IMG/VR virus record: IMGVR_UViG_3300020190_005287 | Span: 1 to 41,915 of that record | Length of the DNA: 41,915 nt | From: a virus | Reading direction: 5' to 3' (one strand) | Part shown: positions 1 to 41,915 of the stretch, one piece after another | Position numbering within the stretch: position 1 is the first letter of the stretch | Layout of the letters: the number at the start of each line of letters is the position of its first letter | The notes under the pieces: generated by a model | Seen by the model: the letters and a program-made list of their open reading frames with translations, nothing else | Told to the model about the DNA's origin: nothing | Database searches by the model: none | Position numbers and translations under genes: made by a program

Positions 1-1350
1 TGTGAGGTTAAAGCAGTCGCGACTTCAAAAGATGCTCTTCGAGGGTACACCCCAACAATTTTGATTTTTGACGAGGCCGCGTTCATAGAAGCAGATAATG
101 ATTTTTGGTCAGCTTGTATGGCCTCCCTTTCGACTGGTGGTAAGGTCATTGTTGTGTCCACTCCAAATGGTTACGACCAAATATATTACGATATATATGA
201 CCAAGCACTCAGAGGAATGAATGAATTCAAAATCTCCGAGATGTTTTGGTATAGAGACCCGAGATATACTAGAGATTTATACATGGTAAAAACCACTGAT
301 TTAGTTCATTTTTTATTGAATAGGGAAGATTATCCTCAAGATATCATAGTCGATTTATCAGTTAACAATCCATATGAGAGAGACCACGCAATAACAACCG
401 ATTATATATCCAAAGGATATAAGCCTTGTTCGTCTTGGTTTGAGAGTATGGTGAAGAAATTGAAGTATGATAGAAGAAAAGTTGCACAGGAATTGGAGTG
501 TAATTTTTTAGGTTCTGGTGATAACGTTTTTGAGCCCGAACTTATGAGAAACATCTCACACAATCAATTAAGGGAACCTTTAGCGAAAATGATGGGAGGT
601 TCACTGTGGATTTTCAAAGAGGTCGAAAATAATCACAAGTATGTCATGGGTGTGGATGTGTCGAGAGGAGACTCTGAGGACTTCTCATGTATTGAAATTA
701 TCGACTTTGATACTCGTGAACAAGTATTGGAATACGTTGGAAAGGTACCACCTGATGTCATAGCAGACATTGCGTATAAATGGGGTTCGATGTATAATGC
801 TTATTGTGTGATTGATATTACGGGTGGTATGGGAGTCTCTACTGCAAGAAAGATGCAAGAAATGTCATATTCTAGTGGACTTTATGTAGACAATATAGAC
901 CCCTCAAAAAAATGGAAATGGGACCCCAAACTAAACGAAAAAATACCAGGAATAAATTTTAACTCGAAGAGGGTTCAAATCATATCAGCATTTGAAGAGG
1001 CATTAAGACATGATTTCAAGGTCTATTCAAATCGTCTATATAATGAAATGAACACTTTTATATACATTCACGGAAGACCTGACCATCAAAAGGGTCACCA
1101 TGATGATTGTATTATGGCTATGTCTATGGCGATTTATGTTGGTGAAAAGAATTTTCAGTCCATACAGAAAGTTGTGAACCACACCAAGGCAATGTTAAAT
1201 TCATGGACTAATATTAGCCACGAAAACAAAAACTCATCTGAATTCTTTAATCCTATGGTACCCCAAATGGGACGTTATAACTCACACAAACCTGGTCAAC
1301 CCTCAAGAAGTGACTATCAAAAATATGGGTGGTTATTTGGAGTAAAATAA
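1..1350 (+). CDS. terL: Terminase large subunit (T4 gp17-like), 5' end outside window
   Basis: Motor ATPase and nuclease that packages DNA into the prohead through the portal. The reading frame is open from base 1, so the gene starts upstream and about 449 codons are visible. It enters at the end of the ATPase domain: the Walker B strand ILIFDEAAF lies about residues 20-29, followed by a coupling motif-like STPNG. The C-terminal RNase H-like nuclease domain has acidic residues in the order expected for gp17: GVDVSRGDSEDFS, then YCVIDITGG, then HDDCIMAM. The Walker A part is missing because of the window edge. It is followed after 37 nt by the portal gene, the classical T4 order. Function is very likely; only the N-terminus cannot be judged. 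Confidence 0.96.
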   Translation, partial: CEVKAVATSKDALRGYTPTILIFDEAAFIEADNDFWSACMASLSTGGKVIVVSTPNGYDQIYYDIYDQALRGMNEFKISEMFWYRDPRYTRDLYMVKTTDLVHFLLNREDYPQDIIVDLSVNNPYERDHAITTDYISKGYKPCSSWFESMVKKLKYDRRKVAQELECNFLGSGDNVFEPELMRNISHNQLREPLAKMMGGSLWIFKEVENNHKYVMGVDVSRGDSEDFSCIEIIDFDTREQVLEYVGKVPPDVIADIAYKWGSMYNAYCVIDITGGMGVSTARKMQEMSYSSGLYVDNIDPSKKWKWDPKLNEKIPGINFNSKRVQIISAFEEALRHDFKVYSNRLYNEMNTFIYIHGRPDHQKGHHDDCIMAMSMAIYVGEKNFQSIQKVVNHTKAMLNSWTNISHENKNSSEFFNPMVPQMGRYNSHKPGQPSRSDYQKYGWLFGVK

Positions 1351-1358
1351 CTATTTAT
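1350..1358 (+). promoter_or_regulatory. Candidate late promoter motif before portal gene
   Basis: ACTATTTAT, ending 29 nt before the portal ATG. It shares the TATTTAT core seen upstream of ten other genes in this window and resembles the T4 late promoter octamer TATAAATA read on the other strand. Assigned by recurrence and position only. Confidence 0.45.
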
Positions 1359-1387
1359 ATTATCTTGGTATCAAGTAAAATTGTAAA

Positions 1388-3226
1388 ATGAGTGAACAGA
1401 ATCTAACGGTATGGCAACGGTTATCGAAAACCTTTGGTCCGAATTCCCTTCTCAATCAAGATTATCCTATCTATAAGTTTGATAAGAAAGAACTTCTTAG
1501 AACGAAAAGTAAAGATGAATATGATAGGGAAAAATTACAGGCTCAACAGAGTTATTATATTGCAAATCAGTGGGCTAAAGTCGAAAACAATTTATATTCT
1601 CAAGCAATTTATTATGAACCATCGAGACTATCTGCTCAATATGACTACGAATCTATGGAGTATACTCCTGAAATTTCAGCAGCTTTAGACATATATGCTG
1701 AGGAGTCTACAACACCAAATGAGGATGGATTTATTCTACAGATTTATTCCGAATCCAAAAGGATAAAAGGTGTGTTAGCAGACTTATTCAACAACTCTTT
1801 AGACATCAATACCAATCTTCCAATGTGGACAAGAAATACCTGTAAGTACGGTGATAATTTTGTCTATCTCAAATTGGACCCAGAAAAAGGGGTTGTAGGA
1901 TGTCAACAATTACCAACTATAGAAATAGAACGTAGAGAGGTGGGTGTAAGCCAAAAAATTACGATAGAGCCTGAAAAACCTGAAGACAGAAAAGCGCTTC
2001 ACTTTGATTGGAGTAATAAAAATATGACTTTTCAATCATGGGAAATTGCTCACTTTAGACTACTTGGAGACGATAGAAGATTACCTTATGGAACTTCGAT
2101 GTTAGAAAAGGCTAGAAGAATTTGGAAACAACTATTATTGTCCGAAGATGCAATGTTGATTTATCGTACATCAAGAGCTCCTGAAAGAAGAATTTTTAAG
2201 GTTTTTGTTGGAAATATGAACGATGACGATGTTGAGGCATATGTACAACGTGTTGCCAATAAATTTAAAAGAGAACAAATTGTAGATAGTAAAACGGGAC
2301 AAGTAGACATGAGATTTAATCAGATGGCGGTGGACCAAGATTATTTTGTACCCGTGAGAGACCCAGCAGCTCCAAGTCCAATTGATACTTTAGCTGGTGC
2401 ACAAAATCTATCTGAAATTGCTGATATTGAATATATTCAGAAAAAACTTTTAACAGCTCTAAGAGTACCTAAAGCCTTTTTGGGGTTTGAAGAAGTTGTC
2501 GGTGATGGTAAGAATTTGTCTTTACAAGACATTCGTTTTGCTAGAACTATAAATAGGATTCAGAGAAGTATGCTCCAAGAACTTAACAAAATTGCAATTG
2601 TTCATTTGTTTTTGTTAGGTTTCGAAGATGAGTTGGAAAATTTTACTTTAGGTCTTACAAACCCTTCAACTCAAGCAGACCTACTTAAAATTGATGTTTG
2701 GAAAGAAAAAGTTTTGCTTTACAAAGATTTGGTTTCAGACCCAGGGAACGGTATTTCTGCCAGTTCTTCCACTTGGGCTAAAAAACATATTTTTGCTTGG
2801 TCAGATGATGAGGTTAAAACGGATTTACAACAACAGAGAATTGAAAGAGCTGTAGGTGAAGAATTGAAACAAACACCAACAGTGATTTCTAAAACTGGTT
2901 TTTTTGATAATATCGACAAACTTTATGGCTCATCAACAGGAGCAACACCATCAGCCGGAGCTGAGACAACACCTGGTGGGGAAGAAACTTTAGGAGGTTT
3001 ACCTGGTGTAGAATCGACACCTCAATCACCAGAATTGGCTCCTCCTGAGACACCTGAGACAACAACACCTTCTGATACGGCAATTACTCCTGAGTCCAAA
3101 CAAAAAGACATGAATATTTTAGTAGAAAGTGATTTGATAGAAGGTAAACAGGTAATAGATTTGGGACACGGACAAAAATCTTTAGGAAAAATTTCTGAAG
3201 AATTAAATAAGTTGTTGAACTCTTAA
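1388..3226 (+). CDS. g20: Portal protein (T4 gp20-like)
   Basis: Forms the dodecameric ring at the head vertex through which DNA is packaged and to which the neck attaches. The 612-aa product has the gp20-like core: an N-terminal part with YTPEISAALDIYAEES, a stem/wing region, and GDGKNLSLQDIRFARTI followed by a helix with IQRSMLQELNKI, matching the conserved gp20 C-terminal crown. T4 gp20 is about 524 aa; the extra length is mainly a Pro/Thr/Glu-rich, probably disordered tail from about residue 515 to 575, followed by a short ordered end. The ATG lies behind an A-rich leader without a Shine-Dalgarno sequence. It sits between terminase and the 232-aa unknown. Confidence 0.93.
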   Translation: MSEQNLTVWQRLSKTFGPNSLLNQDYPIYKFDKKELLRTKSKDEYDREKLQAQQSYYIANQWAKVENNLYSQAIYYEPSRLSAQYDYESMEYTPEISAALDIYAEESTTPNEDGFILQIYSESKRIKGVLADLFNNSLDINTNLPMWTRNTCKYGDNFVYLKLDPEKGVVGCQQLPTIEIERREVGVSQKITIEPEKPEDRKALHFDWSNKNMTFQSWEIAHFRLLGDDRRLPYGTSMLEKARRIWKQLLLSEDAMLIYRTSRAPERRIFKVFVGNMNDDDVEAYVQRVANKFKREQIVDSKTGQVDMRFNQMAVDQDYFVPVRDPAAPSPIDTLAGAQNLSEIADIEYIQKKLLTALRVPKAFLGFEEVVGDGKNLSLQDIRFARTINRIQRSMLQELNKIAIVHLFLLGFEDELENFTLGLTNPSTQADLLKIDVWKEKVLLYKDLVSDPGNGISASSSTWAKKHIFAWSDDEVKTDLQQQRIERAVGEELKQTPTVISKTGFFDNIDKLYGSSTGATPSAGAETTPGGEETLGGLPGVESTPQSPELAPPETPETTTPSDTAITPESKQKDMNILVESDLIEGKQVIDLGHGQKSLGKISEELNKLLNS

Positions 3227-3233
3227 TATTTAT
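3225..3233 (+). promoter_or_regulatory. Candidate late promoter motif before 232-aa gene
   Basis: AATATTTAT, overlapping the end of the portal gene and ending 16 nt before the next ATG at 3250. Same motif as upstream of the other structural genes. Confidence 0.5.
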
Positions 3234-3249
3234 TTTAAAAGTAGATAGA

Positions 3250-3948
3250 ATGACATTTGGTCAGTTAAAATCAATTATAGAGGAGAATTTACTAAACTCT
3301 TATAAAAATGAAGCAGAATTTAAAAAAACTCTTAGAGAGTTTAAAGGGAACGTTTTGAAAAATAAAAAGTTCTCGAAATTATTTTCTGTATATGAACAAC
3401 TCTCAACTCCACAGGGATTATCTGAAAAAGAGGCAGATATTTTTTTAAATGAAGGATTGAATTTGATTTCCAAGATTATTCATTCTATTAAGATGCCTTA
3501 TTCAAAATATACTCCTGAAACTAATTCATACGTTGACATTGACAATTTGGTCTACACCACAAAACATAATATTACAGAAAGAATTCAATCCAAAAAAAGT
3601 ATTATAGGTTTATTGATGAGTGAGCCCAAAAGGGATAATGACCCTGTAAAAATTCCACTTAATTCGATGGTAAAAATTGCAAATCAAACCTTGGAAAATT
3701 ATATTCAATCGATGGATTCAGGAACTAAAAAACTTTTTTTGGAAGTTATCAAATCCGAAAAAGATACTCTGGAAAAGCAATATTTATCGTTAAAGGAAAC
3801 CACTATCGAAAAACTTAATAATTTACTTTCTGAACAAGATGAATCTGAAATGAAAACTAAAATTTCAGAAACAATCGAAAAACTACATAAAGAGAATTTT
3901 TCTCAAATCAATTATGTAAAATTAATCTCCTTAGAAAACGGATTATAA
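3250..3948 (+). CDS. Unknown protein in the head gene cluster
   Basis: 232 aa, not recognised. It is predicted mainly helical and rich in Lys and Glu, with charged, possibly coiled-coil segments around residues 155-225. There is no membrane segment or catalytic motif. The position between portal and prohead protease is where T4 keeps small core genes (67 and 68), so a prohead-core or head-accessory role is possible, but no homology to those is visible. SIIEEN near the N-terminus resembles a weak (I/L)xE protease site. The last codons lie inside a palindromic terminator shared with the convergent bS21 gene. A TATTTAT motif precedes it. Confidence 0.75.
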   Translation: MTFGQLKSIIEENLLNSYKNEAEFKKTLREFKGNVLKNKKFSKLFSVYEQLSTPQGLSEKEADIFLNEGLNLISKIIHSIKMPYSKYTPETNSYVDIDNLVYTTKHNITERIQSKKSIIGLLMSEPKRDNDPVKIPLNSMVKIANQTLENYIQSMDSGTKKLFLEVIKSEKDTLEKQYLSLKETTIEKLNNLLSEQDESEMKTKISETIEKLHKENFSQINYVKLISLENGL

Positions 3949-3960
3949 TCCGTTTTTCTT
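3935..3960. terminator. Bidirectional palindromic terminator
   Basis: AAAACGGATTA and its perfect complement TAATCCGTTTT meet without a loop spacer, followed on the plus side by a T-rich run (TTTTTCTTTTTTT). It contains the stop codons of both convergent genes (3250 gene and bS21). On the minus strand the T tract is shorter, so termination there may be weaker. Confidence 0.75.
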
Positions 3961-4131
3961 TTTTTCAATATAGATTGCTTTAAGTAATTTTTTTCTTTTT
4001 TTTACAGACTTTTTTTCAAATTCTTTCCGTTCATTCAGAATTTGGTTCTGTTTTGTTTTGATAACTTTATTCTTGAGTTGTTTGAGAGATTTTTCCAGGT
4101 TATCGTTATTTTTTATTTCTATTATCAACAT
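3943..4131 (-). CDS. rpsU: Phage-encoded ribosomal protein bS21 homologue
   Basis: 62-aa basic protein starting MLIIEIKNNDNLEKSLKQ. It follows the Bacteroidota bS21 pattern throughout: a short beta start, then NLEKSLKQLKNK (compare the common bacteroidotal form ENIEKALKKFKRKFEKT), a KxEFEKKSVKKRKK segment, and the end KAIYIEKKKNGL. Length matches the bacteroidotal family (about 63-65 aa). A 10-codon longer start at 4161 is possible, but the family begins at this methionine and a late-type motif overlaps the extra codons. bS21 sits on the 30S platform near the 16S 3' tail and influences mRNA selection. It is alone on the minus strand within the rightward head genes. Assignment is from pattern recognition, and the domain is short. 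Confidence 0.82.
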   Translation of the reverse strand: MLIIEIKNNDNLEKSLKQLKNKVIKTKQNQILNERKEFEKKSVKKRKKLLKAIYIEKKKNGL

Positions 4132-4138
4132 ATTAGAT

Positions 4139-4147
4139 ATAAATATT
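4139..4147 (-). promoter_or_regulatory. Candidate late promoter motif for bS21
   Basis: Reads AATATTTAT on the minus strand, ending 7 nt before the chosen bS21 start. The match is identical to the motif before plus-strand head genes and supports late expression and the shorter start. Confidence 0.5.
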
Positions 4148-4225
4148 GTTTTTTGATTCATTTTTGACTATTGGAAAAACTACTCGTATTTTTATAAAAA
4201 TAAATTAAATGTAATATGAGTATCA

Positions 4226-4654
4226 ATGAAAAAAGGAAAAAGCGTCAAATTAAATCTTTTCAATCCAATTAAATCTATGTATGGAACAGTTGATTCCAAA
4301 AACTTAAAATCAATTTTTATTAACATTCAGTCTTGGGTCACACCCATACAAGAAATGGAAAATTGGAACAGAATTGTAAATAACCTAAGTAGACAAATAA
4401 AACACTCAGTGTACGATTCTAACAAATCAGAATTATTTTTAACGAAAACAATAATTGATTTGGACTTAAGAGTAAGCGGGATATCTACAGGAAAAAAATC
4501 TTTTTTTAATTTGGAAGTCAATTTATTTGCAAATGAAGAATTGAATTTCAAATCAGAAAATCTGAAAAAACAAATTAAAATAATCATCAAATCAATTTAC
4601 CGAAATAATATTGAAAAGAACTCTTATTTTACTTTCTCAAAGTCTAAAAAATAA
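4226..4654 (+). CDS. Unknown protein
   Basis: 142 aa, basic (Lys/Asn/Ser-rich), not recognised. The central part alternates hydrophobic residues as in a beta sheet (TKTIIDLDLRVSG, then SFFNLEVNLFANEEL), and the C-terminus is Lys-rich. No signal peptide or membrane segment. It lies directly before the prohead protease gene, so a head role is plausible by position alone. The upstream region contains GTATTTTTAT, a stretched version of the TATTTAT motif. Confidence 0.65.
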   Translation: MKKGKSVKLNLFNPIKSMYGTVDSKNLKSIFINIQSWVTPIQEMENWNRIVNNLSRQIKHSVYDSNKSELFLTKTIIDLDLRVSGISTGKKSFFNLEVNLFANEELNFKSENLKKQIKIIIKSIYRNNIEKNSYFTFSKSKK

Positions 4655-4671
4655 TTAAGATTACAATTCTG

Positions 4672-4680
4672 TATATTTAT
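4672..4680 (+). promoter_or_regulatory. Candidate late promoter motif before protease gene
   Basis: TATATTTAT ending 13 nt before the ATG at 4694. Confidence 0.5.
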
Positions 4681-4693
4681 TTGAAAATAAAGG

Positions 4694-5407
4694 ATGAAAC
4701 AATTAAGAATATTAGAAGCTCATGAACTTGGTCATGGAATTTTGATAGAAATGGACGCAGGGTATATTAATCCCCATGATTCACTTAATCTTCAACTAAT
4801 GGAACAAGCAAAAAAAATGGATTTCAAAAATCCGTTTGAGTTTTATGCAGTTCTACAAAAATACGATACTGCTAATCGTAATGGAAGATTTTATCCAGAA
4901 AAAATTCTGAAAAGAGAAGCTGAAAGATATAAAAAAATAATACAAAAAGGTTTGTCAACATCAGAGCTCAACCACCCTGAATCTTCCTTGATTGATTTAG
5001 ATAGAGTATCGCATCTGATTACAGACATTTGGTGGGATAAAAACATATTGATGGGTAAATTAAAACTGTTGACAAGTCCAGGATTTCACGAGTCAGGGGT
5101 TGTTTCTTGTAAAGGAGACATTGCTGCGAATCTAATGAGACAGGGTGTTACGATGGGGGTTTCATCCCGTGGCGTCGGTTCGCTCAAAAAAGTCGGTGAG
5201 AGAAACGAGGTACAAGAAGATTTCGAGTTGATATGTTTTGATTTAGTTTCATCACCCTCAACTCCAGGGGCATATTTGTTCTCAAACGTTGATGAAAGGG
5301 GTCAATATGAGGAAAACTTAGAAGAAGAAAAAAAATCCAAAACAGAAGGTCAAATAGACAAATCTATTGATTTAATGAAAAAACTCACCGATTTTTTGGG
5401 AAAATAA
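4694..5407 (+). CDS. g21: Prohead core protease (T4 gp21-like)
   Basis: Serine protease that degrades the scaffold and trims capsid proteins during head maturation. The 237-aa product has the catalytic His in SELNHPES (about H94) and the nucleophile Ser in GVSSRGVG (about S157/S158). The downstream acidic context FELICFDLVSSPS is also typical of gp21. RNGRFYPEKIL is a conserved substrate-groove segment of the family. RILE followed by Ala at residues 5-9 fits the gp21 cleavage rule (I/L)xE and could be a self-processing site. The C-terminal tail is charged (EENLEEEKK). The 70-aa gene follows after 4 nt. Confidence 0.94.
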   Translation: MKQLRILEAHELGHGILIEMDAGYINPHDSLNLQLMEQAKKMDFKNPFEFYAVLQKYDTANRNGRFYPEKILKREAERYKKIIQKGLSTSELNHPESSLIDLDRVSHLITDIWWDKNILMGKLKLLTSPGFHESGVVSCKGDIAANLMRQGVTMGVSSRGVGSLKKVGERNEVQEDFELICFDLVSSPSTPGAYLFSNVDERGQYEENLEEEKKSKTEGQIDKSIDLMKKLTDFLGK

Positions 5408-5411
5408 TTCT

Positions 5412-5624
5412 ATGGACCAAAAGTATTTCGTAGCTAAAATTCAGTATGAACTTACTGATGAAACAACAGGTAAAATTAAAAAGATTAGAGAAGAAAAATT
5501 AGTTAAAGGTTTTTCTGTCACAGATGTTGAGGCAAAAGTAACCAAAAGATATGAAACTTTTTCGTATGATTGGAGAATAACATCAGTATCTGAAAGTAAA
5601 ATTGATGAAGTAATTGAAAAGTAA
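5412..5624 (+). CDS. Small DUF4494-like protein
   Basis: 70 aa. The sequence YFVAKIQYELTDETTGK, then KLVKGFSVTDVEAKVTKR, resembles the core of DUF4494, a family known mainly from Bacteroidota in which a two-strand start is followed by a (V/S)FT(D/E)AEA helix. It is shorter than chromosomal members, as phage versions often are. Function unknown. It is probably cotranscribed with the protease gene and ends at a strong terminator. The family match is from memory of its consensus and needs a profile search. Confidence 0.65.
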   Translation: MDQKYFVAKIQYELTDETTGKIKKIREEKLVKGFSVTDVEAKVTKRYETFSYDWRITSVSESKIDEVIEK

Positions 5625-5647
5625 AAGAGTGGTTAACCACTCTTTTT
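5624..5647 (+). terminator. Intrinsic terminator after the protease operon
   Basis: AAAGAGTGG, loop TTAA, CCACTCTTT, then TT. The stem begins within the stop codon region of the DUF4494-like gene. A new TATTTAT motif starts 10 nt later. Confidence 0.8.
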
Positions 5648-5656
5648 CATTTTTGG

Positions 5657-5665
5657 AATATTTAT
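5657..5665 (+). promoter_or_regulatory. Candidate late promoter motif before 115-aa gene
   Basis: AATATTTAT ending 12 nt before the ATG at 5678 and directly after a terminator, as expected for the start of a new transcript. Confidence 0.55.
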
Positions 5666-5677
5666 TTATAAAAAAAC

Positions 5678-6025
5678 ATGGCATTTTATTTAACAGGATA
5701 TTACGTTAAGGAAGGCTCAGAGGATACTCAAGTAGCAATTTTTTACCTGAATAGTTATAGGGATTTAGATTCTTGGCAAAATAATACAGGCAATACAATT
5801 AAAGTTACACAGATACCCAACTCAACAATGGACATAAAACAGGCTATTGCAGGAGAAAGTTACAGAGTGAACCTTACAAATAGAGATGGGGCCACCGATA
5901 ATTATTACATGATTACAGACAGTTGGAGCGAAGTAAGTGGTATGATAGACCAGCGAATAAGGGAAGGAGATACATTTAACTCAACTATTAGACAAACTTC
6001 TGAGTTTTTCGACTTAACCAACTAA
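5678..6025 (+). CDS. Unknown small protein in head cluster
   Basis: 115 aa, not recognised. Begins MAFYLTGYYVKEGSED and has a mixed beta/alpha pattern with many Thr, Asn and Asp residues and neutral-to-acidic charge, as in soluble virion proteins. No signal peptide or membrane segment. It forms its own transcription unit: terminator upstream, candidate late motif 12 nt before the ATG, and another motif before the next gene. A head decoration or accessory role is possible by position only. Confidence 0.7.
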   Translation: MAFYLTGYYVKEGSEDTQVAIFYLNSYRDLDSWQNNTGNTIKVTQIPNSTMDIKQAIAGESYRVNLTNRDGATDNYYMITDSWSEVSGMIDQRIREGDTFNSTIRQTSEFFDLTN

Positions 6026-6065
6026 ATTTATAACCATCAGAAAATCAACTTTTTTATAATTCGAT

Positions 6066-6074
6066 AATATTTAT
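6066..6074 (+). promoter_or_regulatory. Candidate late promoter motif before scaffold
   Basis: AATATTTAT ending 23 nt before the scaffold ATG at 6098. Confidence 0.5.
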
Positions 6075-6097
6075 TAATTAAATCAATAAAAATTCTT

Positions 6098-7747
6098 ATG
6101 CAAGAAAATAAAAATTTAGTAGAAGAGGCTCTTATTCAAATGAAAAACGTTGAAGAAGCTATAGCCGAAAATGCAAAAGGAATACTTGCTTCTACAATGA
6201 AGGAAGAAATCAACCAATTAGTAAAAGAATCTCTTTCTGAACAAGATGAGATTGACATCGATGATAAAATGGATATGCCCGATTCCGATGAGGAAGACGA
6301 CATTGACATAGATGTCAAAGATGACATGACGGGTGACATGAGTATGGAACTCGACATGGATGCTGAGGAAACTCCAATCGATTTGACTGGAGCATCTGAT
6401 GAGGAAATTTTAAAAGTCTTCAAAGCTATGGGAGAAGAGGATGGAATTATCGTAACAAAAGACGATGAAGAAATTCAACTCACAGATAATGAATCTGATA
6501 GTGAGTATATCATCAAGCTCAAAGAGTCAAAATCAAAAATCAATGAAGACGATGCGATTGCTAAAATCGTAGACGACATCTTCAATTCTCCTTCATCGGG
6601 AGATGAGGAGGAAAAAATTGATTTTTCTAAATTAGACTCTGATGAAGGGGATAACATGGAAATTGACATGGATTCTGAAGAGGAGATGATGTATGAAATC
6701 ACACTTGACGAAGATGACAATGAGGATGAAGAAAACGAATCGACGTTATACGAAGAGGATGACGAAGATGAAGAAAACGAATCGACGTTATACGAAGAGG
6801 ATGACGAAGATGAAGAAAACGAATCGACGTTATACGAAGAGGATGACGAAGATAACGAATCTATTGTCGAAGAAGGAAGTTATGATGAATCATTAGAAGA
6901 AGCATACAATCACAAGAAAGCGATTAAACCTAAAGGTGTTGGAATTGGCACTGGTCCCAAATTTTCTTACAAAGCTACAAAAGGTGGGTTTGATGAAAAA
7001 AAGAAAGAAGGTCCAAAATCTGTCGGAACAGGTAAAGCAAAATTCGAATACAAGAAGGGTGCTAATATGGAAGATAAATCAAAAAAAGTTGAAACTAAAG
7101 AAGGTCGTCAGGGATATAATGACAAAGAAGATGAAAAATTGGGGATGAAACATGGTAAAACAGCTATGAAACACCTCAAGGGTTCACATTCTGAAAAAGA
7201 AAAATCTCGTAGAGATGATGCAAGTTTCGAAAAAAGAGAAACTAAAGAAGCTGCTAGAACATATGGTATGGGTTCAAAAGAGGGTAGAGGTCTGAGAAAA
7301 GGCATCACTAACAATAGAAATTATACATATGGTCCTAACGGTGTTAAAGTGGAGTCTCTTGAAGCAGAAGTTAGTATGTTGAGAGAAAAAAATGAAGAGT
7401 ATAGAAAAGCTCTGAATTTATTCAGAGAAAAACTAAATGAGGTAGCTATTTTTAATTCAAATTTAGCTTACGCTACAAGACTTTTCACGGAACATTCAAC
7501 AACTAAAAAAGAAAAAATTAATATCCTCAGAAGATTTGATTCTGTTGAAACTTTGAAAGAGTCAAAGTCTCTTTACAAGTCAATCAAAGATGAATTATCT
7601 ACTGTTGAAACTAAATCGGTTACTGAATCCGTAGAAAAGTTAAATACCACTGTATCTTCAGGTTCAGCAATCAATCTTATCGAGTCAAAAACTTATGAAA
7701 ATCCTCAATTCTTGAGAATGAAAGATTTAATGACTAAGATAAAATAA
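6098..7747 (+). CDS. g22: Prohead scaffold/core protein (T4 gp22-like)
   Basis: Internal scaffold around which the capsid assembles, later digested by the protease. It is 549 aa, about twice T4 gp22 (269 aa). The N-terminal half is very acidic (Asp/Glu/Met/Ser-rich) and includes three tandem 14-residue acidic repeats (about residues 209-250). The middle is basic and Gly/Lys-rich (about 270-405). The C-terminal part SLEAEVSMLREKNEEYRKAL is a coiled coil, followed by FNSNLAYATRLFTEH, a gp22-type signature. Candidate protease sites (I/L)xE include IAE near the N-terminus and LEE before Ala269. It lies immediately before the capsid gene, as in T4. Confidence 0.88.
   Translation: MQENKNLVEEALIQMKNVEEAIAENAKGILASTMKEEINQLVKESLSEQDEIDIDDKMDMPDSDEEDDIDIDVKDDMTGDMSMELDMDAEETPIDLTGASDEEILKVFKAMGEEDGIIVTKDDEEIQLTDNESDSEYIIKLKESKSKINEDDAIAKIVDDIFNSPSSGDEEEKIDFSKLDSDEGDNMEIDMDSEEEMMYEITLDEDDNEDEENESTLYEEDDEDEENESTLYEEDDEDEENESTLYEEDDEDNESIVEEGSYDESLEEAYNHKKAIKPKGVGIGTGPKFSYKATKGGFDEKKKEGPKSVGTGKAKFEYKKGANMEDKSKKVETKEGRQGYNDKEDEKLGMKHGKTAMKHLKGSHSEKEKSRRDDASFEKRETKEAARTYGMGSKEGRGLRKGITNNRNYTYGPNGVKVESLEAEVSMLREKNEEYRKALNLFREKLNEVAIFNSNLAYATRLFTEHSTTKKEKINILRRFDSVETLKESKSLYKSIKDELSTVETKSVTESVEKLNTTVSSGSAINLIESKTYENPQFLRMKDLMTKIK
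6722..6847 (+). repeat. Three tandem 42-bp repeats in the scaffold gene
   Basis: Three nearly identical in-frame 42-bp units (6722-6763, 6764-6805, 6806-6847), each encoding 14 residues with the core EENESTLYEEDD. Only the first differs at its start (GAGGAT rather than GAAGAT). The near identity at DNA level implies recent expansion. Confidence 0.95.
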
Positions 7748-7777
7748 TATATAAACAAAAACTAAAATACTCAAAAA

Positions 7778-9595
7778 ATGGGAGCATTATTAGAATCAGG
7801 TCTAGTTGGTAACATCGGTCTTAAGCACCTTAAAGTTATCAAAGAAGACACAATCACAAAATGGGACAAATTAGGATTCTTAGAGGGTCTTAAAGGTCAC
7901 ATGAGAGAGAACGTAGCACAGCTCTATGAAAACCAAGCTAGCTATTTAATCAATGAAGCAGCGACTACATCTGACACAGGTGCATTCGAAACTGTGGTTT
8001 TCCCTATCGTTAGAAGAGTTTTCTCTAAGTTGTTAGCTAACGATATCGTATCTGTACAAGCTATGAACTTACCAATCGGTAAATTGTTCTACTTTGTACC
8101 TAACATTCAAAACTACGAAACAGGTGGTAGTCAAGATGACAACACAGGTATTCATTTCAAACCAGTAGGCGCACCAAGTGGACCTACAGACCCTAATGTG
8201 GGATATGATTTCAACACAGGGAGAGATTTGTATGACAGATTTTATGAGGGTAATGAACCAGCTTTAGACCCTCCAGGTTTGTACGATTATTCCAAGGGGC
8301 AATTCTCAGCTATTACAGGTACAGCAGTAACTGCAGTTTGGAATAACACAACATTAGATTTAGCTGTGTCAGGTTATGGCACTGATAACTACAGAAAAGT
8401 GCTACTTATCATGTCAGGTTTCGCATCTGATGGCGCTGGTAAACTTATCGGTCCTGATGGTCAACCAATGGATAACGAGTCTTTCTTAGCTGACCTTACT
8501 CTCTACGGAAGTACAACAGCAACTAACACAACAACAGGTGTTGGTAGAAACGTTGGACCATACCTATTTAGAGTAGTTACTCAAAGATATGGTAAAGGTA
8601 TTGTTCAGTATGGCAATAACAATGCTGATGCACTTTTCCCTCAAAGTAAAACAGGAGGTGGTCAGTATGATGACCTTTGTACTCCTGATGGAGAAATTTA
8701 TTTGGAAGTAGACCTTCAAGTTCCTTGTTGCGTAAGTTGCACAGGATGTATCGATGGTTATACAGGTTCAACTTTTTCTTCAACTACAGCTAACAACCAA
8801 GCTTTCACACCTGTTTACAGAATTTACAAGAATTTGGAATTCGAAGACAGAATGGGTGAGGTTTCATTTGACCTTATGTCAGTAACAGTTTCTGTGACTG
8901 AAAGAAAATTAAGAGCTCAATGGTCTCCAGAAATGGCTCAAGACGTTGCGGCATTCCACAACATTGACGCAGAAGCTGAATTGACAGCTTTATTGTCAGA
9001 GCAAGTTGCGGCTGAAATCGATAGAGAAATCTTAAGAGACCTTAGAAAGGGTGCGGCTTGGAACTTGAGATGGGATTACAACGGTTGGAAGAGATTAGGT
9101 ACAAACGCTGTTCCTTATACTCAGAAAGACTGGAACCAAACGCTCATCACTGCTGTCAATCAAATTTCAGCTCAAATCCACAAGTCTACCCTCAGAGGTG
9201 GCGCTAACTGGATTGTTGTATCCTCTGAAATCAGTGCAATCTTTGATGATTTGGAATATTTCCACGTTTCAAATGCTGCTCCTGAACAAGACCAATACAA
9301 CATGGGTATTGAAAGAGTTGGTACTTTAGCTGGTAGATATCAAGTGTATAGAGACCCTTATTTCCCACCAAACCAAGTGTTGTTGGGTCACAAAGGAACG
9401 TCTTTGCTTGACACAGGTTACATCTACGCACCATATGTACCTTTACAACTTACACCTACAATGTATAACCCATTCAACTTCACACCTATCAAGGGTATCA
9501 TGACTAGATACGCTAAGAAAATGGTTAACAACCGTTTCTATGGTAGAATCACGGTTGATGGTGTTAGAACATTTGATTTGAGAGAGTTAAGATAA
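7778..9595 (+). CDS. g23: Major capsid protein (T4 gp23-like)
   Basis: 605 aa; forms the hexameric shell (HK97 fold). The N-terminal delta domain contains KLGFLEGLKGHMRENVAQ and VVFPIVRRVFSKLLANDIVS, both hallmark gp23 segments. YLINE followed by Ala61 fits the gp21 cleavage rule and corresponds to the T4 maturation site after residue 65. An insertion around residues 130-345 makes it longer than T4 gp23 (521 aa) and carries a CCxxCxxC cluster (C317, C318, C321, C324). The C-terminal half (AQDVAAFHNIDAEAELTALL, then MTRYAKKMVNNRFYGRITV) is typical. The gene follows the scaffold by 30 nt, lacks the TATTTAT motif, and ends at a UUCG terminator. Confidence 0.97.
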   Translation: MGALLESGLVGNIGLKHLKVIKEDTITKWDKLGFLEGLKGHMRENVAQLYENQASYLINEAATTSDTGAFETVVFPIVRRVFSKLLANDIVSVQAMNLPIGKLFYFVPNIQNYETGGSQDDNTGIHFKPVGAPSGPTDPNVGYDFNTGRDLYDRFYEGNEPALDPPGLYDYSKGQFSAITGTAVTAVWNNTTLDLAVSGYGTDNYRKVLLIMSGFASDGAGKLIGPDGQPMDNESFLADLTLYGSTTATNTTTGVGRNVGPYLFRVVTQRYGKGIVQYGNNNADALFPQSKTGGGQYDDLCTPDGEIYLEVDLQVPCCVSCTGCIDGYTGSTFSSTTANNQAFTPVYRIYKNLEFEDRMGEVSFDLMSVTVSVTERKLRAQWSPEMAQDVAAFHNIDAEAELTALLSEQVAAEIDREILRDLRKGAAWNLRWDYNGWKRLGTNAVPYTQKDWNQTLITAVNQISAQIHKSTLRGGANWIVVSSEISAIFDDLEYFHVSNAAPEQDQYNMGIERVGTLAGRYQVYRDPYFPPNQVLLGHKGTSLLDTGYIYAPYVPLQLTPTMYNPFNFTPIKGIMTRYAKKMVNNRFYGRITVDGVRTFDLRELR

Positions 9596-9615
9596 TATGG
9601 TCTAACCTTAATATA

Positions 9616-9641
9616 AAAGGGTCCTTCGGGACCCTTTTTTT
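9616..9641. terminator. UUCG-loop terminator after capsid gene
   Basis: AAAGGGTCC, loop TTCG, GGACCCTTT, followed by TTTT. A very stable tetraloop hairpin. The convergent 79-aa gene ends at 9640, so it probably serves both directions. Confidence 0.92.
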
Positions 9642-9879
9642 ATTTCTTTGGCTCTGAATTAAATGTAAGTGAATTTACTATTGATAATGATTTTGAAATA
9701 ATTTCAGTCTCATTCATAGAAAATATTCCTTGAGAATATGCAAACTCCAAACTTTTGTTAATAAAAATTAATGATTGTTCGTAAGTAAGATTATCAATCA
9801 AATTTCTCAAGTCTTTATCAGATTTATAACCTATAGATGAGAATAAATTGCCTTTAAGTTCTGATTGTGAATTATCCAT
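9640..9879 (-). CDS. Unknown small protein
   Basis: 79 aa, not recognised, predicted all-helical and acidic at the N-terminus (MDNSQSELKG). No membrane segment or known motif. It is convergent with the capsid gene and shares its terminator. It is divergent from the 266-aa gene at 9911, with only 31 nt between the two starts. The intergenic AT-rich sequence includes a TATTTAT motif for the other strand. Reality is supported by the full use of the gap between terminator and divergent start. Confidence 0.65.
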   Translation of the reverse strand: MDNSQSELKGNLFSSIGYKSDKDLRNLIDNLTYEQSLIFINKSLEFAYSQGIFSMNETEIISKSLSIVNSLTFNSEPKK

Positions 9880-9886
9880 CAGTTAA

Positions 9887-9895
9887 TATATTTAT
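9887..9895 (+). promoter_or_regulatory. Candidate late promoter motif before 266-aa gene
   Basis: TATATTTAT ending 15 nt before the ATG at 9911. Confidence 0.5.
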
Positions 9896-9910
9896 TAATG
9901 TACAAAATAT

Positions 9911-10711
9911 ATGAAAAAAAAACATATAAATGAAGCAACTGGTTCAGGTAATAGTGGTAAATTCAAAGTGCCTTTGGTTTTAGCAACCCGAACATGGGAT
10001 AAAGAACAAATAAGCCCATTCAAGGATAGTGTTTCGAAATATCTTAGTTCAACTAATTCATATGACAGCTATGACGGAAATATGGAGCGGTCAAAAAAAA
10101 TTATTAGTCAAAACGAAAAAAAGGCTAAAAAAAAAATCGCAATTATAAAAAAAATGGAAAATAAAAACTCGAAAGTAGATGAAACCTTTATTAAAGAAGA
10201 TTTAGCGGTTTGGTTTGGTACAAAGAAAAAACCTAGAGGAAGCAAACAACCTGTAGGTCCTTGGGTAAATATATGTAGAAAAAAAGAAGGTGGAGGACAT
10301 CCCCCTTGTGGAAGACCTGAAGCAAGTAGTAAGGGATATCCTAAATGTAGAGCGAAGGGTGTAGCTTCAAAAATGTCTGATTCACAAAAAAGGGCTGCTT
10401 GTTCTCAAAAAAGAAGAGAGGAGAAAAAAGACCCCAAGATTGGTACAGGGAACAAACCAACAATGACATCATACAAAGCGAGAAAAGAATCGCTCGAAAA
10501 AACTATTAGAAATATACTTAAAGAAATATATGAACCAAAAAAATTATATCCAGTAGAATCTGTGTACATGGGAATTACTAATGCACCTAGAGAACTAAAG
10601 CAAATTGTATCCACATTAAAACCAATTCCTTGTATAAATGACAAAGGTGAAAAAAGGTCATGTTTTAGAATTCCTGAAGTTTTGTATGTATACTTTTCAG
10701 GAAATTATTGA
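9911..10711 (+). CDS. Basic Cys-containing protein, DUF5872-like, possible head-internal protein
   Basis: 266 aa, strongly basic. MKKKHINE followed by ATGSG gives an INE|A site at residue 8, matching the gp21 rule seen in the capsid protein. About residues 97-175 form a domain starting EDLAVWFGTKKK, with Cys residues in WVNICRKK, GGHPPCGRP and YPKCRAKG, then a Lys/Arg-rich helix SDSQKRAACSQKRREEKK. This pattern recalls DUF5872-type domains of marine phages. The C-terminus contains a helix IRNILKEIYE. A DNA-binding or packaged role would fit the charge, but this is inference. The 3' end overlaps the convergent 10705 gene by 7 nt. Confidence 0.72.
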   Translation: MKKKHINEATGSGNSGKFKVPLVLATRTWDKEQISPFKDSVSKYLSSTNSYDSYDGNMERSKKIISQNEKKAKKKIAIIKKMENKNSKVDETFIKEDLAVWFGTKKKPRGSKQPVGPWVNICRKKEGGGHPPCGRPEASSKGYPKCRAKGVASKMSDSQKRAACSQKRREEKKDPKIGTGNKPTMTSYKARKESLEKTIRNILKEIYEPKKLYPVESVYMGITNAPRELKQIVSTLKPIPCINDKGEKRSCFRIPEVLYVYFSGNY

Positions 10712-11121
10712 TTTATTTTCAAAAGTATGTCTTTCAAAGAGTGTTGAATGTTATTATTGATTTCCGATTCTAAATTCTCTCGTCTTTTTTCAACCTCCAA
10801 GTCAAAAGTTTCCAACAAATTGGAATATAATTCCGTGTTTTCTATGTAAACATTATAACTATACACGTGATTGATTATATGAATTGTAAAATTGTTTATA
10901 ACAATAAACATGCTATACTCCTCATTTTCAATTATACGTTTCGTTGATTTCGGCGTGTAATTTAAGTTTGAGGAATTACGAGAAATCAATTGATTGCAAA
11001 TTTCAACTGAATATTGTTCCTCCTGTGTGACCGGTGGTCGTGGGTCAAATTTTTCTTTTAGAGCTAAATAGACTTTATATAATAATTTTGGTATATAGCC
11101 AACAATTTCTTTATTTTTCAT
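10705..11121 (-). CDS. Unknown protein
   Basis: 138 aa from the ATG at 11121 (a TTG two codons upstream is also possible). Not recognised. It is charged, with an N-terminal helix (MKNKEIVGYIPKLLYKVY), a Pro-rich turn (DPRPPVTQEEQ), an apparent beta stretch rich in Ile/Tyr/Asn, and a C-terminal acidic helix. No membrane segment. It is the last gene of the leftward operon that begins at 13104 and overlaps the end of the plus-strand 266-aa gene. Confidence 0.68.
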   Translation of the reverse strand: MKNKEIVGYIPKLLYKVYLALKEKFDPRPPVTQEEQYSVEICNQLISRNSSNLNYTPKSTKRIIENEEYSMFIVINNFTIHIINHVYSYNVYIENTELYSNLLETFDLEVEKRRENLESEINNNIQHSLKDILLKINQ

Positions 11122-11150
11122 TACCAAAAAATATATATCTTTTTTCTAAA

Positions 11151-11612
11151 TTAACAATATACCCCTGAACAATGTTTTTTACCATCTAAACCAGGCATTG
11201 TTCCTTTACAAACCTGTATAGCATAACCATTAGCGTACGCTGATGGATAAACTTTGAATTTAGCTTTAGCTGCTGCTTTACCCCTTGAGCAAAGTTTTGT
11301 ACCCGTTTTTTTCTTACCCTCCAACATAAAAGGTTCTTCTTTATAATTTTTTCCTTTTATTTTATTCATCATAAAATCAAAAACTTGGTCTAAGTTTTCT
11401 TTGGCAACTGTTACGTGGTCTGCAGCCCAATCATGTCCATCGAGAATAATTTCATCAACAGTATCATGGTCAAGTTCTAATAGTAGATTTGCTTGACGTA
11501 TTAATTGTTCCAAATTACTGAAAAACATGTAATTGGGTAACTGTTGTTCATAAAGAACTTTATGAACAATTCTGTTTATATCTGATTCGTCTATTTTAAC
11601 TATCTTTTTCAT
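11151..11612 (-). CDS. Small phage protein with Lys/Cys-rich C-terminus
   Basis: 153 aa. It begins with a short amphipathic segment, IDESDINRIVHKVLYE, ending in LYE followed by Gln, a possible prohead protease site. The middle is acidic (HDTVDEIILDGHDWAADH). The C-terminal 50 residues hold LCSRGKAAAKAKFKVYPSAY and three further Cys residues ending HCSGVYC; the KFKVYPSAYAN pattern recurs in marine T4-like phage proteins. Function unknown, and a virion or head-internal role is inferred only from the two features above. It overlaps the upstream structural gene by 17 nt, so they are translationally linked. Confidence 0.72.
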   Translation of the reverse strand: MKKIVKIDESDINRIVHKVLYEQQLPNYMFFSNLEQLIRQANLLLELDHDTVDEIILDGHDWAADHVTVAKENLDQVFDFMMNKIKGKNYKEEPFMLEGKKKTGTKLCSRGKAAAKAKFKVYPSAYANGYAIQVCKGTMPGLDGKKHCSGVYC

Positions 11613-13104
11613 TTACAACATTAAAGGTTAATTGTCTTTTATAGGTATCTTTTTCACCTGATGAATTTACCTGAATATCTACATAATATTGATTAGGAAT
11701 TTTATCTCTCATATCAATCATAAAGTAATATTCGTTTGGGGTTCTGTTTATCTGAGTCCAATCCTGTACTTGAACCTCAGTTGTTCCCTCTTTTACATAA
11801 ATACGATAAAAAGCTGATATTCCTTCTAAAAGTTGTTGACCAGTATAAGATTTTTTTATTGTCACACCAATCTTTCTGATATCAGAGTTTATAATATTCT
11901 CGTTTTGTAGTATTCCATAAAAATTGAAACCAAATTTGTTTGGTTCTTGACTATTGACCCCTATTTGCACACCAGCACTATACATCTGTAGTACAAATTG
12001 ATTTTTTATATTTGGTATTGATTGACCGTTGATTCTTAAGTTAGACCAAACATCGTAAAACGTACATGGCGTTGGAGAACCAGTAAAAGAGTTAGGTATT
12101 ACACATTCATAAACACCTCTTGTTCTTTGACAAGTTGTCAATCCTGAAAGATTATTATAGAGTGTATTATCTCTTTGATATACTGATACAAGAGGTAACT
12201 GGTCCAAATTTACTGTATCACCATTTTGGTAAACATACAGATATAATTTATTAGTTTGGTTTTTTAAAAACAAATTTCTATCGTCTTGGATTAGGTCATT
12301 GTAAGTAGTAAGTAAGAATGGTTGATAAAAAGTTTGGGTATGTCTGGAAAAAAAGGCAACACTGTAACTTTCTGTAAGACCTGTGATGTTTTCAATAGCA
12401 GGTAGATATGCCAAACCCCACCCAGTGTAACCTGTTATGGTGCCGTTTAATATATTATTTATCTCATTGCTCATATCCATATTTAAATCCTCATTACCGA
12501 ACTCAAAGTGTTGGGTCGCTATAATAGTAAGGCCAGAATAATTGACTAATCCTGTGTTTCTATTGTTGTATAATCCTGGCTCTGACCAATTGGATATAAT
12601 TTCCCTTTGGAACCAATTAGATGGTCTTGTTGAATATGCTCTTGTATCTACATAAGTTAAAGGAGTGGAACCTCCAACAGCTGAGTTTTTTGCTAAGTTG
12701 AAGTCATTGTAATCGTATCCTACTCCCTCGTCCCATGGTTGTAAATTTCCTGTAGCACCTGATGTCTTTGGTATTCTGAAAAGAATCAAATCAAATGAGC
12801 TGGCGCGCCTCCTATCATTTGACATGAAAGTGTTGAGGAGTTCATTATCAAATGACGATGTATTTGTCATTTTGAGTGTATGAGTCATTGCAGATGTGCA
12901 CCCTGTAGATATTACACCACTTTGAATATTCCCTACAAGTAAATCCAAATCCAAATCAAATAAAATTCTTGAGAAACCAAAATTGGGAACAGCTAAAAAT
13001 GAAGTGCCAAAATTCAATTCCGACACTGGATTCCTACCTGTGTTGACATAAGAATTTGAAACTATTGTGTTATTTTTATCTACATATGACCTTAAAATTG
13101 ACAT
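11596..13104 (-). CDS. Putative virion structural protein (tail/baseplate)
   Basis: 502 aa from the ATG at 13104 (MSILRSYVDKNN). Not assigned to a T4 gene. It is rich in Asn, Thr, Tyr and Gly and predicted largely beta, without catalytic motifs, as in tail or baseplate proteins. Segments such as FYQPFLLTTYNDLIQDDRNL and a C-terminal domain ending VDIQVNSSGEKDTYKRQLTF suggest a multi-domain beta structure, perhaps Ig-like at the end. It lies directly downstream of the gp5-like gene and has its own candidate late motif. Confidence 0.72.
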   Translation of the reverse strand: MSILRSYVDKNNTIVSNSYVNTGRNPVSELNFGTSFLAVPNFGFSRILFDLDLDLLVGNIQSGVISTGCTSAMTHTLKMTNTSSFDNELLNTFMSNDRRRASSFDLILFRIPKTSGATGNLQPWDEGVGYDYNDFNLAKNSAVGGSTPLTYVDTRAYSTRPSNWFQREIISNWSEPGLYNNRNTGLVNYSGLTIIATQHFEFGNEDLNMDMSNEINNILNGTITGYTGWGLAYLPAIENITGLTESYSVAFFSRHTQTFYQPFLLTTYNDLIQDDRNLFLKNQTNKLYLYVYQNGDTVNLDQLPLVSVYQRDNTLYNNLSGLTTCQRTRGVYECVIPNSFTGSPTPCTFYDVWSNLRINGQSIPNIKNQFVLQMYSAGVQIGVNSQEPNKFGFNFYGILQNENIINSDIRKIGVTIKKSYTGQQLLEGISAFYRIYVKEGTTEVQVQDWTQINRTPNEYYFMIDMRDKIPNQYYVDIQVNSSGEKDTYKRQLTFNVVNEKDS

Positions 13105-13116
13105 CAAACTTTTTTA

Positions 13117-13125
13117 ATAAATATC
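13117..13125 (-). promoter_or_regulatory. Candidate late promoter motif before 502-aa gene
   Basis: Reads GATATTTAT on the minus strand, ending 12 nt before the ATG at 13104. It overlaps the stop codon of the upstream gp5-like gene. Confidence 0.5.
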
Positions 13126-14653
13126 AATTAAGTCGGATATTACTATTTAATATTTTTGTAGTGGCTTTTTGTATTTCTGTCAAAATGTTATCAGATGTTA
13201 CACCATCCTCTGTAACATCAACAGGAGGTAAACCTGGATATGCGTGGGTGTGTGTAAGTAGAAATCTAACTATTAAGTTAATTAATTCGAGTAGTTCTTC
13301 ACCTCTGACCAATGATGATGTTTTTGATTGTATATTTTCAGTAAATGCACTTGGGGGTATACCGTATATTGTATCGGCAAAGTTTATTTTTTCTTTGTCT
13401 CCCAAGGAGTCTTGGCTCAGAAGATAAATTTCTTGACCACCCAAGACCGAGTATGTTTTGGGGACTGATTCAAACTCTGATGCGGTATACTCCACTATTT
13501 CACTTTGAATTGGAAGACCTACAGTATCTTTTTTCCAAATAAGTCCAAATTGACTATCAGAAGTTGCGGTCTCATCTGATTGAATAAGTTTTATTCTGTT
13601 ATTGAAAGATTCTAAGTTATCTTTTATTGTTTGTTGAATTTCTGTAGCGGGTGATGAATCCGAAATAAAATTATATACAAATTCACTTGGTCTGAAATAA
13701 ATTGGAAATTTGTTTTGGTTGTCAGAAAATAGTTGTCTCCCATTAGAAGCAACATTCTTGTCATTACAATTTTTAATAAAACTATTAATTTTATCAACTA
13801 CCTGTTGAAATGTGAGTGCAGTAAAATCCTCTCTATAAATCAAAAACTTATTGGACTCAGGAATTTTTGTGGACACCTGAATGTTCTTGGTATCGGTAGA
13901 GGATGATTGTTTCAGTGAGTATAGATTGATTGAACCTGTAAAACTATTTTGCGTATTTTCAGGATTTAAAATAACCCACTCGATTAAATGTTTTACAAAT
14001 AAAGTAATTGGTTTGGACGTTATTTCTTTCTTTTTTGTTTCCGATGTTTTGGACCTATCAAATATTGATAATTGTAAAAAAGCTCTGTTATTATTTGGTG
14101 GTGTGTCGATATTCGATTGTGGTGTTTGGGAGTATTTACCAGCTCTTACCAAAACGTCATTCTCTTTTAAAATTACGTCTGTGCTTCCTCTACCTAATAG
14201 TGCGTTATCACCAGGTTCAGGATAGATACCCTTCAATACATTTTTTGCCGGCCAAGTTCCATTTTGATTTTTAATGTTTTTCGGTGGCTTGAACTGCATT
14301 CCCGTACCTGTGAATTTAGCCCCACCAGAATTCAATGTGTTAAATGCGGAGTTTGGTGAGAAGAAATTACTCTGAACATAGTATTGGTTTTGATATTTGA
14401 AATCAGGGTTTACAAAAATTACTTGAATTAATTCACCCTCGTTGGGTACCTGATAAACGAAGTAAGGTAATAATGGATAAAATACTAAGGGGTCTCTCTC
14501 TGTCCATATATCCTTTTCCTCATTCCAGTTTGGTGAAGTTATGGACGCTATAACATCAGGAAAGTTAATTACATTAATCTTGGCTCTGACCCTTCCTAAC
14601 ATTAGAGGGTCTTGATTATTCAAAACAGTACACTGATAAAATATAGGCGTCAT
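13124..14653 (-). CDS. g5: Baseplate hub protein, gp5 OB-fold-like
   Basis: 509 aa. The N-terminus reads FYQCTVLNNQDPLMLGRVRA, followed by WTERDPLVFYPLLPYFVYQV and PNEGELIQVIFVN, the pattern of the gp5 N-terminal OB-fold that plugs the tail tube and forms the hub. ALLGRGSTDVILKENDVLVR follows. The C-terminal region has NLIVRFLLTHTHAYPGLPPV, typical of hub/spike proteins of T4-like phages. No lysozyme domain like that of T4 gp5 is visible. It is in a leftward operon after two structural genes and overlaps the 68-aa gene by 1 nt. The exact counterpart in T4 is less sure than the fold. Confidence 0.8.
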   Translation of the reverse strand: MTPIFYQCTVLNNQDPLMLGRVRAKINVINFPDVIASITSPNWNEEKDIWTERDPLVFYPLLPYFVYQVPNEGELIQVIFVNPDFKYQNQYYVQSNFFSPNSAFNTLNSGGAKFTGTGMQFKPPKNIKNQNGTWPAKNVLKGIYPEPGDNALLGRGSTDVILKENDVLVRAGKYSQTPQSNIDTPPNNNRAFLQLSIFDRSKTSETKKKEITSKPITLFVKHLIEWVILNPENTQNSFTGSINLYSLKQSSSTDTKNIQVSTKIPESNKFLIYREDFTALTFQQVVDKINSFIKNCNDKNVASNGRQLFSDNQNKFPIYFRPSEFVYNFISDSSPATEIQQTIKDNLESFNNRIKLIQSDETATSDSQFGLIWKKDTVGLPIQSEIVEYTASEFESVPKTYSVLGGQEIYLLSQDSLGDKEKINFADTIYGIPPSAFTENIQSKTSSLVRGEELLELINLIVRFLLTHTHAYPGLPPVDVTEDGVTSDNILTEIQKATTKILNSNIRLN

Positions 14654-14859
14654 TATTTATTTCTGTTTTGATACTCCTTTAGGATGTTATTGTATAACAA
14701 CTCTACATTATCTAACTCTAAAGTCAAATTAATAATTTGGGCTTTTTTTATTTCGAAGTCTGTCGACAATTTATCCATCCAATCAATTAATTTATTGTTA
14801 GGTAAATTTTTTAAATTTTGAAGTTGTTCTAATATTTTATCGTATTCCTCTTTTTTCAT
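14653..14859 (-). CDS. Small helical protein
   Basis: 68 aa, not recognised. Almost entirely charged helix (KKEEYDKILEQLQNLKNL, later TLELDNVELLYNNILKEYQN) with heptad-like spacing, so probably a coiled coil. It sits between two large structural genes and touches the next gene by one base, consistent with translational coupling. It may be a chaperone or small structural component; nothing more can be said. Confidence 0.7.
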   Translation of the reverse strand: MKKEEYDKILEQLQNLKNLPNNKLIDWMDKLSTDFEIKKAQIINLTLELDNVELLYNNILKEYQNRNK

Positions 14860-14865
14860 AAAAGA

Positions 14866-16974
14866 TTATCTTGGCTTACTAAAACATGGGCCAGTCGGTG
14901 TATAACAATCGTTGACACCATTTTCGGCTTGTTCATCGCTTCTTCCACGGTGAGTTGCCAAATTATAGATTAACATCAAATTTGGTTGACCATTTGGTAA
15001 AGCGTTAGTTGGTATTCCTGCCTCTTGTAAGTATTTGATTGTATTCAGGAAACCCCGTTGTGGAGATTCTCCAGGTAGAAAATCAGTTAAAACCGCGAGT
15101 GCTAAATTTATTTTTTTTCTTTTACCTGGTGGTGGACCCGGATTTATGGGAGCTTGAAGTAACTTCAAAATATTTTTTATTTCATCTAAAAGTGATTGAC
15201 ATTTTCTGGCATCGAAGAACCCTGCTTTCACTACGTTTGCAGCAATTGCAATAAGTCTTATTGTTGTTTTATATTCTTTCTTTTTTTGCTCTCTTAAAAT
15301 ATCCAACGCTAAGCTAGTCACTATATTTAATAACTCTTTTTTCAATAAATCAAATAGGTTTCTAATGAAGATTGCACCAATTCTACTTACAACCTGAATC
15401 ATAAATTTTTTGAATTTTTTTATAAATTCAACTGAATTTGTTATAATATTTGATGATGGTATATTCAATTGGTTGATGGTGGTTGCGGTTGTGATAACTT
15501 GGTTGTATGAAAGATTGTAAGTATTTTCTGTAAATTTTAACAGAATAAAAATTGGTAAAAGAACTTTGGGACTTAAAGCGGCACTAGCAACAGCAATTGC
15601 TAAGTTTTTTATTATATCTTTGTTGATAGAGGCCGTTGCATTAAAAGAAGCTGGTATATAAACATTCCAATTTGGATTTTGAGATAAACTATCTATTATA
15701 TTTTCCATAGTGGAAATCTGTTGTTCTTCTGTTTGTCCTGACAATCTATCTCTGAAATCAACTAATTGATTAACTAAATTTTCAAAATCTACAGGTACCT
15801 GAACGTTATCACAATCAACGAATTCCATAACACCGTTCTGAACATTAGAGATATTTAAGTCTATATTTCTCAAATCAACCTCAGTAAATTCAAAAAAACT
15901 ATTGTCAACCCCATCCAATTCGGCTACTTTAGCAACTCCGCTAACATCTATTTCAGTTTTTTGGTCAAAACATAAGCCCAAAATTCTTTGTAATATCTTA
16001 TAAAATTTTGAGTTATCTGAAATTGGTCCTGATGGTGCAGGTATTTTCATGTTCATAAATTGTGAAATATATTGTAAAATTTGTGCTGTAAGTGTTGTGG
16101 TGTCGAAGAATTTTATTGTTGAGTAATAGTCTGACAACCACTGACCGATTTTATTTTCAGTAAATGAATTAAAAGTTCCTACTTGGTTCCCTTGTCTGTT
16201 GAGCATGGCAACTTTGAAATAATTTCCTGCAATACCGAATTCGTTTGTGGTGGTATACTGAATATTGAAAAGATTTTGTCTACTTGTGCCTTGGTAAAAT
16301 CTACCATACTTTTGTTTGAAAGACTGTGCAGAGCGTGTTAATTCATACAACGTTTTGTCCATCGGAAAAGCGTTTTTTGGATTACCACCGTAGTTTCTGA
16401 ATTGTGTTATATTTGATTGAGAAACTCCACTGGTTTCGTAAAGTATTTTTCCTACCGCCGAGTTAGTATCCACTTTCAAAAGACCACTGGCTAAATATAT
16501 TAAATCTAAAGATTGTAAGGGTATGTAGACCGATTGGGACACCGGTAAAGTATCCATATCGTTTGCAGCTGCCTCAGAAACCCCATTATAGGTTTGTTCT
16601 TGACTACACCCAAGAGCTTTGATTGCTTCCTCTTGAATTATTGATTGTACCTCTTGTTCTGATTTTCTTGCTGTCGTTAAAAGAATATTTCTTATGGCTC
16701 GAGCCTCGGTACCCTTACCTTTAATCAGGGAAATGAAACCAAATAGTTGTTCGGTTGATGTTGGTACATTTCTTTGAAATCTTTTTTGTTGTTGTGAAAT
16801 TTTGTTAAGTTGACTTGCGGTCATCTCAGCTGATTTTGCAACTGAGTTTTTTAACTCTCTTCTTATTTTTTTCTCAGCATCAACGGTTTCCTTATAAGCT
16901 TTGATTGCATTGATTTCTGCATCAATCTGTTGACTTGAATTCGATACGTCTATAGAGGAATTGAAGGATTGCAT
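14866..16974 (-). CDS. Large putative tail/baseplate structural protein
   Basis: 702 aa, not assigned. The N-terminal 150 residues are helical and charged (AEINAIKAYKETVDAEKKIR), then a mixed region, then a hydrophobic helical stretch around residues 465-580 (KNLAIAVASAALSPKVLLPI, IRNLFDLLKKELLNIVTSLA), which may be amphipathic packing or membrane-active helices. The C-terminus is Pro-rich with INPGPPPGKRKKINLAL. Size and position next to the gp5-like hub suggest a hub- or baseplate-associated protein. It starts immediately after the stop of the 121-aa gene. Confidence 0.72.
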   Translation of the reverse strand: MQSFNSSIDVSNSSQQIDAEINAIKAYKETVDAEKKIRRELKNSVAKSAEMTASQLNKISQQQKRFQRNVPTSTEQLFGFISLIKGKGTEARAIRNILLTTARKSEQEVQSIIQEEAIKALGCSQEQTYNGVSEAAANDMDTLPVSQSVYIPLQSLDLIYLASGLLKVDTNSAVGKILYETSGVSQSNITQFRNYGGNPKNAFPMDKTLYELTRSAQSFKQKYGRFYQGTSRQNLFNIQYTTTNEFGIAGNYFKVAMLNRQGNQVGTFNSFTENKIGQWLSDYYSTIKFFDTTTLTAQILQYISQFMNMKIPAPSGPISDNSKFYKILQRILGLCFDQKTEIDVSGVAKVAELDGVDNSFFEFTEVDLRNIDLNISNVQNGVMEFVDCDNVQVPVDFENLVNQLVDFRDRLSGQTEEQQISTMENIIDSLSQNPNWNVYIPASFNATASINKDIIKNLAIAVASAALSPKVLLPIFILLKFTENTYNLSYNQVITTATTINQLNIPSSNIITNSVEFIKKFKKFMIQVVSRIGAIFIRNLFDLLKKELLNIVTSLALDILREQKKKEYKTTIRLIAIAANVVKAGFFDARKCQSLLDEIKNILKLLQAPINPGPPPGKRKKINLALAVLTDFLPGESPQRGFLNTIKYLQEAGIPTNALPNGQPNLMLIYNLATHRGRSDEQAENGVNDCYTPTGPCFSKPR

Positions 16975-17340
16975 TTACTTCATTTTGTAAGTTTCCTCAT
17001 CATTGGAAACATCTTTCTCAATCAGATTCTGAAGTAAATCATCATCCAAGTCAGAAAGTGTGAAAGACTCTGTATTCTGATTTGACTTTTCCCAAATGGA
17101 TGATTGAAGTTTTGAAAGAGTCAATTTTTTTTCAACACAGTCGTTTATTATTTTTTGTTGTTTTTCAATTACAGGACCAATTGTCTGCATGTCTTCAGCA
17201 CCTTTCATAAAATTCAACATTTTGTTCTGAATTCTTATTGCAGTATTTCTCTGTTCTACTAATTCGTTGTAAATCTCTTGCATCAATGATAACATTGATT
17301 CTTTGGTTAGATTTATTTCTTTTTTTTGTGGTCTAGGCAT
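16975..17340 (-). CDS. Helical protein at head of baseplate operon
   Basis: 121 aa, not recognised. The N-terminus is basic (MPRPQKKEINLTKES), followed by long helices with coiled-coil spacing (YNELVEQRNTAIRIQNKM and EKQQKIINDCVEKKLTLSKL), and the C-terminus is acidic (LDDDLLQNLIEKDVSNDEE). First gene of the leftward virion operon, immediately preceded by a TATTTAT motif and directly followed by the 702-aa gene. It may be a tail assembly chaperone or small structural protein. Confidence 0.72.
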   Translation of the reverse strand: MPRPQKKEINLTKESMLSLMQEIYNELVEQRNTAIRIQNKMLNFMKGAEDMQTIGPVIEKQQKIINDCVEKKLTLSKLQSSIWEKSNQNTESFTLSDLDDDLLQNLIEKDVSNDEETYKMK

Positions 17341-17344
17341 GCCT

Positions 17345-17353
17345 ATAAATATT
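17345..17353 (-). promoter_or_regulatory. Candidate late promoter motif for the virion operon
   Basis: Reads AATATTTAT on the minus strand, ending 4 nt before the ATG at 17340. The spacing is so short that the transcript would have almost no leader if the motif acts as a -10-like element. Confidence 0.45.
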
Positions 17354-17356
17354 TAT

Positions 17357-18103
17357 TTAAATATTTTTAAACTTTATCTGTAATGAAGTATAAAGTTTTT
17401 TGAATTTCTTGATGGACCCCCTGATTTCTTTCGTACTAAGATTTGTCATTTCTCTGAGAGAAAGTAAAATGATATTTTTGTTAAACTTGTTGTTTTCTTC
17501 CCCTGTAAAAATTGTCTCATAGTTGTAAAATAAGTCTATTAGAGCTAACCCTAATTTTTTTTCATTTTCAGACAAATTTTCGGATGATACAAAACTTTTC
17601 AATTCTTCAAGATATTTTGAAAGTAAAAGATTGGTGTCAATAACATCTTCATCAATTCTATAAATCAAATCAGGTCTTTCCTCTAAACTCAATGATATGT
17701 CTTCATATGAGACCTTTCTGTTTGTTTCTTTTTGGTCCTTGATAATTTGCCCCATCAAATAGTTTTTACAAATTGTACCAAAATATGAGTAAGCCTTTTT
17801 GTTTTTTGAAGGCCTAAATTTATCTACCTTGGTCATAAGGAAAGAATGAGTATCAGTATGAATTTCTATAAAATCCATATCCTTACGATAAAGTTTATAC
17901 CTTCGTATTATGGATGAAATCATCTTGTCTAAAGGGGCTCTGAGAAACTCGTTGTAGATTTTATTTTTTTCTTCCACCGTTTCTGCTACTAAAAACTTTT
18001 TTACGGCATTTTCTTCTCTAACATCGAAATAATTCTCTTTTACAACTTTTCTTCCTCTTTTCTTTGATGAAACATCCTCTGTGTTCGCAGAAAGATTTTT
18101 CAA
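17357..18103 (-). CDS. g55: Late sigma factor (T4 gp55-like)
   Basis: 248 aa. About residues 45-130 read as a sigma region 2: APLDKMISSIIRRYK, then MDFIEIHTDTHSFLMTKVDK, then FRPSKNKKAYSYFGTICKN and YLMGQIIKDQKE, parallel to gp55, where [20 protein letters not shown] occupies the same place. The C-terminus (LREMTNLSTKEIRGSIKKF) could be a small helix-turn-helix. T4 gp55 (185 aa) directs host RNA polymerase to late promoters together with gp33 and the sliding clamp. No ATG is available upstream of region 2; TTG at 18103, 2 nt after the preceding stop, is the best start. It separates the glycan island from the virion operon. Confidence 0.82.
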   Translation of the reverse strand: MKNLSANTEDVSSKKRGRKVVKENYFDVREENAVKKFLVAETVEEKNKIYNEFLRAPLDKMISSIIRRYKLYRKDMDFIEIHTDTHSFLMTKVDKFRPSKNKKAYSYFGTICKNYLMGQIIKDQKETNRKVSYEDISLSLEERPDLIYRIDEDVIDTNLLLSKYLEELKSFVSSENLSENEKKLGLALIDLFYNYETIFTGEENNKFNKNIILLSLREMTNLSTKEIRGSIKKFKKLYTSLQIKFKNI

Positions 18104-18105
18104 AA

Positions 18106-18909
18106 TTAACTTGTGGATTGTTCATATTTTATGACTCTATCGTCAGTAAAAAAATATTCTTGTTTTGCACTTTTAATCCAAAATCTAACCTCAGGTTCAC
18201 TCAGTATACTATCACCAAATTTATAATTCCAAAAAATAGAGCCCTCCCTCATATTAGTATGTTTATATCCTAATCTTGGTATTGTCATAATATGGACTGA
18301 ATTATAAGTGAGTCTCAATAAAAATTCGTAAACAAAAGTTAGTTTTATAGAGGTTTTTATACCACCAAAATCTTCAAATAATGTTTTTTTGATTGCCGAA
18401 CCTGACACCTGAAAATTTTGATAATCTTGTAAGGTATCATTTGTTAAGATTCCCATCTCCTGAGAAAAATTTGCAGCAAATGTAGCCTCGTTCGTAAATC
18501 CTGCAAACCCACCTTTTTCATCGGTTTCTACTACAACAGGTAAGAACATTTGTACTTCAGGGAATGATTCAGAGTATTTTAGGACATTATCAAACCAAAT
18601 GTTTGAATATTCGTCATCAAATTCCAGTACAGATATCCAAGTACCTTTAGCTATTTTTACTCCGAAGTTTACTTGTGCTGCGAAATTCGGGATATCTTCC
18701 CAAGTTTCAATTACAACATTCAAATTACCAAAATCATAAGACATCAAAAAAGATTTCAAAGTTTCTTCTTGGGTCGGTATAATTACGAGTTCTTCAAACT
18801 CGATTTTTTGATTTTTTAATGTGTTAATTGCTTTGGTGAAGTAATCCGAAAAATCTTTTGTAGTTGCAGATTTTATAGGCAGAATCACTGAAAGAGAAAT
18901 TTTTTTCAT
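18106..18909 (-). CDS. Glycosyltransferase, GT-A (family 2-like)
   Basis: 267 aa. Begins MKKISLSVILPIKSATTKDF, a GT2-type start, with a nucleotide-sugar fold and an acidic metal-site candidate in ISVLEFDDEYSN (about residues 112-123). The later segment FQVSGSAIKKTLFEDFGG resembles the acceptor-side motif of GT2 enzymes. No transmembrane segment, so cytoplasmic. Sugar donor and acceptor cannot be read. First enzyme upstream of the sigma gene; 1 nt separates it from the preceding GT-B gene. Confidence 0.82.
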   Translation of the reverse strand: MKKISLSVILPIKSATTKDFSDYFTKAINTLKNQKIEFEELVIIPTQEETLKSFLMSYDFGNLNVVIETWEDIPNFAAQVNFGVKIAKGTWISVLEFDDEYSNIWFDNVLKYSESFPEVQMFLPVVVETDEKGGFAGFTNEATFAANFSQEMGILTNDTLQDYQNFQVSGSAIKKTLFEDFGGIKTSIKLTFVYEFLLRLTYNSVHIMTIPRLGYKHTNMREGSIFWNYKFGDSILSEPEVRFWIKSAKQEYFFTDDRVIKYEQSTS

Positions 18910-18910
18910 A

Positions 18911-19966
18911 TTAGTTATCTAATTTATTAAGTTGTTCTTCGAAAGAATCAGCTCTTTTATCGAAAAATGAAGAGAAAAGTTCTGTAACTTCTGTTTCGAA
19001 TTTTTGTTTATTCATAAATTTTTGCGAAGTCGATTCCATGTTGGTATATAGTTCAGGTCTGATATTATCCTCTAACCAATTTTGTATGAAATCTGCAATA
19101 AAATCTGTAATTAATGTAACGTCTGTAATCCAAATACCATTTTCTTCTGTCATCCAAGTTGGTTTCAAATCAGGTATCTTACCTAAGCAGGGCACCCCGC
19201 AAGACATGGATTCTAATGGGAATGTTCCAAATCCTGATTTGTTGTCGACCCATACACTAAGACAAGACTCTTTTAATGAATTAGCGAAATCTTTTTCACT
19301 AAGCCCTCTCATATCTCTGAATGTAAACCATCTGAATTGTGGAAACTTAAGATAAAAAGTTTTGATTATGTTCATAGTGTCTTCCTGTTCCCTTGTATGA
19401 ACTGCGATAATAGGTAATGATGGAACAGTTCTTTTCGTAAAACACTCACTTATTTGTGGTTCCAATATATCAAATGAAGATTGTCTCATAATTTTCTCAA
19501 TATATTCCTTCTGAGAACCATTGGTAGTAATACACTTATAAAAACCAAATTGAGACCAACTTTGACCTGGCTGTAATGTTTCAGTGATGAATGCATAAGA
19601 TTGAACCAAAACAATCTTAGCACAAGGTAATTTTTTTACTTGGTCCATTACGTAACCAAAAATTTCAGGAATTACTAAAAAATCCTCAGGTGTAATTTCT
19701 AAGTTTTGACCTTCAATAGATTGATGAGGTAATAAGTCCATGTAATCTTTACCCAACCAATTTGAAACTCCAGTATATTCATTTTTTTCATGAAGTAAAA
19801 TTGGATTGAATCCAGCATTTTTTAGAGTCATTGCCATTTGATAAATGTATCTGATGGAACCCTTAGCATTACCTTTTGTATCTTGAACAAAAAGGTAAAT
19901 TCTTGATTTTCTATCTCGCAGATTTTTGATTGATAATTCTACTTTTTCTTTGTTTACGTTAGACAT
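18911..19966 (-). CDS. Glycosyltransferase, GT-B (family 4-like)
   Basis: 351 aa. N-terminal Rossmann half with YLFVQDTKGNAKGSIRYIYQ and MTLKNAGFNPILLHE. The C-terminal half has WVDNKSGFGTFPLESMSCGV, the GT4 donor-site pattern with E-x7-type spacing, and LGKIPDLKPTWMTEENGIWI following it. Probably cytoplasmic. Donor unknown. Part of the tightly packed leftward island. Confidence 0.85.
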   Translation of the reverse strand: MSNVNKEKVELSIKNLRDRKSRIYLFVQDTKGNAKGSIRYIYQMAMTLKNAGFNPILLHEKNEYTGVSNWLGKDYMDLLPHQSIEGQNLEITPEDFLVIPEIFGYVMDQVKKLPCAKIVLVQSYAFITETLQPGQSWSQFGFYKCITTNGSQKEYIEKIMRQSSFDILEPQISECFTKRTVPSLPIIAVHTREQEDTMNIIKTFYLKFPQFRWFTFRDMRGLSEKDFANSLKESCLSVWVDNKSGFGTFPLESMSCGVPCLGKIPDLKPTWMTEENGIWITDVTLITDFIADFIQNWLEDNIRPELYTNMESTSQKFMNKQKFETEVTELFSSFFDKRADSFEEQLNKLDN

Positions 19967-19967
19967 T

Positions 19968-20240
19968 TTAATAATGATTAATTAGTTTTTTATTTAGTAG
20001 TGAGTTAAAAGCGATTTTAAAAGGTATACTAATCTCCTTGGATTTCAAACCCAATTTGTCATCCATTTCACTGTTTTCAGTAAGTAATACCTCCATTAAC
20101 ATTTTCACCATTTCAAATTTGATAATATTTATTTTACTTTCTGTTCCACCTGTAAATTCGCTATAATTTTCTGTAATATCGAGATATTTTTCTATTTGGT
20201 CTAAATCAACAAAATAATTTTCTCCTAATACCTTTAACAT
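19968..20240 (-). CDS. Unknown small protein
   Basis: 90 aa, not recognised. Starts MLKVLGENYFVDLDQIEKYL, helical and acidic in the middle, ending LNKKLINHY. No motif or membrane segment. It overlaps the HAD-like gene by 7 nt and lies 1 nt from the GT-B gene, so it is clearly cotranslated within the island. Confidence 0.72.
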   Translation of the reverse strand: MLKVLGENYFVDLDQIEKYLDITENYSEFTGGTESKINIIKFEMVKMLMEVLLTENSEMDDKLGLKSKEISIPFKIAFNSLLNKKLINHY

Positions 20241-20830
20241 ATTTCTAAAATTTTTTCTTTTACATCTTTTATATTCTCCACTTCGTAGGATGAAGGAATA
20301 TGTGAATTATAGTTGGTTTTATATTTAATTAAAGTTTTGTTAGACGGATAGTTAGATAATAAATTTGGGTTTGCTGTGACTATTATATCTAAAGAATTCC
20401 ACATAGAATCAATTGTTGTTTCACTGTAAAATTTGTAATTTTCTATTAAACATCCGAACTTGGAGAGAAAAAAAAGAGAAGCTGGTTTTGATTTTCCGAT
20501 TTCGTCAGATATAATCCAAATATCATGATTTTCTCTTAAATCAAAATAAAGTTCATTTAGGTCAGTCATTCCATTATATTCAACCGACCCTGCGTGTCCA
20601 AATATTTCCATCGTATACTCTTTATAAAGGAAATTATAAAGTTCGTCTTTATCTTTAAAACTTAAATGTTCATCAATATTAAGGCTAGTCACATCAGAAT
20701 TAACTTTATATTCGAAAGTTTTTTCACTTTCTTCAATAAATGGATTATCAATATACCATTTTTGATAAACTTCTTGTATTTTTCTGAGAGTATCTCTCAA
20801 AACTCCATTAATTTCTATACCAATAATCAT
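20234..20830 (-). CDS. HAD-superfamily-like protein lacking the catalytic aspartates
   Basis: 198 aa. The start MIIGIEINGVLRDTLRKI has the shape of HAD motif I (normally DxDGVLRD), but both aspartates are replaced: Glu at the nucleophile and Asn at the acid/base position. A motif II-like IWIISDEIGKSKPASLFFLS follows in the middle (Ser and Lys present), and LDIIVTANPNLLSNYP stands where motif IV would be. Phage relatives are usually annotated as nucleotidase- or phosphatase-like. With this motif I, normal phosphoaspartate chemistry is unlikely. It overlaps PhoH by 4 nt. Confidence 0.72.
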   Translation of the reverse strand: MIIGIEINGVLRDTLRKIQEVYQKWYIDNPFIEESEKTFEYKVNSDVTSLNIDEHLSFKDKDELYNFLYKEYTMEIFGHAGSVEYNGMTDLNELYFDLRENHDIWIISDEIGKSKPASLFFLSKFGCLIENYKFYSETTIDSMWNSLDIIVTANPNLLSNYPSNKTLIKYKTNYNSHIPSSYEVENIKDVKEKILEIC

Positions 20831-21558
20831 TCTTCGTATCTTTCCAAAATTTTGCTTATCAAGGGGTTTCTGACAACATCAACTGATTTGAACTCGAATA
20901 CACCTACATCATCCATCTTTTTGAATTTTTCCAAAGCATCCCAAAGTCCTGTTTGGGTTTTATCTTTATGTCTATCAAATTGGTCCAAATCACCTGATAT
21001 AAAAAATTTTGAATTAAACCCAATTCTTGTCAGAAGTAATTTCATTTGATTTGGGGTGGCATTTTGAGCTTCTTCAAATATTAATATCGAGTTATCTATA
21101 TTCATTCCTCTCATATAAGCTAATGCAAAAACTTCTATAGATTCAGCCTCTTTTAGTTTTTCTCTTGAGTCCTTGCCGATAATTTTATTCAATAAATAAT
21201 AAGACGGAAAAATGTAAGGGTCTAATTTTTCCTCAACACCACCTGGTAAACTACCAAGTTTCTCCTCAGCTTCTACCGCAGGTCTAACAATTATAATTTT
21301 TTCAAAAGAATTCTCAGTGTCGATAAGAAGGTCAATAGCACATTTCATTGCTATATAACTTTTACCAACACCGGCTGGTCCACTACAAATTGTAATTTGA
21401 TTGTTTTTTAAAATTTCATAATATTCTTTCTGACTTTCACTTAAAAATTTATCTTTGGTTTTCTTTTTTAAAATTTGATTAATTAAATCTTTTTTTGTTT
21501 TTGGTTTTTGGTTTGGGGTTGGAATAGGGGTTATGGGTAATTTTCTTGTTTTACTCAT
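20827..21558 (-). CDS. phoH: PhoH-like P-loop ATPase
   Basis: 243 aa. Walker A is GPAGVGKS (about residues 60-67). The Walker B region is SILIFEEAQNATPNQMK (157-173), with Glu in place of the usual first Asp of DEAQ. IIIVRPAVEAEEKLGSLPGG and FFISGDLDQFD are family hallmarks. PhoH ATPases are common in marine phages; host relatives act in RNA metabolism with a phosphate-starvation link, and the phage role is unsettled. A Pro/Lys-rich N-terminal 40 residues precede the domain. Overlaps DUF6165 by 8 nt. Confidence 0.94.
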   Translation of the reverse strand: MSKTRKLPITPIPTPNQKPKTKKDLINQILKKKTKDKFLSESQKEYYEILKNNQITICSGPAGVGKSYIAMKCAIDLLIDTENSFEKIIIVRPAVEAEEKLGSLPGGVEEKLDPYIFPSYYLLNKIIGKDSREKLKEAESIEVFALAYMRGMNIDNSILIFEEAQNATPNQMKLLLTRIGFNSKFFISGDLDQFDRHKDKTQTGLWDALEKFKKMDDVGVFEFKSVDVVRNPLISKILERYEE

Positions 21559-22057
21559 TTTTTATCATTTCACGTTTATCATGAGAAGAGCCGAAAGGTC
21601 TTTTGTAAATTGTTTTACCACCATCGGGACTTTCAAAAATCCATTTATTTTCAGTTTCAACATTTTCTTCAGGTGTTTGATAATCTTCATAACTTTTTTG
21701 TTCTCTTATCTCTGAGCCTGATATTTCATTTATTAAATTTTTTATTTTGAATCTTTTATCATTGGTAATGTATACTTTTCTAGCCAGAGAAACAAAATGA
21801 TTTTCGAAAGTTTGAATTCTTTCATACTCTCTTAACTTGTCTTCAACATCCCAAAGAATTGTGTTTATATTGACTAAGTCGTGATAAGCCTCGTCAATCT
21901 GTTTGTCATTCAAATAATGAGACGCAACATTATAAAGACATTCAAATTCATTATGAATAAAATTCAATTTTTTTTCGTCGTCTATTTTATTTTTTTTAAT
22001 TTGTAAAATTGATAATTTGTCAATCAATTCACCTACACTTATTTGTACATTAATCAT
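21551..22057 (-). CDS. DUF6165 family protein
   Basis: 168 aa. SVGELIDKLSILQIKKNKI, then ILWDVEDKLREYE, LARKVYITNDKRFKIKNLIN and SEIREQKSYEDY match the DUF6165 pattern, a helical family often encoded within surface-polysaccharide clusters. The C-terminal tail FESPDGGKTIYKRPFG is common in phage members. Function unknown. It lies 1 nt from gmd, in line with a glycan-cluster role. Confidence 0.8.
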   Translation of the reverse strand: MINVQISVGELIDKLSILQIKKNKIDDEKKLNFIHNEFECLYNVASHYLNDKQIDEAYHDLVNINTILWDVEDKLREYERIQTFENHFVSLARKVYITNDKRFKIKNLINEISGSEIREQKSYEDYQTPEENVETENKWIFESPDGGKTIYKRPFGSSHDKREMIKNE

Positions 22058-22058
22058 A

Positions 22059-23036
22059 TTAATGGGTTTTAAAATATTTCAACCAATAGTCTACCATTTC
22101 ATCCAACATGCCTTCAAAGGTATATTCAGGTTTCCATCCGAGTATTGTTCTTGTTTTTGTTGAGTCTCCTTTCAAATATTTAAGTTCTTCAGGTCTCATA
22201 AAAATTTTGTTTTGTACAACAAAGTCTTCATAGTTCATTCCGAGTTTTGTGAAGACATATTTTGTCATTTGTCTTACAGAATGTGTTTCCATAGTAGACA
22301 CAACAAAATCGTCAGCTTCACTATGATTTATAATCATATGCATTGCTCTGACGTAATCTTTTGAGTGCCCCCAATCTCTGAATGAATCCAAGTTACCTAA
22401 TTCTAATTTTTTTGCAAGCCCTAAGTAAATTTGAACTGCTGTTTTAACTACTTTATTAGTCACAAAATTAGAACCTCTTCTTGGTGATTCGTGATTGAAA
22501 AGAATTCCGTTTGTAGCGAATAATTTGTATGAGTTTCTGTAATTTTTAACAATTGAGTACCCGAACATTTTTGAACATCCGTATGGACTCACGGGATGCA
22601 TTGGTGTGGTTTCTCTCTGAAATCCATCTTCGTCAACACTATTACCAAACATCTCTGATGAGCTAGCCTGATAAAATTTTGCTTCAGGACAAATTCTTCT
22701 ATATGATTCTAACATATTGAGTACTCCCAAAGAGTTAGTTTTAACAGTAAACTGTGGCATGTCGAAACTAATTCTCACATGGCTTTGGGCTCCAATGTTG
22801 TAGATTTCATCAGGTTTTACTTGTACGAGCGTTCTGTCTATTGAACTTTCATCAAGCAAGTCTCCATAATGTGTGTGAATTTTACCTTCTAAATGTGCTA
22901 CTCTTGAGTCTTGATTTTCTGACATCGAATTTCTTCTGACCATTCCGTGTACTTCATATCCGAGTGTTAAAAGGTATTCAGCTAAATAACTACCGTCTTG
23001 TCCGTTGATACCTGTTATAAATGCTACTTTGCTCAT
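22059..23036 (-). CDS. gmd: GDP-mannose 4,6-dehydratase
   Basis: 325 aa, short-chain dehydrogenase (extended). NAD(P)-binding GINGQDG at residues 9-15, catalytic region SSSEMFG (about 125-131) and YGCSK (Y152, K156). RDWGHSKDYVRAMHMI and GILFNHESPRRGSNFVT are specific to GMD. It converts GDP-mannose to GDP-4-keto-6-deoxymannose, precursor of GDP-fucose, GDP-rhamnose, GDP-perosamine and others. Slightly shorter than E. coli Gmd (373 aa). All active-site residues are visible, so it is likely active. Confidence 0.95.
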   Translation of the reverse strand: MSKVAFITGINGQDGSYLAEYLLTLGYEVHGMVRRNSMSENQDSRVAHLEGKIHTHYGDLLDESSIDRTLVQVKPDEIYNIGAQSHVRISFDMPQFTVKTNSLGVLNMLESYRRICPEAKFYQASSSEMFGNSVDEDGFQRETTPMHPVSPYGCSKMFGYSIVKNYRNSYKLFATNGILFNHESPRRGSNFVTNKVVKTAVQIYLGLAKKLELGNLDSFRDWGHSKDYVRAMHMIINHSEADDFVVSTMETHSVRQMTKYVFTKLGMNYEDFVVQNKIFMRPEELKYLKGDSTKTRTILGWKPEYTFEGMLDEMVDYWLKYFKTH

Positions 23037-23042
23037 TTTGTC

Positions 23043-23210
23043 TTAATTTTCTATGATTGTATTATCAAATTTATTAGTTATTGTAAATTGACCTGGTTTG
23101 TCTTTTGATTTTTGTTTGAGACGTTCCAAGTCTTCGCTTTCTTCTTCCAAGAAAAGTGGTGTTAGAGGTTCTCCCTCAGTCAGTGATATGTTTCTCCAAA
23201 GTTGATACAT
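23043..23210 (-). CDS. Small protein coupled to DegT-like gene
   Basis: 55 aa starting MYQLWRNISLTEGEPLTPLF. The stop of the upstream DegT-like gene and this ATG overlap as TAATG, the classic arrangement for termination-reinitiation. The frame extends upstream of this ATG inside the DegT-like gene, but that longer start is less likely. It is Glu/Lys-rich with no known motif. It might be a remnant or an extra subunit completing the shortened aminotransferase; this cannot be told from sequence. Confidence 0.6.
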   Translation of the reverse strand: MYQLWRNISLTEGEPLTPLFLEEESEDLERLKQKSKDKPGQFTITNKFDNTIIEN

Positions 23211-23803
23211 TAGGATTGAAATATTTTCATTTGTGTCAAGTCTGGCCAATCTGATACTACCCATTGTCTCGGGGTTGTGTTGACAGCCTCTTGAAATTTA
23301 TTTACACCGTTTTGGGCGGTTTCAGGTGTCATGTAATAATGGTATCCAATTGTATCAATATCTTGTTCGCGCCAAGGTATATTAGGTAATCTTCCGTCAT
23401 ACGACATTTTTTTAATTTGGTTTGCGGCAATTTCATCATCCATTAATAAAACACCACCCCTTCCTAAAGATAAATGTTTTTGATATTGAAAACTAATTCC
23501 CATAAAAGTATTAGGTATATAACTGTTTTTTTTCCATAAAACAGCTGCGTCAATGATATTATCAGTAAGATAATAATAGTCCTCCCAATTTTCATCTTTC
23601 CATTCCAAGTCAATATTTAATTTTTTTGATAAAAAGGGAATTGATAAATAAGTTCTTTTTGGGCAACTTATTTTATTAGAATTTGTATACCTAAGAGCTA
23701 ATTCAATTCCGTGAGTACAACTATCTACTACAACGGCATAAGGGCTACCAAAAAAATCTGACAATTTTTTTTCAAATTGTTCTAATATTAAAAAATTATT
23801 CAT
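23210..23803 (-). CDS. Short DegT/DnrJ/EryC1/StrS-like aminotransferase
   Basis: 197 aa, about half the usual 370-400 aa of sugar aminotransferases. It keeps the N-terminal core: SPYAVVVDSCTHGIELALRY (cofactor-phosphate region), NIIDAAVLWKK (DAA(H/V) motif) and SFQYQKHLSLGRGGVLL, in which the usual S-F-x(3)K PLP-lysine region appears as FQYQKHLSLGRGG. Then comes KKMSYDGRLPNIPWREQ. The large C-terminal domain is absent. Comparable short versions occur in marine T4-like phages. A sugar-4-aminotransferase acting on the Gmd product is possible; a non-enzymatic role cannot be excluded. Confidence 0.78.
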   Translation of the reverse strand: MNNFLILEQFEKKLSDFFGSPYAVVVDSCTHGIELALRYTNSNKISCPKRTYLSIPFLSKKLNIDLEWKDENWEDYYYLTDNIIDAAVLWKKNSYIPNTFMGISFQYQKHLSLGRGGVLLMDDEIAANQIKKMSYDGRLPNIPWREQDIDTIGYHYYMTPETAQNGVNKFQEAVNTTPRQWVVSDWPDLTQMKIFQS

Positions 23804-23806
23804 GTT

Positions 23807-24463
23807 TTATTTTTTTAAGTATATAGAAAGGTCACTGTATTTTAAAACATTATCGTTGGATACTAATTCTTTAATTATTCCTTTATTTGTATGATTGGAA
23901 TCTAAATCATACCTAGAGTCAACCATAATAAGTTTGATATCTTGATTAAGAAAAATAGGGTTCATTATACCTATTCCTGAGCTAGTTAGTACGTCAAATT
24001 TATTGGGTACTATATTAGTAACTCTCTCAATTTTTAAACTAAGTCGTATTTCGACTAACGTATCAAATACTACTTCTCTAATTTGAGAAAAATCATCATA
24101 ATTAAAACAAACTACACCTAACTTTTTTAGATATACTGACAAAACTCCCATTCCTGCACCATTATCCAAAAAAATTTGATTCCTAAAAAAATCTATGTTT
24201 TTACAAACAAAATCTAATATGTAGATATTAGGAGCATACAAAGTACGTTTAAAATAATCAGAAATTTCCCTCGGAGTCTTTTTCTCATTCCTTTTATCGT
24301 AATTACCTGGTTTGTAAAAATATGTTTTATTGTTCATACCCCTATAGGTATCAACATAAGTTGTTATTATATTATCTAATTCATTTATCCATTCAGTTTG
24401 GAAATTACTCTTTAGAAGGTCAAAATCTATTTCAGATTTGAAATTGAAATTATTTAAATTCAT
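23807..24463 (-). CDS. Methyltransferase-like (Rossmann) protein
   Basis: 218 aa. IFLDNGAGMGVLSVYLKKLG (about residues 96-115) is a SAM-binding motif I with an Asp-Asn-Gly-Ala-Gly loop, followed by CFNYDDFS as strand-2 acidic residue. The N-terminal part (TYRGMNNKTYFYKPGNYDKR) is not recognised. Catalytic motif not visible, substrate unknown. Overlaps the next methyltransferase gene by 4 nt. Confidence 0.7.
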   Translation of the reverse strand: MNLNNFNFKSEIDFDLLKSNFQTEWINELDNIITTYVDTYRGMNNKTYFYKPGNYDKRNEKKTPREISDYFKRTLYAPNIYILDFVCKNIDFFRNQIFLDNGAGMGVLSVYLKKLGVVCFNYDDFSQIREVVFDTLVEIRLSLKIERVTNIVPNKFDVLTSSGIGIMNPIFLNQDIKLIMVDSRYDLDSNHTNKGIIKELVSNDNVLKYSDLSIYLKK

Positions 24464-25002
24464 TTTTTATTTTTTTTACATTCAATATTCAAACTTATCA
24501 AAGTTCCATTTTCTTTATCCATGTGTGGTATGTAAGCTTGTGAGTGGTCATCAAACATACTGTGTTCGGTGTCTCTCCAATTATACTTTTTTATATCATA
24601 AAATCCACAATTATTAAGAACTGTAGATAAAGATTTCAAATCATAAGTCGTTTTGTGATAGATAATTGAGTCTCTCATTTTCATTCTTCCGAATAATGGA
24701 CCCAAAAATTTTTCTAAAGACTCTCCTTGAGAATATAACTTTGTCATTGATTCAAAATCAGGTACAGCTAACCTCAACACTGCATTATCTTTTAAAACTC
24801 TTCTCCATTCCCTTAATAAGTTTTCAACCTCAATTCTATCAAAATACTCGAGGACATGTGAGGCGTAAATTAGTTCAACAGATGAGTCTTCAAATGGTAA
24901 TTTGGTAATGTCTTTATAGTGTAAGTGTTCGTAATCTCCACCGTCAATATTAATCCAACCCTCACCGAAATTCCTCCATCCACATCCAAGATGTAATTTC
25001 AT
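24460..25002 (-). CDS. SAM-dependent methyltransferase (type 11-like)
   Basis: 180 aa. MKLHLGCGWRNFGEGWINID is the class I motif I followed by the acidic end of strand 2. DITKLPFEDSSVELIYASHV and LLREWRRVLKDNAVLRLAVP are the following core motifs typical of methyltransferase domain type 11. Similar short proteins are frequent in polysaccharide loci. Substrate not predictable. Confidence 0.87.
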   Translation of the reverse strand: MKLHLGCGWRNFGEGWINIDGGDYEHLHYKDITKLPFEDSSVELIYASHVLEYFDRIEVENLLREWRRVLKDNAVLRLAVPDFESMTKLYSQGESLEKFLGPLFGRMKMRDSIIYHKTTYDLKSLSTVLNNCGFYDIKKYNWRDTEHSMFDDHSQAYIPHMDKENGTLISLNIECKKNKK

Positions 25003-25003
25003 A

Positions 25004-25414
25004 TCAGATAAATGTTTTGTCTAATGCTTGTCCCTCGTAAGGTCCTGTTTTATACTCGTAAACTAATGTATCGTCTTCTAAAATCAAGTAATTATGACCA
25101 CCTTCGAGAGTAAAACTAGCATCACCAACGTTTAGTATCGGTTCTGCCAATACAGTGTTATCCAAATCATAAAAAATACATTTAACAGACCCTTGAACAA
25201 CAATCCAACTTTCCTGAGCAATTACGTTTCTTGTTCTTTCTTTCCAAATATGTCTATGTGGTTTGAATGTTTTATCTTTTTCCATATTCAAGATTGAACA
25301 CTGAATAAAGTTCTCTTCTGATACAACATCTTTTCTTCCTGTAAGAATGTCCTCTTTTCTGACAACCATGTGAAGTAATTTACCTTCTTCTACTTTTGAA
25401 TAAAAATTTTCCAT
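25004..25414 (-). CDS. WbuC-like cupin protein
   Basis: 136 aa. KDKTFKPHRHIWKERTRNVI, then ESWIVVQGSVKCIFYDLDN, then NVGDASFTLEGGHNYLILED form a single cupin barrel with candidate metal ligands His in PHRH and a later His in GGHNY. WbuC-type cupins occur in O-antigen clusters near fucose-related genes; their reaction is not settled. It shares one base with the GT10 gene. Confidence 0.8.
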   Translation of the reverse strand: MENFYSKVEEGKLLHMVVRKEDILTGRKDVVSEENFIQCSILNMEKDKTFKPHRHIWKERTRNVIAQESWIVVQGSVKCIFYDLDNTVLAEPILNVGDASFTLEGGHNYLILEDDTLVYEYKTGPYEGQALDKTFI

Positions 25415-26247
25415 TATATAAGTTTTCCCTCATTTATAGCTTTATGAATTGTTGACCAAATATTGTATTTTTTTAACATCAGTTCTCTAGCCTCTTTCAA
25501 ATTTTCAATATTTTCTTCTCTGTAATTCGATTTAGAAATTTCGATTATTTGAGTGGATGCGTATTCAACCCCTTTACTGTCATCGAATAATATAAAACTA
25601 CCTTTCGGTAAGAATTTCGAAATTTGTTTACATCCAGAGTAAATTGGCATTGTTAATAATAAAATTGGGTCAACTATTTTCTCACTGAAATAAAAATCTG
25701 TTTTACAATTTTCAAGAACTAAATTATATCTGAAGTCCAAGAGACCATCTTTTTTATCCCTGTAAGGTAAGGTCCTATTATTAATTGGACCAAAAACTTC
25801 AATCTCATTCGAGAAATTGTTTCTCAAATGTAGGTTAAGGTCCACTCTGAAATTATGATATTGGGTATATCTTTTTCCTGAATCTATTGAGGATAGGTTT
25901 TTAGTTTTCTCAGGATTAATTACCGAAAGTTCGTTATAAGGAAGTTTAATCCACCAAGTTTGAGCCAACCAACTATTACCTTTTTCGTGGTGATAATTCC
26001 CGAAAGAATTTCTTGTCCACTCTTTAGTTCCAACAGCAGCGGGTTCCCTACCCAAAAAAATCACTTTTTCTTCTACAACGGATTCTGAAGTCTCATCCAT
26101 TACGATGATGTAGTCTGCTTCATCTTTGTTAAGTGTAAATGTAATGTTATCCCAAATACCTGAATTGTCGGGTGTTTGATGTCTGAAGTTTTCAACTAAA
26201 GTTTTACTTTCAGACCAAGGGGTATTCGCAAAGTAAATTTTTTTCAT
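25414..26247 (-). CDS. Fucosyltransferase-like GT10 enzyme
   Basis: 277 aa. YNLVLENCKTDFYFSEKIVD, then PILLLTMPIYSGC (about residues 174-206), is the GT10 donor-binding motif (compare FxLxFENSxxxDYxTEK and PVxxG). GT10 enzymes transfer fucose from GDP-fucose in alpha-1,3/1,4 linkage. The N-terminal acceptor half is short but recognisable (VIFLGREPAAV). The gmd gene lies in the same operon, which fits a GDP-fucose or related donor. No membrane anchor, so it is soluble. Confidence 0.85.
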   Translation of the reverse strand: MKKIYFANTPWSESKTLVENFRHQTPDNSGIWDNITFTLNKDEADYIIVMDETSESVVEEKVIFLGREPAAVGTKEWTRNSFGNYHHEKGNSWLAQTWWIKLPYNELSVINPEKTKNLSSIDSGKRYTQYHNFRVDLNLHLRNNFSNEIEVFGPINNRTLPYRDKKDGLLDFRYNLVLENCKTDFYFSEKIVDPILLLTMPIYSGCKQISKFLPKGSFILFDDSKGVEYASTQIIEISKSNYREENIENLKEARELMLKKYNIWSTIHKAINEGKLI

Positions 26248-27191
26248 TTTAAATTATTAATTTCGTAGTCTACCATTTCTTTTATCATATTTTCGAAAGA
26301 TAAATCGGATATCCAACCTATAGATTTAATTTTAGTGTTATCTCCAATTAAATCTATAGTTTCACATTCTCGAAATAAGGTTTTATCGATTTCTATGTAT
26401 TCTCTCCAATCGGGTATTTCTACGTGTTTGAATGCAACATCCAATAAGTTTTCTACTGTGTGAATTGAATTTGAGCTAAGTATGTAATCTTCTGGTTTTT
26501 CTTGTTGTAGTATTAACCACATTGCTTTTACAAAATCTTTCGCGGACGACCAATCACGCCTTGATTGCAGATTACCCAAAACAATTTTTTTACTAAGTCC
26601 GTTTTTTATTTTAACGACCTCTTGAACAATCTTTTTTGTCACTACGTTTCTCCTTCTATATTCACTTTCATGGTTGTAAAGAATTCCAGAGCAACAAAAT
26701 ACATGATAAAGAGTCCTATATTGTTTGATTAACTCTTGTGCTATAAATTTTGAATATCCATAAGGGTTTCTTGGATTTTTTGGTGAAAGTTCGTTTTGTG
26801 GTGAAACTGTTGGATTACCAAATATTTCGGAGGATGAACCAAAAAACAATTTTGATTTCTTACTCTTGTTTTTAACAAACTCCAATATTTTCAAGGTTGA
26901 ATTTACGTTTGTTTCATAGGTTAAAGTAAAGTCAACCCAACCTGGCTCAATTTCTGATTGTCCACCTAGAAGATAAAATTCGTCTATTTTTTTGTATTGT
27001 AATTTTTCCAAAATTGACTCCATTTGGGTCAGGTCTCCAATGATTAGTTCAATGTCTTTGTGTTTTTTAATTTCGTGAACTGATTGATTTCTGATTAGCC
27101 CGATAATATGATATCCCTTATCCAATAAAAAACTAGATAATAACTTACCGTCCATTCCTGACAATCCTGTAATAAATGCTGTTTTAGACAT
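26244..27191 (-). CDS. Second GMD-family NDP-sugar dehydratase/reductase
   Basis: 315 aa. GLSGMDG at residues 9-15, SSSEIFG (119-125) and YGYSK (Y144, K148) give an intact extended-SDR active site. GILYNHESEYRRRNVVTKKI and RDWSSAKDFVKAMWLIL align with the true Gmd of this island, so it is a diverged paralogue. It differs at the AQSHV segment (here GGQSEIEPGW). It could be a second dehydratase or an RMD-like reductase acting on the Gmd product; no separate Fcl-type enzyme is seen. Overlaps neighbours by 4 and 8 nt. Confidence 0.87.
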   Translation of the reverse strand: MSKTAFITGLSGMDGKLLSSFLLDKGYHIIGLIRNQSVHEIKKHKDIELIIGDLTQMESILEKLQYKKIDEFYLLGGQSEIEPGWVDFTLTYETNVNSTLKILEFVKNKSKKSKLFFGSSSEIFGNPTVSPQNELSPKNPRNPYGYSKFIAQELIKQYRTLYHVFCCSGILYNHESEYRRRNVVTKKIVQEVVKIKNGLSKKIVLGNLQSRRDWSSAKDFVKAMWLILQQEKPEDYILSSNSIHTVENLLDVAFKHVEIPDWREYIEIDKTLFRECETIDLIGDNTKIKSIGWISDLSFENMIKEMVDYEINNLK

Positions 27192-28422
27192 CGTCTCCTG
27201 AAATTATTTCGAATTTCGGACATGGTACTATGAAAGCGCCTCCCGATTTTAAGTAATCTCTTTCTCGGTTTTTAAATTCATTAATAAAATGCCAGGGTAA
27301 AACCAAAAGATAATCTGGTCTATTATTTCTCATTTGTTCTTCAGAAAAAATAGGAATATTTGTTCCTACAGTTTTCAATCCGAATTTATACGGACTTCTT
27401 TCAGCAATTCCGTCGATTAATGTATTGTCAAGTCCAAACCACTGTAGTAATGTGTTTCCCTTAGTTGACGCTCCATAACCCCATACAGTTTTACCATCTG
27501 ATTTTACCCTTTCAATAAATTTTACTGTTTCGTCTTTTAATTGATTAATTTTATTCCAAAAAACTAAATAAGGAGCTTCAGTATCCATTTTATTTTTTTC
27601 TTCGTATGCTAAAATACTTTCAACTCTATAATTAGCAACATCACGGTATGGAGAATTTCTGAATTTAGAAATAGTTGCTACATCCTTTCTTACGTATATT
27701 CTGAAACTTCCTCCATTTACATCATTCAACTGACAATCGACAATATTAAAATTTGCTTTTTCTAGCACATTTTTTATTGATTTCAGTGTATAATAATAAA
27801 CGTGTTCGTGACAAATATTATCAAATGCAAGTTGATTTATCATCAATGGAGTATAACTCATTTGTAGGACGAACAAACCTTCGTCGTCCATAATGTCATA
27901 AACGTCTTTTAAAAAATTGACAGGTTCGTCCAAGTCATAAAACATCGCGATAGCGGTGATTACCTTTGGTTTTATATTTCCGAATTCAGATTCTTGATAG
28001 GTATTCTTCGAGAAATAATCTTGAATAATCAGATTAGCAATTTTTCTTGATTCTTTGGTATATGATTCGTCCACTGGGTCAATACCTACCTTAATTATAT
28101 CATTAGGTACAGCATTTAGTAATGTACCATCATTACACGCGATATCTAACCAAACATCACCTTTTTCAACTTTTATTGATTTTAGACAACTTTGTACAAT
28201 ACCTTTTAATTCCTCAGTCATTGTTTGGTTTATACCTGACCTATACCAATATTTTCCATACATCAATTCACAATCCGTTGTTTTGGTAAGTCTGACCGCT
28301 CCAGTCTCAGATTCAATTGCAAGAGTCAAGGGCATTTTACCTGCTCTAGGATTTTCATTTTCACAAATAAAATCAGAAACGTATAAATCTCCTAAGGAGA
28401 ATAATTCTTTAAAATTTTTCAT
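27184..28422 (-). CDS. Sugar C-methyltransferase (TylCIII-like architecture)
   Basis: 412 aa with three parts: an N-terminal region where relatives have a zinc-binding module (SLGDLYVSDFICENE, here with only one Cys in this segment), a class I methyltransferase core with VWLDIACNDGTLLNAV (about residues 91-106), and a C-terminal Rossmann part with GKTVWGYGASTKGNTLLQWF and YLLVLPWHFINEF. This architecture is that of NDP-hexose C-methyltransferases that branch deoxysugars at C3. ICHEHVYYYT is the conserved catalytic segment. The Gmd product has the 4-keto group such enzymes need. Confidence 0.87.
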   Translation of the reverse strand: MKNFKELFSLGDLYVSDFICENENPRAGKMPLTLAIESETGAVRLTKTTDCELMYGKYWYRSGINQTMTEELKGIVQSCLKSIKVEKGDVWLDIACNDGTLLNAVPNDIIKVGIDPVDESYTKESRKIANLIIQDYFSKNTYQESEFGNIKPKVITAIAMFYDLDEPVNFLKDVYDIMDDEGLFVLQMSYTPLMINQLAFDNICHEHVYYYTLKSIKNVLEKANFNIVDCQLNDVNGGSFRIYVRKDVATISKFRNSPYRDVANYRVESILAYEEKNKMDTEAPYLVFWNKINQLKDETVKFIERVKSDGKTVWGYGASTKGNTLLQWFGLDNTLIDGIAERSPYKFGLKTVGTNIPIFSEEQMRNNRPDYLLVLPWHFINEFKNRERDYLKSGGAFIVPCPKFEIISGDDV

Positions 28423-28424
28423 AA

Positions 28425-29036
28425 TTAGATTGTTGTATAAATTTCGTTATAGTTTTGTTTAATTTCCAATTTATATCCTATAGAGCTCAGGTAACTTGAG
28501 TATTTAGGGTCTTCATTTACATTTTCTAATAATATAACTTTTGGTTTGTAGTTATTATGGTCAAAGCCTTTTAACACCTCAATTTCCCATCCTTCCGTAT
28601 CTACTGACAAAAAATCAATCTTATCGACGTAAATTGATTCCAAAAGTGTATCCAAGGTAATTATATCCACATCGATTATTTCTACTTTGGCATCAGATGG
28701 GTAAGCATATCTTGTATTGATTGCAGACCAACTACATCCATCATTTATATCTTCGTGAGTGTTAGGGGCTCGAATAATTTTAAATTGTCCTTTTTTATTT
28801 TCGTTCGAACAAGCAAATGGATAAATTTCATGACCCAATTTAATATGTTGTTCAACAAATTTCGGATTGGGGTCTATTGAAATACATCTCCACCCATTTT
28901 CTCTAAAATGTTTTGACATACTGATGTATATAGCTGGACCAGCTCCAACCTCAACCATTGTCCCTTTATATTCGAAATCAGGAAAAAAAACTTCTCTTAT
29001 TTTTTTATCTATTAAACCTTCAGCGTAATAATTCAT
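28425..29036 (-). CDS. FkbM-family methyltransferase
   Basis: 203 aa. GTMVEVGAGPAIYISMSKHF is motif I, WRCISIDPNPKFVEQ gives the acidic strand-2 end, and VDKIDFLSVDTEGWEIEVLK is the FkbM hallmark. FkbM enzymes O-methylate sugars and natural products. Substrate unknown. It overlaps by 4 nt a second FkbM-type gene and resembles it in core motifs. Confidence 0.9.
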   Translation of the reverse strand: MNYYAEGLIDKKIREVFFPDFEYKGTMVEVGAGPAIYISMSKHFRENGWRCISIDPNPKFVEQHIKLGHEIYPFACSNENKKGQFKIIRAPNTHEDINDGCSWSAINTRYAYPSDAKVEIIDVDIITLDTLLESIYVDKIDFLSVDTEGWEIEVLKGFDHNNYKPKVILLENVNEDPKYSSYLSSIGYKLEIKQNYNEIYTTI

Positions 29037-29713
29037 AATTTTATGTAGAATTCGTTTATTTTGTATCTTTGGTCTTTGATATATCCTTTAGTTGACATGA
29101 AAGATTCTATTTCGGAATCTTCATAATTATTTTCAACTACAAAAAGTTTTACTTCGAATTGTTCAAAATCAAAACCTTTTAGTACGTCTATTTCAGTTCC
29201 TTCTGTATCTACTGAAATGAAGTCTATGTTTTTTACTTTGTGTAGAGGTGTGTCTTCAATTTTATTCATTAAAATTGAGGTTAATGTATGCACCTCTACC
29301 ACTACAGTATAAGATTCGTTTATGATTTCTTTATGAGACTCCAAAAGTCTTGTATCAGGATTCAGAGATGTCAAAGAAGACATTATGTTCTTTTCTCCTA
29401 CTTTGAAGACATGTAAAGGTAAAAAGCCACTTTTATCTGAACACGCATAATATTTTACAAACTTTCTGAAATTTTCTAATGATTCTTTGTGTGCGGGATT
29501 TGGTTCTATACACAAAGCGTTCCACCCTTGTTTTTCGAAGTATAAAGTATTTGAACCTTTTACACCATTTGCTGCACCTACTTCTACACAACTACCCAAG
29601 TGTCCTATAGGAAAATAGGTTTCAATTATTCTGTCAGTTTCCCATTGTCCAAAATATTTTCCATTATTCCACCCTTTTAATTCTTGAAAAATTTTATTGT
29701 TATCGTAGCTCAT
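29033..29713 (-). CDS. FkbM-family methyltransferase (second copy)
   Basis: 226 aa. SCVEVGAANGVKGSNTLYFE (motif I), WNALCIEPNPAHKESLENF, and NIDFISVDTEGTEIDVLKGF show the same family as the gene beside it. The two share architecture but differ widely outside motifs, so this is an old duplication or separate acquisition. Probably O-methylates glycan residues made by the island. Confidence 0.9.
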   Translation of the reverse strand: MSYDNNKIFQELKGWNNGKYFGQWETDRIIETYFPIGHLGSCVEVGAANGVKGSNTLYFEKQGWNALCIEPNPAHKESLENFRKFVKYYACSDKSGFLPLHVFKVGEKNIMSSLTSLNPDTRLLESHKEIINESYTVVVEVHTLTSILMNKIEDTPLHKVKNIDFISVDTEGTEIDVLKGFDFEQFEVKLFVVENNYEDSEIESFMSTKGYIKDQRYKINEFYIKL

Positions 29714-30438
29714 TTTTTAGACCACTTTTGTCTCAAGTCCTCGAAAATTGATAAATCTTCGGACCTCATGTTTATTTCATAATAATCCATATCAATCTTT
29801 CCAAAGTTGAAAGTTTGTGGGTTTGGTTTTCCTTCTCTCATCGCATCCAAGTCCGCATAAAAAATTTCATTGGGTATCAAAACTTTTTCAGTCCATGAAA
29901 ATATGTTGTTATAAACCTCGAAATCATGTGGATTTTTGATAAAACCTGGATGGTTAAGCATTTTCAGAAAGAAATCTTTTCTCCAAATTGCAGGACGAAG
30001 AGATGTTGGGTAGTATGAATTCTGACCCGTCTTAGCAAAAGAAAATAAATCATCGTATCTAACTAAACTATCACCAACATATGGAGGGTGAGCCCTTATT
30101 TTTGAGATGGAATGGTCCTCCTCCATTATTTTTTTTGCCCTTTCAAAATAATTTTTTTTTAGATAATCTACTAAAATATGGTCTTCAAAAAAAAGAAAAA
30201 AATATTCTTCTTTTAGTTTTTCAAAGTATGGGTTTAAAACGACGTGCCAAGGAGAAGAATCGGAAAAATTACTTCCAAGACGTATAAATTCAAAATTTTT
30301 TTGTATTTCACTTTCTGGTTTACTAAATCCAAGAATTGTGAACTCTGAGTCATCATCGCACCAATATTTCGAAATCATCTTTTGAAACCCGTCCAAACAA
30401 AAAGAATATTTGTCTGAAGTTAACACAATTTTTTTCAT
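29710..30438 (-). CDS. Putative glycosyltransferase (GT-A-like)
   Basis: 242 aa. MKKIVLTSDKYSFCLDGFQK, then EEYFFLFFEDHILVDYLKKN (acidic metal-site candidate FEDH), then SLRPAIWRKDFFLKMLNHPG and NPHDFEVYNN match a group of GT-A-like proteins in polysaccharide loci in which xxWRKDFL and WEFE-like segments recur. Donor unknown. It overlaps neighbours by 4 nt on both sides. Less certain than the other transferases. Confidence 0.68.
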   Translation of the reverse strand: MKKIVLTSDKYSFCLDGFQKMISKYWCDDDSEFTILGFSKPESEIQKNFEFIRLGSNFSDSSPWHVVLNPYFEKLKEEYFFLFFEDHILVDYLKKNYFERAKKIMEEDHSISKIRAHPPYVGDSLVRYDDLFSFAKTGQNSYYPTSLRPAIWRKDFFLKMLNHPGFIKNPHDFEVYNNIFSWTEKVLIPNEIFYADLDAMREGKPNPQTFNFGKIDMDYYEINMRSEDLSIFEDLRQKWSKK

Positions 30439-31691
30439 AATATACTACCAATCAAATTAATATCATTTACATCCTTAGGTTCGTTTCTTTTCAGTTTCAT
30501 TCTTCTGATAATATCAAGAGAAGCAAATTTTACCCCCATGGAATAAAAATGAAAATGAGGATTTAGAATAATTTCATCATAATTTGGTTCATAAAGTTCT
30601 TTGCCGTAATCATTATGACTGTGAATTAAATTTTGTTCATCATGAATCAATGTTGTATTCAAATGAATATAATCCAAATCCTCCCCTTCTCTAAGACCAA
30701 ATGCTGTGAGTGGTGAACTGCCAGCAATACAATATTCATCGATATCTAAATTGTTGTCTTCTAAAAACTTCTTGAATCTTTGAACTGTTTTTTCAAATTT
30801 AGAGAAATGAATAGGTTTTGTTTTATTTAAATGTTCGACACTATTGTCATTAAATAGTATTCTTGCGAGTCTCATCGTTTGTTCGTGGGTATCGTTCACA
30901 TGAACAGAGTGATTTCCAACACCATGTATGTTTCTAATATCATTTTTTACACCTCTTGTATCATCAAGTTTTGGAAATTGAGCTAAGAATACATAAGTTG
31001 GAGAGTTTGTAGTATAACAAAGGCTTTCTTTCATTCTAAACCCGTGATAGTTATCATGCGGACCACCAGCCCAAGCTTCACCCGCATAAAGTTCTCTCAT
31101 TAAATTTAATGGACCATAACCAAAAAGATTAATATTCCTATAGTAAATTAAATTACCATATCTATTAATTACATCTATAGCTGATTTGAAATCTCCTTTA
31201 GCAGACGGAAAAAGGGTGACAACATAAGTGTCTTTCAATAATTTAGAATATTCAATTCCGACTTGATTTCCGTATACTTCAGGAAGTCTTATTGCTCTGA
31301 AATGGTTATCCCAACTACAGTCTTTTTGACCATCGTGGGGCATATTTGCGGGTCTAGTATCAAGCTCTTTATCCAAAGCTAAACAAGCGGCCACCCTATG
31401 TGCGCCATTTACCATGTATTTTTCATCTAAAATTGGAACTTTAGAAATTTGTGAGTTGAACCCATCTTCTTTTATAGAGTGTATAATTTTATGAAATTCA
31501 TTATTAAAAGACTCGAAAGTACATTTATTTGGATTATCGTACTCCACAAATCCATTCCAAAGTTCTAAATGTTTTTTATACATTTCTTTGAAAAAATTTG
31601 TTTTGTAGTTTTTGACTATAGATTTGGCATAAAGATATTTTAGGACTAAATCAAATCTGAAATGTGTTATAAGTTCATTTGCCTTTTTCAT
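30435..31691 (-). CDS. ParB-like plus nucleotidyltransferase-like fusion protein
   Basis: 418 aa. Residues about 57-115 resemble the ParB/Srx fold: VPILDEKYMVNGAHRVAACL, with GAHR in place of the ParB GxxR box. The middle (155-300) contains GYGPLNLMRELYAGEAW and HSVHVNDTHEQTMRLARIL, a conserved unknown domain. Residues about 318-345 read CIAGSSPLTAFGLREGEDLD, a nucleotidyltransferase-like GS-x(n)-DxD signature (D338, D340). Proteins with similar parts occur in exopolysaccharide clusters, but their reaction is not known to me. A nucleotide-activated sugar or ligand transfer role is inferred only. Confidence 0.7.
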   Translation of the reverse strand: MKKANELITHFRFDLVLKYLYAKSIVKNYKTNFFKEMYKKHLELWNGFVEYDNPNKCTFESFNNEFHKIIHSIKEDGFNSQISKVPILDEKYMVNGAHRVAACLALDKELDTRPANMPHDGQKDCSWDNHFRAIRLPEVYGNQVGIEYSKLLKDTYVVTLFPSAKGDFKSAIDVINRYGNLIYYRNINLFGYGPLNLMRELYAGEAWAGGPHDNYHGFRMKESLCYTTNSPTYVFLAQFPKLDDTRGVKNDIRNIHGVGNHSVHVNDTHEQTMRLARILFNDNSVEHLNKTKPIHFSKFEKTVQRFKKFLEDNNLDIDEYCIAGSSPLTAFGLREGEDLDYIHLNTTLIHDEQNLIHSHNDYGKELYEPNYDEIILNPHFHFYSMGVKFASLDIIRRMKLKRNEPKDVNDINLIGSIL

Positions 31692-31695
31692 TTTT

Positions 31696-32406
31696 CTAAA
31701 TTTTTGTATATTCTTTTTTGTTTCTAATTTTGTTAACAGTTTTAATCACATTACCAATGTTAACTTTGTGGTCATTTATTGGATTAGATTCGTTGTAAAT
31801 GTATAAAATATCTGATAAAAATCTATAATGTTCCTCACCCGCCATTTCCAACATTGGGAACATAAACGATAAATCTCCTGCAACACTCCAATATTCTCCT
31901 TTTTCATCTTTTAAATCTTCCAATAAAATTTTTTTCCATAACCAAGCTTTCCAAGTCCTCAAATGAGACAAGGTAAAGGTCTGTTTCCTTATATCAGTGA
32001 ATTTTTGTGGTGGGTTGGCAAAACCAGGTCTCCCGTCATGATATTTGAATGAACCACTAGTCATCCATACATTTGAGTCTTTGTATACTTCGGCAATTTT
32101 TTCCAATACCTTCGGATTTGGCAGCCAATCATCACCGTCAATTTCAACGCATATTTCATCGCCTTCAATATTCCTGAATCTAATAACTTGGTCGTAATTT
32201 CCAGGTTGATAAAATTTACAATTATTTTCTATGAGAACGAATCTATCATCATTTGCGATAGCCGACTTAATTTTATTTAAAGTGTTGTCGGTTGACATAT
32301 CATCTGTAATGTAGCATTTGAATTTTTTAAAACTTTGCGACATAATTGAGAATAAACATCTTTCAATATACGTTTCACAATTGAAAGTAGTCGTCAGGAT
32401 AATCAC
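31696..32406 (-). CDS. Glycosyltransferase family 2
   Basis: 236 aa with a GTG start (GTGA overlap with the next gene). IILTTTFNCETYIERCLFSI, CYITDDMSTDNTL and ICVEIDGDDWLPNPKVLEKI (DGDD metal site) are the classical GT2 motifs. WKAWLWKKILLEDLKDEKG follows as the acceptor-side region. Soluble, no membrane anchor. Confidence 0.92.
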   Translation of the reverse strand: MIILTTTFNCETYIERCLFSIMSQSFKKFKCYITDDMSTDNTLNKIKSAIANDDRFVLIENNCKFYQPGNYDQVIRFRNIEGDEICVEIDGDDWLPNPKVLEKIAEVYKDSNVWMTSGSFKYHDGRPGFANPPQKFTDIRKQTFTLSHLRTWKAWLWKKILLEDLKDEKGEYWSVAGDLSFMFPMLEMAGEEHYRFLSDILYIYNESNPINDHKVNIGNVIKTVNKIRNKKEYTKI

Positions 32407-34031
32407 GATATTATTTTTATATATTCTTCTTTTATTTGTTCAGCCACTTTGATAGAGTGATATTTTTCCAAATCAGATGGAGGGTCAAATTTTTCTTTTT
32501 CGGATATAAATCCATTTGAATTTACTTTGAAAATCCAACCAGGCTTTCCACATAACCAACCTTCAATGGTACTTCTCCCCAATTGTATACCAGCAGTTTC
32601 CTTACAATTTTTAATAAACTTTTCTACATTCCAAGTTGCTGGAAAATGTTTGATGTGTTTCTCAAGAAGCAACAATTCCAAATACTTGGATTTGTTTTCT
32701 CCTACTATCCATAGTTCTAAATTGTTTTTTTCACAATACTCAGAAAGTTCCATAAGGGTATCTTTTCTTAGATAGTCAATTGTTCCAACAAATAAAACGT
32801 AATTCTCCTCTTTGTTGTTTTTGGAATTAAATTTTTCTTCATCGACTGGATTGTAAATCACCTCAATGTCTTCTTCCTTGATTTCGAAATTATCTATCAG
32901 ATGAGTTTTAATTTCAGGTCTAATTGCTATGTATTTTTTCACCGTATCATTTATGAAAGGTTCTTCCAAACTAATAACCTCAGAGTGTATGGAATATATT
33001 TTTGGAAGTTCAGGGTAAAAATTACAAATTCTTTCAGCAACTGGTTTGTGTTGAATGTGAACAATATCAAAGTCTACCTCCGATACTCTATACATCATAT
33101 TTTCTTTTGATGGCTCAAATCCCTTTTCAGTTTGTATGCCCCATTTTCCGTCTCCTAATTTGAAACCAGGAGCTTCTTCAAAGGGTAAAACTTTGATTCC
33201 AATTTTTCTTGCCATATCGGTAAGAGGTCCGCCAATTTGTGATACAATTGTCACACTACAGTTTAATTTCATCAAACTTTTAGCGAGCTCATAAACATAA
33301 AGTTCAGAACCTGTGAAAGTTTTAAACATAAGACAAGATATGAGGACTCTAAGTTTTTTATTTAAATTGAAAGGTAATTTTGTTGGAAGATAATTTTCAT
33401 AAATTTTTTCGAACTTTTGTCTATTATTTTCCCACTGTTCATTTGTTTGTCCAATTGATTTGTGAGTGATTCTTACATTTGTTATTATACCTATTTTGAT
33501 TCCTTCTAAGTAATTGTCAAAACAGAAGGGAATGTCATAAAAGTGAAAACCTTTGAAAGATTCATTAAAGTTTTTTTTAATTCTTTTCTTATGAATAGCA
33601 ATAAAAACACCATCAACAATTATTGATGGCTCGATGTTATTACCAAACGACTCTGAATATTTGGACTCCCATTTTTTTCCTCCACTCTCGTGATTTACAA
33701 TACCAATCATTTTTTTTCTGTCTTCCCACCACATACCTGATTTGGGCATGTATCTTGTTCCAGCCATCCCCAAAATACCATATTCACTTTTTTCGAAATG
33801 TTCTTTAATTTTCGGGTACCACGCATTAGTGTCGAAATAAATGTCATCGTGGCATAAAATAACTATATCCGTATCTGACTCTTCTAAAATTTCATTGTAA
33901 ACTTGAGACAAGGATTTATCACCATTATTAATCTTTTCGATTACTTTAGTTTTCTTAAAACCTGAACTCTTGATTAAGTAATCTGTAAATTCTGGTTTTG
34001 GTGATTTTGTTGAATAACCTATAGTAATCAT
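32403..34031 (-). CDS. Two-domain glycosyltransferase (GT-A plus GT-B)
   Basis: 542 aa. The N-terminal about 215 residues form a GT-A-like domain (MITIGYSTKSPKPEF, then DIVILCHDDIYFDTNAWYPK with a DD metal site, and VDGVFIAIHKKRIK). From about residue 225 a GT4-type GT-B follows: RVLISCLMFKTFTGSELYVY, DIVHIQHKPVAERI, VLFVGTIDYLRKD, and GIQLGRSTIEGWLCGKPGW as donor site. A single protein could add two successive sugars. The ATG overlaps the stop of the 56-aa gene (ATGA). Confidence 0.87.
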   Translation of the reverse strand: MITIGYSTKSPKPEFTDYLIKSSGFKKTKVIEKINNGDKSLSQVYNEILEESDTDIVILCHDDIYFDTNAWYPKIKEHFEKSEYGILGMAGTRYMPKSGMWWEDRKKMIGIVNHESGGKKWESKYSESFGNNIEPSIIVDGVFIAIHKKRIKKNFNESFKGFHFYDIPFCFDNYLEGIKIGIITNVRITHKSIGQTNEQWENNRQKFEKIYENYLPTKLPFNLNKKLRVLISCLMFKTFTGSELYVYELAKSLMKLNCSVTIVSQIGGPLTDMARKIGIKVLPFEEAPGFKLGDGKWGIQTEKGFEPSKENMMYRVSEVDFDIVHIQHKPVAERICNFYPELPKIYSIHSEVISLEEPFINDTVKKYIAIRPEIKTHLIDNFEIKEEDIEVIYNPVDEEKFNSKNNKEENYVLFVGTIDYLRKDTLMELSEYCEKNNLELWIVGENKSKYLELLLLEKHIKHFPATWNVEKFIKNCKETAGIQLGRSTIEGWLCGKPGWIFKVNSNGFISEKEKFDPPSDLEKYHSIKVAEQIKEEYIKIIS

Positions 34032-34198
34032 TTCAAAAATTTATTTTTAGAATCTTTAATTATTTCGTGAGATGTTTTGGTTGGTTCCTTTTTTGCTTGC
34101 GAGATACAATCTAAAATGAACTCAGCTAATAAATTTTTTTTATCTATTTTTTTTATCAAGTCAATCAGAATATCAAGGTTTTCGTAATACTTTCCCAT
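34028..34198 (-). CDS. Short 56-aa protein
   Basis: Starts MGKYYENLDILIDLIKKIDK and ends KDSKNKFLK with a TGA overlapping the ATG of the two-domain glycosyltransferase. It fills the gap between dUTPase and that gene almost exactly (6 nt to the dut stop). Helical, Lys-rich, not recognised. Supported only by tight coupling at both ends, as for all genes in this operon. Confidence 0.6.
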   Translation of the reverse strand: MGKYYENLDILIDLIKKIDKKNLLAEFILDCISQAKKEPTKTSHEIIKDSKNKFLK

Positions 34199-34204
34199 TT
34201 TATA

Positions 34205-34804
34205 TTATTTTAATCCTGTACTTCCAAATCCCTTATCACCTCTTTCTGAAGTTCCTAAATTGTCCATTTCTTCGAATTTTACAAACTTTCCACAAACAAC
34301 AGGGCAAACCACACCTTGAGCCACTTTCATTCCTTTTTCTACAATTATTGAACTACTATTAACATTGAATACTGGAACTTTTATCTCGCCCAAATAACCT
34401 CTGTCAACTGTACCAGGCGAATTCAGAACTATCAATCCCAAATTTATTGATAAACCACTTTTAGTTCTTACTTGAATTTCATATCCCTCTGGTAAATCAA
34501 ATGAAAGTCCTGTTGGAATAAGAGCTCTACCAAAAGCGGGAATAACAAATTTTTCAGTGGAATATAAATCAAATCCAGAATCAAGCTCGTATGCGTACGA
34601 AGGGGTTTTGGTGTCTTCGTTTAGTTTTTTGAAACGTATTACTTTTGTGTTATGTTGAAGAATAATATTCTCTTCCAAGTCTTCGAAAGACAAATCTATC
34701 AAATCTGAGATTTCATCATTTTCCAAATCTTCTCCTGAGTTTCTAATTTCTTTTTGAAATCTTTCAAACAAAGATTTCAATTCTTCCTCATAATTTTTAT
34801 CCAT
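34205..34804 (-). CDS. dut: dUTP diphosphatase
   Basis: 199 aa trimeric dUTPase. All five motifs are present: YELDSGFDLYS (1), RTKSGLS (2), GTVDRGYLGEI (3, with the catalytic Asp), KVAQGVVCPV (4) and RGDKGFGSTG (5). It removes dUTP and supplies dUMP for dTTP synthesis. The N-terminal 50 residues are an extra charged helical extension (EEELKSLFERFQKEIRNSGE) not found in the minimal enzyme. It lies 1 nt from the exonuclease. Confidence 0.96.
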   Translation of the reverse strand: MDKNYEEELKSLFERFQKEIRNSGEDLENDEISDLIDLSFEDLEENIILQHNTKVIRFKKLNEDTKTPSYAYELDSGFDLYSTEKFVIPAFGRALIPTGLSFDLPEGYEIQVRTKSGLSINLGLIVLNSPGTVDRGYLGEIKVPVFNVNSSSIIVEKGMKVAQGVVCPVVCGKFVKFEEMDNLGTSERGDKGFGSTGLK

Positions 34805-34805
34805 A

Positions 34806-35507
34806 TTATTTTAAATTATTAATTTTTGTTACGACATCAATTAACGAACGTACATCCGCTTCACAATAATCTGAAATACCTTTGAAATCCTTTTTATTCC
34901 AAAATGCATCATGAACTTTATTACCTGTAATTTCCATTGTTTTTGGAGACGGAACATTGAGACAAACACACATAAGTTCTAAAGATGCTATACTTGTGTA
35001 ATTTCCAAATTGCCAAAAATCTTTTGTATCAAATGCTTTTATTTCCCAAGGTTTTGTATCATACCCTGGTAAAATTTTAGGTGGAGTTAATCCGTTAATT
35101 ATCATTCTTTTGGCTAAAACAGGTATATCGAAACCTTTTACGTTGTGTCCACATAGATAAAATCCCAATTCACCTACTTTAATTAAAAGTTTTTGAACAT
35201 CAAACAATATTTTTTTTTCATCTAAGTCGTTGAAGGATTGAATTTTTGTCACATTTGTGTCGGAAACAAAAGCTACACTCACACATGCAATTCTATTAAA
35301 TTCTGGCACCAAAGCAGCTCTGTTCACAAACATTTCGGAAATAGTTTTGTTAGCATCCTCAGGAAACCTTTTTTGAAACCAATCGAAGTAGTTTTTGAAT
35401 TGAAAAGATAGAGCAGGACGATTAGATTCTAATTGTTCCCAAGAAGATTCGATACCCACAGTCTCAATGTCAATAAAAAGAAGTTTATTAAAAGGTATGT
35501 TAATCAT
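34806..35507 (-). CDS. DnaQ-like 3'-5' exonuclease (DEDDy)
   Basis: 233 aa. Exo I LLFIDIETVG (D13, E15), Exo II CGHNVKGFDIPVLAKRM (D127), Exo III ISDYCEADVRSLID (Y214, D218) make a complete DEDDy active site of the PolB-type exonuclease family. The segment ALSFQFKNYFDWFQKRFPED is a family insertion. A stand-alone proofreading or repair nuclease. Overlaps the glycosyltransferase gene by 4 nt. Confidence 0.88.
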   Translation of the reverse strand: MINIPFNKLLFIDIETVGIESSWEQLESNRPALSFQFKNYFDWFQKRFPEDANKTISEMFVNRAALVPEFNRIACVSVAFVSDTNVTKIQSFNDLDEKKILFDVQKLLIKVGELGFYLCGHNVKGFDIPVLAKRMIINGLTPPKILPGYDTKPWEIKAFDTKDFWQFGNYTSIASLELMCVCLNVPSPKTMEITGNKVHDAFWNKKDFKGISDYCEADVRSLIDVVTKINNLK

Positions 35508-36715
35508 ATAATTGATTTGTAAAATTCTGCTCTAGATTTTGTAACAGTTGACAAATTATATTTGTCTTTAACAGTCTCATATAATCTTTCACCTAAATCC
35601 TCAACCATGTTCGGATTCTTAATTAGTTTTTCAATATATTTTGACCAATCAGAATGATTTCTATTCTCATCAACTAATAAGGCATTTCCATCAACAAAAT
35701 TACCATTCTGAAGTGAATGTTTCAAATCTATTGTGTAGGGGCCAAGATTTGTTGCAATCAGGGCTTTCTTGTAAAATCCCGCCTCTATAACCTTGAGTTG
35801 TGATTTTACTCTATTAAAAATTGTATTCTTAATTGGTGCTAATGAAACATCAAATTTTGAATAGTTTTTTGCATAGGATGTGACTGGTTGTGTCCATACA
35901 CGAACATATGCCTCATTAATTGCATTTTCAAAATTTTCTTTCGAGTATTGTAATAGATACTTTTTATAATCTGAAGATACAGTTACATATTTCTGTGTAA
36001 AAATTTCTTCATATCTCGCCCAAACAGTTTCATGTGGCAGTATGTCTCTTTTCTTGTGTTCACCTGTTTGTGAGTTTATTTCAGTAACGGAACCTCTTAT
36101 ATCAAACCCACAAAGAACAAATTGTAATTTGTCTTTATACTTAGAAAGTTTACTAAAAGATTGGTCTAATAATTGTAAATCGTGGAGGTGTGAAGAACCA
36201 CCCAACCAACCTATTCTTAATCTATCAGAGGGAGGTGTGGATTCTTTGAATTGAGGTTCATTTGGGTTGATGGCATTTGGAAAAATGACAATGTTGTTAT
36301 TTACTTTTTTTATCTCGTCAGCAAAAATAGAGGTTGTTGTACTGACATATTTCGAAACCTTAAGATTTGCAACAATCTTTTCATTTATCTTATTAAATTT
36401 TATCACATCGTGAATTGGATGTTCTTTACCTGGCATCCAATAATCATCTATATCACAAACAGTAACAATACCAAGTTTATTTAATTGTTGAATTAGTTCA
36501 TTTGCCTTGTCAAAATCAGGGCCGATACTTCTGTGTAAAGCAACTATTTGATACTTTTTGAAAAATTCTAAATCATTTACAGGGGTGTCATAAATTATAT
36601 CTACATGAAAATCATCCCCATATAAATTCTGAAGAAATATATGAGGGTCGATTGACCTAAATTTACCGACACCTGTTCTGTCGGAAGGAATCACTAAAAG
36701 ATTGATTTTGGACAT
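35504..36715 (-). CDS. Glycosyltransferase, GT-B
   Basis: 403 aa from the ATG at 36715 (MSKINLLVIPSDRTGVGKFR); a TTG seven codons upstream is less likely. LRIGWLGGSSHLHDLQLL, VLCGFDIRGS, and SQLKVIEAGFYKKALIATNL with LGPYTIDL mark a GT4-like C-terminal half. First gene of the long leftward island; no TATTTAT motif is seen upstream, so it may be expressed at another stage. Confidence 0.85.
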   Translation of the reverse strand: MSKINLLVIPSDRTGVGKFRSIDPHIFLQNLYGDDFHVDIIYDTPVNDLEFFKKYQIVALHRSIGPDFDKANELIQQLNKLGIVTVCDIDDYWMPGKEHPIHDVIKFNKINEKIVANLKVSKYVSTTTSIFADEIKKVNNNIVIFPNAINPNEPQFKESTPPSDRLRIGWLGGSSHLHDLQLLDQSFSKLSKYKDKLQFVLCGFDIRGSVTEINSQTGEHKKRDILPHETVWARYEEIFTQKYVTVSSDYKKYLLQYSKENFENAINEAYVRVWTQPVTSYAKNYSKFDVSLAPIKNTIFNRVKSQLKVIEAGFYKKALIATNLGPYTIDLKHSLQNGNFVDGNALLVDENRNHSDWSKYIEKLIKNPNMVEDLGERLYETVKDKYNLSTVTKSRAEFYKSII

Positions 36716-36769
36716 GATTTTTATATATGTCCCCAAAATATAACAATTGAAAATTGATAAAGAAAGTCG

Positions 36770-37357
36770 TTAGGGAATCTTTTTGATTTTTGTGACTTTG
36801 CCTTCAAAAATGTGTTTCCCTACTTTGAAAGAAAAAAATTCATTTGATTTTTCAACAGACTCGGATATGATACCATGTTCTTTAAGTATTTCTTCGACCG
36901 ATTCTTTGATTATTGTTTTCAAATCTAAAGAAGATGTTGATAAACTTTTTGATTGAGGACTAGATTTTTGTTTTGCGCTTTCGGGTTGGTAGTTATTGGA
37001 TTGTTCATTCATTAATCTTGACGCCTTTTCAATAAGCTCATTGGATAAAGTAGCCGATTGTTGTTGCGGTCTTTCGATAGGATATTCTATCATAAGATTC
37101 TTTATGTCTTCAGGAAGTCTCGATTTTTTTATAGATTCTATCGATGGTGTTCCATATTGATGTTGAGTTTTAGGTGTTGATAATTGTGGAGCCTCTTGTA
37201 AAAATTCGGAGGGAATATTATATTTCGCGTTCGGTATATTAAATGAGCTAATCGATGTATTATCAGATAAGGAGGGGGTATGATTACCTCTTGACATGGA
37301 GTCATGTTTCTCCATAATTTTTTTTGACATCATTAGTTTTTGCATCAATTGTTCCAT
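36770..37357 (-). CDS. Unknown protein with conserved C-terminal domain
   Basis: 195 aa. The N-terminal 125 residues are Ser/Gln/Pro-rich and probably disordered. A helix LDLKTIIKESVEEILKEHGI and a short beta domain FFSFKVGKHIFEGKVTKIKK close the protein; the VGKHIFEGKVTKIKK pattern recurs in phage proteins of unknown function. IIKE/ILKE segments resemble prohead protease sites. Last gene of the group 36770-39334, 2 nt after the WYL-like gene. Confidence 0.7.
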   Translation of the reverse strand: MEQLMQKLMMSKKIMEKHDSMSRGNHTPSLSDNTSISSFNIPNAKYNIPSEFLQEAPQLSTPKTQHQYGTPSIESIKKSRLPEDIKNLMIEYPIERPQQQSATLSNELIEKASRLMNEQSNNYQPESAKQKSSPQSKSLSTSSLDLKTIIKESVEEILKEHGIISESVEKSNEFFSFKVGKHIFEGKVTKIKKIP

Positions 37358-37359
37358 AT

Positions 37360-37743
37360 TCAGAATTTAGCTAAATAAATTATTCGAGACGCTCTTTTGT
37401 CCCCTTGTTGGTTATAACCAGGTCTTAATTGAGTGAAATTTTCACCTGTTGGATTCCAAGACAAAATTTTATCAAGTCTGAAAAGTCTCCAATAAGGTAA
37501 AAAACCATCACCAACAGCAACTTTATGTGAGGCTCCTTCTCTGTCCCAAGCGCATAGATTTGTATTCCCACTCCTTTTATCTACAAACAAACATACTGGT
37601 TCAATAGTTCTAAGACCTCTACCTCCTGGCTCATCTCCATCATAATATATAGAAACAACTTTTTTTCCGTCAATAGCACTACCAATACTTTCTATGGAAG
37701 CAATCTCAGTAATTAACCCTTTCAGTATGTTTTTTAATTTCAT
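37360..37743 (-). CDS. WYL-domain-like protein
   Basis: 127 aa. After an N-terminal helix MKLKNILKGLITE, residues about 20-105 follow the WYL pattern: AIDGKKVVSIYYDGDEPGGR, LRTIEPVCLFVDKRSGNTNL, CAWDREG, and WRLFRLDKILSWNPTG, where RLFRLDKI corresponds to the conserved WYL end. WYL domains usually sense ligands in bacterial regulators, including CRISPR and phage-defence regulators; here there is no DNA-binding domain. LITE at residues 10-13 may be a prohead protease site. Confidence 0.72.
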   Translation of the reverse strand: MKLKNILKGLITEIASIESIGSAIDGKKVVSIYYDGDEPGGRGLRTIEPVCLFVDKRSGNTNLCAWDREGASHKVAVGDGFLPYWRLFRLDKILSWNPTGENFTQLRPGYNQQGDKRASRIIYLAKF

Positions 37744-38039
37744 GTTGCGAAATTAGGATACGGGTTGGATGAGTTATATTTGTTTATCTTTATTTCATTT
37801 TTCCTCTCTACAACATCTGTAATTGTACCAGCGTCTACGTTGTATACATCGAGATAAGAGCCTGTTCCTCTTCCCATTGAGTCGCCATCGGCAATAGCGT
37901 CTCGATTTACAGATGAGTATTCATTACCCACTTTATTATAATCATTTTTGGGAATTAATTTAGCCCTTTCTTGGTCAGCCACAGCTGTCATCGTGTTTTT
38001 TTCGGTTTGACTGAAATCAAGATTAATTTGTTCTGCCAT
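37740..38039 (-). CDS. Unknown small protein
   Basis: 99 aa, not recognised. Polar, Asn/Asp/Ser-rich with SMGRGTGSYLDVYNVDAG in the middle; no membrane segment or motif. It overlaps the WYL-like gene by 4 nt and lies 4 nt from the next, so it is part of the same unit. The composition is compatible with a virion protein. Confidence 0.68.
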   Translation of the reverse strand: MAEQINLDFSQTEKNTMTAVADQERAKLIPKNDYNKVGNEYSSVNRDAIADGDSMGRGTGSYLDVYNVDAGTITDVVERKNEIKINKYNSSNPYPNFAT

Positions 38040-38043
38040 AATA

Positions 38044-38511
38044 TTATATTTTTGAAATTATTTCGTTTATTCTTTTGAGACTTTCTGTAACTGCGGTGTC
38101 ATATTTTTCTTTTGTGGATTTATGTTTTTGAGAGGGACGGACATTCATGAAATCTTTTTTTTCGTGTGATTTTATGAATTGATTCATCATACCTGTGTCC
38201 ATTTTATTTCTTTTTGTGATTTTTAATCCATCTCTCATTTTTCTTAATTGGTCATTAACCCAATTTTTCATAACAACCCCTCCATTCAAAATAAATGAAG
38301 TATCTTTTTCATTTCCTTTAAAATTATCAAAGAAATTTTTTATTCTCTTAAGTTGTTTATATGTAATATAATTTTTGGATTGAAGTTCACTATTCCTTAT
38401 GAACCCCTCTGAGTTTTTATCTACGTCTTTGACCATACTCATGGATTTTCTCATGTGGTCTTGTTTATCCTTAGGAAATTCAATAAAACTATCGTATAAT
38501 GACTTATTCAT
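38044..38511 (-). CDS. Unknown basic protein
   Basis: 155 aa, Lys-rich, not recognised. NYITYKQLKRIKNFFDNFKG and WVNDQLRKMRDGLKITKRNK are helical basic segments. The C-terminus VTESLKRINEIISKI has the (I/L)xE-type RINE. It could bind DNA or act in the virion. Overlaps the upstream 276-aa gene by 8 nt. Confidence 0.7.
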   Translation of the reverse strand: MNKSLYDSFIEFPKDKQDHMRKSMSMVKDVDKNSEGFIRNSELQSKNYITYKQLKRIKNFFDNFKGNEKDTSFILNGGVVMKNWVNDQLRKMRDGLKITKRNKMDTGMMNQFIKSHEKKDFMNVRPSQKHKSTKEKYDTAVTESLKRINEIISKI

Positions 38512-39334
38512 TTTTTAAAAATTTAATTAAATCCTTTTTTGATAAACCTTGTTTTTCCATCTGTTTTATTAAGGTGTTAATATTTTTTTGTATGATTTTA
38601 GGAACTTGTTTTTCTTCTTCATTTTCTTTTTGTTTCTCGACTACGTCGGATTTAGTAATGTTTTTTTGTTTCATCAAAATATCTTCCAAAACCTTAATTG
38701 CTTTTTGTTTTTGAATTTCTGATAGGGTAGCTCTTGTTATAAAATTTTTATCTTTCTTGTATGCGGAGTTTTTGTCTTTTTTTCCTGATGGGTCTTTTCC
38801 TTGTTCTTCTGTTCTATCTCGAGCTTCTTCATCGTTCATTTCCAATTCATCTCTGAAGTACTTGTATGTTTCTATTCCATCAAGGTCTTTTGTTTCTTCG
38901 TAACCAAAAGCACCAGACATATCTTCTTCTTCTATTTCCTCAACTGATTCACCATAATAAGTTCTATACCCACGAGAGATTGGGTCATTTGTGATTCTAG
39001 CCGCAGAAACAGTTTGGTCCATAGTTTTTTTTGGATGTAATGTAGGGTCTAAAATAGGAATCTTAGAGTTAGATAAGGAACCGTCTGCATTCACTAATTC
39101 ATCAATTTCACCTCCTATATCTTTTGTAGATTTTTTAGTTTTCTTCTTGATTAATGAATCTATATAATTTTTAACTTTTCCAACCTTATCTCTGGGAACT
39201 TTAATCATCATATCTTTTTTTCTAGCTTCTGACAATGTGTTTTCATATGAAAAATATATATGATATTCATCACTTTTTTCTCTTAAAAGAAAATAATATG
39301 GAGCAGAGTAAAATTCTTTATCAATTTGAATCAT
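38504..39334 (-). CDS. Unknown charged protein, first of leftward group
   Basis: 276 aa, not recognised. A small folded N-terminus (KEFYSAPYYFLLREKSDEYH, YFSYENTLSEARKKDMMIKV) is followed by a disordered acidic middle (GESVEEIEEEDMSGAFGYEE) and a Lys-rich helical C-terminus. No catalytic motif. A TATTTAT motif 15 nt upstream suggests late expression, so a virion role is likely. Divergent from the giant fibre-like gene. Confidence 0.7.
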   Translation of the reverse strand: MIQIDKEFYSAPYYFLLREKSDEYHIYFSYENTLSEARKKDMMIKVPRDKVGKVKNYIDSLIKKKTKKSTKDIGGEIDELVNADGSLSNSKIPILDPTLHPKKTMDQTVSAARITNDPISRGYRTYYGESVEEIEEEDMSGAFGYEETKDLDGIETYKYFRDELEMNDEEARDRTEEQGKDPSGKKDKNSAYKKDKNFITRATLSEIQKQKAIKVLEDILMKQKNITKSDVVEKQKENEEEKQVPKIIQKNINTLIKQMEKQGLSKKDLIKFLKNE

Positions 39335-39349
39335 ACGAATTCTTTATAC

Positions 39350-39358
39350 ATAAATACT
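39350..39358 (-). promoter_or_regulatory. Candidate late promoter motif, leftward
   Basis: Reads AGTATTTAT on the minus strand, ending 15 nt before the ATG at 39334. Confidence 0.5.
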
Positions 39359-39367
39359 ATGTCACAA

Positions 39368-39376
39368 GGTATTTAT
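39368..39376 (+). promoter_or_regulatory. Candidate late promoter motif, rightward
   Basis: GGTATTTAT ending 9 nt before the ATG at 39386. With the leftward copy it makes a compact divergent pair inside a 51-nt gap. Confidence 0.5.
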
Positions 39377-39385
39377 CATTAGTTT

Positions 39386-41915
39386 ATGGCTTATCAAAAT
39401 ATTTTCCAATACAACTTCAGAAAAATAGGTTTGATTCCTTTTCGAGAGGTCACAGACATATGTTTAGCAAACGACGAAAGAGAATTTAATCAAGATGTTG
39501 TATTTTCTCCTCTTTTGATAGGAGATGATGATGGGAACGTTATGCCGTTCAAATTCGATTTCAATTCCACAGGAACAACATTATGCCAGACTTCTACATG
39601 TAACTTCAATAATGATACAATAGTTTCTGAAAATTATTGGAATCCAAGTGGTATAAATCCTAATATCTGTCCGTCTGCATCCACACTTTGTGACGTCGGT
39701 TTGACAGGGATTGACAATGGTTTAGTCAAACAAATATCAGGAGAAACTATTGATATCACAACAGGATTATACACAAATATTAATGACAAATTTAGTAGAT
39801 TCAAGTACGACAGAAGATTCAAAATGCATCCGATTACAGGGTTTACTACAACCGCTAACAGGCTTTGGAATGACAATTCATATACCTACAATTTAAATTA
39901 TACAACTTATGGAGATGAGGTGGGTTATTTTGCAAGATTACAAGGAGGTTTTTATCAAGGATTTTATAAACTACCAGGGTATAGATATCAAATTTTTCCA
40001 GAAAGGGTCAATTTAGGTTGGACCGCCGAGATGATGTTGAGATATAGGTGGACAGGTAGTACTGATGTTGGATTAAATTACAGATATCCAGAAAATAAAG
40101 GGACATTCTTTTTCATGGGGGCAAGAGCAGAAAACAAATTTTATCACTATGCAGATGGAAGTCCAAAACAAGACACAGGTTACACAAGAGTGACCTCAGG
40201 TCTGACTTGCATGCATACTTGTGAATGTTTGGAAACTGGAATCACCGCTTCCAATAGTTGTATTCCTGTTTATCAACCATCGGGTCTTACATCATACACT
40301 TGTTCTTGTGAAACATATGTTTCAGTTCCTGAGTTGGACCCTTTGTATGATGGAGTATCTAACGCCATGTCGATAAGACTTTCAGGAAATACAGGAAATC
40401 CAAGACTCTGTGTAAAGGTTTATACTATAACAGGTGCTTGTGAAACCACAGGGACTTGTACAACAGGACTTACATTTACTACGGGGACATCTGTAACAGA
40501 GTGGTGCTCAACACGGGGTATATTTGAATTTTGTTCAGGAACAACGTATTTTGATTCGGAGCATTGGGTTCAAATAGACGCGGTATTCAGGAGGAGAGAA
40601 TGGTTCGAGCTTTGTGACCTTTATGATATGGGTGGATTAGGTCTTTTAGTTTCAGAAGAATATACTGCGACCACTGCTAATAATAGTTTGAATCTCATTC
40701 GTCCCCCGATAACACACTTAAATATTGACCCGGCGACTACTGAAGTTGTACAATTTAAAGATTCTTGGTTCGAAGAAAAAGACTATAGACTAGGTGATTT
40801 GATTATATATGTGAACGGTAGACCTTTTCTAGTCATAGAGGATTTTGAAGAAATTATACCAAGACTATTAAACACACCAAGAGAAAAACAAATAGGTGTC
40901 GGATATAATATATCTTTAGGTGGAGGGACACAAGGATTGCACGATAATCTGACATTGTCAGGTGGATGTCCCGAAGCTCTTTCGGGAATGACTTATCAAC
41001 AGGACCCTGAATGTTTAACAACTCAAGACCTAACTCACACAATTTATTCAGGACTAACCACTCATATAAGGTTGGAGGAGATTTTTGGCGGAAGTTTTAT
41101 AGGTGATGTAAGTGCTTTCAGAATGTATACAATTCCATTGGATGCCTCAGAAATTGCTCACAATTTTAGAATACTAAAACAAAGGTATCAATTACTTGAC
41201 CCAAATTGTATTGTATGTAATATTGATTGTCCTGATAATGATTTGACATACGAATTTATTCCTTGTCCCTCACCAACACCCACAATAACACCTACGGAGA
41301 CTCCAACACAGACTCCGACTGAGACTCCAACAGAAACTCCAACAGAAACTCCAACTAACACGCCGACGCCAAGTATCACTGCAAGTCCAGGACAAACACC
41401 GACGGCTACGGAGACTCAGACACCTACACCTACTACAACACAAACAAATACTCCAACAAAGGCAAGGATTCCTTTTGTTGTTTGTTCAGGTACAACCTCT
41501 ATTGACGCTTGTAGTTGTATAGTTAATGGAACAATTTGGGGTGATTATGTTGATTTCGATGCTAATACTCAGTTCTATGATTCTCCTGTAGGACCTAATA
41601 CAATAGATATGACAGGATACTACTCCTACAATGGTATCTTAGTACAATTAGATTCAGGTGGATTTGAAATAGGTGGTTATTCAATTTGTCCGAGTCAAAC
41701 GCCAACTCCGACAAATACTTCAACGATAACCGCAACACCATCGGAAACTCCAACCCAAACACCAACTAACACTGAAACTCCTACAAATACACCAACGGAA
41801 ACTCCAACTCAGACACCTACTAATACTGAAACTCCTACAAATACACCAACAGAAACTCCAACTCAGACACCTACTAATACTGAAACTCCTACAAATACTC
41901 CTACGGAGACATCAA
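39386..41915 (+). CDS. Large fibre-like structural protein with Thr/Pro-rich repeats, 3' end outside window
   Basis: At least 843 aa, open to the right edge. Begins MAYQNIFQYNFRKIGLIPFR. The N-terminal 600 residues are beta-rich with many Cys. EHWVQIDAVFRRREW (about 390) and GDVSAFRMYTIPLDASEIAH (about 572) resemble a concanavalin/LamG-type domain, suggesting carbohydrate binding or a virion fibre. From about residue 628 a TPTETPTQTPTET-type linker follows, then a module of about 75 residues with paired Cys (VVCSGTTSIDACSC to GGYSICPSQ), then a second Thr/Pro linker. Similar linkers and modules often alternate in phages of Bacteroidota. Probably a tail or whisker fibre, but receptor and position are unknown. 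Confidence 0.82.
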   Translation, partial: MAYQNIFQYNFRKIGLIPFREVTDICLANDEREFNQDVVFSPLLIGDDDGNVMPFKFDFNSTGTTLCQTSTCNFNNDTIVSENYWNPSGINPNICPSASTLCDVGLTGIDNGLVKQISGETIDITTGLYTNINDKFSRFKYDRRFKMHPITGFTTTANRLWNDNSYTYNLNYTTYGDEVGYFARLQGGFYQGFYKLPGYRYQIFPERVNLGWTAEMMLRYRWTGSTDVGLNYRYPENKGTFFFMGARAENKFYHYADGSPKQDTGYTRVTSGLTCMHTCECLETGITASNSCIPVYQPSGLTSYTCSCETYVSVPELDPLYDGVSNAMSIRLSGNTGNPRLCVKVYTITGACETTGTCTTGLTFTTGTSVTEWCSTRGIFEFCSGTTYFDSEHWVQIDAVFRRREWFELCDLYDMGGLGLLVSEEYTATTANNSLNLIRPPITHLNIDPATTEVVQFKDSWFEEKDYRLGDLIIYVNGRPFLVIEDFEEIIPRLLNTPREKQIGVGYNISLGGGTQGLHDNLTLSGGCPEALSGMTYQQDPECLTTQDLTHTIYSGLTTHIRLEEIFGGSFIGDVSAFRMYTIPLDASEIAHNFRILKQRYQLLDPNCIVCNIDCPDNDLTYEFIPCPSPTPTITPTETPTQTPTETPTETPTETPTNTPTPSITASPGQTPTATETQTPTPTTTQTNTPTKARIPFVVCSGTTSIDACSCIVNGTIWGDYVDFDANTQFYDSPVGPNTIDMTGYYSYNGILVQLDSGGFEIGGYSICPSQTPTPTNTSTITATPSETPTQTPTNTETPTNTPTETPTQTPTNTETPTNTPTETPTQTPTNTETPTNTPTETS
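41269..41460 (+). repeat. First Thr/Pro coding repeat tract
   Basis: Imperfect six-base-unit repeats (acycca, acagar types) encoding alternating Thr-Pro-Thr-Glu/Gln/Asn. More degenerate than the second tract. Confidence 0.85.
41759..41915 (+). repeat. Tandem 54-bp Thr/Pro repeats
   Basis: Units 41759-41812 and 41813-41866 are nearly identical, and a third runs to the window end. Each codes for 18 residues (TPTNTETPTNTPTETPTQ). The tract continues outside. Confidence 0.93.

Follow-up and report, generated by a model that had tools for sequence, protein, structure and literature searches.

A three-domain protein with ParB/sulfiredoxin-like, nucleoside-diphosphate-kinase-like, and nucleotidyltransferase-like parts in phage and bacterial glycan loci

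Genomic Setting of P0001

The window analyzed here (the whole stretch of 41,915 nucleotides, positions 1 to 41,915 of the IMG/VR virus record IMGVR_UViG_3300020190_005287) encodes portal and major head proteins together with a set of glycan-related genes on the minus strand (Table 1). Among these lies P0001, in which a GAHR motif, a middle domain, and a C-terminal GS..DxD motif are carried by one 418-aa open reading frame, the three-part architecture that an earlier note on this DNA had described from its letters. The same note had placed the gene within a glycan operon, and the neighboring genes agree with this, as they comprise GT2, GT4, and GT10 glycosyltransferases, two FkbM-type methyltransferases, a C-methyltransferase, and a GDP-mannose-dehydratase-like gene. 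The 242-aa neighbor directly downstream of P0001 returned no match in a Pfam scan; its relatives, found with phmmer, accompany the three-domain gene in nine other phage loci.

Table 1. Coordinates of P0001, its domains and motifs, and the surrounding genes in the window.
Feature	Coordinates	Strand	Remarks
GT10 fucosyltransferase-like	25414..26247	minus	
GDP-mannose 4,6-dehydratase-like SDR	26244..27191	minus	
Sugar C-methyltransferase (Methyltransf_14)	27184..28422	minus	
FkbM-type methyltransferase	28425..29036	minus	
FkbM-type methyltransferase	29033..29713	minus	
Conserved phage neighbor, 242 aa, family not assigned	29710..30438	minus	Directly downstream of P0001
P0001	30435..31691	minus	Whole ORF, 418 aa, stop codon included
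Domain 3, about residues 291–418, nucleotidyltransferase-like	30438..30821	minus	GS..DxD motif, AlphaFold2 strand order, profiles, relatives
DLD (D338, D340), putative metal-binding pair	30672..30680	minus	Intact with H/N359 in 58/65
Domain 2, about residues 151–290, nucleoside-diphosphate-kinase-like fold	30822..31241	minus	Foldseek, VIA-align, hhalign
SVHVNDT, residues 262–268, equivalent of the NDK VHGSDS active-site loop	30888..30908	minus	S262, H264, D267, T268 invariant
Domain 1, residues 1–150, ParB/sulfiredoxin-like	31242..31691	minus	AlphaFold2 alone, VIA-align, hhalign
GAHR motif, residues 96–99, P-motif equivalent	31395..31406	minus	H98, R99 in 65/65
GT2 glycosyltransferase	31696..32406	minus	Directly upstream of P0001
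Two-domain glycosyltransferase (GT2-like and GT4)	32403..34031	minus	

Domain Structure of P0001

An alignment of 65 family members served both for conservation counts and as input to AlphaFold2, which modeled the whole of P0001 with a pLDDT of 95.6 and a pTM of 0.94. The folds of P0001 are well supported, with the C-terminal fold assigned by motif and relatives only. Given that the fold lists obtained with the whole model were filled by nucleoside diphosphate kinases (NDKs), the absence of other folds from those lists is not interpretable.

The first domain, modeled alone (pLDDT 95.8), matched ParB, KorB, Noc, Spo0J, or Srx in all 12 rows of the VIA-align comparison, at Z-scores of 3.5–5.3 that are low in absolute terms, and Spo0J was its top Foldseek match (E = 0.57, probability 0.66). 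In an hhalign comparison with ParB_N (P = 0.005), the GAHR motif paired with the GERR of ParB; G96 is present in 62 of the 65 members. Weak matches were also noted to the NCBIfam SerK family (NF053625; 2/65 members, E = 0.028) and to ParB in PHROGs (six members). The single-superfamily list, the GAHR/GERR alignment, and these weak SerK and ParB matches together indicate a ParB/sulfiredoxin (Srx) fold, as had been proposed earlier from the GAHR box. The domain shares its fold and G-x-H-R P-motif with the ParB-CTPase/sulfiredoxin/SerK group (PF02195 and relatives) but differs in lacking an HTH and a ParA context, in having two extra N-terminal helices, and in carrying its own invariant set (R12, D14, K18, Y38, and K56). 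We take the GxHR variant to be that of Srx and SerK. Identity as a ParB of DNA segregation was rejected, as PF02195 has no match and the remaining chain is NDK-like and nucleotidyltransferase-like, with neither an HTH nor a dimerization domain. Nor does PF02195 appear in the family list of the 65 members, and with no match to it in P0001, the family probably falls outside a PF02195-based survey whose main text makes no mention of nucleotidyltransferase, NDK, or polysaccharide (PMC12704722).

The middle domain had been called unknown in the earlier note; its fold is instead NDK-like by both Foldseek and VIA-align (Z of about 12), and an NDK-like pattern was visible from the sequence before any model was made. 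The top Foldseek matches in the PDB were NDKs or NDK-fold axonemal proteins (probability 1.0), albeit with a modest best E-value of 6e-3, while VIA-align against solved NDKs gave Z-scores of 11–12.3 over 116–133 residues (rmsd 2.5–3.6; model residues about 151–284). Comparison to NDK with hhalign gave P = 0.0034 for the full profile and 0.00055 for the middle slice. In the profile alignment, H264 falls on the active-site phospho-histidine of NDK, Y202 on the conserved tyrosine of the FYAEH segment, and R253 on the arginine of the TIR motif, so that these three residues are conserved together with the fold. Other catalytic positions are replaced, the lysine of KPDA by F161, the asparagine by H261, and the glutamate by L275, and the Kpn loop is mostly absent in P0001 (gapped in the same alignment). 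These losses rule out identity as a canonical NDK and mean that nucleotide binding of the NDK kind may not occur. Unlike NDK (PF00334), the domain also lies below the Pfam cut-off, with no member above the PF00334 gathering score (one of 65 at E = 0.056), and is embedded between two other domains. As a side observation, an open frame of 397 aa in the genome of L045 (a Pedosphaera MAG) matches the NDK family several times (L091–L093).

The C-terminal domain carries the signature GSSPLTAFGLREGEDLDY (D338, D340), in which the glycine of the GS motif varies among members. These motifs of the nucleotidyltransferase (NTase) superfamily, the strand order in the AlphaFold2 model, and NTase-annotated relatives agree with one another and with the GS...DxD nucleotidyltransferase noted previously, making the domain NTase-like by motif and by relatives. 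An AbiEii profile matched it with P = 0.015, aligning both GS and DxD. Standalone relatives of 128–160 aa in Saccharibacteria and Clostridia have clear GSG..DIDLLV motifs and weak matches to NTP_transf_2, NTP_transf_5, and GlnE. With the pol-beta-type nucleotidyltransferases (NTP_transf_2, AbiEii, and NTP_transf_5), domain 3 shares the GS..DxD core and a C-terminal K..R...KD..D pattern; it differs in an extra conserved R334 and apparently in the third acidic residue, since, aligned by eye, the standalone relatives read ..EIMVD where the family seems to carry H359 at the third carboxylate position. Kinship with LicD, prompted by a G..L..R...DxD pattern, was not supported, as the fIPWDDDID motif is absent; hhalign of domain 3 against a single LicD sequence aligned six columns only (P = 0.065). 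In Saccharibacteria, relatives of domain 3 were also seen fused to a NUDIX domain (L136) or an HD domain (L143), and at the C-terminus of proteins of about 630 aa (L140, L148, L152, L157, L158, and L162), of which that of L140 resembles, by eye, a SulP anion transporter with a STAS domain.

Members and Distribution of the Family

Searches with P0001 matched no family in Pfam, nothing above the cut-off in NCBIfam and PHROGs, no PDB sequence, and no protein of the annotated phage genomes. By tblastn, three plasmid homologs were found, one of them on pILYOP01 of Ilyobacter polytropus, and all are annotated as “hypothetical protein” in glycan loci. Pattern scans extended the relatives to 39 viral and 38 bacterial loci, most of them aligning with P0001 end to end at 20–79% identity, which places the architecture beyond chance. 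In bacteria, where the earlier note had advised a search of polysaccharide loci, the family occurs in glycan loci and spans at least 10 phyla: Pseudomonadota, Campylobacterota, Bacteroidota, Bacillota, Planctomycetota, Verrucomicrobiota, Myxococcota, Ignavibacteriota, Thermodesulfobacteriota, and Saccharibacteria. Its viral setting is tailed-phage contigs. Several phages (e.g., L007, L018, L020, and L032) fuse an N-terminal GT2 domain to the family module, and giant proteins of several bacteria (1269–2583 aa) join the module with GT2, GT10, FkbM, and TPR domains. A structure search of viral proteins added giant-virus relatives over at least 336 alignment columns, in Mimivirus LCMiAC01 (A0A481Z0W0, E = 1e-14), Catovirus (A0A1V0SAX2), and Yasminevirus. 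We noted that these BFVD entries (A0A481Z0W0, A0A1V0SAX2, and A0A5K0UAL1) are structural relatives of most of P0001, and that two of them are annotated as glycosyltransferases.

Fifteen residues are invariant in all 65 sequences (R12, D14, K18, Y38, K56, H98, R99, Y202, W207, K249, R253, S262, H264, D267, and T268). All 15 lie within the ParB/Srx-like and NDK-like domains, and all save W207 are polar or charged. With the NTase residues intact in only 58 of these sequences, the ParB/Srx-like and NDK-like pair is the constant core of the family. Each of the folds is already known; we found no description of their combination in one protein in a literature search of partial coverage, and unpublished or subscription-only accounts may exist.

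Several divergent proteins were seen besides. A plasmid homolog of Paracoccus alcaliphilus (L006 7881-8783, 301 aa) keeps the ParB/Srx-like domain, with a decayed NDK-like part and no NTase. In Clostridia, three proteins (L128 7387-9255, L129 8169-9131, and L134 7670-8542) have a different N-terminal domain preceding the ParB/Srx-like domain; the NDK-like domain is missing from L129 and L134, and in L128 both the NDK and NTase sites seem degraded.

Loss and Replacement of the Nucleotidyltransferase Domain

Domain 3 has degenerated or been lost in 7 of the 65 members (L060, L073, L074, L077, L078, L079, and L080). L077 was scored as degenerate by eye, its aligned aspartates being a misalignment, and in L080 a hexapeptide acetyltransferase occupies the place of the domain. 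When neighboring genes were clustered, one gene family was found in exactly five of these seven loci. Its products are NTase-like, with an invariant DID motif and weak matches to NTP_transf_5 (E = 5e-4 and 7e-3), and L077 carries a member of the same family as its C-terminal extension. Across all loci, a profile search recovered this family in six of the seven NTase-deficient loci and in none of the 58 with an intact DxD (Fisher’s exact test, p = 8e-8, for cases that are not phylogenetically independent). The seven deficient members fall into three supported clades of the core tree, and as the tree does not settle how these clades are related, the pattern may represent between one and three replacement events.

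Genome-wide searches found no replacement NTase in the intact-NTase genomes tested. Among additional genomes, L127 agrees with the pattern, having an intact DxD and no extra NTase, while L126 is an exception, with neither domain 3 nor a replacement NTase genome-wide. That a lost domain 3 is usually accompanied by a different NTase speaks for a core that uses NTP and is coupled to a nucleotidyltransferase, and the simplest reading is that the core pair works together with such an enzyme, in cis or in trans.

Possible Function

The union of an NTP-type fold, a conserved histidine on an NDK-like fold, and a swappable NTase suggests that phosphorylation comes first and transfer onto the phosphate second. 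Together with the glycan context in both phages and bacteria and the fusions to GT2, GT10, and FkbM domains, this points to P0001 as a phosphotransfer-type core joined to a nucleotidyltransferase that modifies a surface glycan, a reading whose chemistry we infer and to which we give a probability of roughly 0.45. The activation or transfer of a sugar or phosphate group, as suggested earlier, remains plausible and is strengthened by the NTase replacement, with the chemistry as its conjectural part. Weighing against the phosphotransfer reading are the missing canonical NDK residues and Kpn loop, the apparent substitution of H359 for the third NTase carboxylate, the modest Foldseek E-values, the possibly small number of replacement events, and the exceptions L126 and L080.

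In such a scheme, the ParB/Srx-like domain, through GAHR, would bind an NTP or NDP; ParB-fold proteins are known to bind CTP, ATP, or GTP (PMC12704722). This domain and the NDK-like domain (Y202, W207, K249, R253, H264, and D267) would then pass a phosphoryl group to an acceptor (a sugar, a glycan, or a small alcohol), either directly or relayed through a phospho-histidine. The NTase domain would next act on the transferred phosphate with a second nucleotide or a nucleotide-sugar, so that the glycan built by the neighboring glycosyltransferases would come to bear a phosphate-linked substituent; in the phage, this would remodel the host surface glycan during infection. A precedent for a kinase and an NTase acting in sequence is offered by pseudomycoidin, where PsmK phosphorylates a serine and PsmN, of the NTase family, then adds a hexose, although true nucleotidylation followed by host glycosylation remains possible according to the source (PMC9266682, PMC8498205). 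The likeness is a functional analogy only, a kinase step whose phosphorylated product is then used by an NTase-family protein, as the pseudomycoidin enzymes differ in their unrelated kinase fold, peptide substrate, and separate genes. A Pfam scan of P0001 gave no match to an HPr-kinase-like domain of the PsmK type, and its three domains are assigned elsewhere.

The same order of a kinase-like and then a nucleotidyltransferase domain, the partner NTase being retained or replaced, would also fit sugar activation, in which domain 3 would turn a sugar phosphate, made from the free sugar by domains 1 and 2, into an NDP-sugar for the adjacent glycosyltransferases, as in the fucokinase/GDP-fucose pyrophosphorylase salvage route. 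The adjoining glycosyltransferases and SDR sugar-nucleotide enzymes are in line with this, but the nearby SDRs imply that sugar nucleotides are already supplied by central metabolism. Known NDP-sugar pyrophosphorylases, moreover, are built on a GT-A-like fold and not on that of the pol-beta NTases, and we consider this route improbable.

We are similarly doubtful that domains 1 and 2 form a catalytically reduced nucleotide switch, acting as a sensor or scaffold for the NTase or the fused glycosyltransferases, with domain 3 or the NTase in trans as the enzyme. ParB-fold domains are often NTP switches (PMC12704722), the lysine, asparagine, and glutamate of NDK are lost, and fusion to glycosyltransferases is frequent; against this, the strictest conservation, that of the 15 invariant residues, falls within the first two domains, and it is domain 3 that some members have lost or exchanged. 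Least probable, and in our view very unlikely, is that domain 1 alone is a small-molecule kinase like SerK, an ADP-dependent serine kinase that was first annotated as ParB (PMC5120207), acting for instance on an amino-acid substituent of the glycan while the NDK-like domain does no more than bind the product or glycan, given that the GxHR motif, the weak SerK matches, and the ParB-like domains without an NDK-like domain in L129 and L134 are countered by the invariant H264, D267, T268, K249, and R253, which indicate that the NDK-like domain also takes part in the chemistry.

Returning to the phosphotransfer core joined to an NTase, the findings suggest that this family adds a phosphate-linked decoration to surface glycans. 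A more specific version, which we put forward tentatively and think rather unlikely as worded, is that of a new phosphotransferase class shared by bacteria, tailed phages, and giant viruses, where a composite active site of the ParB/Srx-like and divergent NDK-like domains would phosphorylate a glycan or sugar via H264, coupled to a replaceable NTase.

If the proposed function is correct, P0001 would represent an enzyme family without prior annotation for the decoration of surface glycans in bacteria and phages. Its phosphotransfer chemistry would draw on folds whose known roles lie in chromosome segregation and nucleotide balancing, extending the roles of both, and the family would account for a group of glycan-locus genes annotated as “hypothetical.” For the phages that carry it, the family would provide a specific route by which they may alter host surface sugars.
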